NCBI RefSeq assembly: GCF_014217855.1
Contig: NZ_CP059059.1
Coordinates: forward strand, 992,001 to 1,056,000
Direction of reading: 5' to 3'
From: Synechococcus sp. HK01-R
Lineage (GTDB): Bacteria; Cyanobacteriota; Cyanobacteriia; PCC-6307; Cyanobiaceae
DNA: 64,000 nucleotides
This document shows, piece by piece, positions 1 through 64,000 of this stretch (positions are counted from its first letter, which is position 1; every line of letters begins with the position of its first letter). Position numbers and translations under genes: made by a program. The notes under the pieces are model-generated. The model was not told where the DNA came from and did not search any database. It saw nothing but the letters and a program-made list of their open reading frames with translations.

Positions 1-1446
<1,446 letters not shown>

Positions 1447-1451
1447 CGGCG

Positions 1452-2267
1452 ATGGCCATGGCACGTTCAGTGGTGGCGGTTCCAGCCCGCCTGGCTTCTT
1501 CGCGGTTGCCCGACAAGGTGCTGGCAGACATCGGAGGTAAGCCGATGATTCAGCGGGTTTTGGAGCAGTGCGCCAAGGCAGCCGGGCCGGCCACCGTGGT
1601 GCTCTGCACCGATAGTGAACGGCTTCAGGGTCTGGCCGAGGCCTGGGGCTTTCCTGTCTTGATGACATCAGAAGCGTGCAGTTCCGGCAGCGAGCGGATT
1701 GCTTCTGTCGCTGATCAGTTGGTCGCCCTGGCTTGGGATGAGCAGCCTGACGGCTGGGATGCCACCACCCGTGACCAGCGGCTGTCATCCACGGCGGTGA
1801 TCAATGTGCAGGGGGATCAGCCGTTCCTGGATCCGGCCGTGGTGACCGCCATGGTGGCGGAATTCTCCCGTCGGGATCCGGTCCCTGCGGTGGTGACGCC
1901 GGTGTATCGACTGCAGCCGGACACGATCCACAACCCCGCTGTGGTGAAGACCCTTCTGGCCCATGACGGCCGTGCTCTTTATTTCTCCCGCTCGGCCATC
2001 CCCCATGTGAGGGATGTGGATCCTGCCGACTGGCATCGGCACTCCCCCTATTGGGGCCATGTGGGCATGTATGGCTTCCGCGGCGATGTGCTCGCTGGCT
2101 GGGACCAGTTGCCTGCTTCACCCCTGGAGGATTTGGAGCGGCTGGAGCAGTTGCGTCTGCTCGAAGCGGGGCACACGATCGCCACCTTCCGCGTGGAGGG
2201 CACGTCTCTGTCAGTCGATACGGCAGAGCAGTTGGAGGAAGCCAGGCGGATGGCAGGGGGGGCCTAG
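1452..2267 (+). CDS. kdsB: CMP-Kdo synthetase (3-deoxy-manno-octulosonate cytidylyltransferase)
   Basis: Activates Kdo with CTP to CMP-Kdo, the donor for Kdo transferases. The 271-residue protein has the nucleotide-binding start PARLASSRLPDK (residues 11-22), CTDSER, SGSERI, the metal-binding NVQGDQPFLDP (118-128) and HVGMYGFR. It is slightly longer than the usual 245-255 residues because of an extra stretch around residues 94-112. It follows the glycosyltransferase by 6 bp. Its stop overlaps the stop of the convergent sulfotransferase gene by 4 bp. Confidence 0.95.
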   Translation: MAMARSVVAVPARLASSRLPDKVLADIGGKPMIQRVLEQCAKAAGPATVVLCTDSERLQGLAEAWGFPVLMTSEACSSGSERIASVADQLVALAWDEQPDGWDATTRDQRLSSTAVINVQGDQPFLDPAVVTAMVAEFSRRDPVPAVVTPVYRLQPDTIHNPAVVKTLLAHDGRALYFSRSAIPHVRDVDPADWHRHSPYWGHVGMYGFRGDVLAGWDQLPASPLEDLERLEQLRLLEAGHTIATFRVEGTSLSVDTAEQLEEARRMAGGA

Positions 2268-3136
2268 GTCTGACACCAGCGGCTGGCGGTCGGCCAGAGC
2301 TGCTCCAGGTTCGCGTTTGGCAGCACCCTGCGGACCGTCCTCAGATCTTCCGCGAGCTGCTCCCCCAGTTGAGCCAGGAGCTGCTCAGGGATTGGGTTGG
2401 CAGTGGCGCTCACATTCACCTTCTCGCTCCAGGCTGGTTCCAGATACGGGATCTCCAAAAAGCGGCACAGATTGGCGTAGCTGGTGGGGGTGAACAGGGT
2501 TTCGAACAGGCCGATGAAACACTCCTCCAGTCCAAAGGTCTGCTGGAGTGCTTCTAGGGTCTGGGCGTAATTGCTGCGCAGCCCGCGGCCTTTATTGATG
2601 CGTCGGCGCAGGGCGGCCTGCTCCGACTCGGCATCGCGCTGGCCCAGTTTGCGCAGCTTCATGCGTTGGCTGGAGATGATCCGTTCGATCGGATCGCGCA
2701 TCAGGAAGACGGGGCGCACGGGAACCCCCCGCTGCTGAAAACCGCGCTTGATTTCCCCTAGGGCGTCGGCGCTCAGCAGGGCGTAGGAGGGGGTGATGTC
2801 GCCGGTGAGGCAGACCTTCCGACCAGGCCGGTGGGGGCGCCTCAGCAGCCAGGTGAAGTAGTCGTAATAGAGGCCAGGGCTGCGGATGAAGCACTGGCGG
2901 AGCCAGGTGCGTGGCTGCACCCAGCTGCGGGGCCGTCGCAGCTCCATGGGAACCTGCCGAAAGCGGGCCAGTTCCGGCACTGTTCGGGCGTCATGAACGT
3001 GATACTCCTTCAAGACGCCGAAATCGGCATCCTTGCGGTTGTGCAGCTGCTGATGCAGCCAGGTAGTGCCCGCCTTCTGGGCACCCACTCCGAGCAGAAA
3101 CACTCCTGGACCGTCTGGAGAGCCAGTCTTAGTCAT
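2264..3136 (-). CDS. Sulfotransferase family protein (PAPS-dependent)
   Basis: A 290-residue putative sulfotransferase. The 5'-phosphosulfate loop is clear near the N-terminus: GVGAQKAGTTWLHQQL (residues 16-31) with the conserved Lys and Thr pair. A 3'-phosphate-binding segment, MRDPIERIISS, lies mid-protein. The ATG at 3136 is inside the end of kdsC, giving an 8-bp ATGACTAA overlap that implies translational coupling; a longer open frame starting further upstream only overlaps kdsC. The position in the Kdo gene block suggests that it sulfates a carbohydrate, but the substrate is not visible in the sequence. Confidence 0.8.
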   Translation of the reverse strand: MTKTGSPDGPGVFLLGVGAQKAGTTWLHQQLHNRKDADFGVLKEYHVHDARTVPELARFRQVPMELRRPRSWVQPRTWLRQCFIRSPGLYYDYFTWLLRRPHRPGRKVCLTGDITPSYALLSADALGEIKRGFQQRGVPVRPVFLMRDPIERIISSQRMKLRKLGQRDAESEQAALRRRINKGRGLRSNYAQTLEALQQTFGLEECFIGLFETLFTPTSYANLCRFLEIPYLEPAWSEKVNVSATANPIPEQLLAQLGEQLAEDLRTVRRVLPNANLEQLWPTASRWCQT

Positions 3137-3731
3137 TGCGATCCCTCCAGCCTTGGCGGCGCAGGGTCTGCCAGTCGCCCCGGGCCTGCAGGATCCGTTC
3201 CGCCAGCTCGCGCACGGCGCCATGGCCGCCACGCCGGCGAAGTACAGCGTCGGCCTGGCGGCGCAGGGGGCGGCAGGCATCGGCTGGGGCCAGCAGAAGT
3301 CGCACCTGGGCGCGCACGGCCAGATCGTTCAGGTCATCCCCCACAAAGGCTGTGCTCGCAGGGCTCACCTGCAAGTGCCGCTGCAGGGCCTCCAGGGCCA
3401 CGGGCTTGTCCTTGATTCCCACCAGGCAATGCTCAATGCCCAGCTGCCGCGCCCGCACCTCGGTGGCACCTCCGCGGCCGCCACTGAGAAAGGCCAGTTG
3501 AAGTCCGGACTGCTGGAGCAGGCGAAGGCCGAGCCCATCGCGCACATCGAAGCGCTTCTGCAGGACACCCTCAGGATCAAACCAGAGGCCGCCGTCGGTG
3601 AGGACCCCATCCACATCCAGCACCAAGAGTTTCAGCGCCGCCAGGCTGGAGCGCTGGCGCTGCCATTGCCATTCGCGCAGGACTGCTCGCATCAGTTCAT
3701 CCTCAGGCCAGGCCGGCCTGGACCAGGTCAT
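3129..3731 (-). CDS. kdsC: Kdo-8-phosphate phosphatase (HAD family)
   Basis: Removes phosphate from Kdo-8-P to give free Kdo. It is a compact 200-residue HAD phosphatase: motif I is DVDGVLTDGG (residues 39-48, nucleophile Asp39), motif II lies in FLSGG, and motif IV is VGDDLNDLAV (130-139). There is no cap domain, as in other KdsC tetramers. The N-terminus overlaps the end of kdsD by 29 bp; an in-frame ATG at 3692 is an alternative start. Its stop overlaps the sulfotransferase start, so kdsD-kdsC-sulfotransferase reads as one transcript. Confidence 0.92.
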   Translation of the reverse strand: MTWSRPAWPEDELMRAVLREWQWQRQRSSLAALKLLVLDVDGVLTDGGLWFDPEGVLQKRFDVRDGLGLRLLQQSGLQLAFLSGGRGGATEVRARQLGIEHCLVGIKDKPVALEALQRHLQVSPASTAFVGDDLNDLAVRAQVRLLLAPADACRPLRRQADAVLRRRGGHGAVRELAERILQARGDWQTLRRQGWRDRND

Positions 3732-4704
3732 GGAGCCGCAGCAGCCCTTGCAACTGGCCGCTGGTGTTGATCACCGGCAACACAGAAATCGGCTTGCGTT
3801 GGTTGTGCTCCATGGTCTGGATCGCTTCCACCGCCAGTCGTTCGGCGCTCACCGTGATCGGATCGACGGTCATGAGGTCGGCGGCCGTCAGGCTGGCCCA
3901 GCTCTCACTGCCGTGGTCGCGCAGGGCGCGCCGCAGGTCACCGTCGGTGATGAGCCCGATCAGCCTGCCGGCCTGAGCGGGGTCCTCCACCCAGCCGCTG
4001 CCGATTGCGCCTTGGGTTAGGCGACCAATCACCTCCGGCAATGGGGTCCCTGGTTGCAGGGGTGGCAGCTGGGCTGCGGGCACCATCAGGTCGGCCACGG
4101 TCATCGTGAGCTGTTTGCCCAGGGATCCGGCCGGGTGATTGAGGGCGAAATCAGCCGGCGAGATCCCGCGCCGCTCCATCCAAACCGCGGCGAGGGCATC
4201 GCCGATCGCCATCGCCACCGCCGTGCTGGCCGTGGGGGCGAGGTTGAGGGGGCAGACCTCCCGATCCACCGAGGCTTCCAGCACTACATCGCTTCCCTGC
4301 GCCAGGGGCGACGCGGCACGGCCCACCAGCGCGATTCGGGCGGTTCCGCGCCGCTTTAGGTGGGGCAGAACTTCCAGCAGTTCGCTGGTTTCGCCGCTGT
4401 TGGAGAGCAGCAGGCACACGTCATCGGGAGCCACGACGCCTAGATCGCCATGGAGGGCATCGAGGGGGTTGAGGTAGAGCGCCATCAGCCCGATCGAGGA
4501 GAAGGTGGCCGCGATCTTGCGCGCCACGATGCCGCTCTTGCCGACGCCAGTGATCACCAACTTGGCCTTGCGGTCGGCGCAGCGCTCGAGCAGGGCCAGG
4601 GCTCCTTCCACCTGGTCGCTGCTCAGCCGTTCAGCGGCCGCGGCGATCGCGGCCGCCTCTTCTTGCAGGCAGCGGGTGAGTGCGGACACGCGAGCGGCCT
4701 CCAA
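3703..4704 (-). CDS. kdsD: Arabinose-5-phosphate isomerase (KpsF/GutQ family, SIS plus two CBS domains)
   Basis: Converts ribulose-5-phosphate to arabinose-5-phosphate, the first committed step towards Kdo. The 333-residue protein has an N-terminal SIS domain (about residues 35-180) with VITGVGKSGIVARKIAATF and LLLSNSGETSELL. Two CBS repeats follow (about 205-330), ending in a HDLVQAG tail typical of the family. Its stop region overlaps kdsC by 29 bp. The start is close to and divergent from the O-antigen-ligase-like gene. Length and domain order match full-length KdsD. Confidence 0.95.
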   Translation of the reverse strand: MEAARVSALTRCLQEEAAAIAAAAERLSSDQVEGALALLERCADRKAKLVITGVGKSGIVARKIAATFSSIGLMALYLNPLDALHGDLGVVAPDDVCLLLSNSGETSELLEVLPHLKRRGTARIALVGRAASPLAQGSDVVLEASVDREVCPLNLAPTASTAVAMAIGDALAAVWMERRGISPADFALNHPAGSLGKQLTMTVADLMVPAAQLPPLQPGTPLPEVIGRLTQGAIGSGWVEDPAQAGRLIGLITDGDLRRALRDHGSESWASLTAADLMTVDPITVSAERLAVEAIQTMEHNQRKPISVLPVINTSGQLQGLLRLHDLVQAGLA

Positions 4705-4766
4705 TTGAGCGCATTCTCAACCATGCCGGGTCTGTCAGGCTGGAGGGCCTTCTGAGGTTGCCGGGG

Positions 4767-6020
4767 GTGCTGAGCCAGATCAGAACGTTTGTTGGCTCCC
4801 CCTGGCTGGATGCCCTGCTGCCCCTGTCGCTGCTGGGTCTGGCGCTGGAACGCAGCGAGGATCCTGCTGGCATGGTCTGGCTGCTGGCCCTTTGGTGTGG
4901 CCTCAAGTTTGCGTCCCGGCTCCCTGCTCAGCCGGCTTATGGGGTGTTGATCGGTGTGCTGATGGTCAGCCTCAGCGCCGTGCTGCATCCCCTGAGCCTG
5001 TCGTCACCAGCGGATCTGATCTTGGTGCTGCTGGCGTTCGCCGCAGGTCTGCAGCAGTCCGGCAGCCAATGGCGCATCGCCCTCTGGATGCTGCTCTGCG
5101 GCGTGCTGGTGTCGTTGCCCTTCATTGCCTGGGATCGCAGCAACGGCAATCTGGCTCTGATTCCCTTGGAGGCGCTTCGGGAGGGACTACCGGAACAAGC
5201 CGTGCGGATTCAGAAGATCACCATCAATCGCTCGGGTTATCTCTTCGGTCTGTTCAGCCTGATCGGCTATGGCTTAGCCCGTAAGGAGTCTTGTCCACGG
5301 CTGGCCTGGCTCGCCGCTGCTGGTGGTGCTCTGGCTTACCTGCTCGCCTTCGCCACTGGATCACGCGCTGCGGCAGCCTTTCCGCTTGTGGCGGTGTTGC
5401 TCTGCGAGCTCTGCTGGCGCCATCGGCTGTGGGTCGCGCGCCGGTCAGGTTGGCTGGCCAGCATGGTCCTGGTGCTGGCCTTGGCCTTCAATCTGCTGCT
5501 CTACGTCCCGTTGAGTCCACTGGCCAATCGCAATCCGAGCGATGCCGGGCGAGCCAGCGTCGCTCAGTGTTTCGTTCGGGAGTCCTTGCGTTCTGGTGCC
5601 GACCTCTTCTCAGGCAGCGGCTTTGATCGCCGTTCGGATCGCTGTCTGGCGATCACGGCTGCGATTCCCGGTCGTGATCGGGGCATTCCCCATGCGCATA
5701 ACGCCTTCCTCCAGGTTCTTGCCGATCAGGGGGCATTGACGCTGACCCTGCTGATCGTGGTGCTCTGGTGTTCTCTGCAGCGTCTACTGGCTGGCTTGGT
5801 TGGCGCCGATGGTGCGATCGCCTTCGTCGGTCTGGCTTGTTTGTCGTTCATGGTGAGTTCGTCTCTGGTGGAGTCGACCCTGATCAAGACCTCCCTGCAG
5901 CAGGTGGTCAGTGGTTATTTGCTTGCGATCGCCTGGAGGCGTTCGCCAGGGTCACCGCAAGGGGGATCTCAAGCGCCAGAGCTGGCGGCCTCGACGGACT
6001 CCCATACCATCGACCCATGA
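4767..6020 (+). CDS. O-antigen-ligase-like polytopic membrane protein
   Basis: About 417 residues, mostly hydrophobic, with many predicted membrane helices and a large loop near residues 245-320 carrying charged residues and HAHNAFLQVLADQG. A loop His followed by hydrophobic helices is typical of Wzy_C/WaaL proteins, which join or polymerise lipid-linked glycans outside the plasma membrane. The start is uncertain: the frame is open back to 4680, which overlaps the divergent kdsD. The GTG at 4767 was chosen because a GAGG lies nine bases upstream and the first helix follows. The stop overlaps the uvrD start (ATGA). The position beside the Kdo genes supports a role in surface polysaccharide. 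Confidence 0.7.
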   Translation: MLSQIRTFVGSPWLDALLPLSLLGLALERSEDPAGMVWLLALWCGLKFASRLPAQPAYGVLIGVLMVSLSAVLHPLSLSSPADLILVLLAFAAGLQQSGSQWRIALWMLLCGVLVSLPFIAWDRSNGNLALIPLEALREGLPEQAVRIQKITINRSGYLFGLFSLIGYGLARKESCPRLAWLAAAGGALAYLLAFATGSRAAAAFPLVAVLLCELCWRHRLWVARRSGWLASMVLVLALAFNLLLYVPLSPLANRNPSDAGRASVAQCFVRESLRSGADLFSGSGFDRRSDRCLAITAAIPGRDRGIPHAHNAFLQVLADQGALTLTLLIVVLWCSLQRLLAGLVGADGAIAFVGLACLSFMVSSSLVESTLIKTSLQQVVSGYLLAIAWRRSPGSPQGGSQAPELAASTDSHTIDP

Positions 6021-8428
6021 GCTTTCTGGCAGGCCTCAACGACGCCCAGCGCCGGGCGGTGGATCACCATGAGGGTCCGCTCTTGGTGGTGGCGGGGGCC
6101 GGTAGCGGCAAGACCCGGGCACTCACCCACAGAATTGCTCATCTGATTGGAGAGCACGGTGCCGATCCGGCCCAGATCCTGGCGGTGACCTTCACCAACA
6201 AGGCGGCCCGGGAGATGAAGGAGCGGCTGGAGCTGCTGCTGGCCCAGCGGTTGGCGCAGAGCCAGTTCGGCCAGCCCTGGAGCACCCTGCCAGCTGTCGA
6301 GCAGCGGCAGTTGCGCAGTCGCATTTATCGGGAGGTGACCAAGGAGCTGTGGATCGGCACCTTCCATGCTCTGTTCGCGCGCATGCTGCGCTTCGACATC
6401 GACAAGTTCAAGGATGCGGAGGGCCTGACCTGGACCAAGCAGTTCTCCATCTATGACGAGAACGATGCCCAGAGCCTGGTGAAGGAGATCGTCACCCAGG
6501 AATTGCAGCTGGATCCCAAGCGGTTTGATCCCAAGAAAACGCGATGGGCGATCAGCAATGCCAAAAACCAGGGTTGGCTGCCGGATGATCTGGAGGCCAA
6601 TGCCGAGGGGCAGCGGGGCAAGCTCACCGCCGATGTCTATCGGCGCTACCGCAAAGCGCTGGCGGCGAACAATGCGCTCGATTTCGATGATCTGCTGTTG
6701 CTCCCGGTGCAGCTGCTCCAGCAGAACGAACAAGTGCGCGCCTACTGGCACCGGCGCTTCCGGCATGTGCTTGTGGATGAGTACCAAGACACCAATCGCA
6801 CCCAATACGAACTGATCAAGCTGCTGGTGACCGATGGCCTCGATCCTCAGGTTTACGACAACTGGAGCGGTCGCTCGGTGTTTGTGGTGGGCGATGCCGA
6901 CCAGAGCATCTACAGCTTCCGGGCCGCCGATTTCACGATCCTGATGGGTTTTCAGGACGACTTCGGCGACAAGGCCCCCGATGACAGCACCCGCACGATG
7001 GTGAAGCTGGAGGAGAACTACCGCTCGACGGCCACGATCTTGGAGGCGGCCAATGCCCTGATCGCTCACAACAGCGAGCGGATCGACAAGGTGCTGCGGC
7101 CCACTCGGGGCGAGGGTGAGCTGATTGCGCTCACCCGCTGCGATGACGAGATCGCGGAAGCGGAGGCGGTGGTGCATCGGCTGCGGATGATGGAAGCGGC
7201 CAATCCGGAGTTGAGCTGGCGCGACATGGCGGTGCTGTACCGCACCAATGCCCAGTCGCGGGCGATCGAGGAGTCGTTGGTGCGTTGGCGAATTCCCTAT
7301 GTCGTGGTGGGCGGCCTGCGCTTCTACGACCGGAGGGAGATCAAGGATCTGCTCGCCTATCTGCGCCTGTTGATCAATCCAGCTGACACCGTCAGCCTGT
7401 TGCGGGTGGTGAACGTGCCCAAGCGGGGGATCGGCAAGACCACGATTCAACGGCTCACCGACGCGGCCAATCAGCTGGGGATTCCCCTCTGGGATGTGGT
7501 GAGTGACCCTGAGGCGGTGCGCTCCCTTGGGGGGCGTTCCGCCAAGGGGCTGCTCCAGTTCTGCGAGCTGATCCAGGGCCTCAAGGACCGGATCCATGAC
7601 GCCGCTCCGTCGGAGCTGATCCAGACGGTGATGGAGACCAGTGGGTATGTGAGCGAGCTGATCGCCGAGGGCACCGACGAGGCGGAGGAGCGGCGACGCA
7701 ACCTGCAGGAACTGGTGAATGCGGCGCTGCAGTATCAGGAGGAGAACGACGAAGGCGATCTGGAGGGCTTTCTTGCCTCTGCCGCCCTGGCCAGTGATGC
7801 CGACAGCAAGGACACCGCCGCCGATCGGGTGACCTTGATGACCCTCCACAGCAGTAAGGGTCTGGAGTTTCCGGTGGTGTGTCTGGTGGGTCTGGAGCAG
7901 GGCCTGTTCCCCAGCTATCGCTCGTTGGATGATCCGGCGTCGCTGGAAGAGGAGCGTCGCCTTTGCTATGTGGGCATCACCCGGGCGAAGGAGCGCTTAT
8001 TTCTTTCCCATGCCAGTGAGCGTCGCCTCTGGGGTGGGATGCGTGAGCCGGCGGTGCCGAGCGTGTTTCTGTCTGAGTTGCCGGAAGCGCTGGTGCAGGG
8101 GGAGATTCCCCGTTCAGGCGGAGCGGCGTTGCGGCGAGAGCAGCGGCTCGACCGCCTCACCCGCGTGGATCGCGACGACTCCCGCAGGGTGGCGGCTGCG
8201 GGTTCCGCCGGTGCCCCTGCCAATGCGGTGCGCAGGCGCCAGGCCGGTCCGGCACCGGGCAAGAGCTGGAGTGTCGGCGACCGGGTGATGCACGCCAGCT
8301 TTGGGGAGGGAGAGATCACCCACACCTTTGGTAGCGGGGAGAAGGTGTCGATTGCGGTGAAATTTGCCGGGATGGGGCCCAAGATCCTCGATCCGCGCCT
8401 GGCGCCGATCGAGCCGGCCGGGAGCTGA
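6017..8428 (+). CDS. pcrA: UvrD/PcrA-type superfamily 1 DNA helicase
   Basis: ATP-dependent 3'-5' DNA helicase for repair and replication-conflict removal. The 803-residue protein has all SF1A motifs: motif Q in LNDAQRRAV, Walker A GAGSGKT (27-33), TFTNKAAREM, Walker B VDEYQDTNR (about 253-261), GDADQSIYSFR, YRTNAQSR, LMTLHSSKGLEFPVV and VGITRAKERL. The C-terminus is basic with a PcrA/UvrD-like tail, VGDRVMHASFGEGEI, proposed in other species to bind RNA polymerase. The ATG at 6017 overlaps the preceding stop by 4 bp; the open frame upstream (to 5768) lies inside the ligase-like gene and was not used. Confidence 0.95.
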   Translation: MSFLAGLNDAQRRAVDHHEGPLLVVAGAGSGKTRALTHRIAHLIGEHGADPAQILAVTFTNKAAREMKERLELLLAQRLAQSQFGQPWSTLPAVEQRQLRSRIYREVTKELWIGTFHALFARMLRFDIDKFKDAEGLTWTKQFSIYDENDAQSLVKEIVTQELQLDPKRFDPKKTRWAISNAKNQGWLPDDLEANAEGQRGKLTADVYRRYRKALAANNALDFDDLLLLPVQLLQQNEQVRAYWHRRFRHVLVDEYQDTNRTQYELIKLLVTDGLDPQVYDNWSGRSVFVVGDADQSIYSFRAADFTILMGFQDDFGDKAPDDSTRTMVKLEENYRSTATILEAANALIAHNSERIDKVLRPTRGEGELIALTRCDDEIAEAEAVVHRLRMMEAANPELSWRDMAVLYRTNAQSRAIEESLVRWRIPYVVVGGLRFYDRREIKDLLAYLRLLINPADTVSLLRVVNVPKRGIGKTTIQRLTDAANQLGIPLWDVVSDPEAVRSLGGRSAKGLLQFCELIQGLKDRIHDAAPSELIQTVMETSGYVSELIAEGTDEAEERRRNLQELVNAALQYQEENDEGDLEGFLASAALASDADSKDTAADRVTLMTLHSSKGLEFPVVCLVGLEQGLFPSYRSLDDPASLEEERRLCYVGITRAKERLFLSHASERRLWGGMREPAVPSVFLSELPEALVQGEIPRSGGAALRREQRLDRLTRVDRDDSRRVAAAGSAGAPANAVRRRQAGPAPGKSWSVGDRVMHASFGEGEITHTFGSGEKVSIAVKFAGMGPKILDPRLAPIEPAGS

Positions 8429-8432
8429 AGCT

Positions 8433-9686
8433 GTGGAGCTCCCCGGCATTCCCCCAGGCTTGCTGGTCACTCTCCAGACCACGGCAGTTGCCAGTGGGAT
8501 CTCACGTCTAGCCCTGGTGGGCGGAGCCGTGCGTGATGCCCTGCTGCACCACGAACACCTGGACCCCTGGCGGGGCCTGCCCGATCTCGACCTGGTGGTG
8601 GAGGGATCGGCGCCGGAACTGGCGATGGCCTTGAGGCGCCTGTGCGGTCATGAACGGGTGCCGGAGCTGCGGGCCCATGGGGCCTATGGCACCGTCGAGC
8701 TGGTGCTGGATGGGGTACTGCTTGATCTGGCCGGAGCGCGTCAGGAGCAGTACCCGGCCCCTGGCTTCAACCCTGTGGTGGAGCCCGGCCCCCTGGAGCG
8801 TGATCTGGAACGTCGCGACTTCACCGTGAATGCAATGGCCCTGGAGCTCCCCCTTCTGGAGGGGGGCGAGCCCCGCTTGTTGGATCCCCATGGTGGCCAG
8901 CAGCATCTCGCCCGTCGAAAGCTGATGTTTCTGCATGCGGGAAGCGTTGCCGATGACCCCACCCGGCTGATCCGGGCGGCCCGCTACGCCGCCCGGTTGG
9001 GGTTTGAACTGGCCCCTGAGGCTTTGGAACAGGTGGGCAGCACCCTGGCGGTCTGGCCCTGGGGGTGGCGACCGGGAGATCCGCCGAACCAGGCGCCGCC
9101 CGCGTTGGCCACCCGCTTGCGCATGGAGCTGGAGTTGTTGCTTGGGAAAGAGCCCTGGCCCGTCGCCCTCGAGCATCTGCAGCATTGGGGTTGCTTGGTG
9201 CTGCTCGATGACGCCCTGCAGGCGGACACTCGTTTGGTCCGACATTGTCATCAGGCCCAACGGCTTGGCGTGCCTTTGCTCACCGCTCTTGTGGCCGCAG
9301 CCTCCGACCCTGTCGCCCTCGCGGCGCGCCTGCAACTGCCCCAGCAGCAGCAGCGTGACCTTGAGGCGTTGGTGGCCATGCGCCACTGGTTGGCCCAGCA
9401 GGAGCGCCAGTCAGGGTTGGCTGGTTGGCGGGCAGCCGAATGGACGCAGGCGTTGGAGGCCCGCGCTGTTCGTCCCGATGTGGCGGCCCTGGCCGTTTGT
9501 GCCCTGCTCAGGGAGGGGGGGGCGACGGCCTGGCGGCCGCTGCTGCGCTGGTGGGGGCGCTGGCGTCATGTCAGTGCCCCGCTGTCGGCGCGCCAGCTGA
9601 TCGCTCAGGGTTGGACGCCAGGGCCTGCCCTCGGGGCTGAACTGGACCGCCAGCGCCTGCAGGCGCTTCGGGCGCAGCAGCGATGA
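8433..9686 (+). CDS. cca: CCA tRNA nucleotidyltransferase
   Basis: Adds or repairs the 3' CCA of tRNAs. The 417-residue protein has the class II nucleotidyltransferase head: GGAVRDALL (residues 30-38), DLDLVVEG with the metal-binding Asp pair (51 and 53), and RRDFTVNAMAL. The linker PTRLIRAARYAARLGF matches the family neck. The start GTG lies 4 bp after the uvrD stop, with GGAG upstream. The only tRNA in this window lacks an encoded CCA, which fits a need for the enzyme. In some bacteria A- and CC-adding activities are split between two paralogues; which type this is cannot be decided here. Confidence 0.88.
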   Translation: MELPGIPPGLLVTLQTTAVASGISRLALVGGAVRDALLHHEHLDPWRGLPDLDLVVEGSAPELAMALRRLCGHERVPELRAHGAYGTVELVLDGVLLDLAGARQEQYPAPGFNPVVEPGPLERDLERRDFTVNAMALELPLLEGGEPRLLDPHGGQQHLARRKLMFLHAGSVADDPTRLIRAARYAARLGFELAPEALEQVGSTLAVWPWGWRPGDPPNQAPPALATRLRMELELLLGKEPWPVALEHLQHWGCLVLLDDALQADTRLVRHCHQAQRLGVPLLTALVAAASDPVALAARLQLPQQQQRDLEALVAMRHWLAQQERQSGLAGWRAAEWTQALEARAVRPDVAALAVCALLREGGATAWRPLLRWWGRWRHVSAPLSARQLIAQGWTPGPALGAELDRQRLQALRAQQR

Positions 9687-11188
9687 AAGGAGGCGCCGTG
9701 AGCCGCGTGCGCTGGCCTGCCGCTTGGGTGGCTCTCGTCTGTGCGGCGTTTGCCTTCAAAGCTCTGGCCTTGATCGACGCCATGACCCTCTGGAGTGATG
9801 AGCTCTACAGCGTCGGCAAGAGCTTCCAGCCGAGCTATTCCAGCCTGTTGGCCATGCTCCGGGAGGTCACCCATCCTCCGCTGTATTACTCCCTGCTCTG
9901 GTTCTGGGGGCGGTGGCTGGATCCGAGTGCCGTCAGCTTGAGGTTGCTTTCCTGGCTGGCCTATGGGCTTGGGGCTGTGCTGATCAGTCGTCAGGCCTGG
10001 GCCCTGGCAGCGCCAGCAGTGGCTCCACGGGCAGCCGCCCTCGCGGCGCTGTTGGCCTTCTGCAGCCCTTACCCCGTGCGCTTCTCGATCGAGGGCAAGA
10101 GCTACGCCTTCCTGGTGCTGCTCGTGGTGCTGGCCCTGATGGCCCGGCGACGCTGTCTTCAGAGCGGTCGCTCGCCCATCGGCTTGGCTGCCTATGGCCT
10201 TGCTCCCTATGCGCTAGCGGTGGCCGCGGCTGCCCTCACCCATTTCTATGGGCTGTTTCTGTTCGCTGCTGCGGCCCTCTGGGATGGCTGCCGCCGTCGC
10301 TGGGCGCTGGCCAGCGTTGCCCTGATGGGCCTGTTGCCGGCCTTGGCCTGGATTGGTTACGCCTCGGCCTATCTGTTCAGCTCCCGATCGGCGAGTTGGA
10401 TCGGTCGCCCGGATCTTGCATTGCTGGAAGACACCCTCGCGCGGGCGCTGGGCCCTTGGCCCCTGCCCAAGCTCGCCTTGTTGTTGCTGCTGCTGTGGGC
10501 CCTGGGCCGCTGGGGAATGGAGCGAACCGCCGTTGAGGCGGATCAAACGCTGCGCATCAAAGGGCCGCGTTTGCTGGATGCCAGCGGTCTCGGGCTTTCC
10601 GGGCTGATGGTGCTTGGGGTGGTGCTGCTCTCGTTCGTCAAGCCATTCGCCTTCAGTCGTTACTTCGTGGTGCTGCTGCCGGCCCTGGTGCCCTGGTTGA
10701 GCGTGCGGGCTGCTTGTCTCCCCTTGAATGGGCGTGGACGTGCCCTGGCTCTGGTTGGGCTCGCACTGATGCTCGGCCTCTGGTGGCAGCAAGCCTTCGC
10801 TGCGCTTGATTCGGAGGGCGGCAGTCGGGAGGCGGATCAATTCCGGGCGATTAGTCAGCTCACCGCCGACCAGCCTGAGCGCTACAGCCCCCGCCCGCGG
10901 CTGCTCAACCTCAGCGATCGCATGGAGTTGGCTGCCGGCAGGATTCAGCGGCCCGTTTCTAGCTGGGGAGACGATGATGCGCTCCGCACCCGCCTCCACC
11001 GTGATCCGTTGCCTGAACAGATCTGGCTGGCGGCCACTGGCCCCGATGCTGTGGTGCGTCGCCGATTGAAACCCCTGGGCCGAGAGCTGGAGGCAGCTGG
11101 ATTCCGCTGCAGCACCCTCACATCCGCTCCTCGCTTCAGCCAGGTGATGCAGTGCCGATCTGCTGCCAGTCCGTCTGGGGATCCCTGA
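9683..11188 (+). CDS. GT39/ArnT-like membrane glycosyltransferase
   Basis: A 501-residue polytopic protein resembling the GT-C glycosyltransferases that use polyprenyl-phosphate sugars at the periplasmic face. The first helix is followed by an Asp-Glu pair in WSDELYSVGKSF (residues 37-46) and the hallmark THPPLYYSLLW (63-73), the catalytic loop pattern of the family. About ten hydrophobic segments follow and then a hydrophilic C-terminal domain (about 380-501). The ATG overlaps the cca stop by 4 bp. The 3' end overlaps the convergent selD-fusion gene by 53 bp, which is unusually long. Confidence 0.75.
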   Translation: MKGGAVSRVRWPAAWVALVCAAFAFKALALIDAMTLWSDELYSVGKSFQPSYSSLLAMLREVTHPPLYYSLLWFWGRWLDPSAVSLRLLSWLAYGLGAVLISRQAWALAAPAVAPRAAALAALLAFCSPYPVRFSIEGKSYAFLVLLVVLALMARRRCLQSGRSPIGLAAYGLAPYALAVAAAALTHFYGLFLFAAAALWDGCRRRWALASVALMGLLPALAWIGYASAYLFSSRSASWIGRPDLALLEDTLARALGPWPLPKLALLLLLLWALGRWGMERTAVEADQTLRIKGPRLLDASGLGLSGLMVLGVVLLSFVKPFAFSRYFVVLLPALVPWLSVRAACLPLNGRGRALALVGLALMLGLWWQQAFAALDSEGGSREADQFRAISQLTADQPERYSPRPRLLNLSDRMELAAGRIQRPVSSWGDDDALRTRLHRDPLPEQIWLAATGPDAVVRRRLKPLGRELEAAGFRCSTLTSAPRFSQVMQCRSAASPSGDP

Positions 11189-13289
11189 GCAACGCTTCAG
11201 CCAGGGCAGGCCCCACGGCAAGCAGAAGCGGGCCGCAAGTTTGTGGATCGACCAGTAGCTCGAGCAGGGCCCGATGTTTGCTGCTCCCTGTAGGGATCGC
11301 ACCCAGATTCAGCGCTACGGCAGCGGGCTGTGCCCCTGTCCCATCCAGAAGCGACCAGGCCCGTCGGTTGGCGGGAGCGAGGCTGCTGCTGTGGCCGGCC
11401 TCCAGCAGGGCAAAAGCACCAGGTAGAGCTGGGATCGCAGCTCCATCGAGCTGGAGCTGCAAGCGGTGATCATCTGAAGAGGGAGGGCCGAGCATTTCAC
11501 CGAGATGGCCCAGGAGGCCGAACCCGGTGATGTCCGTGGCGGCATGGAGCTCGCCGGGGTGGGAGCGCTCGAAGCGGCGCAGCCTCTCCACCATGGTGTG
11601 CTGGCTGTTGGTCATCTGGGCCAGGGCGGAATCAAGATCCTCGGGGCGGGTGGCTCCAGCCATCGACGCCGCGAACAGCACACCAGTGCCGAGCGCCCGG
11701 CTCAGCAGCAGCACATCCCCGGCCTGCAGGCCCCGTTTGGGCCAGGGCCGCGGGGTCGGTGCACTGTTCACCGTCAGCACCACCTGCACCCCCAGGCTTG
11801 GGGAGCCATCTGTGGGTGCAGAATCCCGCGCCTCGAGCGTGTGACCGCCGATCAGGGCGGCTCCCTGCTCCTCGAGGGCAGCGCGCAGACCCGCGAGGGT
11901 TTGGCTGAGGAGCCATTGCTGCACCCCAGCATCCGCCCGGGGCAGGGTGATCACCGCCTGGGCGCTCTGCACAGTGGCTCCACAGGCCCAGAGGTCGGAG
12001 CTGGCATGCAAGGCGGTGAGGCGACCGTTGAGCCAGGGGTCACTCACCAGGGCGGGGAAGCCATCCACGCTCTGCAAGATGCCGCTTCCTTCGCCGGCTG
12101 GGTCAGCTGTTAGCTGGGCGGCATCCTCTGGAGCGCTGCCAAGGTGAGCGAGTCCAGCTGCACTCAGGGCAGTCTCCAGGGGGGCGGCGGGCAGCTTGGC
12201 GGCGCAGCCTCGGCACAACATGGCGTCCCCGCCTTCAGAGCGGGTCCGCATGCTCCCCTGGAGCTGGAAGCGTTCCATGAAGCGCCTGTCGATGCGTTGT
12301 TTCCAGCGCCAGAGCAGCGGGTGGGGGCCCACCAGCCAGCGACCCCAGAGGGCCCAGGCCGTGGGCTGTCCGTTCCGATCAGCGCCTCCCAGCAGCTGCA
12401 GGGCCCGGCGTTGGGGACGCCAGCGCTGCAGCGGTTTCCCTTGGCTGCTTGCTTCCAGGTTGCGGGCGAGGGGGCCAGCGGCCCGCACCGCCCAGACGCC
12501 GGATGGGGGACGTGGGGAGCTGCGGATCACGGCGCAATCACCGCTGGCGAAGACAAAGGGATGGCCGATCACCTGCAGGGAGGAGTCCGTTTGCACACGC
12601 CCCTGGGCATCCACCGGCAGGCCAGCTCGCTCCAACCAGCTGGGCGCGCGGCTTCCGGTGCAGCGCAAGCCGGGTCCATCGCTGCTGAGGTTGGAGCCGA
12701 CCAGCCGATCGATCTGCGCCACCTCCAGGGCCCGTCGCAGGTTGGGGTGGGGGTGATCGGAACGGGCGATGAGCTGCAGGGGGCGTTGCGGCCAGCGTTG
12801 TCGCAAGGCGAGCGCCACCTCGACGCCGGCCAGGCCGGCCCCAAGGATCCGGAAGGGCCCCTCCTTTTTTGACCGCTTGGCATCCTGCGTCTGCAGATAG
12901 GCCAGGGCAGGTTCCAACGGTTTGATGGCCTGCTGGCTCTCATTCGACTCCCGGCTGATCGCGCCCACGTCCAGGCTCAGTTGATCAAAGGCCAGTGCCG
13001 GTCGATCCGCGAGCTGAAGCCGGCGTCGCCTGAGATCAAGCCCGGTGATCTCGGCCACCACCAGGATGACCCCGGCCTGGTCGGCCAGTTGGCGCAGATC
13101 GATCGCCACCTCGTCACGGCTGTAGCGGCCTGCGATCAGCCCGGGCACCATCCCGGAATAGAGGGCGGTGCTGTGGCGGTTGACCAGGGTGATCAGTCCG
13201 CGGGGCCGCTGTTGGGGCTGCATGGCCCAGCGGCGCAGCACCAGGGCATGGCTGTGGCCGCCACCGGCCAGCAGCAGGTGGCCGCTCAT
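11136..13289 (-). CDS. selD: Fusion of pyridine-nucleotide-disulfide oxidoreductase and selenide, water dikinase
   Basis: A 717-residue two-domain protein. Residues 1-330 are a flavin disulfide-reductase-like domain with dinucleotide loops LAGGGHSHAL (7-16) and LGAGLAGVEVAL (149-160) and the FAD-binding segment VFASGDCA. Residues 350-717 are SelD, which makes selenophosphate from selenide and ATP, with the active-site pattern Cys359-x2-Cys362-x2-Lys365 and later AIR-synthase-like motifs DPWLNGR, GGHTLEARD and DITGFGLLGHLGEM. The fused form is known in cyanobacteria and other groups. It starts 4 bp inside the end of galE. No selenocysteine machinery is visible here, so use in 2-selenouridine tRNA modification is the likelier role. 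Confidence 0.9.
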   Translation of the reverse strand: MSGHLLLAGGGHSHALVLRRWAMQPQQRPRGLITLVNRHSTALYSGMVPGLIAGRYSRDEVAIDLRQLADQAGVILVVAEITGLDLRRRRLQLADRPALAFDQLSLDVGAISRESNESQQAIKPLEPALAYLQTQDAKRSKKEGPFRILGAGLAGVEVALALRQRWPQRPLQLIARSDHPHPNLRRALEVAQIDRLVGSNLSSDGPGLRCTGSRAPSWLERAGLPVDAQGRVQTDSSLQVIGHPFVFASGDCAVIRSSPRPPSGVWAVRAAGPLARNLEASSQGKPLQRWRPQRRALQLLGGADRNGQPTAWALWGRWLVGPHPLLWRWKQRIDRRFMERFQLQGSMRTRSEGGDAMLCRGCAAKLPAAPLETALSAAGLAHLGSAPEDAAQLTADPAGEGSGILQSVDGFPALVSDPWLNGRLTALHASSDLWACGATVQSAQAVITLPRADAGVQQWLLSQTLAGLRAALEEQGAALIGGHTLEARDSAPTDGSPSLGVQVVLTVNSAPTPRPWPKRGLQAGDVLLLSRALGTGVLFAASMAGATRPEDLDSALAQMTNSQHTMVERLRRFERSHPGELHAATDITGFGLLGHLGEMLGPPSSDDHRLQLQLDGAAIPALPGAFALLEAGHSSSLAPANRRAWSLLDGTGAQPAAVALNLGAIPTGSSKHRALLELLVDPQTCGPLLLAVGPALAEALLRDPQTDWQQIGTASPG

Positions 13290-14365
13290 GGGGCCTCAGC
13301 GTCGAGGTCGTATCCCTCGGGGTTGCCCTGCTGCCAGATCCAGCCGTCGCGGCAGATGTCTGCGAGGCTGCGTTGGGTGCGCCAGCCGAGCCGCTGCCAG
13401 GCCGCCGTGGGATCTGCAACGGTCACGGCTGCATCACCAGGCCGTCGTTCAGTGATCTCGAAGGCAATCGTTCGGCCGGAGGCTTCCTCAAAGGCGCGGA
13501 TGACGTCAAGCACCGAGGCCCCCTGGCCGCTGCCCAGGTTGAGGGTGAGGACCTGGGGTGACTCAGAGACAAGCGTCTCTAGAGCGGCGCGATGGCCCTC
13601 GGCCAGGTCCATGACATGGATGTAATCGCGGATGCAAGTCCCATCGGGGGTTGGCCAGTCGCCACCGAACACCGAGAGTTTCGGGCGACGCTTAACCGCC
13701 ACCTGGCAGAGATAGGGAAAGAGATTGTTGGGAATCCCGTTGGGTGCTTCGCCGATGCGTCCGGAGGGGTGGGCGCCCACCGGATTGAAGTAACGCAGAC
13801 ATGCGATTCGCCAGCGGTCGGGAGCTGCGGCGCTCAAGTCATGCAACATCCTCTCCACAGCAGCCTTGGTGTGGCCGTAGGGATTGATCGGTTGCACCGG
13901 AGCTGATTCCGGAATCGGCACCTGGCTGGGATACCCATAAAGGGTGGCGCTGCTGCTGAACACCAGGGTGTGACATCCATGACTCTCCATGGCCGCCAGC
14001 AGCGCCCGGGTCCCATTCACATTCACATCCCAATAGCGCAGAGGGTCTTGCACCGACTCCCCCACCGCTTTGAGGCCAGCGAAATGAATCACCCCTGTCA
14101 GGGGCTCACCCTTGGCAGAGGCCGTTGCAAACAGCTGGTTGAGAGCGCAACCGTTCCGAATGTCGCCTTCAATCAGCTGCAGCCGGCCGCTCCCGCTGCC
14201 ATTCCGGATCTGCACGCCCGCCAGTTCGGCCACCCTTTGCAAGGCTTCCGGCGCGCTGTTGCTGAAGTCATCCAGCACCGTGAGGTCGTGACCGGCATCC
14301 AGCAGCACCACACAGGTGTGACTGCCGATAAATCCGGCACCTCCGGTGATCAGAAGACGGGCCAT
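13286..14365 (-). CDS. galE: UDP-glucose 4-epimerase
   Basis: Interconverts UDP-glucose and UDP-galactose. The 359-residue short-chain dehydrogenase-like enzyme has the NAD loop [10 protein letters not shown] (residues 7-16), [31 protein letters not shown] and the catalytic YGHTK tyrosine-lysine pair. The C-terminal substrate domain includes [13 protein letters not shown] and [15 protein letters not shown]. It is divergent from hisS over 76 bp containing a perfect 10-bp inverted repeat. The downstream selD fusion overlaps by 4 bp. It supplies galactose donors for the surface polysaccharide genes nearby. Confidence 0.95.
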
Positions 14366-14373
14366 GTGCAGAC

Positions 14374-14435
14374 CCTATGGCAGGGACAGGGTCTTGTCCC
14401 GCCCTCCGCCGGGCAGACTGGACCACTGCCATAGG
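14374..14435. promoter_or_regulatory. 10-bp inverted repeat in the galE/hisS divergent spacer
   Basis: CCTATGGCAG at 14374-14383 is exactly repeated in inverse at 14426-14435. Read in the direction of each gene, the same decamer CTGCCATAGG lies just before the start codon: 8 bases before the galE ATG and 6 before the hisS GTG. A smaller hairpin (GGGACA/TGTCCC) lies between the arms. It could be mirrored ribosome-binding/-10 elements or an operator; the sequence cannot distinguish these. Confidence 0.45.
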
Positions 14436-14441
14436 AATTGC

Positions 14442-15743
14442 GTGAGTCAGCTGCAGAGCCTGCGCGGCATGGTCGACCTGCTGCCGGAGCAGACCCGCCG
14501 CTGGCAGGCGGTGGAAGCCGTCGCTCGGGACCACTTCCGTCGTGCTGGTATCGAAGAGATCCGCACCCCTCTGCTTGAGGTCACCGAATTGTTTGCCCGT
14601 GGCATTGGTGAAGAGACCGATGTGGTGGGTAAGGAGATGTATTCCTTCCTCGATCGCGGTGAGCGTTCCTGCACCTTGCGGCCGGAGGGAACAGCCTCCG
14701 CAGTGCGGGCGGCGGTGCAGCACGGTCTGCTGAGCCAGGGCGCCCAGAAGCTTTGGTACGCCGGGCCGATGTTCCGCTATGAGCGTCCCCAGGCAGGGCG
14801 GCAACGCCAGTTTCACCAGATCGGCGTGGAGTGCCTAGGGGTGAGCAGTGCCCGCAGTGACGTGGAGGTGATCGCTTTGGCCTGGGATCTGCTCGCCGCC
14901 CTTGGCGTGCAGGGCCTGGAGCTGGAGATCAACAGCCTTGGCACCCCTGAGGATCGTCTGCGCTACCGCAACCAGCTGGTGGCGTGGCTGGAGGCGCGGG
15001 TGGATCAGCTCGACTCTGATTCACAAGAACGGCTGGCGACCAACCCCCTGCGCATCCTCGACAGTAAAAACAAAGCCACTCAGGCTCTTTTGGTCGATGC
15101 TCCCACCCTGCTCGAGGCCCTCAGCCCGGAGAGTGCGTCGCGGTTCGAGCAGGTGCAAGAGCTGCTCAGCCAGCTGGGGATCCCGTTTCAGGTCAACACT
15201 CGGCTGGTCCGTGGCCTCGACTACTACGGCCATACCGCCTTCGAGATCACCAGCGATCAGCTTGGTGCCCAGGCCACCGTCTGCGGGGGCGGCCGCTACG
15301 ACGGCCTGGTGGAGCAGCTGGGCGGCCCGGCAACCCCCGCGATCGGTTGGGCCCTTGGGATGGAGCGGCTGCTGCTGGTGCTTGAGGCTGCGGCCCAAGC
15401 GGATCCTGAGGGCCCTGCTGCTCGGCTCACGGCCCCGACGCCTCCCACGGTGTATCTGGTGAACCGCGGTGAGGCGGCGGAGTCCGCTGCCCTGGGCGTG
15501 GCCCGCAGCCTGCGTCAGCTTGGCCTGTCCGTTGAGCTCGATGGCTCCGGTGCCGCCTTCGGAAAGCAGTTCAAACGAGCCGACCGCAGTGGTGCGGCCT
15601 GGGCCGTGGTGATCGGCGATGAAGAAGCGGCCGCCGGTGTGCTCCGTCTCAAGCCCTTGCTTCGGGAGGGTGAGGAGCAACGCTTGGCCTTGAACGCACC
15701 GTCTGAGCTGGCTGAAGCTCTACGCCAAGCCGAACAGCGATAA
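14442..15743 (+). CDS. hisS: Histidyl-tRNA synthetase
   Basis: Charges tRNA-His. The 433-residue class II synthetase has motif 1 around [15 protein letters not shown], motif 2 as [25 protein letters not shown]-like sequence (about residues 104-128), the histidine-binding [15 protein letters not shown] (about 255-269) and motif 3 [13 protein letters not shown]-terminal anticodon-binding domain follows from about residue 335. The start GTG at 14442 has AGGA six bases upstream; the frame is open further back but overlaps the galE leader. The stop TAA lies in a GATAACCTGCCCCGA sequence that may be the promoter of the next gene. Confidence 0.95.
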
Positions 15744-15753
15744 CCTGCCCCGA
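15738..15753 (+). promoter_or_regulatory. Possible -10 region ahead of the UDP-glucose dehydrogenase gene
   Basis: The sequence GCGATAACCTGCCCCG spans the hisS stop and lies 27 bp before the ugd start. Nearly the same string (GATAATCTGCCCCGA) lies in the same position before the Gfo/Idh gene at 50559. The hexamer TAACCT/TAATCT resembles a weak -10 box. No clear -35 was found. Confidence 0.3.
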
Positions 15754-15779
15754 TCTTCTGCGCGTAGATACCCGTCGCA

Positions 15780-17216
15780 ATGACCGCCACCTCCATCCGC
15801 TCCATCTGCTGCATCGGTGCCGGTTACGTCGGAGGCCCGACCATGGCGGTGATTGCGGACCGCTGCCCCGACGTGCAGGTGACCGTCGTCGATATCAACC
15901 AGGCCCGCATCGATGCCTGGAACGATGAAGACCTGACTCGCCTACCGGTCTACGAGCCGGGGCTTGATGCTGTGGTCGGCCGTGCCCGTGGCCGCAATCT
16001 GCACTTCTCCACCGCTGTCGAGGGGGCGATCGCCGCTGCAGACATGGTGTTCATTTCCGTGAACACTCCCACCAAGACCAAGGGCCTGGGCGCTGGTCAG
16101 GCCAGTGACCTGCGTTGGGTGGAAGCCTGCGCCCGTACGGTCGCCAGGGCTGCCAAGGGTCACACGATCGTGGTGGAGAAGAGCACCCTTCCGGTGCGCA
16201 CGGCGGAGGCGGTGAAAGCGATCCTTAGCGCCGCCAGCACCGAGGGCGGCGAGCGCAGCTTCTCCGTGCTTTCCAATCCCGAATTCCTGGCGGAGGGCAC
16301 CGCGATTCCTGATCTTGAATCGCCGGACCGGGTTCTGATCGGTGGCGAACACCCTGAGGCGATTGATGCACTTGCCCAGGTGTATGGGCAGTGGGTGCCT
16401 CAGGAGCGCATTCTGCGCACCAATCTCTGGAGTAGTGAACTCTCCAAACTCACGGCCAATGCCTTTCTGGCTCAGCGCATCAGCTCAATCAATTCGATCG
16501 CTGCCCTCTGTGAAGCCACCGGTGCTGATGTGCGGGAGGTCGGCCGTGCCATCGGCACTGACAGCCGAATCGGCCCCAAGTTTCTCAATGCAGGCCCTGG
16601 TTTCGGAGGGAGCTGCTTCCAGAAGGACATTCTGAATCTGGTATATCTCTGTCGCCATTTCGGGCTTCCCGAGGTGGCGGACTACTGGGAATCAGTGGTC
16701 AACCTCAACACCTGGCAACAGCACAGGATCGCTCGCATCGTGGTGCAGAAACTGTTTGGCACTGTCACGGGCAAGCGACTGGCCATTCTTGGTTTTGCCT
16801 TCAAGGCCGACACCAACGACACCCGCGAAGCTCCGGCGATTCGGATTGCCCGTGACCTGTTGGAGGAAGGCGCGCAGTTGGCGATTCACGACCCCAAGGT
16901 TGAGCCAGAGCAGATCGAGCGCGACTTGAATCTCCCAGCTAGTGAGGCCCCCGATGCTGAGGCAGGACCCACTCGGGCCGCCCTCAGTGGTGAAGGGACC
17001 TGGTGGAGCAGTGCCGAAGTGGCTGATGCAGTGGCTGGAGCTGATGCCGTGCTGATCCTCACCGAGTGGAAGCACTACCGCCAGCTCAACTGGGATCAGC
17101 TTGCCCCTCTGCTGCGGAAGCCCGCCTGGGTGTTTGATGCTCGCGCTGTTGTTGATCCTGCAGCGGTGGCTGCTTCAGGATTGAAGCTTTGGCGTGTGGG
17201 AGACGGCGACGCGTGA
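15780..17216 (+). CDS. ugd: UDP-glucose 6-dehydrogenase, animal-type
   Basis: Oxidises UDP-glucose to UDP-glucuronate using NAD. The 478-residue protein carries ICCIGAGYVGGPTMAVIA (residues 9-26), VNTPTKTKG, the active-site GFGGSCFQKDILNLVYLC (catalytic Cys near 278) and ILGFAFKADTNDTREAPAI. These blocks and the total length look much more like the animal UGDH form than the shorter bacterial Ugd/TuaD forms. The next gene starts inside its stop codon (GTGA), and its product would use UDP-glucuronate, so the two are a pathway pair. Confidence 0.95.
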   Translation: MTATSIRSICCIGAGYVGGPTMAVIADRCPDVQVTVVDINQARIDAWNDEDLTRLPVYEPGLDAVVGRARGRNLHFSTAVEGAIAAADMVFISVNTPTKTKGLGAGQASDLRWVEACARTVARAAKGHTIVVEKSTLPVRTAEAVKAILSAASTEGGERSFSVLSNPEFLAEGTAIPDLESPDRVLIGGEHPEAIDALAQVYGQWVPQERILRTNLWSSELSKLTANAFLAQRISSINSIAALCEATGADVREVGRAIGTDSRIGPKFLNAGPGFGGSCFQKDILNLVYLCRHFGLPEVADYWESVVNLNTWQQHRIARIVVQKLFGTVTGKRLAILGFAFKADTNDTREAPAIRIARDLLEEGAQLAIHDPKVEPEQIERDLNLPASEAPDAEAGPTRAALSGEGTWWSSAEVADAVAGADAVLILTEWKHYRQLNWDQLAPLLRKPAWVFDARAVVDPAAVAASGLKLWRVGDGDA

Positions 17217-18280
17217 CAGGGATTCCTGCTGCCACAGGGGCCGCCGCCGTCCGTCGACCCATTCTCGTGACTGGTGCCGCAGGTTTCATCGGTGCCGCCC
17301 TCTGCCAGCGCCTGCTGGAGCGCGGCGATCGGGTCATCGGCATCGACAATCTCAACAGCTACTACGACCCGGCCCTCAAGCGCGCTCGCCTCGCTGAGGT
17401 AGAGGCTGTTGCGCAAGCAGCGGGCACCGGCAGCTGGCGCTTTGAACCCATCGCTCTCGAGGATGCTGAGGCGCTCATGGCTCTGTTCGCTGCGGAGCGC
17501 CCGGCTGTGGTCGTCAATCTCGCCGCCCAGGCCGGCGTGCGTTATTCGCTCGAGAATCCTGCCGCTTACATCCAGAGCAATCTGGTGGGCTTGGGGAACA
17601 TCCTGGAGGGCTGCCGCCATCACGGCGTCGACAACCTGGTGTATGCCTCGAGCAGTTCGGTGTATGGCGGCAACCGCAACCTGCCCTTCCATGAGCGCCA
17701 GCCGGTGAATCACCCGGTGAGCCTCTATGCGGCTAGTAAGAAAGCCAATGAGTTGATGGCTCACACCTACAGCCATCTCTACGGCTTACCTGCAACCGGC
17801 CTCCGTTTTTTCACTGTGTATGGCCCTTGGGGCCGACCCGACATGGCGCCGATGCTGTTCGCCAAGGCGATTCTGGCTGGCGAACCGATCAAAGTTTTCA
17901 ACCACGGCAAGATGCAGCGGGATTTCACCTACATCGATGACATCGTGGAAGGGGTCCTGCGCTGCTGCGACAAGCCCGCCACCGCGAATCCCAACTTTGA
18001 TGCGTTGAATCCTGATCCCGCCACGGCGGCGGCCCCCCACCGGGTGTTCAATATCGGCAACAGTCAGCCCACCGAATTGCTGCGGTTCATCGAGGTGATG
18101 GAGCAGGCCCTGGGGCGTAAGGCGATCAAGGATTTCCAGCCGATGCAGCCGGGTGATGTGGTGGCAACAGCTGCTGATACTGCCGCTTTGGAGTCATGGG
18201 TGGGGTTCAGGCCTTCAACACCCATTGAGGAGGGTGTTGATCGCTTTGCCCGTTGGTATCGCGAGTTTTACAGGGTTTAG
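17213..18280 (+). CDS. NAD-dependent epimerase, probable UDP-glucuronate 4-epimerase
   Basis: A 355-residue extended short-chain dehydrogenase, expected to convert UDP-glucuronate to UDP-galacturonate. It has the NAD loop TGAAGFIGAAL, GIDNLNSYYDP (typical of UDP-glucuronate 4-epimerases of the Cap1J/GAE group), NLAAQAGVRYSLENP, YASSSSVYGGN and the catalytic YAASK. The C-terminus has VFNIGNSQPTELL and FQPMQPGDV, also typical of this group. The GTG start overlaps the ugd stop by 4 bp. Galacturonate is a reported component of marine Synechococcus lipopolysaccharide, which fits. Confidence 0.88.
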   Translation: MTGIPAATGAAAVRRPILVTGAAGFIGAALCQRLLERGDRVIGIDNLNSYYDPALKRARLAEVEAVAQAAGTGSWRFEPIALEDAEALMALFAAERPAVVVNLAAQAGVRYSLENPAAYIQSNLVGLGNILEGCRHHGVDNLVYASSSSVYGGNRNLPFHERQPVNHPVSLYAASKKANELMAHTYSHLYGLPATGLRFFTVYGPWGRPDMAPMLFAKAILAGEPIKVFNHGKMQRDFTYIDDIVEGVLRCCDKPATANPNFDALNPDPATAAAPHRVFNIGNSQPTELLRFIEVMEQALGRKAIKDFQPMQPGDVVATAADTAALESWVGFRPSTPIEEGVDRFARWYREFYRV

Positions 18281-18310
18281 GCCTCCGCTTCGGCAGCGAG
18301 AGCCTCATCA

Positions 18311-18340
18311 ATAAAAAAACCGCTGGGGTCACCAGCGGTT
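18311..18340 (-). terminator. Rho-independent terminator of the psb operon
   Basis: A 9-bp perfect stem (AACCGCTGG with CCAGCGGTT, at 18318-18326 and 18332-18340) has a 5-base loop. On the minus strand it is followed by a run of seven T, as expected just after psbJ. On the plus strand there is no T-run, so it terminates mainly the minus-strand transcript. Confidence 0.85.
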
Positions 18341-18369
18341 CAAATGATCGATGGGTTGTAGAGCTGCGA

Positions 18370-18570
18370 TCAGGCGGAACCGACGCCGGTGTAGGAACCG
18401 TAGAAGAACAGGCCCACCACAAAGATCACCGCCATGCCACCGGCTGTGGCGACGAGCCAGAGGGGAAGCACGCCTTCGGTCCAGCGGGAGCGCCAGGCAA
18501 CAGCTGGGCGACCGTCGGGAAGGCGGTCGGGAATACGACCGTCAGGCAGGTTGGATTTCTTGCCGCTCAT
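18370..18570 (-). CDS. psbJ: Photosystem II reaction center protein J
   Basis: A 66-residue thylakoid protein with a hydrophilic N-terminus of about 27 residues and one membrane helix ([20 protein letters not shown]), ending in the PsbJ signature [12 protein letters not shown]. PsbJ helps electron flow from QA to the plastoquinone pool and PSII assembly. It is longer than the 40-residue plastid form, as in other picocyanobacteria. It is the last gene of psbE-psbF-psbL-psbJ and is followed by a strong terminator. Confidence 0.95.
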
Positions 18571-18581
18571 GACTCAGTTCC

Positions 18582-18701
18582 TCAGTTGAAGAAGTAGCTG
18601 GAGAACAGAACCCCGGTGGTGAACACCAGCAACAGCCCCAGGTAGAGGCTGGTGCGGTTGAGTTCCACCGGCAGGTTGTTCGGATTGGGATTGCGCTGCA
18701 T
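18582..18701 (-). CDS. psbL: Photosystem II reaction center protein L
   Basis: A 39-residue single-helix PSII subunit located at the dimer interface and QA site. Translation from the ATG at 18701 begins [20 protein letters not shown], then a helix [13 protein letters not shown] and the invariant C-terminus SSYFFN. It lies between psbF and psbJ with gaps of 20 and 11 bp, the universal cyanobacterial order. Confidence 0.97.
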
Positions 18702-18721
18702 GGGGAGATCCGTTGGGTTGA

Positions 18722-18859
18722 TCAGCGGCGGATGAACTGCATGGCAGCCAGGGCGCCAAGGAAGAACACCGTGGGAACGCCCAGGGTGTGCAAAGCGAGC
18801 CAGCGCACCGTGAAGATCGGGTAGTTGCGCGGCGTGGAGGTGGCGGGAGTCTGCGTCAT
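18722..18859 (-). CDS. psbF: Cytochrome b559 subunit beta
   Basis: A 45-residue PSII subunit that supplies one axial heme ligand. The sequence reads [20 protein letters not shown], in which the His in LALHTLGVP is the heme ligand, and the helix ends [13 protein letters not shown], the standard PsbF terminus. It starts 3 bp after the psbE stop and forms the heterodimeric cytochrome with PsbE. Confidence 0.97.
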
Positions 18860-18862
18860 GGC

Positions 18863-19111
18863 TTATTTCAGGCGAACGTCAAGCTGGGACTTGCCTTCAT
18901 AGCGCTGGCTCACAACCGGAGCCTTGCTCTCAGATGCCTGGAAATAGGCGTCTGGGCGAGGTGTTCCGAAGGCGTCGTAAGCGAGGCCGGTGGACACGAA
19001 CAGGAACCCAGCGAGGAAGATCGCGGGCAGGGTCACGGCGTGGATCACCCAGTAGCGAATGCTGGTGATGATCTCAAAAAACGGGCGTTCCCCGGTGGAG
19101 CCGGCAGCCAT
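18863..19111 (-). CDS. psbE: Cytochrome b559 subunit alpha
   Basis: An 82-residue PSII subunit. The N-terminal [20 protein letters not shown] leads into the membrane helix with the heme-ligand His in [13 protein letters not shown], followed by [18 protein letters not shown] and a lumenal tail ending SQLDVRLK. Length and motifs match cyanobacterial PsbE exactly. It is the first psb gene after ycf48, 100 bp downstream of that gene's stop. Confidence 0.97.
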
Positions 19112-19211
19112 GGCTTCGGGCGTATCAGCTTCGGGATCCTAAGGCGCGAAGCCGAAGGGCCGGGGCTGGCGGCGGGGCTTGGTTACACAGCGTTGTGGCT
19201 TTCGCCGGCCC

Positions 19212-20204
19212 TCAACCCTGCCAGCGCAGCAGGATGCCGCGCTCGCCGAGCAGGAAGGCCTTGCCATCAGCGGTTTCAAAGCGAGTGAAGTTGGAGGGTT
19301 GCTCTGCACCCACAGGGTCCCTTTGCCAGCTGTCGCCGCCATCGCGGCTCAGCAGCAGCGTGCCGTTGCCGCCTCCGGCCCAGATCGTGCCGTCAGGCGT
19401 CCAGGCCAAATCCATGTAGCCATAGCCGTTGGTGATGGGGATCACCGGCTTGCTCCAGCTTTCGTTGTCGCCCTGCTCGCTGTTGAAGCGGATCTGGGCG
19501 CCGCGGGCCAGCATCCACAGGCGGCCGTCGGGCTGGAAGCCGATGCTCTGCAGCCGCTGGCTGCTTACCCGCTGGTGCACCTGCCACACGTCCTGGCCGG
19601 GATCCCAGCTGGCGTAGAAATTGCCCAGGCTGCTCACACTCACATAGCGGCCGTCGTCACTGCGGCGCAGATCGCGCACGGCACCGGCCGCGTCGCTCAC
19701 CTCGGCCTCCCAGCTCCCGCCTCCATCACGGGTGCGATACACGGCGCCCACGTTGGTGGCGAGCTCGGCGCTGTCGGGTCCAAGAGCCGTGATCAGATAG
19801 GGCTCACCTGGCAGCTTCGTGTCCAGGAAGAGGCGGGTCCAGTTGCTGCCACCATCGCTGCTGTGCATCAGTAGGCCGGGCTGGCCAGCGATCCAGCCGT
19901 CATCGCCATCGAAATCGATGCTGATCAGTCGGAAATTTTCCTCTTCAGGCAGATCGAGGCTGCGCTCACTCCAGCTGCTGCCGCCATCGTTGGTTTCCAG
20001 GATCATCCGGTTGCTTCCCACCAGGAAGCCATGGTTGGAATCGGTGAACGCCACATCCAGGGGGTTGGCCTGGGTGTGCAGATCGATCGGTTGCCAGGGG
20101 CTGGTCTCCGCTGCAGCGAGACGAGTGGAGACACAGCCGCCGAGACCGAAGCCGATGCAGGCCACCAGCAGCAGGTTGAAGAGGGGAGCAAGCAGTCGCT
20201 TCAT
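19212..20204 (-). CDS. ycf48: Photosystem II assembly/stability factor Ycf48 (HCF136)
   Basis: A 330-residue lumenal beta-propeller that assists early PSII assembly and D1 integration. The ATG at 20204 gives a lipoprotein signal (MKRLLAPLFNLLLVACIGFG followed by LGGC, lipidated Cys near residue 24). Repeated propeller blades have patterns such as NHGFLVGSNRMILET, DGGSSW, DDGWIAGQPGLLMHS and DGTIWAGGGNGTLLLS. The arrangement rubA-ycf48-psbEFLJ is conserved in cyanobacteria. The spacer in front of it contains a 15-bp imperfect tandem repeat. Confidence 0.96.
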   Translation of the reverse strand: MKRLLAPLFNLLLVACIGFGLGGCVSTRLAAAETSPWQPIDLHTQANPLDVAFTDSNHGFLVGSNRMILETNDGGSSWSERSLDLPEEENFRLISIDFDGDDGWIAGQPGLLMHSSDGGSNWTRLFLDTKLPGEPYLITALGPDSAELATNVGAVYRTRDGGGSWEAEVSDAAGAVRDLRRSDDGRYVSVSSLGNFYASWDPGQDVWQVHQRVSSQRLQSIGFQPDGRLWMLARGAQIRFNSEQGDNESWSKPVIPITNGYGYMDLAWTPDGTIWAGGGNGTLLLSRDGGDSWQRDPVGAEQPSNFTRFETADGKAFLLGERGILLRWQG

Positions 20205-20235
20205 GGGGAGAGAGGCAGGTCCTTTGAACGGGTTG

Positions 20236-20280
20236 GCTGTGAACGCAGCGGCTGTCAACGCAGTAGCTACGAAGGCAATG
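20236..20280. repeat. 15-bp imperfect tandem repeat in the rubA-ycf48 spacer
   Basis: Three adjacent 15-base units at 20236-20250, 20251-20265 and 20266-20280 share the pattern GCTgtgAACGCAgcg with several substitutions; a weaker fourth copy may precede them. They fill most of the 87-bp gap between rubA and ycf48. Confidence 0.6.
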
Positions 20281-20291
20281 GCTGGGTTAGG

Positions 20292-20729
20292 TCAGCGCAG
20301 GGAGTAAAGCGAGAGGAAGAAGGCGAAGGCGAGGGCAAGGCTGCCGAAGATCAACACATTCTTTTGGCCGGGGGTGAGTCGGTTCACACCGAGCCCGTAG
20401 TTGAGGTTCTCCTCGAAGCCGCTGGCTTTGGAGCGGGGGCCGATGTCCCGGAAGGCGCCCACCTTGCTGCGGCACACCGGGCAGCGGAAGCGGATCGCAT
20501 CGAGATCCTCGAAGGCGGTACCGGTGGCAATCCCCAACTTTTTGACACCCTCATCCGGGTCGTAGACGTAACCGCAGCTGCGGCATTCGAAGCGGTGGGT
20601 GCGTGGGTCGCTGGTTTCGGCGACAGGTTGCTCCCCTTCAGAACCAGCGGCCCCCTGTTCAGAAACAGCCTGTTCAGAGGCCGCCCGTTCGGACAAGGGT
20701 TCTGGAGCTGTGCTCTCGTCGCTCACCAT
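20292..20729 (-). CDS. rubA: Membrane-anchored rubredoxin
   Basis: A 145-residue protein needed for PSII assembly in photosynthetic organisms. The rubredoxin domain (about residues 45-95) has the iron-binding pairs ECRSCGY (Cys49, Cys52) and RCPVCRS (Cys83, Cys86). One C-terminal membrane helix, [20 protein letters not shown], anchors it to the thylakoid. The N-terminal 40 residues are low-complexity, with a [15 protein letters not shown] repeat encoded by 15-bp tandem DNA units. The ATG at 20729 was chosen because longer frames run into the promoter shared with the divergent ndhC. Confidence 0.95.
20653..20697. repeat. 15-bp tandem repeat within rubA
   Basis: Three 15-base units (20653-20667, 20668-20682, 20683-20697) with a core CCTGTTCAGA or CCCGTTCGGA. 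They keep the reading frame and encode the repeated [10 protein letters not shown] and SEQGA segments in the disordered N-terminus of the rubredoxin. Confidence 0.65.
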
Positions 20730-20821
20730 GGATCGGCCGGGCCCCGCAACTCTATCGGGGGCATTCCGCAACAGAGGGTGGCGGTGAATGCCAGACTGCC
20801 TGCCAGATCGGGCCTGCCCAG

Positions 20822-21184
20822 ATGTTTGCGCTGCCGGGTTATGACGCCTTTCTCGGGTTTCTGCTGATCGCAGCGGCAGTGCCTGTGCTGGCGTTGGTGA
20901 CCAACAAACTGCTGGCACCGCGCAGTCAGCAGGGGGAGCGCGAGCTCACCTATGAATCCGGCATGGAGCCGATCGGTGGCGCCTGGATTCAGTTCAACAT
21001 CCGCTACTACATGTTCGCGTTGGTCTTCGTGATCTTCGACGTGGAAACGGTGTTCCTCTATCCCTGGGCGGTGGCGTTCCACCGCCTCGGGCTCTTGGCT
21101 TTCATCGAAGCCTTGATCTTTATTGCCATTCTGGTCGTGGCACTGGCCTATGCCTGGCGCAAGGGCGCCCTCGAGTGGAGCTGA
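20822..21184 (+). CDS. ndhC: NAD(P)H-quinone oxidoreductase subunit 3
   Basis: A 120-residue membrane subunit of the NDH-1 complex in cyclic electron flow and respiration. The sequence begins [19 protein letters not shown] and has the conserved loop [20 protein letters not shown], then [21 protein letters not shown] and three helices in total. It is first in ndhC-ndhK-ndhJ and divergent from rubA over 92 bp. The usual Cys of the subunit 3 loop (SGxxP) appears here as SGMEP, typical of cyanobacteria. Confidence 0.97.
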
Positions 21185-21188
21185 TCCG

Positions 21189-21968
21189 ATGTCTGAGATG
21201 ACCACCCCTTCCCTCTCAACGACGCCCTCCATCGATGCTGTGCGCGACCTGCGTGCCGCAAGCTGTGGACCCGTCGCCGGTGCTGCAGGGGGAGCGCCAG
21301 CAGTCACGAGCGATCTGAGTGAGAACGTCATTCTCACCAGCCTTGATGACCTCCACAACTGGGCCCGCCTCAGCAGCCTCTGGCCCCTGCTGTACGGCAC
21401 GGCCTGTTGCTTTATCGAGTTCGCGGCCCTGATCGGCTCCCGCTTTGATTTCGACCGATTTGGTCTGGTCCCCCGCAGTTCACCGCGCCAGGCCGATCTT
21501 TTAATCGTGGCGGGTACCGTCACCATGAAGATGGCCCCGGCGCTGGTGCGGCTCTACGAGCAGATGCCGGAGCCCAAATATGTGATTGCCATGGGGGCTT
21601 GCACGATCACCGGCGGCATGTTCAGCGCCGACTCCACCACCGCGGTGCGGGGGGTCGATAAGCTGATTCCCGTTGATCTGTATCTCCCCGGCTGCCCTCC
21701 TCGCCCGGAAGCGATCTTTGATGCGGTGATCAAGCTGCGCAAGAAAGTGGCGAATGAGTCGGTGGCGGACCGCCGTCAACTGCAGCAGACCCACCGCTAT
21801 TTCACGGTGCAGCACGCCATGCAGCCGATCGAACCCGCCGTGACCGGGGCCTATCTGCGCGCTGAAACCCAGGTGGCTGCCCTCAAGCCCGGCATCGGCC
21901 TGGCCATGCCAGCCGTGCCCAGCACTGAACCTTCCGAGACCGCCACCGCACCCGCCGAATCGTCATGA
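21189..21968 (+). CDS. ndhK: NAD(P)H-quinone oxidoreductase subunit K (NuoB-like)
   Basis: A 259-residue subunit carrying the N2-type 4Fe-4S cluster of NDH-1. Cluster ligands are visible in [12 protein letters not shown] (Cys73, Cys74), [10 protein letters not shown] and [12 protein letters not shown]. The [21 protein letters not shown] block is highly conserved. About 40 residues at the N-terminus and 40 at the C-terminus are low-complexity extensions. It starts 4 bp after ndhC, and its stop overlaps the ndhJ start by 4 bp. Confidence 0.97.
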
Positions 21969-22525
21969 GCGCGACTCCCGACAACAAGCCCGCAAGCGAA
22001 GCAGCGGCAGAAACCACCGTTCCAGCAGCACCTGAGCCCGGCCTTGTCAGTCAGTGGCTCAGTCAGCAGGGATTTGACCATGATCTGCTGCCTGCCGATC
22101 ACATCGGCACGGAAACCATCGGTGTTGAGGCGATCTTCCTGCCGGTGATCGCCGCCGCGCTCAAGAGCCACGGGTTTGATTACCTCCAGTGCCAGGGTGG
22201 CTACGACGAGGGCCCCGGCGAGCGGTTGGTCTGCTTCTACCACCTGGTGGCCATGGCTGAAGTCACCGAGGGTGGAGCCCAGGCCGTGCGTGAAGTGCGC
22301 CTCAAGGTGTTCCTCTCCCGGGAAGGTCAGCCCAGCGTGCCCAGCCTTTATGGCCTCTTTCGTGGAGCGGATTGGCAGGAGCGGGAAACCTTCGACATGT
22401 TTGGGATTCAATTCGAAGGCCATCCCCATCCCAAACGTTTGCTGATGCCAGAAGACTGGAAAGGTTGGCCCCTGCGCAAAGACTATGTGCAGCCCGATTT
22501 CTACGAAATGCAGGACGCTTACTGA
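21965..22525 (+). CDS. ndhJ: NAD(P)H-quinone oxidoreductase subunit J (NuoC-like)
   Basis: A 186-residue hydrophilic-arm subunit of NDH-1. The NuoC signature [20 protein letters not shown] is present, followed by [20 protein letters not shown] and the C-terminal [10 protein letters not shown]. The N-terminal 30 residues are Ala/Pro-rich and not conserved. It is the last gene of the ndhCKJ set. Its stop codon lies at the start of a 14-bp degenerate repeat that fills the gap to the convergent gene. Confidence 0.97.
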
Positions 22526-22575
22526 TCAGCAAGTGATTGATTGACGCTGATTGATCAGCCCTGATCGATTCAGGA
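22523..22575. repeat. Degenerate 14-bp repeat after ndhJ
   Basis: Units starting TGAT recur with 14-base period at 22534, 22548 and 22562, after a shorter TGATCAG unit at 22523 that contains the ndhJ stop. Patterns include TGATTGATTGACGC and TGATTGATCAGCCC. TGATCA palindromes are frequent. No T-run typical of a terminator follows. Confidence 0.5.
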
Positions 22576-22596
22576 TCTTCGATTTTGCGGTTGGAT

Positions 22597-24021
22597 TTAG
22601 GTGTCTTTATCGCGTTTGTGTTTGCGGTAGAAACGCATGACTGCCAGGGCAAGACTGCGCGGATCGTGTCGAAGCGTGGCTGTGGGCCTCGCACCTTGAA
22701 GGGGTGCTTCGGTCACGTCGTAGCCCTCCCGCTGCAAATGCAACCGGTCGCAGGTCACGGGCTCGGCACCGCGTTGTCGGTAGTGGGCGATCAGTGGTGA
22801 TTCCGCCAGGGGTTCCTGAGCAAGCACCGCATGGAACAGCCGCTGGCTGATTCCGAGTGAAGCGAGCTGCGCTTCGATGGCGCGCAGATGACCGCTCACA
22901 TCCAGGCCATCGGTTTCCCCGGGTTGGGTCATCAAATTGCAGATGTAAAGCCGTGGTGCTCGGCTGCGTTGAATCGCCGTCACCAGTTCAGGCACCAGCA
23001 GATTCGGGAGCAGAGATGTATAGAGGCTTCCTGGGCCCAGCAGGATCAGATCGGCCTGGGCGATCGCCTCCAGGGCCCTTGGAAGTGCTGGAGGCTGTTC
23101 GGGAAGGCAGCCGAGGCGCACGATCGGGCTCGGGGCCTGGCCGATCGCTGATTCGCCTTCGAGGCGGGTGCCGTCCTCCAGCTCCGCCCAAAGCCGCACA
23201 TCCACGTTGGTGGCGGGCACCACCTGACCTTGCACCGCAAGCACCCGGCTGGAGGCGGTGATCGCCGTTTCCAGGCTGCCGGTGATCGCCGTGAGCGCCG
23301 AGAGGAACAGGTTTCCGAAACTGTGGCCTTCTAGGCCGCCACCGGCGGAGAAGCGGTATTGAAACAGTTTGGTGAGCAGGGGCTCTTCGGTGGAGAGGGC
23401 CGCCAGGCAGTTGCGGATGTCGCCGGGGGGCTGCACGCCCAGCTCCCGTCGCAACACCCCGCTGCTGCCGCCGTCATCGGCCACGGTCACGATCGCTGTG
23501 ATGTGGCTGCTGTAACGCTTGAGGCCGCTGAGCAGGGTGGAGAGCCCCGTGCCGCCACCGATCGCCACGATGTTGGGGCCCCGGTTGAGCCTGCTTTTGG
23601 CCCGCAGGGCATCCACCAGCACCGTGTCTTTCTCCGGGGCGAGCGCCTGCTGGATCGAGCCGAAGCTGCGGCTTTGCCCCCACAGCACCAAACCAATGCC
23701 GATGAGCAGCACCAGAGGGCCGGTGATGCCTCTTGGCATCACGCGGGTGATCCAGCTGAGTCCTTCTTGGATCGCCCAGAGGGTCCAGTAGATCGGCTGC
23801 AGATCGGCCCAGACAGCGGCCCCCAGCAGCGCCATCACCAGGCCGATTCCGGAGGTGAGCAGCCAGCGCTTCACTACCAGCCCGGGTTGGAGCCAACGCA
23901 CCGCACGCCTGGAGCGGGTCACCAGATCCTTCTGGCGCAGAGCCCGCTCCTGAACAGCCTGCTGCCGGCGCCGGTTGCCGCGTCGCTCGCGGCGCTGGGT
24001 GGGTGGAATCGGCGCAGTCAA
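22597..24021 (-). CDS. YvcK/CofD-like protein with N-terminal membrane segments
   Basis: A 474-residue protein. From about residue 150 it matches the YvcK family: NIVAIGGGTGLSTLLSGLK (150-168), TVADDGGSSGVLRRELG, PPGDIRNCLAAL and LGPGSLYTSLLPNLLV. YvcK proteins bind UDP-sugars and influence cell shape and carbon metabolism. The N-terminal 130 residues hold a basic segment and two probable membrane helices (about 52-71 and 99-115), so this form looks membrane-anchored. The start is not certain: a TTG at 24021 lies at the boundary of conserved-looking sequence, and no nearby ATG fits better. It is convergent with ndhJ and divergent from the Mla ATPase. Confidence 0.82.
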   Translation of the reverse strand: MTAPIPPTQRRERRGNRRRQQAVQERALRQKDLVTRSRRAVRWLQPGLVVKRWLLTSGIGLVMALLGAAVWADLQPIYWTLWAIQEGLSWITRVMPRGITGPLVLLIGIGLVLWGQSRSFGSIQQALAPEKDTVLVDALRAKSRLNRGPNIVAIGGGTGLSTLLSGLKRYSSHITAIVTVADDGGSSGVLRRELGVQPPGDIRNCLAALSTEEPLLTKLFQYRFSAGGGLEGHSFGNLFLSALTAITGSLETAITASSRVLAVQGQVVPATNVDVRLWAELEDGTRLEGESAIGQAPSPIVRLGCLPEQPPALPRALEAIAQADLILLGPGSLYTSLLPNLLVPELVTAIQRSRAPRLYICNLMTQPGETDGLDVSGHLRAIEAQLASLGISQRLFHAVLAQEPLAESPLIAHYRQRGAEPVTCDRLHLQREGYDVTEAPLQGARPTATLRHDPRSLALAVMRFYRKHKRDKDT

Positions 24022-24130
24022 ACGGGCGTCTTCAGTGATTGCCTTAGCAGGAACTGTACGGAAATTGCGCTGTCCCACCACTGTCCCTGGCCAGCGCAGG
24101 CAGGATGAGCCCGGTTGCACGTTCGATTCC

Positions 24131-24943
24131 GTGCCTGAGCCCACGGCCAACACTCCATCCATCGCAGCCTGTCCTGTGGTGGAGATGCGCAACCTCACCA
24201 TGCAGTGGGGACCGAGGCCCGTTCTGGATGCGGTCAACCTCACGATGCAACCTGGGGAGCGTTTGGCCGTCGTGGGCCCCTCCGGTGCCGGCAAGTCCAC
24301 TGTGTTGCGTCTGCTGGCGGGCTTGCAACTGCCCACCTCAGGCGAGTTGCGTCTCTTTGGTCAGCCTCAGATTTACCGCCGCTTGGATCAGCGTCAGCCC
24401 CCTGATGTGCGCCTCGTGTTTCAGAACCCGGCGTTGCTGGCCTCTCTCACCGTGGAGGAGAACGTCGGCTTCCTGTTGATGCGGCTGGGACGGTTGCGGC
24501 CCCGGGAGATCCGTGAGCGTGTGATGCAGTGTCTGGAAGCGGTGGGCCTCAATGATGTGGCCGACAAGTATCCGGGTCAGCTCAGCGGCGGTATGCAGAA
24601 GCGGGTCAGCTTTGCGCGGGCCCTGATCGACGACCCCGACCGTGCCGCTGATGCAATGCCCCTTCTGCTCTACGACGAACCCACGGCCGGTTTGGATCCC
24701 GTGGCCTGCACGCGCATCGAGGACCTGATTGTGAAGACCACCACCGTGGCCAATGGCTGCTCCGTGGTGATCAGCCATGTGCGCAGCACGATCGAGCGTT
24801 CCGCCGAACGGGTCGTGATGCTCTACGGCGGCAAATTTCGTTGGGATGGCTCGATCGACGAGTTTCGCTGCACCGACAATCCCTATATCGAACAGTTCAG
24901 GACCGGTAGTCTGCGCGGACCGATGCAACCCTCCGACCACTAA
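24131..24943 (+). CDS. Mla-type ABC transporter ATP-binding protein
   Basis: A 270-residue ABC ATPase of the MlaF/Ttg2A/TGD3 group, which moves lipids between membranes. Walker A is VVGPSGAGKST (about 48-58), the Q-loop lies in VFQNPALLASLTVEEN, the signature is QLSGGMQKRVSFARAL and Walker B is LLLYDEPTAGLDP. The SGGMQKR form and the MCE gene 5 bp downstream place it in the Mla class rather than nutrient import. The GTG at 24131 was chosen; ATG 24185 is an alternative. A permease (MlaE-like) is not in this window. Confidence 0.88.
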   Translation: MPEPTANTPSIAACPVVEMRNLTMQWGPRPVLDAVNLTMQPGERLAVVGPSGAGKSTVLRLLAGLQLPTSGELRLFGQPQIYRRLDQRQPPDVRLVFQNPALLASLTVEENVGFLLMRLGRLRPREIRERVMQCLEAVGLNDVADKYPGQLSGGMQKRVSFARALIDDPDRAADAMPLLLYDEPTAGLDPVACTRIEDLIVKTTTVANGCSVVISHVRSTIERSAERVVMLYGGKFRWDGSIDEFRCTDNPYIEQFRTGSLRGPMQPSDH

Positions 24944-24948
24944 TCCTT

Positions 24949-25833
24949 ATGCGTCGCAGCGTTCGTGAGGCCATCGTTGGATTCTCAATCGTGGGGGCGG
25001 TCACGGCGTTTGCCGGCACCATGCTCTGGCTGAGGGGTGTGCGTCTCGGCGCGGAAACCTGGACGGTGACCGTGGATTTCGCCGACGCTGGCGGTCTGGC
25101 AGAGCGTTCCCCCGTCACCTATCGCGGCATCCTTGTAGGGGTGGTCAAGAACATCCAGGTCACCCCTCAGGCGGTGCGCGCCACCCTTGAAATCGATCAG
25201 GAGGATTTACGTCTGCCCCTGCCGGTGTCGGCAAGCGTGGGAGCTGCTTCGTTGCTGGGCGGTGATGCCCAAGTGAACCTGGTTAGCCGTGGCAAGCCCC
25301 TGGCGGCCAATGCTCCCTTGCCGAAATCAAGACACTGCGCCGGAAGCGGTGTGCTCTGCAATGGTGCCGCGATTCGCGGACAGCAGGCCGCCAGCCTCGA
25401 CAGCGTGACCGCCTCGCTGCAGCGTCTGCTGTCCCAGGCCGAAAAGGACAAGCTGGTGTCGCGTCTTGTTGAGTCGACCGATGAGTTCGATGCCACAGCT
25501 CAAGACATTCAAAAACTGATCCAGCAGCTCAGCGCTGAGCTGGAGCGAGCCGAGCCCACGATCAACAACCTCAACCAGGCCACGGATGATGCCGCCAAGG
25601 CGGCGGCCCACATCCGCAACTTGGCGGCGGCCCTTGATAACCCGAAAACCGTCAGTGAGCTGAAGCGCACGGTGAGCAACGCTGAGTCGCTGACGCGCAA
25701 GATTGACACCGTGGGCGGCGATGTGGAGAAGCTCACCTCCGACCCCAAGTTCATGAAGGCCGTTCGGGACGTGACGATTGGCCTGGGCGCCTTTTTCCAA
25801 GAGCTCTACCCAGCCCAAACCGGCAAGCCCTGA
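24949..25833 (+). CDS. MlaD-like MCE-domain protein
   Basis: A 294-residue protein with an N-terminal membrane helix (about residues 7-27) and an MCE domain (about 37-115): VDFADAGGLAERSPVTYRGI and LVGVVKNIQV. A helical region with coiled-coil character follows (about 155-275). These features match the substrate-binding component of Mla/TGD lipid transporters, with the bulk outside the plasma membrane. It starts 5 bp after the ATPase gene, so both subunits are probably made together. Its 3' end faces chlD. Confidence 0.88.
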   Translation: MRRSVREAIVGFSIVGAVTAFAGTMLWLRGVRLGAETWTVTVDFADAGGLAERSPVTYRGILVGVVKNIQVTPQAVRATLEIDQEDLRLPLPVSASVGAASLLGGDAQVNLVSRGKPLAANAPLPKSRHCAGSGVLCNGAAIRGQQAASLDSVTASLQRLLSQAEKDKLVSRLVESTDEFDATAQDIQKLIQQLSAELERAEPTINNLNQATDDAAKAAAHIRNLAAALDNPKTVSELKRTVSNAESLTRKIDTVGGDVEKLTSDPKFMKAVRDVTIGLGAFFQELYPAQTGKP

Positions 25834-25884
25834 GGGCGCCAACCCTTTGACCTGGGCTCCCGTAACGGGGGCGTGCCGTTTTCG

Positions 25885-28071
25885 TTACGTCACTGCGTTA
25901 ATGGCCTCCATGGCGATCGCGGCGATGGCTTGATCGCTGGCTTTCGGGAGTTGCACATACTTGCCACCGGCGGCTTCGGCCAGGTCCTTGCCCATGCCAC
26001 TGCCGATGAACTTGCGTTCGGTGTCGATCACCAGCAGCTTGATGCCGAGCGCCCGGTAGCGGGAGGCCACATCGAGCACCTCCTGCTTGAGATCTGGTTT
26101 CTCCTCCCCCTCCAGCTCCGGCTGCCCTAGGGAGGTGCTGAGGGGAACGTTGCCGCGCCCATCGGTGATGGCCACCACCACCACTTGGCCCAGATCACCA
26201 GTAGCCAGGGCGTTGGCCCCGACCCGGGCTGCCTGGGTGAGGCCGTGGGCCAGCGGTGAACCACCGCCGCAGGGCATCGATTCAAGCCGTCGTCTTGCGG
26301 CGGTGATCGAGCGGGTGGGCGGAAGAAGCACCTCCGCCTGGTCGCCGCGGAAGGGGATCAGGGCCACTTCATCACGGTTTTCGTAGGCCTCGGTGAGCAG
26401 ACGGATCACGGCACCTTTGGCGCTCTGCATTCGATTCAGCGCCATCGATCCGCTGGCATCCACCAGGAAGATCACCAGGGCGCCGGCCTTGCGCTGCAGC
26501 AGCTTGGCGCGCAGGTCGGCCTCCTTCACGATCACGGTGCGCTCCGGTTGGCGGGCGCGGCGCGCCCTCTGGTACGGAGCGGCCGCGCGCAAGGTGGCGT
26601 CCACGGCGATCCGGCGCACGGGCCCGCGGGGCAGCATCGGTTTCACATAGCGGCCGCGGCTGTCGCTGAGCACCACCGAACGGCTTCCGCTGTTGCCGCT
26701 CTTGCCCTTGGCGGCGCCAAACAGCAGCAGCTCCGGGTCGATCGCCACCGCTTCCGGGTCGAGCATGAACTCTTCCGGCACCGAGGGAGGCGCCTGGTCT
26801 TCTGGAGAGTCGTCCTCCGGGCTGTCGTCTTGGTCCGGATCGTTGTCGTCGCTGCTGTCGCCCTCGGGAGGGTCGCTCTCGTCCTCGCCGGATCCTTCCG
26901 GCGGTGGCGGCTGATTCTCCGGGTTCTGATCCCCCGCCTCCGGTGGCGGGGGGCTCTGGTCCTGTGGCTGCTCGGGGGGAGGTGGCGGCTCCATCTGCTG
27001 ATCCGGTGGCGGCAGTTGCGAGGCTCTCGGGGCGATCACCAGGGCCACGGCCACCTGCAGGTCAGCGGCCTCCACCTGGTCGCGGCCGCTGAGGGCCGCA
27101 TGGGCCTTGGCGACGCGCACGGCATACAGCTCGGAGCGATGCCCTTCCACGCCGCCGCGAATCGCCTCGGTCACGAGGTATTCGATCTGTTCGCCGCTGA
27201 TCTGCACATCCGGCAGCCATTGGCGCGCGAGCAGTAGCTGCGTGGCCAGGGCATCGGTCTCCTCGCGCCATTGCTCCGCAAAGCTGCGGCTGCACTGGCC
27301 GTGGGCCAGCACCGCCTCGGTGATCTCCACCCGCTGTTCGGTGCTCACCAGCTGATTGGCAGAGAGAGCAATCGCGAAACGATCGAGCAGATGGTCGCGG
27401 ACGTTGCCTTCCTCCGGGTTGTAGGTGGCGATCAGCAGCGGCCGGCAAGGGTGGCTGAGGCTCAGCCCCTCCCGTTCCACTTGGTTCACGCCGCTACCCA
27501 CCGCCGCCAGCAGCAGATTGACGATGCCGTCATCGAGCAGGTTGAGCTCATCCACATAGAGCACGCCCCGGTGCGCTTCCGCCAGCAGGCCTGGTTGGAA
27601 CACGGCATTGCCAGTGGTGAGGGAGGCGGTCACGTCCACGGCACCGACGAGCCGGTCTTCGGTGATGCCCAGGGGCACCTGCACAAAGGGGGCTGGGATC
27701 ACCTTGGTGGGCAACAGGGCTTCTGTGCCGGTGGCCTCGGGATTGCCGCCTAAAGCGGTGATGCGTCGCCGGGCGTTGTCGTCCCATTCCTCAGGGTTGA
27801 GGGGGTCGAGGTTGCGTCCATGGCTCTGGGGCCCATCACCGCCCTCCACATTGAGCACTTCGATCGGAGGGAGCAGGGCATGGAGGCCGCGGGCCAGCAC
27901 CGATTTGCCCGTCCCCCTGCCGCCGGCGATGATCACGCCCCCCAGGCCGGGGTCCACCGCCGCCAGCATCAGGGCAAGCTTCAAGGTGCCGTGGCCGGTG
28001 ATGGCCGCCAGCGGGAAGGCGCGGTTGGCTTGGTCTTGGGCTGCCGTGCTCACCACTCCGCTTGCCACCAT
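25885..28071 (-). CDS. chlD: Magnesium chelatase subunit D
   Basis: A 728-residue subunit of the enzyme that inserts Mg into protoporphyrin IX, the first step specific to chlorophyll. Residues 20-350 are an AAA+ domain: [20 protein letters not shown] (47-66), [18 protein letters not shown] and ATYNPEEG. Residues about 368-440 are a proline- and acid-rich linker. The C-terminal integrin-I (vWA) domain (about 545-728) has the MIDAS motif [14 protein letters not shown] and [10 protein letters not shown]. Unusually for ChlD, the Walker A loop looks intact. It is divergent from folK. Confidence 0.95.
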
Positions 28072-28162
28072 GAATGCGTCCGGCGCTGTTCTGGAGGCTC
28101 AGTCTCGCTGATGCTCTGCAGCGGGCGTTGGATCAGGCTTGGGAACTGATTGCAACGCGCGG

Positions 28163-28747
28163 ATGCCCGCCACCCGTCTGGCTATTGCCCTCGGCGCCAA
28201 TCTGCCTAGCTCTGCTGGAAGCCCCTATCAGACTCTGCTGGCGGTGCGGCCACAGCTGGAGGGTGTCCTGGCGGCATGGGCGGATTCGGGCCTTGATGGT
28301 GCGAGTGGCAGGGACGACGGCCGCGATCAGGGCTTCCGCTGCGCTTGGTCTCCTCTGCTGAACACCGCGCCCGTCGGGGGGCCGCCGGATCAGCCCAGCT
28401 ATCTCAATGCCGTGGTGCTGGTCACAGGGGATCTTGGCGATCCTTGCCTTGAGAAGGCCTTGGCATTGCTGGATCAGCTTCATGCCATCGAACGACAGTT
28501 CGGGCGTGACCGTGCCAGGGAGCAGCGCTGGGGGCCGCGCCCGTTGGACCTCGATCTCCTCTTCTGGGAGGAACTGCGCCTCGAGCACCAGCGCCTGCGT
28601 TTGCCCCATCCCCGACTGCATTTGCGCGAATTTGTGATCCAACCATTGCTGGCAGCGATGACGGGATCCGCCAGCTGGGATGAACAACCCGTCATGCTGG
28701 GCCGCAGCGATCTCCCCGCGTCCCATGGCTCCGCTGCCGCCTCCTGA
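28163..28747 (+). CDS. folK: 2-amino-4-hydroxy-6-hydroxymethyldihydropteridine pyrophosphokinase
   Basis: Transfers pyrophosphate from ATP to hydroxymethyldihydropterin in folate synthesis. The 194-residue protein has LAIALGANL at the start, SPLLNTAPVGGPPDQPSYLN, and the HPPK signature RWGPRPLDLDLLFW with the metal-binding Asp residues, then LPHPRLHLREFVIQPL. The ATG at 28163 begins directly at the conserved first strand. It overlaps the NUDIX gene by 23 bp. Confidence 0.95.
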   Translation: MPATRLAIALGANLPSSAGSPYQTLLAVRPQLEGVLAAWADSGLDGASGRDDGRDQGFRCAWSPLLNTAPVGGPPDQPSYLNAVVLVTGDLGDPCLEKALALLDQLHAIERQFGRDRAREQRWGPRPLDLDLLFWEELRLEHQRLRLPHPRLHLREFVIQPLLAAMTGSASWDEQPVMLGRSDLPASHGSAAAS

Positions 28748-29285
28748 ACCTTTCCAGTTGTTGGAGACGCTCGAGGCTCTGGATGCGCGCAAGATCCGAT
28801 TTGAGCGCAACCGCATCCGGCTGCCCCTCGGGGTGGAGGGCACCTTCGGGCTCATTCGCCACCCAGGGGCCTCCCTGGCGGTGCCGATCACGGACGAGGG
28901 CCAGGTGGTGCTGCTGCGCCAGTACCGCTTTGCGGTGCAGGCCCGCCTGCTGGAGTTCCCCGCCGGCACCCTTGAGACGGGGGAAGATCCTCTGGAATCG
29001 ATGCAGCGGGAGCTGGGAGAGGAAGCGGGTTACAGCGCTGCTCGCTGGGATGCTCTGGGGCCGATGCTCCCCTGTCCCGGTTACTCCGATGAGGTGATCC
29101 ACTGTTTCCTGGCCCGCGAGCTCACTCCGCTGGAGAACCCGCCGGCCGGTGACGACGATGAAGACCTCGAGGTGGTGCAGATGAGCCCTGCTGAGCTCGA
29201 TGCTCGCCTGGCCTCCGGCGAGGAGTGGCTCGATGGCAAGAGCGTCACCGCCTGGTTCCGCGCCAAGCAGCTGTTGGGTCTGTGA
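28725..29285 (+). CDS. NUDIX hydrolase (ADP-ribose pyrophosphatase-like)
   Basis: A 186-residue hydrolase of nucleoside-diphosphate derivatives. The NUDIX box is complete: GTLETGEDPLESMQRELGEEAGY (about residues 84-106), shown here by its key parts GTLETGED and RELGEEAGY. The preceding VVLLRQYRFAVQARLLEFPAG and following PCPGYSDEVIHCFLA match ADP-ribose pyrophosphatases of the YqkG/NudF type. The ATG at 28725 overlaps the end of folK, and the stop overlaps the photolyase start (TGATG), giving a folK-NUDIX-phr run. Confidence 0.9.
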   Translation: MAPLPPPEPFQLLETLEALDARKIRFERNRIRLPLGVEGTFGLIRHPGASLAVPITDEGQVVLLRQYRFAVQARLLEFPAGTLETGEDPLESMQRELGEEAGYSAARWDALGPMLPCPGYSDEVIHCFLARELTPLENPPAGDDDEDLEVVQMSPAELDARLASGEEWLDGKSVTAWFRAKQLLGL

Positions 29286-30766
29286 TGGCGATGGCACGCA
29301 CGCTCTTCTGGCATCGACGCGATCTGCGCCTGGCCGATAACACCGGTCTGAACGCTGCCGTCGCCCTCGGCCCCGCCGTTACAGGGGTGTATGTGCTGGA
29401 TCCGGCGCTGATCACGCCGCCAGAGCAGCTGCCGCCGATGGCGCCGGCCCGGCTGTGGTTTCTGGTGGAGAGCCTGCTCGAGCTGCAGCGTCGTTGGCGC
29501 CAAGCAGGCAGCCGCTTGCTGGTGGTGGCGGGTGATCCCGTGGCTGTGCTTCCGCAGCTAGCCGATCTGCTGCAGGTGCCGGCGGTGGTGTGGAGCCGCG
29601 ATGTGGAGCCCTATGCCCGTGAGCGTGACCGGGCGGTGGCCAAGGCCTTGCAGGCCGATGGCCGCAAGGTGCTGGTGGATTGGGATCAGGTGTTGGTGGC
29701 CCCTGAGGCGCTCAAGACCGGCGGTGGTGATCCCTACCGGGTGTATGGCCCTTTTCTGCGCAACTGGCGCGGCCAGGTGGAACGCAGCGAGCCCAGCACC
29801 GTTGACGCGCCTGCCGGCTTGATCGATCTGGAGGCTGCAGCGCTCGACGCCATCAGCAGTGGTGAGGGTCCTCTGGGCCGCCTCTGCCTGGAGGGTCAGC
29901 GGACGTTGGAGCGCCTGAGGGCTGAGCATGGTTTCCGTGGCACTGAGATGTGTCCCTGTCGGCCTGGGGAGGCCGCGGCGGCGGAGCAGTTGGCCACGTT
30001 TGTGGATGGCCCGTTGATGGCCTACGAGCCCGACCGTAACTTCCCTGGTGTGGTGGGCACGTCCTATCTCAGCGCTGCCCTGAGTGTGGGCACGGTGAGT
30101 CCGCGTCAGGCCTGGTGTGCAGCCCAGGAGATCAAAGCGTTGGCCCGCAGCGATGAGCAGCGTCAGGCGATCACGGTGTGGGAGCAGGAGCTGGGCTGGC
30201 GCGAGTTTTATCAGCAGGCCTTGTTTCATTTTCCCGAGCTGGCGGACGGTCCCTACCGGCCGCAATGGCGTCAGTTCCCTTGGGACAACAACAAGGACTG
30301 GTTTGACTTCTGGAAGGATGGTCAAACCGGCATGCCGATCATTGATGCGGCGATGCGACAACTGAACGAAACCGGATGGATGCACAACCGTTGCCGCATG
30401 ATCGTGGCCTCGTATCTGGTCAAAGATCTGATCTGTGATTGGCGCTGGGGGGAGCGCGCCTTCATGGAGCTGGAGGTGGATGGCGATTTGGCGGCCAACA
30501 ACGGCGGCTGGCAGTGGAGCGCCAGCAGCGGCATGGACCCCAAGCCCCTGCGCATCTTTAATCCCGCCACCCAGGCTTCAAAGTTCGATGCGGAAGGGGA
30601 GTACATCCGCCGCTGGGTGCCGGAGTTGCGCCACGTGAACACCAAGGATCTGCTCAGTGGAGAGATTGCTGCATTGGAGCGGCATGGTTATCCCGAGCCG
30701 CTGGTAAATCACAAAACCCAGCAGGTGCGCTTCAAGGCGCTCTACGCCACCATTCGCTCCGCCTGA
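29285..30766 (+). CDS. phrA: Class I deoxyribodipyrimidine photolyase
   Basis: Light-driven repair of cyclobutane pyrimidine dimers. The 493-residue protein has the antenna-binding domain (LFWHRRDLRLADNTGL at residues 6-21) and the FAD domain with GTSYLSAALSVGTVSPRQ, ELGWREFYQQ, TGMPIIDAAMRQLNETGW, MHNRCRMIVASYLVKDL, DGDLAANNGGWQWSASSG and RIFNPATQA. Length and motifs are those of full class I enzymes; the antenna type (8-HDF or MTHF) cannot be fixed from sequence alone. Its stop overlaps the convergent aminotransferase by 25 bp. Confidence 0.96.
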   Translation: MAMARTLFWHRRDLRLADNTGLNAAVALGPAVTGVYVLDPALITPPEQLPPMAPARLWFLVESLLELQRRWRQAGSRLLVVAGDPVAVLPQLADLLQVPAVVWSRDVEPYARERDRAVAKALQADGRKVLVDWDQVLVAPEALKTGGGDPYRVYGPFLRNWRGQVERSEPSTVDAPAGLIDLEAAALDAISSGEGPLGRLCLEGQRTLERLRAEHGFRGTEMCPCRPGEAAAAEQLATFVDGPLMAYEPDRNFPGVVGTSYLSAALSVGTVSPRQAWCAAQEIKALARSDEQRQAITVWEQELGWREFYQQALFHFPELADGPYRPQWRQFPWDNNKDWFDFWKDGQTGMPIIDAAMRQLNETGWMHNRCRMIVASYLVKDLICDWRWGERAFMELEVDGDLAANNGGWQWSASSGMDPKPLRIFNPATQASKFDAEGEYIRRWVPELRHVNTKDLLSGEIAALERHGYPEPLVNHKTQQVRFKALYATIRSA

Positions 30767-31962
30767 GTGGTGCTGGCCAGTAGGTTGCGCAACACGGCAA
30801 TCACCCTGTCCTGCTGATCGCTGGATAGCTCAGGGAAGATCGGCAGGCTCAGGACCTCGCTGCAGAGCTGTTCGGTGATCGGCAGGCTTCCGGGTGCGAG
30901 GCCGAGGGCCTCGTAGGCCGGCTGGCGGTGGATCGGAATGGGGTAATAGATGATCGTGTTGACGCCCTGCTCCTGAAGGCTCTGCTTGAGCCAGTCACGG
31001 CAGCGGCTGCTGGGTAATCCGAAGCTGCTGGCTGGGGCGTCGTCGCACCGACCGGCGCAATGGGGCTGGTTCTCGGGGCAGAGGCGCACGCGCACCACGA
31101 ACTGGTTCCAGCCATGGCCGACGGCTGTGGCAGAGGCGGGGTCGGGGAGTTGGAGACCATGCAGGCCTGCCAGAGCCTCCTGATAGCGGGCGGCGATTGC
31201 ACTGCGCTTCTCCACCCAATGGCCCAGATGGGGCAGTTTCACGTTGAGCACTGCGGCCTGCAGAGCATCGAGTCGGCTGTTGTAGCCCAGCTCCGTGTGC
31301 AGGTAGCGCCGGGGCATGCCATGCACCGCCAGTTCGCGCATGCGTTGGGCTAGGTCGGCATCGCAACAGGTCACGGCACCGCCGTCGCCAGCTCCTCCAA
31401 GGTTCTTGGTGGGGAAGAAGCTGAAACAGCCCACATCCCCCCAGCTGCCGACGGGTTTGCCGTTCCAGTGCGCACCGGTGGCCTGGGCGCAGTCTTCCAC
31501 CACCTTGAGGCCATGGCGCTTGGCGATGGTCATCAGCGCGTCCATGTCCACCGGTCGGCCGAACAGGTGCACAGGGATGAGCGCTTTGGTGGCTGGAGTG
31601 ATGGCCGCTTCAGCCTGTGCCAGATCGATCAGATAGGTGACGGGATCCACATCCACGAACACCGGGGTGGCGCCCACGGCGCTGATCGCTTCGGCTGTGG
31701 CAAAGAAGCTGAAGGACGCCGTGATTACCTCGTCACCGGGGCCGATGCCCAGGCCGCGCAGGGCCAGAATCAGGGCATCGGTGCCGCTGTTGCAGCCCAC
31801 GGCATGGGGGCTGCCGATGCTCGCGGCAAAGGCCTCCTCAAACCGCTGGATTTCGCTTCCACCGATGTATTGGCCGCTGCGCAGCACCCGCAGAACGGCA
31901 TTGTCGAGCTCCGCTCCCAGATCGCTGAGCTGCTGACTGAGACTGAAGGGAGGCACCTGCAT
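30742..31962 (-). CDS. DegT/DnrJ/EryC1/StrS-family aminotransferase
   Basis: A 406-residue PLP-dependent sugar aminotransferase-type protein. It has GGSEIQRFEEAFAASIG, NSGTDALILALRGLGIGPGDEV, VFVDVDPVTYLID, ALIPVHLFG, VEDCAQATGAHWNGKPVG and the PLP-lysine loop FSFFPTKNLGGAGDGGAV. Such enzymes make amino-sugars for surface glycans. The ATG at 31962, with AAGG upstream, starts at the conserved IPPFSL-like region. The frame is also open upstream to 32484 because of a broken Prx-like gene; that extension is not part of the enzyme. Substrate unknown. Confidence 0.88.
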   Translation of the reverse strand: MQVPPFSLSQQLSDLGAELDNAVLRVLRSGQYIGGSEIQRFEEAFAASIGSPHAVGCNSGTDALILALRGLGIGPGDEVITASFSFFATAEAISAVGATPVFVDVDPVTYLIDLAQAEAAITPATKALIPVHLFGRPVDMDALMTIAKRHGLKVVEDCAQATGAHWNGKPVGSWGDVGCFSFFPTKNLGGAGDGGAVTCCDADLAQRMRELAVHGMPRRYLHTELGYNSRLDALQAAVLNVKLPHLGHWVEKRSAIAARYQEALAGLHGLQLPDPASATAVGHGWNQFVVRVRLCPENQPHCAGRCDDAPASSFGLPSSRCRDWLKQSLQEQGVNTIIYYPIPIHRQPAYEALGLAPGSLPITEQLCSEVLSLPIFPELSSDQQDRVIAVLRNLLASTTQAERMVA

Positions 31963-31972
31963 GGCAGGCACC

Positions 31973-32484
31973 TTAAGCCGAGCCGCTGAACCACGGGGGC
32001 TCCTGGCCTGGATGCCATTTGATGTTGCAGCCGATCGATGCCTGCTGGTCTGCACTGGGGGTGCCTCCTGCCAGCACCGCTTGGAGGGCCGAGCGGAGGT
32101 CGCTGCCAGTGACGGGCAGGCGGCCCGCAGCGCCTTGGCCAGCGTCTGCTCCTGGTCGATGCAATAAGGGAATCGCCAGCCGTTGGCTTGGGCCTGGCGA
32201 GCCAGGGCCTCAGGACCATCCTCGGGGTGGGTGATCCAGCTGTTACTGGCGACGGCCACCAGGCTGACCCGATCGCCGTCATCCAGATCAAGCCGGCTGA
32301 GCTCTGCCTCGATGTGTTTCACAAAGGGGCAGTGGCTGCAGAGCAGCATCAGCAGCAACGGTTGTTGCGGCAGCTCGCCGCTGCTGAGATGGCTCGCGCC
32401 AGGTCCGGTGCCGGTTGCAATCGGCAGCGAAAAAGCCGGAAGGACGCTGCCCAGCGGCAGCATGGTGGAGGGTGTGAGAACCAT
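31973..32484 (-). pseudogene. Prx-like (thioredoxin-fold) gene with an internal deletion and frameshift
   Basis: The frame from 32484 encodes the N-terminal two thirds of a PRX-like1 protein: MVLTPSTMLPLGSVLPAFSL, the CSHCPFVKHIEAEL redox segment (first Cys near residue 49) and QTLAKALRAAC. At about 32120 the sequence jumps to another frame, which encodes the family's C-terminus (LPVTGSDLRSALQAVLAG, then SIGCNIKWHPGQEPPWF) ending at 31973. About 29 residues of the family core (around the TPDFF and GQ-DDSRPG region) are missing. The frame of the N-terminal part instead reads on into the aminotransferase. It may be a true deletion or an assembly error. If real, the gene is probably inactive. 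Confidence 0.8.
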
Positions 32485-32493
32485 GGGGCAACG

Positions 32494-33012
32494 ATGGCTC
32501 GTTTCTGGACGGCGGCACTGTTCTTACTGATTCTCAGTGGATGCGGTGGTGGCGACCAGAAAGCGAGCTGGCGGATTTTCCCCCTTCAGCGCCGTCAGCC
32601 CCATGACGGTCTGGCGGTGGTCAGCCAGCCCGATGGCTATGGGCTCCATCTGTATCTGGAAACCGACAGCAGCGATCCCGCCTTCTGCAGGCCCCGCTGG
32701 CTGGCGAGTCCGGCCCGTCTGTTCAACGGCAATGGCACGGCTCCCTTCTCGTCTGGGCTCGCTGATCAGGAGGAGTTCTTTGCCGCGGTGAAGCGTCAGG
32801 ATGTGCGCCATGCCCTGCGCAGGGAGCTGGAGGCTCTCTGCAAGGCCCGTGCCCCAAAGGCTCGCTGGCAGTGGCAGGAGCCGCCGCGGCAGGCCTCAGA
32901 GCTCAAGCCCGTTCGTCTGCCCGCGCTGGAGGAAGAGGATCTGCTGACGGATCCAGCCCTGGAGCAGCAACGCGAGGAGGCACTGCTCCATGGGGGTCAA
33001 CCCCGTTCTTGA
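32494..33012 (+). CDS. Hypothetical lipoprotein
   Basis: A 172-residue protein of unknown function. The ATG at 32494 starts a short signal MARFWTAALFLLILSGCGGG with a lipobox LILSGC (Cys near 17), so it should be a membrane-attached lipoprotein. The rest is polar with PDGYGLHLYLETDSSDPAF and a basic/acidic C-terminus. No catalytic pattern was recognised. It is divergent from the Prx remnant by 9 bp and overlaps the convergent photolyase-like gene by 16 bp. Confidence 0.7.
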   Translation: MARFWTAALFLLILSGCGGGDQKASWRIFPLQRRQPHDGLAVVSQPDGYGLHLYLETDSSDPAFCRPRWLASPARLFNGNGTAPFSSGLADQEEFFAAVKRQDVRHALRRELEALCKARAPKARWQWQEPPRQASELKPVRLPALEEEDLLTDPALEQQREEALLHGGQPRS

Positions 33013-33446
33013 GGCGGGAATCCCTCCCAGACCACCGGTTCCGCCTCGCGCCAGTAACGGCTGAAGCGCCCAAGCCGTGGTGGTCTGGGCAGGGTGACGA
33101 ACGGGTCAGGCTCGAGCATCCAGAGGGGTAGCTCCCGGTCGATCGCAGCCGCGATCCGTTGCAGGCGTGGATCCACTGCCTCGCTGGTGATCACGCCATC
33201 GGCGCCATGGTGCTGCGCAAAACCAATCACCTCGGCGGCCACATCGCCGTGGCGAATGCTTACGGGCAGTTCCAGGACACACTCGTAAAGAAAACCCAGG
33301 CGCTTGCGACTGATGCACTGGTCGCGGATCCAGTGGCTGTCAAACACAAACAGCGCCGGCGTTCCTGGGGCGGCATCCTCCAGGGCGGGGTTCCTGGGGC
33401 CGAGCGCTTCATCATGAATCCAGAGGATCGGTTTCTGGAGGTCCAT
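32997..33446 (-). CDS. Photolyase N-terminal (Rossmann) domain-like protein
   Basis: A 149-residue protein that resembles the antenna-binding domain of photolyases and cryptochromes as a separate polypeptide: ILWIHDEALGPRNPAL at residues 7-22, LFVFDSHWI, and later AAEVIGFAQHHGADGVITSE, similar to the strand-helix that holds antenna chromophore. No FAD domain follows. Instead the FAD-type domain is encoded just upstream, its stop overlapping this start as TGATG. Together the two look like a photolyase/cryptochrome split in two, with the order reversed. Function not established. Confidence 0.75.
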   Translation of the reverse strand: MDLQKPILWIHDEALGPRNPALEDAAPGTPALFVFDSHWIRDQCISRKRLGFLYECVLELPVSIRHGDVAAEVIGFAQHHGADGVITSEAVDPRLQRIAAAIDRELPLWMLEPDPFVTLPRPPRLGRFSRYWREAEPVVWEGFPPQERG

Positions 33447-34351
33447 CAGCGTCGTCTGCGCGCGGGAACGTTGCCAATCGCTCCAGCCATGGGGATGGCG
33501 AATAAACGCTGTTCCAGCTGCTCGTAACTGCCTTCAAAAGGGCAGTTCTGGGCGCTGGGGCAGCCGTTGCAGTAGCGCCCCTCGCTGTAGCGCTCAAGGT
33601 TGTCGCGATTGAAGAAATAAGGCTTGTGGCTGAAGCTGCTGGCCACCCATTGCCAGCTCAGGTGATTGCTGGCCGGATCACCATCGAGCAGGTGCTCGAG
33701 GAACCAGTCGGCGCCGGCTTTCCAGTGGATACGCCGCCAATGCACCACGTAAGCGGCCAACCACATGCGTGCGTGGTTGTGCAACCAGCCGCTGCCCACC
33801 AGGTCCGCCTGAAAACCATCCATGCAAGCCAGCCCAGTTCGCCCCTCGCGGATGTCTTCGGGCAGCGTGCGGCCATAGGAGGAAGGATCGTGCCCCGTTT
33901 TGAGCTCCTCCTGGCTGTGATGGATGGCATCGCCCAGATCCATCCACATCCGCTGCCAGAAATCCCTCCAGCCCAACTCGTTGATCAGCTTGCCTCCCTC
34001 CTGCTGGCCCTGCCCCCGGCCCGATAACTGGGCAAAGACGGCATCGCGCACCTCAGCAAGGGTGAGGACGCCGTGACGGATCCAGGGCGACAGCCTGGTC
34101 ACCGCACCTTGGAGATGGTTGCGGCTGCGCCCGTAGCGCTTTGCATCCAGCCGATTGAGCTGGGACTCCGCCGCCTGGCGGCCCCCGCGGATCCCACTGA
34201 GGCCCCCCTCCGCCTCTGGGAACGTCTCCTTAAGTAGGTCTTGCAGGGCATCACGATCGGCCAGGTGTCGCGGGAGGTCGCCGGGGCGATCAGGCCAAGA
34301 CAGGGGAGGTGGCGTAGGCAGCGGCGGCACCGTCAGGAAGCTTGAGCACAC
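33446..34351 (-). CDS. Photolyase/cryptochrome FAD-binding domain protein with conserved Cys cluster
   Basis: A 301-residue protein similar only to the C-terminal half of photolyases: RNHLQGAVTRLSPWIRHGVL, NELGWRDFWQRMW, GLACMDGFQADLVGSGWLHN, HARMWLAAYVVHW, DGDPASNHLSWQWVASSFS and KPYFFNRDNLERY. Three Cys lie near the end in YCNGCPSAQNCPF (261, 264, 270), plus Cys176, 85 residues upstream, a spacing reminiscent of the 4Fe-4S bacterial photolyases/cryptochromes. It lacks the antenna domain, which is supplied by the next gene. A role in light sensing or DNA repair is inferred. Confidence 0.8.
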   Translation of the reverse strand: MCSSFLTVPPLPTPPPLSWPDRPGDLPRHLADRDALQDLLKETFPEAEGGLSGIRGGRQAAESQLNRLDAKRYGRSRNHLQGAVTRLSPWIRHGVLTLAEVRDAVFAQLSGRGQGQQEGGKLINELGWRDFWQRMWMDLGDAIHHSQEELKTGHDPSSYGRTLPEDIREGRTGLACMDGFQADLVGSGWLHNHARMWLAAYVVHWRRIHWKAGADWFLEHLLDGDPASNHLSWQWVASSFSHKPYFFNRDNLERYSEGRYCNGCPSAQNCPFEGSYEQLEQRLFAIPMAGAIGNVPARRRR

Positions 34352-34448
34352 GTCATCCTGTCGATCCGTTGGTCCGATTGCGAGTGATCGGACGGTGGCG
34401 GACCCTGGATGGGGGAGAATCCCCGTCAGTTACCTCTGTGCCGGTCCG

Positions 34449-35231
34449 ATGCTTCTCGATCTCACGGGCAAGAAGATCCTCGTTACCGGCATTGCCAACA
34501 ACAAATCGATCGCTTGGGGAATCGCCCAGCAGCTGCGGGCCGCTGGGGCCGAGCTCGGGATCACCTATCTGCCCGATGAGAAGGGTCGCTTCGAGACCAA
34601 GGTGCGCGACCTCACCGCCCCCCTGGAGCCCAGCCTGTTTTTGCCCCTGAATGTGCAGGACCCGGCTCAGATGGAAGCGGTGTTTGCGGAGATCAAGAAG
34701 ACATGGGGTGTGCTCGATGGATTGGTGCACTGCCTGGCCTTCGCCGGCAAAGACGAGCTGATCGGCGACTACAGCGCCACCACCGCCGAGGGCTTTGCCC
34801 GTGCCCTGGAGATCAGCGCCTACTCCCTGGCACCGCTTTGCGCCCACGCCAAGCCCCTGTTCAGCGAGAAGGCCGGCGTGGTCACCCTCACCTATCTCGG
34901 CGCTGAGCGGGCGATCCCGAACTACAACGTGATGGGTGTGGCCAAAGCGGCGCTGGAGGCCTCCGTTCGCTACCTCTCCGCTGAGCTGGGTCCCGAGAAG
35001 CAGGTGCGGGTCAACGCGATCAGTGCTGGTCCGATCCGCACACTCGCGAGCAGCGCCATCGGCGGCATCCTCGACATGATCCACAACGTGGAGGAGAAGG
35101 CGCCCCTGCGCCGCACCGTCACCCAGACCGAGGTGGGGAACACCGCCGCCTTCCTGCTCAGCGAACTCTCCAGTGGGATTTCCGGTCAGACCATCTATGT
35201 GGACGCCGGCTACTGCATCAATGGCATGTAA
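34449..35231 (+). CDS. fabI: Enoyl-[acyl-carrier-protein] reductase (NADH)
   Basis: Catalyses the last reduction of fatty-acid elongation. The 260-residue protein has GKKILVTGIANNKSIAWGIA (residues 7-26), HCLAFAGKDELIGDY, and the FabI active-site spacing Tyr-x6-Lys in YNVMGVAKAALEASVRYLS, followed by ISAGPIRTLASSAI. The frame is open upstream but the ATG at 34449 begins at the conserved start. It is divergent from the split photolyase genes over 97 bp and lies 55 bp before hisB. Confidence 0.96.
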   Translation: MLLDLTGKKILVTGIANNKSIAWGIAQQLRAAGAELGITYLPDEKGRFETKVRDLTAPLEPSLFLPLNVQDPAQMEAVFAEIKKTWGVLDGLVHCLAFAGKDELIGDYSATTAEGFARALEISAYSLAPLCAHAKPLFSEKAGVVTLTYLGAERAIPNYNVMGVAKAALEASVRYLSAELGPEKQVRVNAISAGPIRTLASSAIGGILDMIHNVEEKAPLRRTVTQTEVGNTAAFLLSELSSGISGQTIYVDAGYCINGM

Positions 35232-35286
35232 GTCCGGCATGATCGGATTGTTCTGACTGAGTCAGCGCTTCGGGCGCCAACAAGCC

Positions 35287-35892
35287 ATGCGCACAGGTGA
35301 AGTGCATCGCGTCACCGGAGAAACCGATGTGCGGGTGAAGCTCGGGCTCGATGGTGGCGGCAGCTGCCAGGTCGAGACGGGGGTGCCGTTCCTTGATCAC
35401 ATGCTCCATCAGATCAGCAGCCACGGCTTGATCGACCTGGAGGTTGCCGCTCGGGGAGATACCCACATCGATGATCACCACACCAATGAGGATGTGGGCA
35501 TTGCTGTGGGTCAGGCCCTCTCCCAGGCGCTGGGGGATCGCCGGGGCATTCATCGCTTCGGCCATTTCGTGGCGCCCCTGGATGAGGCTCTGGTGCAGGT
35601 GGCGTTGGATTGTTCCGGACGCCCTCATCTGACTTTCGGTCTGCAGATTCCTGCCCAGAAGATCGGCAGCTACGACACCGAACTGGTGAAGGAGTTCTTT
35701 GTGGCCGTAGTCAATAACTCCGGTCTCACCCTCCACATCCGTCAACTCGATGGGGTGAATTCTCACCACATCGTGGAGGCCTGCTTCAAGGCGTTTGCTC
35801 GTGCCCTGCGCATGGCCACCGAGATCGACCCCCGCCGGGCTGGATCGGTGCCCAGCAGTAAAGGCGTCCTGGAGCAGGCCGGCGGCAGCTGA
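35287..35892 (+). CDS. hisB: Imidazoleglycerol-phosphate dehydratase
   Basis: A 201-residue monofunctional enzyme of histidine synthesis. It has the duplicated metal-binding His motifs: [20 protein letters not shown] and [17 protein letters not shown] in the first half and [18 protein letters not shown] in the second, as well as the conserved ending PSSKGVL. The ATG at 35287 fits the family start. It shows no overlap with its neighbours and no other his gene is nearby, as is common in cyanobacteria. Confidence 0.96.
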
Positions 35893-35954
35893 AGGGACTG
35901 AGCGGGCCGTGATCCGCGCTTCACACTCCGTTACGAGAGGATGGTCACGCTGCT

Positions 35955-37454
35955 GTGCTTTCCGCTGTGACCGTTGCCCCTGCCGTTGACCGTATCAACC
36001 GCGCGGACTGGGCCAGCGCGTTTCGCAACGTGGAGCAGGAACTGACGGACGTGGCGCTGACCCCCGTGCGCGGCAGCGTGCCCTCCGCATTGCTCGGCAC
36101 CCTCTACCGCAACGGCCCAGGCCGTCTCGAGCGGGGTGGCCAGAGGGTGCATCACCCCTTCGATGGGGACGGGATGATCACGGCCTTGCGCTTCAGCGGC
36201 GACGGCGTGAAGCTCAGCAACCGATTCGTGCGCACCGCCGGCTGGCTGGCGGAGGAGGCGGCCGGGAAGGTGCTGTATCGCGGGGTGTTCGGCAGTCAGA
36301 AGCCTGGAGGGGTTGCCGCCAATGCCTTGGATCTGCGTCTCAAGAACATTGCCAATACCGGCGTGGTGCAACTGGGCGATGACTTGCTCGCTCTCTGGGA
36401 AGCAGCGGAGCCCCATGCCCTCGATCCCGTCACCCTGGAGACCCGCGGCATCAGCTTGTTGGGAGGGGTGCTCAAGAAAGCCGAGGCCTTTAGTGCCCAT
36501 CCCCGCTTCGATCCTGGCCATCACGATCGGCCCCGCATGGTCAATTTCGGAGTGAAAACCGGACCTCGCAGCACGATCCGGCTGATGGAGTTCGCGACGG
36601 AATCGGACGCCGCTGCTGGCATCAAGGCTGGGGATCTGCTCAGCGAACGCCGCGACAGCTTCAACGGGTTCGCTTTTCTGCACGACTTCGCGATCACACC
36701 CAACTGGGCGGTGTTCCTGCAGAACGCTGTGGAGTTCAACCCCCTGCCCTTCGTGCTTGGCAAGAGAGGTGCGGCCCAGTGTCTGCAATCCAAGCCAGAC
36801 GGTCAGGCGAAGTTCTGGCTGATTCCCCGTGATTGCGGTGCCTTTGCAGGCGAGAAGCCCCGGATCATCGACGCCCCAGACGGCTTTGTCTTCCACCACC
36901 TCAACGCCTGGGAGCAGGACGGGGATGTGGTGGTGGAGAGCATCTACTACGCCGACTTCCCCTCGATCGGTCCCGATGTGGATTTCACGGCCGTTGATTT
37001 CGATCTGATTCCTGAAGGGTTGCTGGAGCAGTGCCGCATCAATCTGAAGACCGGTCGGGTGGAGACCCGTCGGCTCAGTGAGCGTTGTTGCGAATTTGCG
37101 ATGGTGAATCCCAACAAGGAGGGTCTCCCCTGCCGTTTCGCTTGGATGGCGGCGGCGGCTCGCGAGCAGGGCAACGACCCGCTTCAAGTGATCAAGAAGT
37201 TGGATCTGAGCACGGGTGAGCGTTTGATTTGGAGTGCTGCTCCCCACGGGTTTGTCAGTGAGCCCTTGATGGTGCCCCGTCCCGGTGCGGAGTCAGAGGA
37301 TGATGGCTGGGTGCTTGAGCTGCTCTGGAACGGTGCCCGCGAAGCCTCTGATCTGGTGATCCTTGATGCTTCAGATCTCAGCGAGTTGGCAGTCTTTGAG
37401 CTTCCCTTGGCGATTCCCCATGGCCTGCATGGCAGCTGGGTCACCGCAGCCTGA
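35955..37454 (+). CDS. Carotenoid cleavage oxygenase
   Basis: A 499-residue iron-dependent dioxygenase of the CCD/RPE65 family, which cleaves carotenoids or apocarotenoids. It has LYRNGPGRLERGGQRVHHPF-type N-terminal sequence, then GDGMITALRF, SAHPRFDPG, HDFAITPNWAVFLQNA, VFHHLNAWEQDG and near the end IPHGLHGSW; the four iron-ligand His are expected in these His-rich blocks. It starts with GTG at 35955. Its stop (TGA at 37452) lies in the first unit of a 14-bp tandem repeat. Which bond or substrate it cleaves is unknown. Confidence 0.9.
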   Translation: MLSAVTVAPAVDRINRADWASAFRNVEQELTDVALTPVRGSVPSALLGTLYRNGPGRLERGGQRVHHPFDGDGMITALRFSGDGVKLSNRFVRTAGWLAEEAAGKVLYRGVFGSQKPGGVAANALDLRLKNIANTGVVQLGDDLLALWEAAEPHALDPVTLETRGISLLGGVLKKAEAFSAHPRFDPGHHDRPRMVNFGVKTGPRSTIRLMEFATESDAAAGIKAGDLLSERRDSFNGFAFLHDFAITPNWAVFLQNAVEFNPLPFVLGKRGAAQCLQSKPDGQAKFWLIPRDCGAFAGEKPRIIDAPDGFVFHHLNAWEQDGDVVVESIYYADFPSIGPDVDFTAVDFDLIPEGLLEQCRINLKTGRVETRRLSERCCEFAMVNPNKEGLPCRFAWMAAAAREQGNDPLQVIKKLDLSTGERLIWSAAPHGFVSEPLMVPRPGAESEDDGWVLELLWNGAREASDLVILDASDLSELAVFELPLAIPHGLHGSWVTAA

Positions 37455-37506
37455 TCGCACGGTTCTGATCGCACGGTTCTGATTGCTCGGTTCTGATTGC
37501 ACGGTT
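37451..37506. repeat. Four-copy 14-bp tandem repeat after the carotenoid oxygenase
   Basis: Units at 37451-37464 and 37465-37478 are identical (CTGATCGCACGGTT); those at 37479-37492 and 37493-37506 differ at one or two positions. The first unit contains the stop codon of the upstream gene. Confidence 0.85.
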
Positions 37507-37633
37507 CTGTGCAGGGTTGCCCGAACGCTCAGATGGATCTGGTGATGATTCGCGCTCTTGTGGTCATGCATCCGTCACAACTCCTGCGCCGGAACGACTT
37601 AGACAGCGGTAACCATCGTTGTCTCCCTCTCGA

Positions 37634-38377
37634 GTGTTTGTGAAACCGTCCAGACCGCATCGCGCGGCAGCCTTGTTGAATCGTTCGGGCCTGGCTCTGT
37701 TGCCGGCTTTGGTCTCGCTACCGACTGCGTTCCTGCCGCCTGCAGCGTCAGCTGCGGCAGCGAATCCGCCGGTTTGCAATGGCACCCTGCTGGAGCTGAG
37801 TGTTTCCGAACAGGGGCAGACCCGTAGCGATCGTTTCCGCTTCAGCCTGAGGATTCAGGCGGAGGGTGCCACGGCCGCTGCGGCGATGGATCAGCTCAAT
37901 CAGCGGCTCGAGCAGACGCGGATGACCCTGGATTCGTTGATCAGTGGGCGGCTGACGGTCCCCGCCCCTCGCACCTATGCCATCGGCGGGGGCAGCCAGG
38001 GTCCGCGTCGGCAGCAGGCGAGTACAACCATCAGCGGCGAGGTGGATCGAGGGCGCTACGACGCGCTGATTCAGGCAGCCGGGCGCTTGGCTGGGGTCAG
38101 CCTCCAGGGGATGACGTCCTTGGCATCCGATCAGGACGGAGCCGCCCTTGCCGATCAGCTGCTCCAAAAGGCCTTGCGCGATGGTCGTCAGCAGGCTGAG
38201 CGCACGGCCTCCATCCTCGGGCTCCGAACGGTGACGCTGCTTCGGATTGACCAGCGGCGAGGTGGTTCGATCCGTCCGCTGCCCTATGCCCTCAATACGG
38301 CGCGCCAGTTCCGTCCAGATGAGGCACCCAGGCCGGGGCAATCGCTAGCGCTGGACCTGGATTATTGCCTCTCCTGA
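37634..38377 (+). CDS. SIMPL-domain secreted protein
   Basis: About 247 residues. The N-terminus has a basic stretch, then a hydrophobic signal (LALLPALVSLPTAFLPPAAS) and an Ala-rich cleavage region, so export is expected. The rest matches the SIMPL (DUF541) family: a LELSVSEQGQTRSDRFRFSL strand, AAAAMDQLNQRLEQTRMTL, ISGEVDRGRYDALIQAAGRL and DQLLQKALRDGRQQAE. Family members are periplasmic and poorly characterised. The start is unresolved: in-frame GTG codons lie at 37634 and 37640 and a TTG at 37619. The end is 10 bp before the convergent BCCT gene. Confidence 0.75.
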   Translation: MFVKPSRPHRAAALLNRSGLALLPALVSLPTAFLPPAASAAAANPPVCNGTLLELSVSEQGQTRSDRFRFSLRIQAEGATAAAAMDQLNQRLEQTRMTLDSLISGRLTVPAPRTYAIGGGSQGPRRQQASTTISGEVDRGRYDALIQAAGRLAGVSLQGMTSLASDQDGAALADQLLQKALRDGRQQAERTASILGLRTVTLLRIDQRRGGSIRPLPYALNTARQFRPDEAPRPGQSLALDLDYCLS

Positions 38378-38387
38378 ACGGCGCCGA

Positions 38388-40028
38388 TCAGGTGTTTGTG
38401 CCCTGCTGCCTTGCCTCCTTCCAGGCGAGTCTTGGGGCGCTCCACAGTGTGGTGAGCACCAGCGGGGTCACGGGGACCGCTGTGATCACGATGAAGGCCT
38501 GAAGGGCGTCGATCGAGGTGCTGTCCCCCACGCCTGAGCCAATACGGAGCAGCACCAGGGTGAGGCTGCCGATCATCAGGGCCCAGAACAGACGCAGCAG
38601 CGGCGCAGGTTCGCTCTTGCCACTGACCACCATGGCCGCGGCATAGCTCATGGAGTCGGCGCTGGTGGCCATAAACAGCACCACCAGCAGCAAGCCCACA
38701 GGAATCAGCAGCCAGGCCATGGGTAGTTGGCCAAGGATCGCCAGCAGGGCTGCCGCGGCTCCGTTATCCCCCAGGGGACCGCTGATGCTCCCTGCCGTCG
38801 CCAGTTCCAGCGCCATGCCCGTGCCTCCGAGCAGGGTGAACCACAGATTGGTCACCAAAGGGCAGAGAATCGCCACGGCCAGCACCAATTCGCGAAGGCT
38901 GCGGCCGCGGCTGACCCCTGCTGTGAACAGGCCCATCAAGGGGGCATAGCCAAGGAACCAACCCCAGTAGAAGACGGTCCAGCCGTTCAGCCAGCTTCCC
39001 TGAGCTCCTTCATTGGAAGCCAGAGCCATCTGGGGCAGGTTGAGGAGATAGGTGCCAAAGGCGGTGAAGAAATGGCGGGTCAGCCAGAGCCCAGGTCCGA
39101 GGAGAAGCAGGCCTGCGGCCATGATCAACGTCAGCCACACGTTCAATTCGGAGAGCCATTTGATCCCTCGCTGGATTCCGCTCACCGTTGAAGTGGCGAA
39201 CACTGCTGTCAGGAGGACCACCACCAGTGACTGCAGTCCGGCGCTGTCACTGAGTCCCGGTAGTTGGCCGGCGGCATTGCTGAGTTGCAGTGAAAGAAAG
39301 CCCAGGGGACCGACGGTTCCGGCAATGGCTGCCACCACTGAGAGGCCATCGGCCAGGTCTCCGATGGGCCCATCCACCATGGAGCGAGGCACCAGCCCGA
39401 CCAGCAGTGTGCGCGGGCGCAATGGTTCCCCACGGCGCTCGCGGATCGAGAGCGTGATCGTGACCGTGGTCGCCACAAGAGCCCAGGCCAGAAAGCCCCA
39501 GTGGAGAAAGCTCACAGCCAAGGCCGGGTCGACGGCTGCTGCGGTCGAACCCTCCACACCTTTGAAATACGGGGCCGGCGTCTGGAAATGAAACAGGGGC
39601 TCGGCGGCGGACCAGAACACGCCACCTCCTGCCAGCAGGGTGCAGATCAGCACGGCGCACCAGTCGAAGAATTTCAGACTTGGCTTCGCCTCGGCGCCGC
39701 CAAGGCGCAGCCTGCCGATCGGGCTCACCGCCAGCGCGATGGCGATCACGAACAGCGCCACCACCATCCACTGCCAGAGCCCACCCAGGAGGTTGCTGGC
39801 CAGCAGCTTGCCTTCGTTGGTGAATTGTTTGGCGACTGCCAGATCAGCGGCAGCCAACAGCAGGAAAAGCAGCAGTGGACCTGCGCCGATCCAGAGGGGT
39901 GGGTGGCGCCACCAGCCCTTAGGGGCCTCGATGGGCAGGGGGGACGATCGTTGGTCAGGCAAGGCTTCAGGCGCGAACGGCATCCCGCTGGTGGTTCCAG
40001 CAGGTGAGATCGACGGCGGGTTGTTCAC
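38388..40028 (-). CDS. BCCT-family transporter (betaine/choline/carnitine type)
   Basis: A 546-residue secondary transporter with 12 predicted helices. The BCCT signature NGWTVFYWGWFLGYAPLMGLF lies in helix 8, preceded by NEGAQGSW, and conserved GGVFWSAAEPLFHF sits near helix 3. Such carriers take up glycine betaine, choline, carnitine or related quaternary amines with Na+ or H+. It is the last gene of a four-gene minus-strand cassette; its start (40028, or ATG 39983) lies inside the preceding flavoenzyme gene. A substrate made or used by those enzymes is plausible but not shown. Confidence 0.92.
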   Translation of the reverse strand: MNNPPSISPAGTTSGMPFAPEALPDQRSSPLPIEAPKGWWRHPPLWIGAGPLLLFLLLAAADLAVAKQFTNEGKLLASNLLGGLWQWMVVALFVIAIALAVSPIGRLRLGGAEAKPSLKFFDWCAVLICTLLAGGGVFWSAAEPLFHFQTPAPYFKGVEGSTAAAVDPALAVSFLHWGFLAWALVATTVTITLSIRERRGEPLRPRTLLVGLVPRSMVDGPIGDLADGLSVVAAIAGTVGPLGFLSLQLSNAAGQLPGLSDSAGLQSLVVVLLTAVFATSTVSGIQRGIKWLSELNVWLTLIMAAGLLLLGPGLWLTRHFFTAFGTYLLNLPQMALASNEGAQGSWLNGWTVFYWGWFLGYAPLMGLFTAGVSRGRSLRELVLAVAILCPLVTNLWFTLLGGTGMALELATAGSISGPLGDNGAAAALLAILGQLPMAWLLIPVGLLLVVLFMATSADSMSYAAAMVVSGKSEPAPLLRLFWALMIGSLTLVLLRIGSGVGDSTSIDALQAFIVITAVPVTPLVLTTLWSAPRLAWKEARQQGTNT

Positions 40029-41166
40029 CCCTGGCGAGACGAGCCAGGGAATCGCCGATCAGGGGGGCAAATTTGAAGGCCTGGCCGGAGCCGCCGGCAA
40101 ACAGGCTCAGTTTTGGGGTCAGGCGATCGAGCACGAAATTCACATCGCTGGCCATCGAATAGGGGCTGATCACGGTTTCAACGCGCTCCTGCACCCCCTC
40201 CAGTTCGTTGAACAGGAAGCCATCGAGGAGTTCCACCAGCCGAGCCGGAGGCTCGGTGACCATCGCATTGGGTTCGGCCACCCGTAGCTCTTTCGGGCTC
40301 CAGTCGATGCCGCACTTGATGCGGGGGCGGCCGTCGGCGGTGGTGCTCAACACTGGGAAGCCGTAGTACAACCCGCCGTCATCACCCCGTTCCCGCTGGA
40401 AGCAGAACCACTGCGGATAGCGGCTGGCCAGGGCCGGATCCACGGTGTAATGAGCCCAGAGCATCGGCCATACCTCAAGCTTTGGAGCCAACCCGAGGGG
40501 TGCCAAGAGCAGCTGACTCCAGATGCCGCAAGCCACCACCAGCTGATCGGCGCTGATGTGATCCCCGGAGCTGAGGGTGACGCCTCCGCCATCGGCATCC
40601 AGCTGGCTCACGGGGCAGTGCTCCAGCAGTTGATGGCCAGCCTTGCGGGCTGTGCGAATCCAGTGGGCCACGACCTTGTCGCTGCGCACCGCGCCAGCGG
40701 TGGGTTCGAAGAGACCGGTGAAGTCGGGTTTGGGCTTCAGGGGAAAACGCGCAGCGATTGCGCTGGCACTCAAGGCTTCATAGGGAATTCCCTGGTCATC
40801 CATCACCCGGCGGGCACCGGGAATTGAGCCCTCAATCGTTTCTTCATCCCAGCTCTCGCCGTAGAAGAGCAGCCCGTGGGTGTCGCGTAGCTGTTCCCCG
40901 GCGTGGGTTTCTTCCTCCCGCCAGAGACGGTTGGCTTCCTGGGCCAGCCGGCAGAGCACGGGATCGGAGTACATCTCCCGGAACATGCGGGTTTCCCCAA
41001 AGCTGCTGGCTTTCGCATGGGCCAGGGTTTCGGCCTCGAGCAGCACCACATCGGACACACCGCGGCGGGCGAGGGCTGCGGCGCAGCTGAGGCCGGCCAT
41101 GCCACCGCCGACGATCACCACAGACGCCCTCTGGGGTAGGGCGTTGGCCTGCATGGGTGCCGTCAC
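39967..41166 (-). CDS. FAD-dependent sarcosine oxidase-like enzyme (SolA/MSOX group)
   Basis: A 399-residue flavoprotein of the D-amino-acid-oxidase superfamily. The FAD loop is VVIVGGGMAGLSCAAALARRG (residues about 16-36, shown by GGGMAGL), with SFGETRMFREMYSD, PTAGAVRSDK, LVVACGIWSQLLL and the C-terminal LFAGGSGQAFKFAPLIG, all resembling monomeric sarcosine and N-methyl-amino-acid oxidases. Those enzymes hold FAD covalently through a Cys in a block like FKFAPLIG; here that block begins SGQAFKF with no Cys, so covalent linkage may be absent. Its ATG overlaps the dehydrogenase stop. Confidence 0.88.
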   Translation of the reverse strand: MTAPMQANALPQRASVVIVGGGMAGLSCAAALARRGVSDVVLLEAETLAHAKASSFGETRMFREMYSDPVLCRLAQEANRLWREEETHAGEQLRDTHGLLFYGESWDEETIEGSIPGARRVMDDQGIPYEALSASAIAARFPLKPKPDFTGLFEPTAGAVRSDKVVAHWIRTARKAGHQLLEHCPVSQLDADGGGVTLSSGDHISADQLVVACGIWSQLLLAPLGLAPKLEVWPMLWAHYTVDPALASRYPQWFCFQRERGDDGGLYYGFPVLSTTADGRPRIKCGIDWSPKELRVAEPNAMVTEPPARLVELLDGFLFNELEGVQERVETVISPYSMASDVNFVLDRLTPKLSLFAGGSGQAFKFAPLIGDSLARLARGEQPAVDLTCWNHQRDAVRA

Positions 41167-42239
41167 AGTCCCACTCCCGTGGGTTCTCCGAAGCTGAGTC
41201 CGATCGGCTCGGTCCTGGATTCCGCTGTCACCTCGGTGAGGGCGTCGCGCACGCTCAGTCCTTGACCACGCTGGCTCAGGTAGTCACTGGCCCGCTGGCG
41301 TACCTCCTCGCGAACGAAGCCGTAAACGTCCTCGGCGCTGGCCGATTCCCAGGCATCGGGAGCGAAGCGTTCGATCGAGTCGGCGATGACCGCCCCGGCA
41401 TTCACGAGCGGATCAGGCAGCACCCGGATCCCTCGGCGTCGCAGATCATCAGCGAGCTGGGGGACTTGAAAGGGGGCATTGGCGGCCGGCACAACAGCGC
41501 CGGTGCGCAGGGCGCTGGCCATTTCTGTGTTGATCAGACCCGACACAGAGCAGGGCAGCAGCAGATCGAGTTTCAGTTCCCACCAGGGACAACGTTCCGG
41601 TAGCGGCGTGGCGCCCGGAAAGCCAGATCGACCACGGTCGAGATCCACGGTGAACACGGTCCAGCCATGCTCCACCAGCTGTCGAGCGACTGTGCCTCCC
41701 ACAGCTCCGCAGCCATGGACTAAGGCGCGTCCGGGAGTGGCGTCGACCAGCTCGGCTTCCAGCACCGCTTCCACAGCGCCGAGGGTTCCGTGGGCCGTTG
41801 CGGCGCTGGCATCCACGGGGCTGCCCACAGCTGCCAGCACATAGGGAGTGAGCGCACTGAGACGCTCCATGTCCTCGAGGCTGGTGTTGAGATCGCAGCC
41901 CGTAATCATCGAACCGTCGAGGGATTCCAGCAAGGCAGCGGTGACGCTGATCAGCTCCTCCTTGACGGCCTCTGGTTCTGTGGCCCGGGCCACGATCTTG
42001 CCGCCGGCAAATCCGGTGCCGTACAGGTCGTGTTTGTGGGTCATCAGGCCTGCCAGTCGCTCGCCGTCGGCGATGCAGGCTTCGTCACTGGGGTAATTGA
42101 GCAGGCGCAGTCCCCCGTTTGCGGGGCGACTGGCATCGGTGTCTTCGCCGACCACGAAGACCGACAGGTGGTCGGAGACGTGTTCCGCTAGCACCGACAC
42201 CGCGGGAGCGGTCGGTGGGGTGGGATTCGGGTCAGTCAT
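41163..42239 (-). CDS. Glu/Leu/Phe/Val dehydrogenase-like amino-acid dehydrogenase
   Basis: A 358-residue NAD(P)-dependent dehydrogenase similar to leucine/valine dehydrogenases. It has a substrate half with RLLNYPSDEACIADGERLAGL, DLYGTGFAGGKIVA (the catalytic-Lys region) and MITGCDLNTSLEDM, then a nucleotide-binding half with ALVHGCGAVGGTVARQLVEHG and VNAGAVIADSIE. The start ATG at 42239 overlaps the stop of the methyltransferase gene (TGATG). It is likely to oxidise or make an amino acid; the specificity is unknown. Short N-terminal Pro/Thr-rich tail. Confidence 0.85.
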   Translation of the reverse strand: MTDPNPTPPTAPAVSVLAEHVSDHLSVFVVGEDTDASRPANGGLRLLNYPSDEACIADGERLAGLMTHKHDLYGTGFAGGKIVARATEPEAVKEELISVTAALLESLDGSMITGCDLNTSLEDMERLSALTPYVLAAVGSPVDASAATAHGTLGAVEAVLEAELVDATPGRALVHGCGAVGGTVARQLVEHGWTVFTVDLDRGRSGFPGATPLPERCPWWELKLDLLLPCSVSGLINTEMASALRTGAVVPAANAPFQVPQLADDLRRRGIRVLPDPLVNAGAVIADSIERFAPDAWESASAEDVYGFVREEVRQRASDYLSQRGQGLSVRDALTEVTAESRTEPIGLSFGEPTGVGL

Positions 42240-43264
42240 CAGGCCACTCGCTCCATCATCTGGTGATGCTCCACGTAATCCAGGCTCCATTCGCTCGGGG
42301 CGTCAGCGATGCGCTGCTCCAGGCGTTGGAAGACCGCATCGGCGGCTGCATCTCCGGCGCTGCTGGCGAAGCTGTGACGGCTCCAGCTGCGGATCGTGGC
42401 CATGAGGCCGGCGGCGAAGGCTGCGGTGTTGCCGTCGTCGTTCCAGCGTTTTCTGTAAGGGCAGCTCACGTGGACCGTGCGTTCATCGACAAGACGCAGG
42501 CCATTGCGATACGGCGCTGAGGTTGGATCCTTCAGCGGCGCCATGAACTCCTCGGGCGATTTGTAGAAATTGAGAACGGTGCCGTTGCGGTACTGCTCCT
42601 CACTGATCGCTCCCTCATCGGCCAGTTCCCGCCAGATCTGATGCAGCTGGTCGTGAACGTTGCGGGTCTTGCCGCCGTTATGGCCCAGGTAGCGGCCCTC
42701 CTCATCACGGGAGAGATTCACCGTGAGTAGGCGACCTCCCACCTGCAATTCGCGGCTGCGCAGCTCGAGGATCGCCGTCCAGTCCTGCATGGCCTTGGCG
42801 GTGAAGCGCTCCAACGCTTCTGCATCGCCGGATGCCAGCACATGGGTATGGCGCGGGAGTGGTCCCGGAGACTGGCTCAGCCAGTGCATAGCGGTGGCGG
42901 AGAAGCCGAAGCTCACCGTGCCGGGTGCCGTGGTCGGCTCATAGAAGCTGCGGGCGCTCAAGAGCACCGTCGGCTTCGGTGGCCGGGGGATCTGCAGGGC
43001 CAAGTTGGCGGCGAGTGCAACGTTGTCGTTGCTGGGCAGATCGTTCCCGATCAGGGTCAGATGGGCTCCGGGTTGTTGGGCATGGAGGTGATCAAGCACC
43101 CGGTTCCAATGCTCCACGGCCGTGCCCCCATCGGCGGCGCCGTAATCAACCAGAACGTGATGGTTCTGATCGTTCAGTTGTTCAACACAAGTCAAGGCCC
43201 AGTCCGAGGCGGCATCGATGCAGAGACGTGCGCCTTCGGTCTGCGCGCTGTAACCCGTGGTCAT
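42239..43264 (-). CDS. SABATH-like SAM-dependent carboxyl methyltransferase
   Basis: A 341-residue protein similar to plant salicylate/jasmonate carboxyl methyltransferases (Methyltransf_7). The start MTTGYSAQTEGARLCIDAAS matches the family N-terminus, the SAM site is VLVDYGAADGGTAVEHW, and FGFSATAMHWLSQSPG corresponds to the substrate loop; GGRLLTVNLSRDEEGRYLG is the following motif-like block. It is the first gene of the cassette, with an inverted repeat 50-70 bp upstream. The ATG at 43264 or one at 43276 may be the start. Its carboxylic-acid substrate is unknown. Confidence 0.85.
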   Translation of the reverse strand: MTTGYSAQTEGARLCIDAASDWALTCVEQLNDQNHHVLVDYGAADGGTAVEHWNRVLDHLHAQQPGAHLTLIGNDLPSNDNVALAANLALQIPRPPKPTVLLSARSFYEPTTAPGTVSFGFSATAMHWLSQSPGPLPRHTHVLASGDAEALERFTAKAMQDWTAILELRSRELQVGGRLLTVNLSRDEEGRYLGHNGGKTRNVHDQLHQIWRELADEGAISEEQYRNGTVLNFYKSPEEFMAPLKDPTSAPYRNGLRLVDERTVHVSCPYRKRWNDDGNTAAFAAGLMATIRSWSRHSFASSAGDAAADAVFQRLEQRIADAPSEWSLDYVEHHQMMERVA

Positions 43265-43315
43265 GGCGATGGCCATGGACCTCGTCAGCGGCAGCTTTCA
43301 CCGTACAGGGTGCAT

Positions 43316-43335
43316 CTGTCAGCACTTCGTGACAG
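43316..43335. promoter_or_regulatory. Inverted repeat upstream of the methyltransferase cassette
   Basis: CTGTCA and TGACAG are exact inverses separated by 8 bases (43316-43321 and 43330-43335). The element lies about 40-70 bp before the start of the first cassette gene, in an 88-bp spacer. The size fits a regulator operator; a terminator is less likely because there is no T-run. Confidence 0.35.
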
Positions 43336-43364
43336 GGAACACGCTGCGCTGATCCCTGCGGGCC

Positions 43365-43952
43365 TCAACCAGGCTGGAGAAGTTGCTGGAGCTGCGGCTC
43401 CAAGAGGGCGAAGGCTCGGCCGCGGTGCCCGTGATGTTTCTTCTCTTCCAGGCTCATCTCGGCAAAGGTCAGCCCGGTGTTGGCGACTTCAAAGATCGGG
43501 TCGTAGCCGAAGCCCTGATCGCCTCTGGGGGCAGTCGTGATCAGACCGTGGCACTGCCCTTCCACCTCCGCCAGCACGCTCCCATCGGGGGCGGCAATGC
43601 AGAGGGCCGCGCTGAAATGGGCGTCACGGTTTGCGTTGTCTCCCAGTTCCTGCAGCAATCGAGCAATTCGCTCTGGATCCGTGGCTGCATAACGGGCGGA
43701 GAACACGCCCGGCGCTCCCTGCAGCGCGTCCACGCTGAGCCCGGAATCATCCGCCAGCGCCCATGCGCCTGTGGCTGCCGCCACCGCACAGGCCTTGAGG
43801 CGGGCATTCGCGGCAAAGGTGGAGCCGCTTTCCTCCACCTCCAGGCCCTCAGGTTGGGGCTGCACCTCCAGCGGTAGTGCACTGAGTAGGCGGGCGAATT
43901 CGCGGATCTTGCCGGCATTGCCGCTGGCGATCACCAGGGTGCGTTGTCTCAT
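43365..43952 (-). CDS. rdgB: XTP/dITP diphosphatase (RdgB/HAM1 family)
   Basis: Hydrolyses non-canonical purine nucleotides such as dITP and XTP. The 195-residue protein has LVIASGNAGKIREFARLL, ESGSTFAANARLKA, the catalytic ALADDSGLSVDALQGAPGVFSARY and GFGYDPIFE, then FAEMSLEEKKHHGHRGRA. An upstream in-frame GTG at 43964 is a possible start; the ATG at 43952 was preferred. It follows the phosphohexomutase gene on the same strand across a repeat-filled gap. Confidence 0.95.
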   Translation of the reverse strand: MRQRTLVIASGNAGKIREFARLLSALPLEVQPQPEGLEVEESGSTFAANARLKACAVAAATGAWALADDSGLSVDALQGAPGVFSARYAATDPERIARLLQELGDNANRDAHFSAALCIAAPDGSVLAEVEGQCHGLITTAPRGDQGFGYDPIFEVANTGLTFAEMSLEEKKHHGHRGRAFALLEPQLQQLLQPG

Positions 43953-43991
43953 GGTTTTCAACACTTGGCTCGTCCCATAGCTCTCTTGTCA

Positions 43992-44046
43992 GACAGTTTT
44001 TTCATCACACAGCTTTCTCATCAGACAGCTTTCTCATCAAACAGCC
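43992..44046. repeat. 16-bp tandem repeat at the end of the phosphohexomutase gene
   Basis: Three 16-base units, 43992-44007, 44008-44023 and 44024-44039, of the form gACAGctTTcTCATCA, plus a partial fourth unit. The third unit supplies the stop codon (minus-strand TGA at 44037-44039) of the phosphohexomutase gene. Confidence 0.8.
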
Positions 44047-45524
44047 GTGGCGAAATCGCGGGCCCAGTCCAGCACCGCTGCGACCCGCTCCTCGTCGGGG
44101 CCTTCGCAGTAAAGCCGCAGCAATGGTTCGGTTCCCGAGAAGCGAAGCATCAACCAGTGGCTTGGTCCGAGCCGAAGCTTCACGCCATCGGTGCGCACCA
44201 CCTCCTGCACGGCAACACCGGCGACCTCCTGGGGCGGTTGATCGGCCAGCAGAGTCTCCAGGCGCCGGCGCGATTCCATGTCGGCCAGCCTCAGGTCGAG
44301 ACGGTCGTAATGGCTGGCTCCACCACAGCGGCTCTGCAAGCTGCGGATCCGTTCGCCCAGGGGCTGGCCACCTTCGACCAGGGCCTCGAGCACCAGCAGG
44401 GCTGCGAACAGTGCATCCCTTTCCGGCAGATGCATCCCAAAGCCAACCCCACCGGATTCCTCGCCACCGATCAGCACCTCGCCAGCCAGCATCTCGGCAG
44501 CGATGTATTTGAAACCCACCGGCAGCTCCAGCACCGTTCGACCAAGGTCTTCAGCGACCAGGCGCATCAGATCCGAACCACTCACCGTTTTCACCACGGA
44601 GCCCGGTAGCTGTCTGGCCCTGGCGAGATGATCGATCAGGAGGGGCATCAGCTGTTGGGTGCTGCAGAAGCGACCCTGTTCATCCACCGCTGCAATCCGA
44701 TCGCCATCGCCATCGAACACCAGGCCAACGGCTGGCTTCCCGGCTGCTGTGGCTGCTTTCACCGCAGCGATCAGCTCCCCCAGATAGGGGGCGAGGGGTT
44801 CGGGGGGGGCTCCCCCGAACAGGGGATCGCGCTGGCTGCGAATTTCGCGGACAAGGCTGTTTTCGTTAGAGCTGTTTTCGTAAGAGCTGTTCTCGCCGAG
44901 CAATTCCCCCACGCAGCCTGCCGCCGAGCCGTGCATCGGATCCACAATCACCTGGAGACCCATCCCCTCCAGGCCGCGGCGCAGGGAGGAGAGATCAAGC
45001 TTGCGGCGAAGGCCTTCGATGTGTTCACCACGGCCGTCAAAGCGTGCGGTGACCCCCTGCACCGGTGGCGTGATGCCACCAGCCGCCAGGCGCTGCTCCA
45101 CCGCGGCAGTGAAGTCTCCCTCCACTGATCCTCCGAAGGTGCCCTTGATCTTGAGCCCCAGCCATTCCGGTGGGTTGTGGCTGGCGGTGATCACCAGGGC
45201 GCCGAGGGCGCTGCGCTCCACCACCGCCCAGCTGCAGGCGGGCGTTGGTACAGCTGAGTCTGTGAGCAAGGGCTCCAGATCACAACCGCGTACGGCGGCG
45301 GCAATGGCCTCCGCCAGCTCAGGGGCAAGAAAACGGCGGTCGTAGCCGATCACAACCGTTCGAGAGTTCAGGCCGGCAGGAGCGCGGTGGGCCAGTTCCT
45401 GGGCGGCAGCCGCCGCCACGGGGAGGAGCCGCTCCACGGTGATGTCCACCCCGAGAATCCCTCGCCAGCCATCGGTCCCGAACTTGATCGGCGCTGCAGC
45501 CAGGGGCAGAGGGGCAGAGGCCAT
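44037..45524 (-). CDS. Phosphoglucomutase/phosphomannomutase family protein
   Basis: A 495-residue alpha-D-phosphohexomutase. It has FGTDGWRGILG at the start (residues 15-25), the phosphoserine loop TASHNPPEW (Ser115), the metal loop FDGDGDR (about 270-276), the sugar-binding GGEESGGVGFG and the phosphate-binding RFSGTEPLLRLY. All four functional loops are present. Residues 210-223 are an inserted GENSSYENSSNENS tract encoded by 15-bp tandem units; other members lack such a tract, as far as I recall. Glucose or mannose phosphate specificity is not resolved. It would feed the sugar-nucleotide pathways. Confidence 0.92.
   Translation of the reverse strand: MASAPLPLAAAPIKFGTDGWRGILGVDITVERLLPVAAAAAQELAHRAPAGLNSRTVVIGYDRRFLAPELAEAIAAAVRGCDLEPLLTDSAVPTPACSWAVVERSALGALVITASHNPPEWLGLKIKGTFGGSVEGDFTAAVEQRLAAGGITPPVQGVTARFDGRGEHIEGLRRKLDLSSLRRGLEGMGLQVIVDPMHGSAAGCVGELLGENSSYENSSNENSLVREIRSQRDPLFGGAPPEPLAPYLGELIAAVKAATAAGKPAVGLVFDGDGDRIAAVDEQGRFCSTQQLMPLLIDHLARARQLPGSVVKTVSGSDLMRLVAEDLGRTVLELPVGFKYIAAEMLAGEVLIGGEESGGVGFGMHLPERDALFAALLVLEALVEGGQPLGERIRSLQSRCGGASHYDRLDLRLADMESRRRLETLLADQPPQEVAGVAVQEVVRTDGVKLRLGPSHWLMLRFSGTEPLLRLYCEGPDEERVAAVLDWARDFATAV
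44856..44900. repeat. 15-bp tandem repeat inside the phosphohexomutase gene
   Basis: Three 15-base units (44856-44870, 44871-44885, 44886-44900), the first two differing at one position, share GCTGTTtTCG. They preserve the frame and encode the repeated ENSSx tract of the protein, between two enzyme domains. Confidence 0.8.
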
Positions 45525-45586
45525 GGGCGCAGATGGAGGAACGCACTGAAACAGGATTTAGCAGCCGGCCGCCGTAACGTCGTTGG

Positions 45587-47101
45587 ATGGGTGACACCCC
45601 TGCTGCTGACAAGGCTGTCCCGTCCGGACAGGTGCTGACAGACCGCCTGTTGCGGAGCTGGTTGCGCTGTCGCCGTCGGGCCTGGCTGGATCGCCATGGG
45701 GATCCGAGCACTCGCTTGTATTCAGCCCATCGCACCCTTCAGCTGGATGATCAGCAGCGCAGTTTCGTGGCGTTGCTGCCTGAGAAACCCGCTCGGGGAC
45801 TCGCTGCCTTGGAGCAGGGGGCGGCGGCGGCCGTGGGGGTGCGTCTCAGGGGGGCCGGCCCGGCCGGGTGGTGGCTTGAGGCCCATCCACCCCTCCTGCA
45901 GCGGGTGTCCGGCCAGAGCCGCTGGGGTTCCTTCGCCTATTGGCCAGTGCTCGCCCGTCAGGGGCGTCGGTTGACCCGAGAACATCGCCTGCCGCTGGCC
46001 CTGGCTGGCCGGCTGCTCGAGCCGCTGCAAGGGGCGGCAGTGCCCGAGGCGCTGGCGGTGGCCGGTGCCGGACGCCGATTGGAGAAGGAACGTCTGCCTC
46101 TCAACAGCAGCCTGCAGCGCCAGCTGGATGAAGCCCTGCGCAAGCTGGCTCAGGATTTGCTTCGGCCCAATCCACCGGCCCTTGCGGCGGATCGTCGCAA
46201 GTGCACGCTCTGTAGCTGGCGCGGGGTCTGTAATGCCGAGGCGGCTGCGGAGGGGCACCTCAGCGAAGTGAGTGGCATTGGTGCCAAGAGGCGAGAGATG
46301 CTGCAAGAGCTCGGATTTGCCCGATTGGCCGATCTTGCGGCTGCCGACCCGCAGCAGTTGGCCCTGCAGTTGGAGCGCTTCGGTGAGCAGCACGGTGCCA
46401 TCGCGGCTCCGCTCGTGGCTCAGGCCAGGGCCCAGAGAGATGGAAGGGTCGAACACCTGGGGTCAGGCCCGGCTTTGCCGGAGCTGGGCTCTGCTCCTGG
46501 GGTTTTGCTCTACGACATTGAGTCGGATCCCGATGCCCGCGATGACTTCCTGCATGGGTTTGTGCGTCTGCCGCGCTCAGATTCCGGTGGGTGGGATCTG
46601 GCTGCAGCCACCTACCACCCAGTGCTGGTGCTCCAGGAGCACGGGGAAACACGCTGTTGGGAGCGTTTGCAGGCTTTTCTGAGTCGCTATCCCGACTGGC
46701 CGCTTCTGCATTACGGCGAAACGGAATCCCTTGCCCTCGTGCGGATGGCCCAGCGGCAAGGGCTCGCAGAGGGGGAGCTGGCGACCATTCGCGCGCGAAT
46801 GGTCGATGTGCATGACCGTCTTCGCCGGCACTGGCGCCTGCCACTCAACAGCTATGGACTCAAAACCGTGGCCGCCTGGCGCGGCTTCCGCTGGAGGCAG
46901 CAGGGTGTCGATGGAGCCCGTGCCCTGCTCTGGTGGCGGCAGTGGCGTGGTTCCGGCCGGCACGATCGCGGCCATGTGCAGGCCTTGCACTGGATCTTTA
47001 TCTACAACCACGACGACAGCCTGGCCACCTGGGCAGTGGCGCAATGGCTGCTCGGTCAGGACAGTTCAGGATCCCGGAAGCCGGCGGGCACGTCCAGCTG
47101 A
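45587..47101 (+). CDS. TM0106-type RecB-like nuclease with Cys cluster
   Basis: A 504-residue putative nuclease. The N-terminal part has a RecB/Cas4-like organisation: Cys28 in LRSWLRCRRRAWLD and a C-x2-C-x5-C cluster CTLCSWRGVC (Cys206, 209, 215), a spacing suggestive of an Fe-S site. A helix-hairpin-helix segment VSGIGAKRREMLQELGF follows. From about residue 305 an RNase-H-like domain has LLYDIESDPDARDDFLHG, LLHYGETESLAL and DVHDRLRR, with a C-terminal NHDDSLATWAVAQWLL. The role is probably DNA repair or recombination; it has not been assigned in detail. Overlaps the convergent ygfZ by 46 bp. Confidence 0.85.
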   Translation: MGDTPAADKAVPSGQVLTDRLLRSWLRCRRRAWLDRHGDPSTRLYSAHRTLQLDDQQRSFVALLPEKPARGLAALEQGAAAAVGVRLRGAGPAGWWLEAHPPLLQRVSGQSRWGSFAYWPVLARQGRRLTREHRLPLALAGRLLEPLQGAAVPEALAVAGAGRRLEKERLPLNSSLQRQLDEALRKLAQDLLRPNPPALAADRRKCTLCSWRGVCNAEAAAEGHLSEVSGIGAKRREMLQELGFARLADLAAADPQQLALQLERFGEQHGAIAAPLVAQARAQRDGRVEHLGSGPALPELGSAPGVLLYDIESDPDARDDFLHGFVRLPRSDSGGWDLAAATYHPVLVLQEHGETRCWERLQAFLSRYPDWPLLHYGETESLALVRMAQRQGLAEGELATIRARMVDVHDRLRRHWRLPLNSYGLKTVAAWRGFRWRQQGVDGARALLWWRQWRGSGRHDRGHVQALHWIFIYNHDDSLATWAVAQWLLGQDSSGSRKPAGTSS

Positions 47102-47955
47102 ATCTCGACGGGATGCTCCGTGGCGAGACCTGCCAGTTGAAGATGGCTGGCCTCCAGTGCGGCTCGGCGCACCAGGGCCAGACCCTGGTAACGGCCTTCA
47201 CTGGCCAGCACTGACGTGATCACCCCGGCTCGTTCATCGCCCTGCAGCAGTTGTTGGCCGGCGGCAATCGTCAGGGGTGCAGCCGTGGTGGTGGCTTCGG
47301 CGGGCAGCTGCCAGCAGCGCAACTGCTGCTTGACCCCCTGACGGCCGGCCACTTTGGCGATGGTTTCCTGACCCAGGTAGCAGCCTTTGCTCAGGCTCAG
47401 CCACTCCCCCAGGCCGAGTTCAAGGGGATTGGTCTCTCCGTTGAGTTCTCCGGTGCCGAGGGGCAGTCCCAGCCCTAGGCGCCAGCGTTCGAGTTCTTCA
47501 GCACTCGCAGTCGTTGGGGCGGTGGCAGCAGCGATGGCGGTCGATTGGCTTGATGCGGTCTTAGACCTTGAGGCGTCGCCCGACCACTGCACGTCCTCGT
47601 GCCAGCTGGTGTTGCTCAGCTCGGAGCGCAGGCGCTGTTGTCGATGCTGTTGTTTGATCGGCAGCAGGCGTACCCGGTCGGCGGGGAAGATCACCCGATC
47701 GAAGCCCGAGGCCAGGGCCTCGGCATCACCGGCCAGCACAAGAACGTCAGCGCCGCTGCTGTCCAGTTGGATCTCGAGCAGGGCCTGCAGGCGGCCGGTG
47801 GCACTGAGCCAGCAGCTGCGGATCAGTTGACTCTCGTTGGCCGCGTTCACATCCGCACTGGTCTGGCCGTGAAGGAAGGCCCGGGTGCCGCTGCCCTCGA
47901 GCCGCAGTAGCGGAAACCAGGCGTCCCAGAGCTTGTCGGATCCTGTGCCGTTCAT
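47056..47955 (-). CDS. ygfZ: Folate-binding protein YgfZ (GcvT-like, Fe-S cluster maintenance)
   Basis: A 299-residue tetrahydrofolate-dependent protein assisting Fe-S enzyme repair. It has [21 protein letters not shown], a GcvT-like domain and the YgfZ signature [12 protein letters not shown] (about residues 188-199). The middle carries a low-complexity Ala/Thr/Ser insertion ([17 protein letters not shown], about 130-146). Its start overlaps the pyrE stop by 4 bp. Overlap with the convergent nuclease is long. YgfZ next to pyrE is seen in several cyanobacteria. Confidence 0.88.
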
Positions 47956-48536
47956 GCCGCCAGCTCCTTCGCCCTGGCAGCCACTTGTTCGAGACGGAAC
48001 AGGCTCATCAGCTCCAGATCGGCAGCGGCCATGGCTGCTGCACCCCCCTCCTCCCGGTCGACGATCGTCACCACCCGATTCACCACAAAGCCGGCATCAC
48101 GCAGCTGGTTCACGGCTTTGATCGATGAGCCGCCCGTGGTGACCACGTCCTCGAGCACGGTCACGCGGCTGCCAGCCGGTGGGAGCGGTCCTTCCAACCA
48201 GGCGCCGGTGCCGTGGCCCTTGGCCTCCTTGCGCACGATCAAGGCATCCAGCGGTCTGCCGCTCTGGGCAGCGGCCATCGCGACGGCGCTCACCAGTGGA
48301 TCGGCGCCGAGGGTGAGGCCTCCTACCGCCAGCGCATCCGCCTCCACCAGGTGAAGCATGGCGGGCCCAAGCATGGCCAGTCCGCTGCCGCTGAGCGCCA
48401 CCGGTTTGCAGTTCACGTAGTGATCACTGCTGCGTCCGGAGGCCAGGGTGAAGCGGCCATGGCGGTAGGCCTCCCGGGCCAGACGGGTGAGCAGTGGATC
48501 GCGCGCGTCGTTCTGGGCGGGGGATGGAGTGCTCAT
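47952..48536 (-). CDS. pyrE: Orotate phosphoribosyltransferase
   Basis: Makes orotidine monophosphate from orotate and PRPP in pyrimidine synthesis. The 194-residue enzyme has [17 protein letters not shown], a conserved [14 protein letters not shown] loop and the PRPP-binding [18 protein letters not shown]. The frame shows no fusion with OMP decarboxylase. It lies upstream of ygfZ, with overlapping stop and start, so they should be co-transcribed. Confidence 0.95.
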
Positions 48537-48593
48537 CAGGGCTGGTGCATCGCGAATCCTGTGTCTAGTTTGCGCTCAACCCTGGAAACCTCT

Positions 48594-49109
48594 GTGGCAA
48601 GGCTTCCCCTCTCTCTGGTCCTGCTCGCTCTCGGCGGTTTGGCAGCACCGACGGCCTGGGCCAATCCGGTGGTTTGTACCACCAGCCTCGAGGCACCGGC
48701 GCCACTGAGCCCTTCCACGGACACTGCTCCGGCACCGGTGGAGGTCACCCACTGCGGACCGGTGGAGCGCACGGATCAGCTGGTGGTGAACCGCTTCTAC
48801 ACCTGGACAGCGCCCTACGCCCGGGGTGTTGACCTGCTCCATCAGGTCACGGATCTGCTGGGCATCGCCGTGGCCGGCCCGGAGGGCAACAGGGTGATGG
48901 GGCTTGGTTTCCCCGATCAGACCATCGTCTGGGATGGATCGGCGCTCCAGAACACCTACCAGGTGCTCCTGGAGGAGCAGAGCTCGCCAATTCCTTGGCG
49001 GACGGTGGATCTGAGCAGCGGTTTCAGTGGCAGCCTCGCTGGCGATCAGCCGGTGCAGAGGCTCGCTCCTGAGCCATCGTCGGTTCCGCCGGTTCGCGGC
49101 CTGTGGTAA
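48594..49109 (+). CDS. Secreted hypothetical protein
   Basis: A 171-residue protein of unknown function. The GTG at 48594 (GGAA six bases upstream) starts a signal peptide: VARLPLSLVLLALGGLAAPT, cleaved near AWA. The mature part has CTTSLEAPAP, HCGPVERTDQLVVNRFYTW and GLGFPDQTIVWDGSALQNTY, with two or three Cys that could be bridged. It resembles a conserved family of picocyanobacteria that I recall only as an uncharacterised exported protein; no catalytic motif was seen. An in-frame GTG at 48561 is an alternative start. It is divergent from pyrE. Confidence 0.72.
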   Translation: MARLPLSLVLLALGGLAAPTAWANPVVCTTSLEAPAPLSPSTDTAPAPVEVTHCGPVERTDQLVVNRFYTWTAPYARGVDLLHQVTDLLGIAVAGPEGNRVMGLGFPDQTIVWDGSALQNTYQVLLEEQSSPIPWRTVDLSSGFSGSLAGDQPVQRLAPEPSSVPPVRGLW

Positions 49110-49169
49110 CACTTTGCAGGCACTGATTTTGGCGGCACTGTTTTGCAGCATTGTTCGTCAGGCCGGTGA

Positions 49170-49242
49170 GGGGGTCTAGCAATCTGGTGAATGCAGCGAA
49201 CTCATAATTCGCCTAAGGCGAGTTCGATCCTCGCGACCCCCA
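49170..49242 (+). tRNA. tRNA-Met (anticodon CAT), probably elongator
   Basis: A 73-nt cloverleaf: acceptor GGGGGTC pairs with GACCCCC, D arm GCA/TGC, anticodon stem GCGAA/TTCGC with loop CTCATAA (anticodon CAT at 49203-49205), T arm GCGAG/CTCGC with TTCGATC loop, and discriminator A. No CCA is encoded. The G-C first pair argues against an initiator tRNA; a lysidine-modified Ile tRNA with CAT is possible but less likely. Confidence 0.85.
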
Positions 49243-49255
49243 TTTCATCCATCCA

Positions 49256-50563
49256 ATGCGACTGCTGCTGCTGATCGTTCTGCTGCTGTTGCCAGCTTTC
49301 TTTGCAGCGGTTGAGGTCTCCCTGCTGCGGCTTCGCCCCAGTCGTGTGCAGGTGCTCACCGAAGAGGGTGTCCCTGGTGCACCGGCGGTCCAGCGTTTGC
49401 AGCGGCGTTTGCGGCGGGCCCTGCTGATGTCGCAGCTGGGCGTGACTCTTTCCCTGGTGGCCTTGGGCTGGGTGGCGCGGGGCCTTGGCCATCAGTGGTG
49501 GCCCCACGACGCCCAGGCTGGTCGCTGGTGGGACCTGCTCTGGTTCGTGCTGCTGGTGGCCCTCGCCACCCTGTTGGCCGGTCTGCTGCCCCGTGCTTGG
49601 GTGCTGAATCGTCCGGAGCGGGCAGCGCTGCGTCTGGCGCCCTTGCTGGAGGTGGTGATGCGGGTGCTGAGACCCCTGCTCACGCTGCTCGAGGGGTGCG
49701 GCACGGTGTTGCTCCGGCTTGTGGGGCTGACCCCCCGCTGGGATGCTCTCGTGCCTGGTCTGACGGCCGGTGAGCTGGAGACCCTGATTGAGACCGGTGG
49801 GGTGACAGGCCTGCGGCCCGATGAGCGCAACATTCTTGAGGGCGTGTTCGCTCTGCGCGACACCCAGGTGCGTGAGGTGATGGTGCCCCGCTCCGGCATG
49901 GTCACCCTGCCGGTGGAGGTCCGTTTTGCCGAACTGATGGAGGCCGTGCATCGCACCCGCCACGCCCGCTTTCCCGTGATCGGCCAGTCGCTCGATGATG
50001 TGCGCGGTGTGCTCGACCTGCGGCGTCTCGCCGAGCCGATCGCCCGCGGGGCTCTTCAGGAGGACTCTCCGTTGGAGCCTTATCTGCTGCCAGCCCAGCG
50101 GGTGCTTGAGACCAGCACCCTGGCGGAACTGTTGGCCCTGATCCGCAGCGGTCACCCCCTCCTGCTGGTGGTGGATGAGCACGGAGGGACGGAGGGACTC
50201 GTGACCGCAGCTGACCTCACCGGTGAGATCGTCGGTGAGGAAGTGGAGCCGGAACCGGCCGTTCCCGACCTGCAGGCCCTCCCCGATCAGCCTGGCGTCT
50301 GGTTGGTGGCCGGTGACCTGGAGATCTTCGAGCTGAACCGGCAACTTGGCCTTGAGCTGCCGGAAGCCACGGATCACCACACCCTGGCGGGGTTTCTGTT
50401 GGAGCGTCTTCAGCACATCCCGGCCCCCGGGGAAGCCTTGCGACATCAGGGCTTGCACTTCGAGATCTTCGAGATGGAAGGGCCGCGGATCGTGCGAGTG
50501 CGACTCCTACTTCCTGACGATCGTGGTGCGTCAGTAGCGGATCAGGAGCAGGATCACCGATAA
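49256..50563 (+). CDS. CNNM/CBS-domain transporter-like protein (HlyC/CorC family)
   Basis: A 435-residue membrane protein. The N-terminal DUF21/CNNM domain has three or four helices (about residues 1-150), then two CBS repeats (about 190-310) with REVMVPRSGMVTLP, RFPVIGQSLDDVRGVLDLRRL and LLVVDEHGGTEGLVTAADLTGEIVGE-type sequence, and a C-terminal CorC/HlyC domain with WLVAGDLEIFELNRQLGL. Such proteins are linked to Mg or Co efflux or to sensing; the older 'hemolysin' name is not a function. The ATG lies 13 bp after the tRNA gene. Confidence 0.9.
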   Translation: MRLLLLIVLLLLPAFFAAVEVSLLRLRPSRVQVLTEEGVPGAPAVQRLQRRLRRALLMSQLGVTLSLVALGWVARGLGHQWWPHDAQAGRWWDLLWFVLLVALATLLAGLLPRAWVLNRPERAALRLAPLLEVVMRVLRPLLTLLEGCGTVLLRLVGLTPRWDALVPGLTAGELETLIETGGVTGLRPDERNILEGVFALRDTQVREVMVPRSGMVTLPVEVRFAELMEAVHRTRHARFPVIGQSLDDVRGVLDLRRLAEPIARGALQEDSPLEPYLLPAQRVLETSTLAELLALIRSGHPLLLVVDEHGGTEGLVTAADLTGEIVGEEVEPEPAVPDLQALPDQPGVWLVAGDLEIFELNRQLGLELPEATDHHTLAGFLLERLQHIPAPGEALRHQGLHFEIFEMEGPRIVRVRLLLPDDRGASVADQEQDHR

Positions 50564-50573
50564 TCTGCCCCGA
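50559..50573 (+). promoter_or_regulatory. Possible -10 region ahead of the Gfo/Idh gene
   Basis: GATAATCTGCCCCGA lies at the end of the CNNM gene and before the oxidoreductase start. It matches the sequence at 15739 ahead of ugd, with TAATCT as a possible -10. The CNNM stop (TAA) lies inside it. Confidence 0.3.
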
Positions 50574-50588
50574 CCCGTGCCTCTGCCG

Positions 50589-51593
50589 ATGACCGACCCC
50601 ATGGTTCCGGTGAAGGTCGGCGTGATCGGCATCGGCAACATGGGCTGGCATCACGCCCGCGTGCTCAGCCTGCTCAAGGATGCGGAGCTTGTGGGCGTCG
50701 CAGATCCCGATGCTGAGCGCGGTCATCTCGCCACCGAGCAGTTCGGATGCCGCTGGTTTGCCAGTTACGAGGCCATGCTCAGCGAGGTGGAGGCGGTTTG
50801 CATTGCCGTGCCCACGCTGCTGCACCATGCGGTTGGACTGGCCTGTCTGGAGGCTGGTCTGCATGTGCTGATCGAGAAGCCGATCGCCGCCAGCCAGGAA
50901 GAGGCGGCGGCCCTGATCGCCGCCTCCAGCCGCAACGGTCGCCTGCTGCAGGTCGGTCACATTGAGCGTTTCAACCCTGCCTTCCGTGAACTGACCAAGG
51001 TGGTGGCCAGCGAGGAGGTGGTGGTGCTGGAAGCGCGCCGTCACAGCCCCCATGCCGACCGAGCCAATGATGTGTCCGTGGTCTTGGATTTGATGATCCA
51101 CGACCTCGATCTGGTGCTGGAGCTGGCCCAGGCACCGGTGGTGCGCCTTGCCGCTGCCGGAGGCCGCAGTGCCGAAGGTCCGATCGATTACGTCAACGCC
51201 ACGCTTGGGTTTGCCAATGGTGTGGTGGCCAGCCTGACGGCCAGCAAGATGAGCCACCGCAAGATCCGCAGCCTCAGCGCCCATTGCCGGGCGAGCCTGG
51301 TCGAGACCGATTTCCTCAATCACACCCTGCATATTCACCGCCGTGCCCACGAGTGGTACTCGGCCGATCACGGTGAATTGCTCTACCGCAATGATGGATT
51401 CATTGAGGAGGTCAGTACCACCTCGATTGAACCGCTTTACGCCGAGCTGGAGCACTTCCTCCAGTGCGTCCGCGGTCGTGAAACCCCTGCAGTGGATGGT
51501 CTTCAGGCCTCCCGGGCCCTCCGCTTGGCCGATTTGATCGAGCAGGCGGTGGAGCACCCCGGCATGGGAGTGCCCCTCAGCGATCCGATCTGA
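50589..51593 (+). CDS. Gfo/Idh/MocA-family oxidoreductase
   Basis: A 334-residue NAD(P)-dependent oxidoreductase of sugar-type substrates. It has VGVIGIGNMGWHHARVL (the nucleotide loop, residues 9-25), VGVADPDAERG, the conserved EKPIAAS, HIERFNPAFRE and ARRHSPHADRANDVSVVLDLMIHDLDLVL-like catalytic-region sequence. It is similar to virulence-factor-like MviM/UDP-sugar dehydrogenases, so a surface-sugar role is possible. A GTG at 50577 is an alternative start. The 3' end overlaps the convergent phosphorylase-kinase-like gene by 17 bp. Confidence 0.85.
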   Translation: MTDPMVPVKVGVIGIGNMGWHHARVLSLLKDAELVGVADPDAERGHLATEQFGCRWFASYEAMLSEVEAVCIAVPTLLHHAVGLACLEAGLHVLIEKPIAASQEEAAALIAASSRNGRLLQVGHIERFNPAFRELTKVVASEEVVVLEARRHSPHADRANDVSVVLDLMIHDLDLVLELAQAPVVRLAAAGGRSAEGPIDYVNATLGFANGVVASLTASKMSHRKIRSLSAHCRASLVETDFLNHTLHIHRRAHEWYSADHGELLYRNDGFIEEVSTTSIEPLYAELEHFLQCVRGRETPAVDGLQASRALRLADLIEQAVEHPGMGVPLSDPI

Positions 51594-54500
51594 TCAGCTC
51601 CCGCAGAGCGGCGATCTGCCAGCGACGGCAGTCGGCGGGCGAGGACCGGTAGAACTGATCCCAGGCGTCAGCCTTATGCACTGCGTAGCTGGAAGCCTCC
51701 AGCTCAGGGTGGGTCATGAGCCAGCCCACCCGCACGGCGTGACCGATGACCACATCAAGGGCCACATCGTCATCGATGTGCACCGTTGGGTTGGTGGTCA
51801 CAAACGCCATCAGTGACAGCAGGCACTCCGTACAGAGCTGTCTGTATTCCGGCGCCGGGATGCGGCTGAGCAGATGCTCCACGAGGGTGGCGAAATTTTT
51901 CTCGCCCGGGGTCTTCTCCAGCAGCAGAGCACTGGTGAGACGGTTGCGTCGTTCGAGCTTGTCGCCGATCACGAGGCCGCGGCAATGCTGCAGCAGTGAC
52001 CAGATCCCAGCATGGAAATCCTTCGGGACCCGTTGCAGAGAGCCCAGCCGGATGCGTTGCTGCAGCCAGTCGTCACCGCTGGGCGACTCCTCCAGGGGGG
52101 AGGGAACGGCCCACTGCACCGGACCGCTGAGGTGCAGGGCTTCATTGCGCTGCAAGGAGGCGTGGGCATGTTCAAGGTCGGCGAGCACCGCCCGTAGCCG
52201 GCGACCGATCGTATGGGGAGGGTCAGAGCAGAGGGCCTCAAAGGCTTGGTCCTGACTGAGTCTTGATTCCGCCGCCAGTTCGGCGGTGAGCATCAGCATC
52301 AGCTGCCCGAGTTGCAAGGTGAGCGTGCCCTTGAGCATCTGGGGTTCGCGGCGAGCGATCCCGTCGAGGGCGAGGAGCAGCTCCTGCTGCAGAGCCTGCT
52401 CACGGGAGTCAGTACCGCAGGTGCGTCGGATTCTTGTGGCGATCGCCCCATTGGCCAGGGGGGTGGCCAGGAGGGAGTCGCTGCTGTAGCTGCGCCCCAC
52501 CACCACAGTTTTCTGACGGGCCAGCAGGTCGATCAGCGCATCCTCCAGCTGGGGATGCACCAGGCCGAGCACTCCGGCGCAGCGGCGCACCACATTCCAG
52601 TCCTGTTGATGCAAGCCTCGGTGATAGATCTCCTCCAGCAGGCTGCGCAGCTCCACCGGCGATCCACTCGGACCGGTGAGAATCGCTTCGTCACCGAGAT
52701 GGCGGTGGAGCAGTTCCAGCACCTCGGCTTGCTCCCGGAGGGAGGAGCTTCTCCATAGACGAGCCCGCAATTCCGGCAGGGAGATCTCATCGAGCTCCTG
52801 TTCCTGCGCGGCGGTTAGATCCTCCAGGTCAGTGGAATCCTGCAGCAGTTCGGATGCCGCTGCAGGGGGCTGGAAGGACCGAACCCTTCCGGGATCGAGG
52901 CCGGCTGGCAGGTCCAGCCACTGCCCCTGGCTTGCCAGTTGCTCCAAGGGGGCGAGCTGCACAGCAATGCCTTCCAGTTCACCGCTTGCCAGTCGGCTTG
53001 CCAGCTCCTGCACGGTCTCGAGATCCCGCTGAACAAGAACGTCTGGCAGGGGGATCAGCAGAAGCGGGGCGCCTGCGCCCCGCCAGTGACGCTGCAGCAG
53101 ATGCAGTTCGTTCACCACGGTGTCCAGCAGCTGCTTTGGGTCATCCGCGAGGTAGAAGGTGTCCTCCTCAAGCACCGCAGGCAAAAAGGCCATCCGGGCT
53201 TCGCCCTGGCGGTAGAAGCGTGCAGTCGTGGCGGTTTCAGCGCGCAGGGGTGGATGGCCGCCAAGCCCCAGGGCTGGGTTCGCCCCCAGTTGCTGAAGTC
53301 GTTCACCCAGGGCATCGGAGGGCAGCACCTGGATGCTGCACCGGTCGGGATCGGTGACTGGGATCCCGCGGCTCTGCAGGCTGGCGCTCAGGGTGGAACT
53401 GGCTGGAACCAGGGCAACCAGCACCTGATCGGCACCGAGCTGCTGGGGCAGCCTGCGGCCACAGGGGTCCAGGTCTTCCGGCAGGAGCAGTCCGCTCAGC
53501 AGCATCTCTCCCAGCCAGGTCAGGCTCTGGGTCCAGAGCAGGGGCACGTTGTCGTTGGCAAGCCGCTTCTGGCTGCCGGGGCTGCGTCGCTCCAGCTCCA
53601 CCACCGAATCCGGCACCAGATACAGCTCAGGGAAGAGCCGTTGTCCGTTGTGCTCGACCGCTAGCGGCTGCAGCCGCTCCCGCCAGTGACGGGCGTCCTC
53701 CCAGCGCTCTTCGCAGCAAGCGGTGACCAGTTCATAGGCGAGGAATAGGGGCCATTCCGATTCGATCCCCTCAAACGTGGCGAGCTCGTCCCGTTCGTAA
53801 TGAAGGCGGCTGATGTCCTCCACCACGGTTTGGTGACCATCACGTCGGAAGCGCTTGTAGCCATAGGCCCCCCCAAGGTCGCGGCGGATCCGCTCGCAGG
53901 TGCGTTGCACAAGTTGGGGGTCTTCCACGGCCCAGGCTGGATACCCCACCACGGAGAGGCAGGCGCTGTCTGCCTCCTTGCTGGCCGATTCCCGTGGCAG
54001 CAGACCCTGCAGGGCCCGTCGCAGGCGCACAACGGCGCCATGGGGAATCTGCGCCTGCAGGGATCCGTCACCGTGGACGCCGAACAGGTCGAGGCCGTCG
54101 AGGGCCTCGAGGGCAGCCTTGGCCATGCCGATCGAACTGGCGTTTCGTTCGGGCAGGCCATGGTTTCCCTTGTCACCCCGCTCCCAGATCCCGTAGTCAG
54201 GCACGCGATAGGCCCGGGCCACGTAATAGATCAGGTTTTGGACGAAGTCGGCCTCGTGGCGACTCTGCAACACGGTCAGACCGCTGCGGGTCAGCTGGGC
54301 GAGCTGCAGCAGAAACAGCGAAGTGGCGTCGATTTGCAGATGCCCCCAGCCGTCGTCAGGCACCACGGTGTCGCCACTAGCGGTGTCGTATTTGGCGTGG
54401 AGTGCATCGAGGGGATCAAGGCTCTGCTTGAACCGCTCCACCTTGGCGGCCTGGCGCATCATGGCGTTCAGCAGGCCGCGCATCAGGGCGAGCACGCGTT

Positions 54501-54798
54501 GCTCCAACTCCCAGGAGCGTGCTGTGGCGCCGTCGTTCAGTCGACGATGGGCGAGGGCCAGGCCCCAGACGCACTGGATCGAGTACACACAGTCCCGTAC
54601 CCAGGCGTCGCCGTAGTTGCCATGCACGGTGTGGGCGGTGCTTGCGGGCAGCAAGCCGCTGATCGGATGCTGTCGCTGCAGCACCACCTGATCAATGGCC
54701 GCATCAAGGCTTTCGAGCAGGCTCCAGCGCGCCTCCTCTGAGGTGCTGTCTGGGCTGATGAGGGAGGGGTGCGACAGGGAGGGGTGCGACAGAACCAT
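51577..54798 (-). CDS. GH15/phosphorylase-kinase alpha-like protein
   Basis: A 1073-residue protein related to the alpha/beta regulatory subunits of eukaryotic phosphorylase kinase. The N-terminal glucoamylase-like domain (about residues 20-430) contains VHGNYGDAWVRDCVYSIQCV, VPDDGWGHLQIDATSLFLLQL, YGIWERGDKGNHGLPERNASSIGMAKAAL and FEGIESEWPLFLAYELV. A middle region with Gln/Leu-rich stretches follows, and the C-terminus (from about 750) is helical with KTPGEKNFATLVEHLLSRI. No protein-kinase catalytic subunit is nearby. It may bind glycogen-related sugars; enzymatic activity is unproven. Two perfect 15-bp repeats encode its LSHPSLSHPSL start. Confidence 0.85.
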   Translation of the reverse strand: MVLSHPSLSHPSLISPDSTSEEARWSLLESLDAAIDQVVLQRQHPISGLLPASTAHTVHGNYGDAWVRDCVYSIQCVWGLALAHRRLNDGATARSWELEQRVLALMRGLLNAMMRQAAKVERFKQSLDPLDALHAKYDTASGDTVVPDDGWGHLQIDATSLFLLQLAQLTRSGLTVLQSRHEADFVQNLIYYVARAYRVPDYGIWERGDKGNHGLPERNASSIGMAKAALEALDGLDLFGVHGDGSLQAQIPHGAVVRLRRALQGLLPRESASKEADSACLSVVGYPAWAVEDPQLVQRTCERIRRDLGGAYGYKRFRRDGHQTVVEDISRLHYERDELATFEGIESEWPLFLAYELVTACCEERWEDARHWRERLQPLAVEHNGQRLFPELYLVPDSVVELERRSPGSQKRLANDNVPLLWTQSLTWLGEMLLSGLLLPEDLDPCGRRLPQQLGADQVLVALVPASSTLSASLQSRGIPVTDPDRCSIQVLPSDALGERLQQLGANPALGLGGHPPLRAETATTARFYRQGEARMAFLPAVLEEDTFYLADDPKQLLDTVVNELHLLQRHWRGAGAPLLLIPLPDVLVQRDLETVQELASRLASGELEGIAVQLAPLEQLASQGQWLDLPAGLDPGRVRSFQPPAAASELLQDSTDLEDLTAAQEQELDEISLPELRARLWRSSSLREQAEVLELLHRHLGDEAILTGPSGSPVELRSLLEEIYHRGLHQQDWNVVRRCAGVLGLVHPQLEDALIDLLARQKTVVVGRSYSSDSLLATPLANGAIATRIRRTCGTDSREQALQQELLLALDGIARREPQMLKGTLTLQLGQLMLMLTAELAAESRLSQDQAFEALCSDPPHTIGRRLRAVLADLEHAHASLQRNEALHLSGPVQWAVPSPLEESPSGDDWLQQRIRLGSLQRVPKDFHAGIWSLLQHCRGLVIGDKLERRNRLTSALLLEKTPGEKNFATLVEHLLSRIPAPEYRQLCTECLLSLMAFVTTNPTVHIDDDVALDVVIGHAVRVGWLMTHPELEASSYAVHKADAWDQFYRSSPADCRRWQIAALRELIRSDR
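54761..54790. repeat. 15-bp perfect duplicate near the phosphorylase-kinase-like start
   Basis: AGGGAGGGGTGCGAC occurs at 54761-54775 and again at 54776-54790 without mismatch. In the gene's direction it encodes the repeated LSHPS near the N-terminus. Confidence 0.8.
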
Positions 54799-54847
54799 GA
54801 CCTCCAGGCCGACCAGTTCTAAATTCTCTCCTGTAGCAGGACCGCGG

Positions 54848-55603
54848 ATGGACGCCGTCAGTACCGATCCGTGTGATCAGCACCGTTGTCAGGTGCTTGG
54901 TGTTGGGGTGGATGCCTGTCGGGATGTCCACGCCGCTGCCATCGGTTTGCATGCACGAGGCGGTGGTCAGATCGTCACCCTGAATGCAGAGATGACGATG
55001 GCGGCCAGGGCTGATGCGCAGCTCGGCGCAGCGATTGCCGCCGCCGAGCTGGTGATCCCCGACGGTGCTGGGGTGGTCTGGGCCTTGGCTCGCCAGGGCG
55101 TGCGGGTGGGCCGCAGTCCTGGAATTGAGTTGGCTCGTGCTCTCTTGGCCTATGCCGAAGCGCATGGCTGGACAGTGGCCCTGATCGGCGCGGCGCCGGA
55201 GGTCATGGATCGCTTGCGCCAGCGTCTGGCGGCAGAGTTGCCGGCCCTGCGACTCGTGATGGCCGAACACGGCTATCAATCAGCCGAGAGCTGGCCGCTG
55301 CTCGAGCGGCGCCTGCAGGTGCTGAAACCAGACCTCGTCCTCGTCGCCCTCGGAGTTCCCCGTCAGGAGACCTGGACCCAGCGGCTGCATGCCGATCAAC
55401 CCGGACTCTGGATGGGTGTTGGCGGCAGTTTTGACGTCTGGGCCGGAGTCAAGCAGCGTGCACCCCAATGGATGGGGCGACTGCAAGTGGAGTGGCTGTA
55501 TCGATTGGTGCAGGAGCCGAGTCGTTGGCGGCGGATGCTGTCGTTGCCTGGCTTCGCCTGGGAGGTGATCCGCAGGGGTGAAGGCAGAGCCAAGCGACGC
55601 TGA
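54848..55603 (+). CDS. WecG/TagA/CpsF-family glycosyltransferase
   Basis: A 251-residue GT26 enzyme, which transfers a sugar to a lipid-linked intermediate in surface polymers. The family block GRSPGIELARALLAYAEAHG and the downstream ALIGAAPEVMDRLRQRL, LVLVALGVPRQETWTQRL and MGVGGSFDVWAGVKQRAPQWM are all present, as is IPDGAGVVWA with the catalytic Asp. The ATG at 54848 was chosen; the frame is open further upstream over the start of the divergent gene. Its donor sugar (often N-acetylmannosamine) is unknown. Confidence 0.92.
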   Translation: MDAVSTDPCDQHRCQVLGVGVDACRDVHAAAIGLHARGGGQIVTLNAEMTMAARADAQLGAAIAAAELVIPDGAGVVWALARQGVRVGRSPGIELARALLAYAEAHGWTVALIGAAPEVMDRLRQRLAAELPALRLVMAEHGYQSAESWPLLERRLQVLKPDLVLVALGVPRQETWTQRLHADQPGLWMGVGGSFDVWAGVKQRAPQWMGRLQVEWLYRLVQEPSRWRRMLSLPGFAWEVIRRGEGRAKRR

Positions 55604-55618
55604 GCTCGGCTTCAGGAT

Positions 55619-55762
55619 TCAGCGGAAGCCGACGGAGGCCTGCCAAACGAAGGCAAGCAGCAGGAAGAACAGGGGAATGATCGGCAGGATGTCGACCAGC
55701 GGTCCGAAGGCCTGATAGGCCTCGGGCAGTTGGGCCAGCAGATCGAGTGTGGTGGCGGCCAT
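55619..55762 (-). CDS. psbK: Photosystem II protein K
   Basis: A 47-residue single-helix PSII subunit that stabilises the core near CP43. The ATG at 55762 gives a 10-residue leader, then [20 protein letters not shown], a helix [12 protein letters not shown] and the invariant ending QASVGFR. The Pro-rich segment before the helix is the processed start in other species. It lies 30 bp downstream of tgt on the same strand, an arrangement shared by other cyanobacteria. Confidence 0.96.
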
Positions 55763-55792
55763 CCCGGCGATGTCATGGGCGATGAGCGGACG

Positions 55793-56929
55793 CTACCACG
55801 TGTGATGGGCGGGAGACTCTGGGAGCCAGGGAGCGAAATCCTCTGCAAAACAACCGTCCCGGATCGCTTGCCCCATTGCAGTCGTGAAGCGGATCAGGTG
55901 GGTCAGGTTGTGGAGGCTGAGCAGGGTCAGTCCGAGCAGTTCATCGCTGCGGATCAGGTGATGGAGGTAGGCGCGGCTGTGGCGTGTGCAGGCGGTGCAG
56001 GGGCAGCTGGCATCCAGCGGGCTGTGGTCGTGGCGGAAGCGGGCATTGCGCAGATTCCAGCGCTCGCCATCGACCAGGGCGGTGCCATGGCGTCCGAGCC
56101 GGGTCGGGAGCACACAGTCGAAGAGGTCGATGCCATTGGCCACGGCCACCGCCATCTCCCGGAGGGTGCCGATGCCCATCAGATACCGAGGACGGTCATC
56201 GGGAAGTAAGGGCGTGACCTCTCTGACGATCCGGTGCATCTCCTCCACCGGTTCGCCCACACTCACGCCACCGATGGCGATACCGGGCAGGTCGAAGCCA
56301 GCGACTGTGCGGGCACTCTGCTCGCGAAGATGCGGGAAGCAGCCCCCCTGCACAATGCCGAAGAGGGCTTGGTCAGGCCGATTGTGGGCTGAGGCACAGC
56401 GCTCGAGCCAGGCGTGGGTGCGGCGACAGGCTTCCTCCACGTCGCTTTCGCTGGCCGGATAGGGCGGGCATTGATCGAAGGCCATCGCCACATCAGCCCC
56501 GAGAGCCATCTGGATCTCCATCGACCGTTCCGGGGTCAGGAGAATCTTGCTGCCATCGCGGGGGTTACGGAAATCAACGCCGTGATCGTCGATGCGGTTC
56601 AGCTCACCCAGGCTGAACACCTGGAAACCACCGGAATCGGTCAGCATCGGGCCGTCCCAGCCCATGAAACGGTGGAGGCCGCCGGCCTCCGCCACGATCC
56701 CTTCGCCGGGCTGCAGATGCAGGTGATAGGTGTTGGACAGCACCATCTGAGCGCCTGTGTCCGCGAGCTGGGTGGTGCTCACCCCTTTCACGGTGCCAAG
56801 GGTGCCCACGGGCATGAACCGTGGGGTGTTCACCGGGCCGTGGGGGGTTTGGAAGCAGCCGCAGCGTGCACGCGTGTGGGTGCAGTGGGCTTCGATCTGA
56901 AAGCTGAACACAGGCCCCTCAGGCGCCAT
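55793..56929 (-). CDS. tgt: tRNA-guanine transglycosylase
   Basis: Exchanges guanine for preQ1 at the wobble position of tRNAs for Asn, Asp, His and Tyr. The 378-residue protein has [40 protein letters not shown] (catalytic region), [31 protein letters not shown] and the Zn-binding [17 protein letters not shown]. The ATG at 56929 fits the usual length of about 375. The frame is open further upstream but overlaps the divergent cobS. It runs into psbK. Confidence 0.96.
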
Positions 56930-56985
56930 CCCTGACCTTACGGTGAACCCCTGCCCCCGCCCCTCACCTCTCTCGTCTGGCTGCC

Positions 56986-57753
56986 ATGGCTCCGCTCTGG
57001 ATCCGCGACTTCGCTGGCGCCTGGGTCTTCTACACCGTGTTGCCGGGTTGGCCCCGCCTTCAGCCCCGCTTTGAACGGATCGCTCGCTTCGCTCCCTGGA
57101 TCGGCTTGGTGATCGGCAGCTTGCAGGCCCTGCTTTGGCTGCTGTTGGAGGCATTGGGCTGGTCGCCACTCCCGCTGGTGCTGGCGGTGACCAGTTTCGG
57201 TGCCTGGTTGACCGGAGGTCTCCATCTCGATGGTGTGATGGACACCGGGGATGGCCTGGCGGCTGGTCGAGATCGATGCCTGGAGGCGATGGATGACAGC
57301 CGCGTCGGGGCCAGCGGCGTGCTGGCGTTGTTGCTGGTGCTCGCACTGCTGGTGGCAGCGCTGTTGACGCTGGCCCAGCATCAACCGTCCCTTGTGCCGC
57401 TAGTGCTCCCCGTCGTTGCGTTCTGGGGGCGCTGTTCTCCGCTCTGGGCGATGTTGGGCTTCCCTTATCTGCGCGAGGAGGGAACGGCGTCCTTTCACCG
57501 AACCCATGCCCGATCAGGCCAAGAGCTGATTCCCGCCGCAGCGGTTGTTGGGCTTGGGCTCGTGGTGTTGCTGCCGTGGCCGCAGTGGCGAGGGCTGCTG
57601 ATCAGTGTTCCCTGCGGACTACTAGCGGCCTGGGGAGTGGCCACTTGGCTGGGGCGCCGTCTGGGGGGGCACACCGGAGATACCTACGGTGCCTCCGTGG
57701 TCTGGACTGAAACACTCACGTTGGTGTTGCTGGCGCTTCTGCTGGGAGGGTGA
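56986..57753 (+). CDS. cobS: Adenosylcobinamide-GDP ribazoletransferase
   Basis: Joins the lower ligand to adenosylcobinamide-GDP, a late cobamide (vitamin B12-like) step, in the membrane. The 255-residue protein has several helices, the Asp-rich loop [18 protein letters not shown] (about 75-92), [16 protein letters not shown], and [15 protein letters not shown] near the end. It is divergent from tgt over 56 bp and overlaps the convergent histidine-kinase gene by 38 bp. Confidence 0.95.
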
Positions 57754-58858
57754 GCAGGAAGGCATTGCCTTCCACCGGTAGCTCCGGGCTCAGTGTCTGT
57801 GGGTTGCAGAGCAGGCGCAGCTCTCCGCCTCGGTCTTCGGCTAGTTGCCGGGCGAGGGCCAGCCCTAGCCCGCTTCCGGATCGCTCGCGGCTGCGTTCGC
57901 CGCGGACGCCCTGCTCGAAGATCTGCTCTCGCTCTGAGGGATGGATGGCTGGTCCTCCGTCCCAAATACAGATGCCGCGTTGGTCGCCCTGATTGCTCAG
58001 ATGCAGGCCCAGGGGCGCACCGGAGGGGCTGTAGCGGAACGCGTTTTCCAGCAGGTTGGCGATGATCTCGGCGACCACGCCGTCTTCTCCTGGACGCTCC
58101 TCATCGCTCCAGTCAGGCCAGGGTTGCGGACTCGACCAGGAGCGTCCCTGGAGTGTTGCCGTCGCTGCGGCGCGATCCGCTAACGGTGCCAGCAGGGAGC
58201 GCAGGCTCTGCTTTTGGCGGCTGGGGAGCATCGGTGGCAGCAGCAGGGCGCTGGATCCCTGGGCTTCCAGCAAGCGGCTCTCCCGGCCGATCCCGTCGAT
58301 GGCAGTGATGTAACGGTCCAGTCGTCCTTGCTCATCGAGCAGGTTCTCCACGAGGGGGCGGTGCTGGCTCTCGGGCTCAAGTCGGCGCAGGAGCAGTTGG
58401 GCATAAGTCCGTAGGGCGGCCAGAGGATTGCGGAGCTGATGCACGACGAGATCAAGCTGCTCTCGCTGCAGCTGAAGTTGGTGGCTCAAGCGGCTGCGTT
58501 CCAGGTCGAGGCTGAGGTTGTAGGCGAGGGCGCCCGCACAGGCCTCCAGGCGGCGATCGAGCCCGCGGGTCCAGGTTGCGGCACTGCTGCATTCAGCCCG
58601 CAGAGCCCCGAGCAGCAGGTTGCCTTCACGGAGGGGGTACCAGCGGCGTTCGGCGGCCGGTGCCCGCAGGGCTGGATCCGTTTCGACGGGCGGAAGCGGT
58701 GTGGCGCTGTCCGGCCATTGATGCACCATCGCAAGGCCTGGCTCCGTCCCGTCCTGGCCACGGGCGACGTACAGCACGAGCCTGGCGATACCCTTCTCTC
58801 CCTCAAAGCAATCCAGCTGTTGCTGGGCAAGGGCAAGAAAGCGTTCGCTGAGGAGCAT
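57716..58858 (-). CDS. Sensor histidine kinase
   Basis: A 380-residue soluble-looking kinase. The N-terminal half is a GAF-like sensor region (about 1-125). The dimerisation/phosphorylation domain has the H-box LVVHQLRNPLAALRTYAQLLL (His near residue 144) and the catalytic domain has IIANLLENAFRYSP (N box), ICIWDGGPAI (G1) and SGSGLGLALARQLAEDRGG (G2). No response regulator lies beside it, so it is an orphan. The ATG at 58858 was chosen; a frame opens at 58921. The promoter of the next gene overlaps its upstream end. Confidence 0.85.
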   Translation of the reverse strand: MLLSERFLALAQQQLDCFEGEKGIARLVLYVARGQDGTEPGLAMVHQWPDSATPLPPVETDPALRAPAAERRWYPLREGNLLLGALRAECSSAATWTRGLDRRLEACAGALAYNLSLDLERSRLSHQLQLQREQLDLVVHQLRNPLAALRTYAQLLLRRLEPESQHRPLVENLLDEQGRLDRYITAIDGIGRESRLLEAQGSSALLLPPMLPSRQKQSLRSLLAPLADRAAATATLQGRSWSSPQPWPDWSDEERPGEDGVVAEIIANLLENAFRYSPSGAPLGLHLSNQGDQRGICIWDGGPAIHPSEREQIFEQGVRGERSRERSGSGLGLALARQLAEDRGGELRLLCNPQTLSPELPVEGNAFLLTLPAEAPATPT

Positions 58859-58914
58859 GGAACCCAGATGTGCCGTCGAACACAGACGGATGGCGCTTAC
58901 CCCGTCTCGGGGGG

Positions 58915-58942
58915 TTGTCAATCAGGGAAAAAGTCTTAAGAT
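58915..58942 (+). promoter_or_regulatory. Predicted sigma70 promoter for the DUF3155 gene
   Basis: TTGTCA at 58915-58920 and TAAGAT at 58937-58942 are separated by 16 bases, a good -35/-10 match. A start near 58949 would give a leader of about 300 nt before the coding sequence. Confidence 0.5.
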
Positions 58943-59246
58943 CTGATGATCGACCGATAGCACGCCCCCTCCGAGAGGCGAGGCTTCGGCGTCAACTCCG
59001 CTGCGGTTGCGCTTTAGTCGCTACCAAGGCTACAGCAGAGGTTGATGCGTCCCCTGTTGTGCATCGGTTTCGGCCGGTGATGTTGATGCCGTGAGCCGGC
59101 GTCAGTGTGGCTCGCCACAGCTGGCGCACCTTTCGGATTGCTGACGTCTCGACGCTTTGCGTCTGTTTTTGCGCTGGTGTTCGTCCGCTCTGACGGGCTG
59201 CTCCGACGCTTTCCACCTTCATGCTCCCCAGTGGGAGTCTCTCGCC
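58943..59246 (+). other. Long leader between histidine kinase and DUF3155 gene
   Basis: A gene-free region of about 304 bp. It has no convincing protein-coding frame. It is less GC-extreme than its surroundings in places and includes T-rich segments (GTCTGTTTTTGCGC) close to the DUF3155 start. It may be a 5' untranslated leader or hold a small RNA; no known riboswitch fold was recognised. Confidence 0.4.
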
Positions 59247-59615
59247 ATGTCCAAAAAGCGCAAGCGGATCAGTCGCCGCCGTCTCGCCGGTCAGCGTGTT
59301 CTCGCCCACGTGCCGACCTACAACCTCGAAACCGGTGAGCACAAGCCCGTCACCGCCGGTCGTCGCTTCATTGCCGAAAACGGCATTACACCTCCTGCAC
59401 TGCTGAAGGTTCGCCGCAACGAACACACCACGGATCATTTCTTCTGGGGAGAAAAGGGTCTGTTCAGCGCTCAGTACGCCGAAGAGAACCACTTCCTTTT
59501 CCCTTCTCTGCGCTCCATCGTCGACAACATTGGCGAGGACACCCTGTTTGAAGGCCTCGAGCTCGTGGCTGATGACTGGGAAGAGATGGAGGAGTACGAA
59601 TACGCCTTCGTCTGA
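59247..59615 (+). CDS. DUF3155-domain protein
   Basis: A 122-residue conserved cyanobacterial protein of unknown function. The basic N-terminus SKKRKRISRRRLAGQRVL leads to VPTYNLETGEHKPVTAGRRF, then NGITPPALLKVRRNEHTTD, HFFWGEKGLFSAQYAEENHF and LFPSLRSI, all characteristic of DUF3155. The C-terminus is acidic (ADDWEEMEEYEYAFV). It follows a long leader and is ended by a strong hairpin terminator. A nucleic-acid-binding role is suggested only by the basic N-terminus. Confidence 0.88.
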   Translation: MSKKRKRISRRRLAGQRVLAHVPTYNLETGEHKPVTAGRRFIAENGITPPALLKVRRNEHTTDHFFWGEKGLFSAQYAEENHFLFPSLRSIVDNIGEDTLFEGLELVADDWEEMEEYEYAFV

Positions 59616-59652
59616 AGCCGTCCCCAGGCCTAAAACCACCACCATGGCGAGC

Positions 59653-59697
59653 AAGCCCTCAGAGTCTGGTCATGACCACCAGGCCCTGAGGGCTTTT
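59653..59697. terminator. Hairpin terminator between DUF3155 and the esterase
   Basis: A 10-bp perfect stem (AAGCCCTCAG at 59653-59662 and CTGAGGGCTT at 59686-59695) is followed by T residues on the plus strand. The loop contains a second palindrome, TGGTCATGACCA. The right arm is inside the last codons of the convergent esterase. Confidence 0.75.
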
Positions 59698-60293
59698 GCG
59701 ATGGCTGGCAGAGCTGCGGCGTCGATGGTGTGTCCGGATTCGCTGGCGACGAGGTCCGCTTTCGCTGCGTTGGTGTTCGCGTTGAGAAGGCTCTGGAGTT
59801 GAAGGCTGGCCTGAAACGGCACGATCTCATCGTTTTTTCCATGGAGCAGCAGCACCGATGGCCGATTCGCCGGCGCTGCCCAGCCTGGATGGGGGTAACC
59901 GCTGCAGGAAATCACCCCCGCCAGAGGCAGATCACAGCCACTGAGCACGGCCATGGCTGCACCTTGGGAGAAGCCCAGCAACACGGTTTGCGCCAGCGGA
60001 ATCCCTCCGCTCTCCAGCTCCTTCAGTCGTTGGCAGAGCGCTGCCTGGGCGGAGGGAACGGCTTGCCAGTCGGAGGGGAAGAGTCCATACCACTGGCGGC
60101 CCGATCCCTGGGGATGGGGCTCCGGCGCGCGCAGGGCGATCAGTTCCACCGGCTGGGGGAGATCCGCTGTCAATGCCTGGCCGAGAGGCAGCAGGTCATC
60201 GGCATCCGCACCCCATCCATGCAGCAGCACCAGCCGCTGCTGCGCCCCTGGGGGGCTGAGCAGAAGTCGGTCGCTGGGGTTCGCTGCAGGCAT
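59670..60293 (-). CDS. Alpha/beta-hydrolase, carboxylesterase/phospholipase type
   Basis: A 207-residue cytosolic serine hydrolase similar to YpfH and carboxylesterase 2. It has LVLLHGWGADADDLLPLGQ (oxyanion region), RQWYGLFPS, the nucleophile elbow LLGFSQGAAMAVL (Ser near residue 118), LLLHGKNDEIVPF (acid) and ESGHTID (His), giving a full catalytic triad. The ATG at 60293 was selected; a frame reaching 60350 would overlap purH divergently. Its natural ester is unknown. Confidence 0.88.
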   Translation of the reverse strand: MPAANPSDRLLLSPPGAQQRLVLLHGWGADADDLLPLGQALTADLPQPVELIALRAPEPHPQGSGRQWYGLFPSDWQAVPSAQAALCQRLKELESGGIPLAQTVLLGFSQGAAMAVLSGCDLPLAGVISCSGYPHPGWAAPANRPSVLLLHGKNDEIVPFQASLQLQSLLNANTNAAKADLVASESGHTIDAAALPAIAKALRAWWS

Positions 60294-60348
60294 GAACAGA
60301 GGCGGAGTCGCTGCTGCGTAGGTTGGCCCATGGAATCCTTCTGCTGCC

Positions 60349-61950
60349 ATGGCTCCCACAGCCCTGCTGAGCGTGTCCGACAAGCGGGGGCTGGTGCCCC
60401 TGGCGGAGGCCTTGCACCGTCGCCATGGCTTCCAGCTTCTCTCGAGTGGCGGCACGGCTACGGCGCTCGAGCAAGCGGGCTTGCCCGTGACCCGCGTCGC
60501 TGATCACACAGGCGCTCCGGAAATTCTCGGTGGTCGGGTCAAGACCCTGCATCCCCGGATCCATGGGGGGATCCTGGCCCGTCGTGGGGATCCCGCCCAT
60601 GAGGCCGATCTCGCGGCTCAGCAGATTGCACCGATCGATGTGGTCGTGGTCAATCTCTATCCCTTCAGGGAAACGGTGGCTGATCCTGCTGTCAGCTGGG
60701 ACACCGCCATCGAGACCATCGACATCGGCGGACCCACCATGGTGCGCTCGGCAGCCAAGAACCATGCGCATGTGGCTGTGCTCACCAGCCCCGAGCAGTA
60801 CGACCGGGTGGTCGCTGCCCTCGATCGCCCCGGTGGGATTGATGCTGGCCTGCGCCGTCGTCTTGCTCTTGAGGCGTTTGCGCATACAGCCGCTTACGAC
60901 ACCGCCATCAGCCATTGGATGAAGGGCCGGATGAACCCGGCCGACAGCGATGCAGGGCAACAGGACAGCGAGGAGGGTGGAGCAGCGCTGCCGTGGCTCG
61001 AAGCAGTGCCCTTGCGTCAGACCTTGCGTTATGGCGAGAACCCCCATCAGCAGGCGGCCTGGTACAGCGCACCCCGCCGTGGCTGGGGAGGAGCGCTGCA
61101 ACTGCAGGGCAAGGAGCTCAGCACCAACAATTTGCTCGACCTGGAGGCGGCCCTTGCCACGGTGCGCGAATTCGGATATGGCACAGAGGGGTCCCACCCT
61201 GCGGAGCAGCCGGCGGCCGTCGTGGTCAAGCACACCAACCCCTGCGGCGTGGCCGTTGCCGAGGGGGTGGCCGGGGCGCTCACCCGTGCGCTTGATGCTG
61301 ACCGTGTCAGCGCCTTCGGAGGGATCGTGGCCTTGAACGGTTCCGTGGATGCCGCGGCGGCCCGTGAACTGACCAGCCTGTTTCTGGAGTGTGTGGTGGC
61401 ACCGGGATTCAGCCCTGAGGCGCGGGAAATCCTTGCCGGCAAAGGGAACCTCCGTCTGCTCGAGCTTGCCCCTGCGGCGATCGATGCGGCCGGCCGCGAT
61501 CACGTGCGCAGCATCCTCGGCGGTGTCCTGGTGCAGGATCTGGATGATCAACCGATCGATCCAGCCGGATGGACCGTCGCGACGCAGCGCCCGCCGACAG
61601 CCCAGGAACAGGCGGATCTGCGCTTCGCATGGCAGTTGGTGCGCCATGTGCGTTCGAACGCGATTGTGGTCGCCAGGGACGGACAGAGCCTGGGGGTGGG
61701 CGCCGGACAGATGAACCGCGTCGGTTCCGCTCGCTTGGCGCTCGAAGCTGCCGGAGAGCAGGCCCGGGGGGCGGTGCTGGCCAGTGACGGCTTCTTCCCT
61801 TTCGATGACACGGTGCGTCTTGCGGCCAGCCATGGCATCACCGCAGTGATTCATCCCGGCGGCAGCCTTCGCGACGCTGAGTCCATCAAGGCCTGCGATG
61901 AACTGGGCCTGGCGATGCTGCTCACCGGGCGGCGCCACTTCCTGCATTGA
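60349..61950 (+). CDS. purH: Bifunctional AICAR formyltransferase/IMP cyclohydrolase
   Basis: Performs the last two steps of IMP synthesis. The 533-residue protein begins with the cyclohydrolase domain (about 1-200): [48 protein letters not shown] and [19 protein letters not shown]. The transformylase domain has [44 protein letters not shown] and the conserved [11 protein letters not shown] near the end. It is divergent from the esterase. Confidence 0.97.
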
Positions 61951-61999
61951 GGCCCTGAACCCCTAGCCTCGCCCCACGCTCTCTTCCCTCTTCCGCGCG

Positions 62000-62461
62000 A
62001 TGACCCTCGCAGCCCTTCCTTTTGCCCTCAACTTTCTGCATCCGCTGATGATGTGGGTGTTACTGGCCGCCGGTGCTTATGCACTGTTCCTGGGCATCAA
62101 GGCCAAAAAAGTGCGCACTGGCACCCCGGAAGAGCGCAAAGCCCTGATCCCCGGCAAGTTCGCTCAGCGTCACTACCTCTGGGGAAGCCTGCTGCTGGTG
62201 GTGATGGTGTTCGGCACCCTCGGAGGCATGGCCGTGACCTATCTCAACAACGGCAAGCTGTTCGTGGGCCCACACCTGATCGTCGGTTTGGCCATGACCG
62301 GGATGATCGCAGCCGCTGCGGCGCTTTCACCGCTGATGCAGCAGGGGAATCTCTTGGCCCGCAAAGCCCATGTGGGCCTGAATATGGGCATGCTCACTCT
62401 GTTCCTTTGGCAGGCCGTGAGCGGGATGGAGATCGTCAACAAGATCTGGACCAACCGCTGA
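62000..62461 (+). CDS. DUF4079 membrane protein
   Basis: A 153-residue protein of a family found in cyanobacteria and plastid lineages, with about four predicted helices. It begins ALNFLHPLMMWVLLAAGAYA and contains KFAQRHYLWGSLLLVVMVFG, VGPHLIVGLAMTGMIA and RKAHVGLNMGMLTLFLW. Conserved His in HP, RHY, PH and AHVG, each at helix ends, recall cytochrome-b561-like heme ligation, but this is inference. It starts 49 bp after purH and is convergent with DUF1997. Confidence 0.85.
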   Translation: MTLAALPFALNFLHPLMMWVLLAAGAYALFLGIKAKKVRTGTPEERKALIPGKFAQRHYLWGSLLLVVMVFGTLGGMAVTYLNNGKLFVGPHLIVGLAMTGMIAAAAALSPLMQQGNLLARKAHVGLNMGMLTLFLWQAVSGMEIVNKIWTNR

Positions 62462-62497
62462 GCCGGATCAGGCTGCTACGGGAAGGCCGTCAGGGAT

Positions 62498-63169
62498 TCA
62501 GAACGCTGCCCGCTTTCTCGGCGGGCAGACGAGTCCATGGCTGGCATGGAAATCTTCCTGCACTTTCCAGGTCAGCTTGCGTGAGATCTGGCGCACGATC
62601 TGGCGCAGCAGGTGATCGCCACTCGACTGCACCAGTCCCTCAGGCAGCATCGTAATCACCTTGGGCAGCCGGATCCAAACGGAGAGATCCAGTGACCAGC
62701 TGACGCTGGTGGCTTCGTTGTTGCCGTTTTTGCTGGTCTGCGGTTCCAGGTTGAGAGTCGCCTGGAAGTCAACGTCGTAGAGCTCCTGAAGGGCCGGATC
62801 CGCATCGGCGAGGGGCACGGTCACGATCGCGTAAGTGCCCTCTTGCTGCGGCAGCAACCTCAGGCCGATGGTCGGTTCCACCTCAAAGCCGAAATTGCCG
62901 AAGCGACCGAGGCGCAGGGCGTAGGCCTGGTTGTCGATCGCCGCGACCTCCATTGGGGCGGCACAACGTCGGAACCAGCCTTCATGCCGGTCGAGGTAGA
63001 CCGCCACCGGGTCGCGTGGGGCCAACATCTCCATGCGATCGGAGAACGTGCTCCGATAGCAGCGGACCTGGCGATCGTCGCTGTGGCGCAGGGTTTCGGC
63101 TGGAGGTCTCGCCAAAAGCAGCACGGATGAATGTCCCTCGCCGGGGACGGTCCCCGTTAGATCAACCAA
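62498..63169 (-). CDS. DUF1997 protein
   Basis: A 223-residue soluble protein of a cyanobacterial and chloroplast family. Motifs include RCYRSTFSDRMEML, DRHEGWFRRCAAPMEV, LRLGRFGNFGFEVEP, WSLDLSVWIRLPKVITMLPE and RQIVRQISRKLTWKVQEDFH, ending in the basic CPPRKRAAF. The family has a START/polyketide-cyclase-like look and may bind a lipid or pigment, but the role is unknown. It lies 17 bp downstream of ispH on the same strand. Confidence 0.85.
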   Translation of the reverse strand: MVDLTGTVPGEGHSSVLLLARPPAETLRHSDDRQVRCYRSTFSDRMEMLAPRDPVAVYLDRHEGWFRRCAAPMEVAAIDNQAYALRLGRFGNFGFEVEPTIGLRLLPQQEGTYAIVTVPLADADPALQELYDVDFQATLNLEPQTSKNGNNEATSVSWSLDLSVWIRLPKVITMLPEGLVQSSGDHLLRQIVRQISRKLTWKVQEDFHASHGLVCPPRKRAAF

Positions 63170-63186
63170 TGTAAAGGGGCCGGGCC

Positions 63187-64000
63187 TCAGCGTTCGCTCA
63201 GAGCGATCAGACGCTGAATCACATGCTCCACGACGCGATCAGGGGTCGAGGCGCCGGAGGTGATTCCCACCTTCACGGGGCCGTCCGGCAGAAAGTTCTG
63301 TTCGCGCACCAAGTCCTGGCCCAGGGGTTTGTGCTCGATGCTGTTGTCGGCATCGATGCGCTCGGGCGTATCGATATGGAACGAGCGAATCCCGCGGCTG
63401 ATGGCGATCTCCTGAAGATGGGTGGTGTTGGAGGAGTTGTAGCCCCCGATCACCACCATCAGATCAAGGGGTTCATCCACCAGGGAGAACATGGCGTCCT
63501 GCCGCTCCTGGGTGGCATCACAAATGGTGTTGAAGGCGAGAAAGTGCTCGTTGAGGTGGGCCGGTCCGTATTTGCTGAGCATCGTGCGTTCGAACAGCCG
63601 ACCGATCTCCTCGGTTTCGCTCTTGAGCATCGTGGTTTGGTTGGCGACCCCCAGGCGCTCCAGGTCGCGATCGGGGTCAAAGCCTGGTGAACAGGCCTTG
63701 GCGAAGCGAGCCATAAAGGCGTCCCGATCGCCCTGACCGAGGATGTAATCGGCCACCATGCGGGCTTCCTCGAGATCGAGGACCACCAGATAGGTGCCGG
63801 CGAAGGAGCTGGTGGCGAGGGTTTCCTCGTGCTTCACCTTGCCGTGAATGATGGACGTGAAGGCCTGTTTCTTGTGCTTCTCCACGGTCGTCCACACCTT
63901 GGAGACCCACGGACAGGTGGTGTCCACGATGTGGCAGCCCCGTTCATTGAGCAGCTGCATCTCCTGCACCGTCGCACCGAAGGCCGGCAGGATCACCACG
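63187..64000 (-). CDS. ispH: 4-hydroxy-3-methylbut-2-enyl diphosphate reductase, N-terminus outside window
   Basis: Catalyses the last step of the MEP pathway, giving IPP and DMAPP. The visible 270 residues have [13 protein letters not shown], a conserved [25 protein letters not shown] and [18 protein letters not shown], followed by [20 protein letters not shown]. The Cys in TTCPWV and TICDATQ are cluster ligands; the third and the start lie beyond the right edge. The long insert is typical of the cyanobacterial/plant-type enzyme. Confidence 0.95.

Follow-up and report, generated by a model that had tools for sequence, protein, structure and literature searches.

The window analysed here, a 64,000-nucleotide stretch of the Synechococcus sp. 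HK01-R genome (contig NZ_CP059059.1, positions 992,001 to 1,056,000), holds four open reading frames, all on the minus strand, which are arranged in the transcription order methyltransferase, dehydrogenase, oxidase and BCCT transporter. Their contents, their positions and their common strand, as reported in a preliminary description of this locus, were confirmed by an ORF check. Gene 1 (42239..43276) encodes a methyltransferase of the SABATH family (Pfam Methyltransf_7; 345 residues), which is proposed to be a picolinate N-methyltransferase, i.e., a homarine synthase. Gene 2 (41163..42239 from a TGATG start, 358 residues; 375 residues with the ATG at 42290 as start) encodes a member of the Glu/Leu/Phe/Val (ELFV) dehydrogenase family and is a proposed lysine 2-dehydrogenase, while gene 3 (39967..41166) encodes a NikD/MSOX-type (DAO/MSOX) flavoenzyme of 399 residues, a proposed piperideine-2-carboxylate oxidase. 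Gene 4 (38388..40028) encodes a BCCT transporter of 546 residues when read from a GTG, its real start possibly lying downstream, and is a proposed homarine transporter. An 88-nt gap (43277..43364, considered on the minus strand) lies between an rdgB-like gene and gene 1 and may represent a leader or promoter region; a sigma-70 promoter scan of this gap returned no site above chance.

The junctions between the four genes agree in part with those listed in the preliminary description. The stop codon of gene 1 and the likely start codon of gene 2 indeed overlap as TGATG at 42239, whereas the dehydrogenase/oxidase overlap is GTGA (41163-41166) instead of ATGA, and the long oxidase/BCCT overlap, of 62 nt, rests on the GTG start and is absent from many relatives. 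In WH7803, for example, the first BCCT start used is positioned 36 nt past the oxidase stop. The longest dehydrogenase ORF (start at 42290) would overlap gene 1 by 52 nt, which is probably unused since a stop codon occurs in that stretch in some relatives.

All 30 named Synechococcus loci, among them those of WH7803 and RCC307, preserve the gene order to the extent covered by their contigs; all four genes are visible in 29 of these, the contig of the remaining locus stopping within the oxidase gene. Furthermore, the four genes are present in near-identical sets of genomes (54, 54, 55 and 53 among 250 Cyanobiaceae genomes). This conserved order and common phyletic pattern exceed chance and support a unit resembling an operon, whose genes have shared one evolutionary fate, thereby bearing out the earlier suggestion of a single operon; the gene-order comparison across other genomes, which had been put forward as a check, found the order retained and not the genes separated in all relatives. 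A few high-light Prochlorococcus carry the methyltransferase-dehydrogenase-oxidase block without the transporter next to it, the latter being located elsewhere or not detected, and a BCCT gene was not detected in one complete Prochlorococcus genome that carries the enzyme block. Relatives of gene 1 among 339 cyanobacterial genomes are confined to three genera, all of them Cyanobiaceae, and gene 4 is the only BCCT gene in the Synechococcus sp. HK01-R genome.

A relation to cyanophages was considered and rejected, as viral contigs contain no relative of gene 1 and the matches of gene 3 in phages are weak and of the MSOX family. Recent spread by plasmids was likewise rejected, only two gene 1 relatives (30% and 28%) being located on plasmids. 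The gene 1 relative of Rhizobium sp. CB3171 adjoins genes for a DAO-family oxidoreductase, a radical SAM protein and a membrane protein; no dehydrogenase was seen there, and this locus is therefore not the same cassette. A literature search on the enzyme names returned no paper describing such a cassette.

The enzyme families named in the preliminary description proved correct in Pfam, PDB and fold matches. Gene 1 matches PF03492 (Methyltransf_7) with an E-value of 3e-19 (69.7 bits against a cut-off of 29.8), and its AlphaFold model is nearest to SABATH structures (Z 26-31, with the next family at Z 16), its structural identity to any solved SABATH enzyme being approximately 13-21%. In both sequence and fold the nearest enzyme is a mycobacterial fatty acid O-methyltransferase, which was counted against a role in homarine synthesis; together with plant carboxyl methyltransferases, it constitutes the closest solved relatives of gene 1, and the Pfam family itself bears the name carboxyl methyltransferase. 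These relationships would suit a carboxyl O-methyltransferase producing a volatile or signalling ester, e.g., methyl picolinate, with the BCCT transporter being incidental. Such a methyl-ester product, which was among the options offered earlier, is nevertheless considered distinctly improbable, since a betaine-type carrier is not needed for an ester and since two glutamines of O-methylating relatives are replaced by residues that are invariant in the gene 1 family. Gln25 of salicylate carboxyl methyltransferase (SAMT), which holds the acceptor carboxylate, corresponds to Ala16 by sequence register, in an N-terminal region of low confidence in the model. The position of Gln154 in the fatty acid enzyme, mutated in 5f2o, is occupied by His131, which is followed by an equally invariant Trp132.

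Gene 2 carries both domains of its family (PF00208 and PF02812), its best PDB matches are leucine, phenylalanine and tryptophan dehydrogenases, and the catalytic Lys, Lys and Asp are invariant. In all 65 orthologs the side-chain pocket Val of leucine dehydrogenases is replaced by Asp304 (Asp287 in the numbering from TGATG), while seven outside relatives possess Val, Ser or Ala at this position. An invariant Asp in the pocket is what a substrate with a positively charged, lysine-type side chain would call for. The same acidic residue would suit ornithine or arginine equally well, and gene 2 is also related to the tryptophan dehydrogenase ScyB, at an E-value of 7e-26 but with 91 bits against a cut-off of 600 for NCBIfam NF035922. 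As sequence cannot fix the substrate with certainty, the cassette might apply the same logic to ornithine, arginine or an aromatic amino acid and yield a different N-methylated heterocycle or betaine. We regard this as unlikely, given that the NikD-like pocket of gene 3 and the known occurrence of homarine in Synechococcus best fit lysine and picolinate.

Judged by sequence E-value and modelled fold, gene 3 is closest to NikD and not to the sarcosine oxidases, by a modest margin. The top PDB hit by sequence is NikD (E-value of 1.9e-37, compared to 1e-33 for the T. roseum sarcosine oxidase and 1e-27 for B. sp. MSOX), which also leads in a profile comparison (1.7e-42 versus 1.9e-36) and in fold (Z 42.3, versus 40.2 for MSOX and 37.0 for MTOX). 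The AlphaFold models of this analysis are of middling confidence (pLDDT 79 and 74). Raw identity of gene 3 is 33-34% to the T. roseum enzyme and 31-33% to NikD. All cassette orthologs exhibit a NikD-like pocket consisting of Glu112 (NikD Glu101), Gln257 and Asp288 (NikD Asp276), the last of which lies opposite NikD Asp276 in both the MSOX-wide and the pairwise alignments. These three residues differ in three aligned sarcosine oxidases or MSOX relatives, and most MSOX relatives have His at the Asp288 position. The carboxylate-binding Arg63 and Lys365 are retained, as is Tyr268, and the equivalents of NikD Glu101, Asp276, Tyr258, Arg53 and Lys358 are invariant in 56-57 distinct orthologs. NikD Trp355, which lies over the flavin, is replaced by Gln362 in all orthologs. 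The Cys that covalently binds FAD (Cys315 in MSOX, Cys321 in NikD) is present in 10 of 10 outside relatives compared, yet is missing from the orthologs, which have Ser334 (Asn in one case); in gene 3 it aligns with Ser334/Val332. The absence of this Cys and of Trp355, together with the raw identity to the T. roseum enzyme, was counted against the lysine-to-homarine reading. His269 and His45 of MSOX, active-site residues of sarcosine oxidase, are also absent, with Asp288 and Phe/Tyr56 in their place in nearly all orthologs.

These substitutions bear on the possibility that the cassette serves uptake and breakdown, whereby the BCCT transporter would import an N-methylated amino acid or betaine and gene 3 would demethylate it in the manner of a sarcosine or N-methyltryptophan oxidase. 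Gene 3 does belong to the superfamily of these oxidases, and N-methyl-L-tryptophan oxidase is its top NCBIfam match, at 189 bits under a cut-off of 257. However, the enzyme has neither the flavin-linking Cys nor the active-site His conserved in sarcosine oxidases, a SAM methyltransferase adds methyl groups and does not remove them, and in Prochlorococcus the enzyme block persists without an adjacent carrier or, in the complete genome mentioned above, with no BCCT detected. A pathway that takes up and then converts a quaternary amine or an N-methylated amino acid, as envisaged earlier, is therefore very unlikely; on account of the gene 3 pocket residues and the SAM methyltransferase, processing of glycine betaine or sarcosine was set aside.

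Gene 4 is a member of PF02028 (E-value of 4e-128; 428.5 bits against a cut-off of 27) and contains the motif WTVFYWGWFLGYAPLMG, almost invariant across 47 distinct orthologs. It falls under every equivalog cut-off for betaine, carnitine and choline carriers, scoring for example 294.9 bits versus the 650 bits of the glycine betaine BCCT carrier NF047988.

Gene content, order, co-occurrence, family membership and pocket residues point to a cassette encoding a lysine-to-homarine pathway and its carrier, to which we assign a probability of roughly 0.7, and from them we infer the substrates, reaction order, product and transport direction. Gene 2 is predicted to deaminate L-lysine oxidatively at C2, and the resulting 2-oxo-6-aminohexanoate would cyclise spontaneously to piperideine-2-carboxylate. 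Gene 3 would then remove four electrons with O2 to form picolinate, an oxidation proposed to pull the dehydrogenase step forward. Gene 1 is predicted to place the methyl group of SAM on the pyridine nitrogen of picolinate, yielding the zwitterionic osmolyte homarine (N-methylpicolinate), which gene 4 may carry across the membrane for re-uptake of leaked solute or for release. Among the several unranked pathways of the preliminary description, the making of an osmolyte was thus right in kind, the others are not favoured, and the evidence points to the route from lysine via picolinate to homarine.

Homarine has been detected in both assayed Synechococcus cultures, with corrected values of ~18 mM in WH8102 and ~0.2 mM in WH7803 (PMC8269262, PMC10134881). 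WH7803, one of these two strains, carries the cassette. Other members of the genus of WH8102 also carry it. Presence of the cassette is not predictive of the amount of homarine, since WH7803 is ~100-fold below WH8102. The production of homarine by diatoms and a haptophyte as well was counted against the lysine-to-homarine reading, as was an older view that derives homarine from quinolinate or tryptophan (as quoted in PMC8269262). Its biosynthetic genes were stated to be unknown in 2021 (PMC8269262, PMC8269247). It is fairly probable that this cassette gives homarine synthesis its first genetic basis in any organism. The operon would be complete, comprising a new ELFV lysine 2-dehydrogenase, a NikD-like oxidase without covalent flavin, an N-methyltransferase of the SABATH family in a bacterium and a carrier for homarine; nearly all marine Synechococcus would possess it, as against a patchy occurrence in Prochlorococcus. 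If true, this would add three enzymes with unusual specificities and explain why some marine Synechococcus accumulate homarine, while most Prochlorococcus should not. As homarine is an abundant nitrogen-containing osmolyte of the surface ocean, a gene marker for its synthesis would let metagenomes and transcriptomes show the producers, the amount and the timing.

The proposed pathway resembles several known systems in part. In nikkomycin producers, lysine is converted to piperideine-2-carboxylate and then, by a NikD-type monomeric oxidase, to picolinate (PMC4021061); the NikC-NikD pair of Streptomyces thus shares with the cassette the deamination of lysine at C2 followed by a flavoenzyme of the monomeric sarcosine oxidase type. 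It differs in employing an aminotransferase for the first step, where an NAD-type dehydrogenase is proposed here, and in that its picolinate is CoA-activated, whereas that of the cassette would be N-methylated. The oxidase of the cassette also lacks the equivalents of Cys321 and Trp355. With the leucine and tryptophan (ScyB) dehydrogenases of the ELFV family, gene 2 shares the two-domain fold and the catalytic Lys-Lys-Asp, but it differs by Asp304/287 and Asn58/41 in the pocket and has only ~28-33% identity to outside relatives. Gene 4 belongs to the same BCCT family as BetP, BetT and CaiT, although its aromatic-box region reads WGWFLGY, unlike the WxWWxxW pattern of betaine carriers. The coffee SABATH enzymes CTgS1 and CTgS2 N-methylate nicotinate to trigonelline, an isomer of homarine (PMC8877179), and gene 1 shares the fold family with these plant enzymes and would likewise N-methylate a pyridine monocarboxylate, albeit the 2-carboxylate picolinate instead of the 3-carboxylate nicotinate. 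Finally, the homarine catabolism pathway of environmental bacteria reported by Ferrer-Gonzalez et al. (2026, Nat Microbiol), as cited in PMC13390433, concerns the same metabolite but its degradation instead of the synthesis proposed here, and a gene marker for synthesis would form its counterpart.

The four minus-strand genes at window 38388-43276 probably (at roughly 70%) encode the synthesis and transport of homarine. In the proposed route, gene 2 would act as a lysine 2-dehydrogenase, followed by the NikD-like oxidase of gene 3, which would lead through piperideine-2-carboxylate to picolinate; gene 1 would then serve as a pyridine-carboxylate N-methyltransferase and gene 4 as a betaine-type carrier. 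Taken together these functions would amount to making and moving homarine. The analysis shows the genes themselves, their order, shared inheritance, families and residues, and from these we infer the substrate and product of each enzyme and the direction of transport.

The host genome is a single contig of 2.48 Mb whose relatives are marine Synechococcus, with WH7803 and RCC307 among the named loci found to possess gene 1. The four ORFs were confirmed at the positions assigned to them in the preliminary description, and carry the Pfam domains Methyltransf_7 (gene 1), ELFV dehydrogenase N and C (gene 2), DAO (gene 3) and BCCT (gene 4). Genes 1 and 2 overlap as TGATG, the junction of genes 2 and 3 is GTGA rather than ATGA, and the longer overlap of genes 3 and 4 (up to 62 nt) hinges on the choice of start codon and is not conserved. 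An rdgB-like gene is located on the same strand, 88 nt upstream of the gene 1 start, while a convergent SIMPL-domain gene (window 37619-38377) lies just past the end of gene 4. The latter is weakly conserved (37-62%) and undetected in several cassette loci; a second convergent neighbour, a carotenoid-cleavage-type dioxygenase (window 35955-37454), was seen again in many.

The order 1-2-3-4 is uninterrupted in 30 named Synechococcus loci, within reach of their contigs, usually between PGM-rdgB and a SIMPL/carotenoid oxygenase/hisB neighbourhood, and a genome of genus g9 carries all four cassette genes but not next to rdgB/PGM. Gene 1 is present in 24/24 good genomes of the window's genus. Among 250 Cyanobiaceae genomes of at least 80% completeness, gene 1 orthologs were found in 54 (two further distant matches excluded), gene 3 in the identical 54, gene 2 in these plus one more, and gene 4 in 53 of the 54; the cassette genes are gained or lost jointly across several lineages. 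In the genus of G200 (G+C ~0.30), which we take to be high-light Prochlorococcus, gene 3 occurs in 7 of 101 genomes, always within a 1-2-3 block (48-59% identity). The BCCT gene of a complete member (1,704,176 bp; presumably MIT9515) sits a megabase from this block, a search for one in another complete, block-bearing member found none, and two sampled genomes, assumed to be MED4 and MIT9301, gave no match. The three enzymes are therefore the core, and the carrier gene a usual but separable partner. Two near-complete genomes (G197 and G230) of an otherwise cassette-bearing genus, presumably that of CC9605, have no match to the cassette and are serviceable as natural negative controls.

The nearest solved proteins to gene 2 are leucine, tryptophan and phenylalanine dehydrogenases, and its catalytic residues Lys86, Lys98 and Asp133 show no variation. 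All 65 of 65 orthologs have Asp at position 304 (287 if numbering begins at TGATG), where seven outside relatives have Val, Ser or Ala. This position corresponds to the side-chain pocket residues Val294 of leucine dehydrogenase and Ser380 of glutamate dehydrogenase, and Asn58 to their Leu40 and Lys89, respectively. An acid at position 304 suits a substrate with an amino side chain, and NAD is likely preferred over NADP because Asp216 follows the glycine-rich loop. A G+C-rich Cyanobiaceae genome encodes a dehydrogenase alone (L074, G051:C23:70000-84000; 6549-7580, minus strand), with genes 1, 3 and 4 absent; it has ~60% identity to gene 2, retains the pocket Asp and adjoins helicase-like and spermidine-synthase-like genes.

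The gene 1 model (pLDDT 73.7) has the fold of the SABATH family, which spans carboxyl O- as well as ring N-methyltransferases, and its closest matches are fatty acid O-methyltransferase (Z 30.8), a tea N9-methyltransferase (28.8) and SAMT (27.1), the next family scoring 16.4. SABATH enzymes include the coffee trigonelline synthases, which N-methylate nicotinate (PMC8877179). The carboxylate residue Gln25 of SAMT is replaced by Ala16 in gene 1 (sequence register), and Gln154 of fatty acid O-methyltransferase by His131. Gene 1 is broken across two reading frames in two genomes (G209:C1:267200-268230, within locus L076, G209:C1:261000-272000; and G006:C2:100595-101628), one of which we take to be Synechococcus CC9902, while genes 2-4 appear intact. 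The split is a frameshift or sequencing error, and such strains might halt at picolinate. Second, distantly related SABATH-type methyltransferases (23-33% identity) lie outside the cassette in a few Cyanobiaceae (G001:C1:1325070-1326110, G008:C1:970264-970686, G104:C1:485408-486451 and G174:C9:450275-451318). Another, with 30% identity to gene 1, is found on a Rhizobium sp. CB3171 plasmid (L139, 5226-10339) beside genes for a B12/radical SAM protein, a drug/metabolite-transporter-like membrane protein and a DAO-family oxidoreductase; this row is flanked by transposases and possibly serves another small methylated metabolite. Gene 4 is the sole BCCT gene of the host genome, and scores far below all NCBI equivalog cut-offs for betaine, carnitine and choline carriers.

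Homarine was present in both Synechococcus cultures tested, at a time when its biosynthesis was uncharacterised and a quinolinate route was guessed (PMC8269262); a companion paper stated that genetic information on this biosynthesis was lacking (PMC8269247), and the reported amounts were revised downwards 25-fold (PMC10134881). WH7803, one of the two, carries the cassette, and this independent chemistry agrees with the homarine reading. The homarine content of WH7803 is 100-fold below that of WH8102, which shows that content also depends on regulation or carriers.

Gene 3 has NikD as its top phmmer hit in the PDB (1.9e-37), followed by the T. roseum sarcosine oxidase (1e-33) and then MSOX and N-methyltryptophan oxidase (MTOX), a ranking with which its ortholog profile agrees. 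In VIA-align the AlphaFold model (pLDDT 78.6) is closest to NikD, with Z 42.3 and 2.6 A across 366 residues; MSOX (40.2), the T. roseum enzyme (38.4) and MTOX (37.0) score lower, while Foldseek ranks NikD, the T. roseum enzyme and MSOX near one another. NikD Arg53, Tyr258 and Lys358 are retained but are also common to MSOX, whose Lys265, tied to O2 activation, aligns with gene 3 Lys284. NikD Glu101 and Asp276, and a Gln at the MSOX Met245 position, are present in all gene 3 orthologs, whereas almost all of the nine further relatives compared have different residues, a Paracoccus aminophilus protein being the exception that also has Glu and Asp. The flavin Cys of 10/10 outside sequences is Ser (once Asn) in gene 3 orthologs and NikD Trp355 is Gln; since both are missing, the enzyme is termed NikD-like rather than NikD in the strict sense, and is predicted to work like NikD. 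Nikkomycin biosynthesis parallels the first two proposed steps of the cassette, although it uses an aminotransferase where the cassette has a dehydrogenase (PMC4021061).
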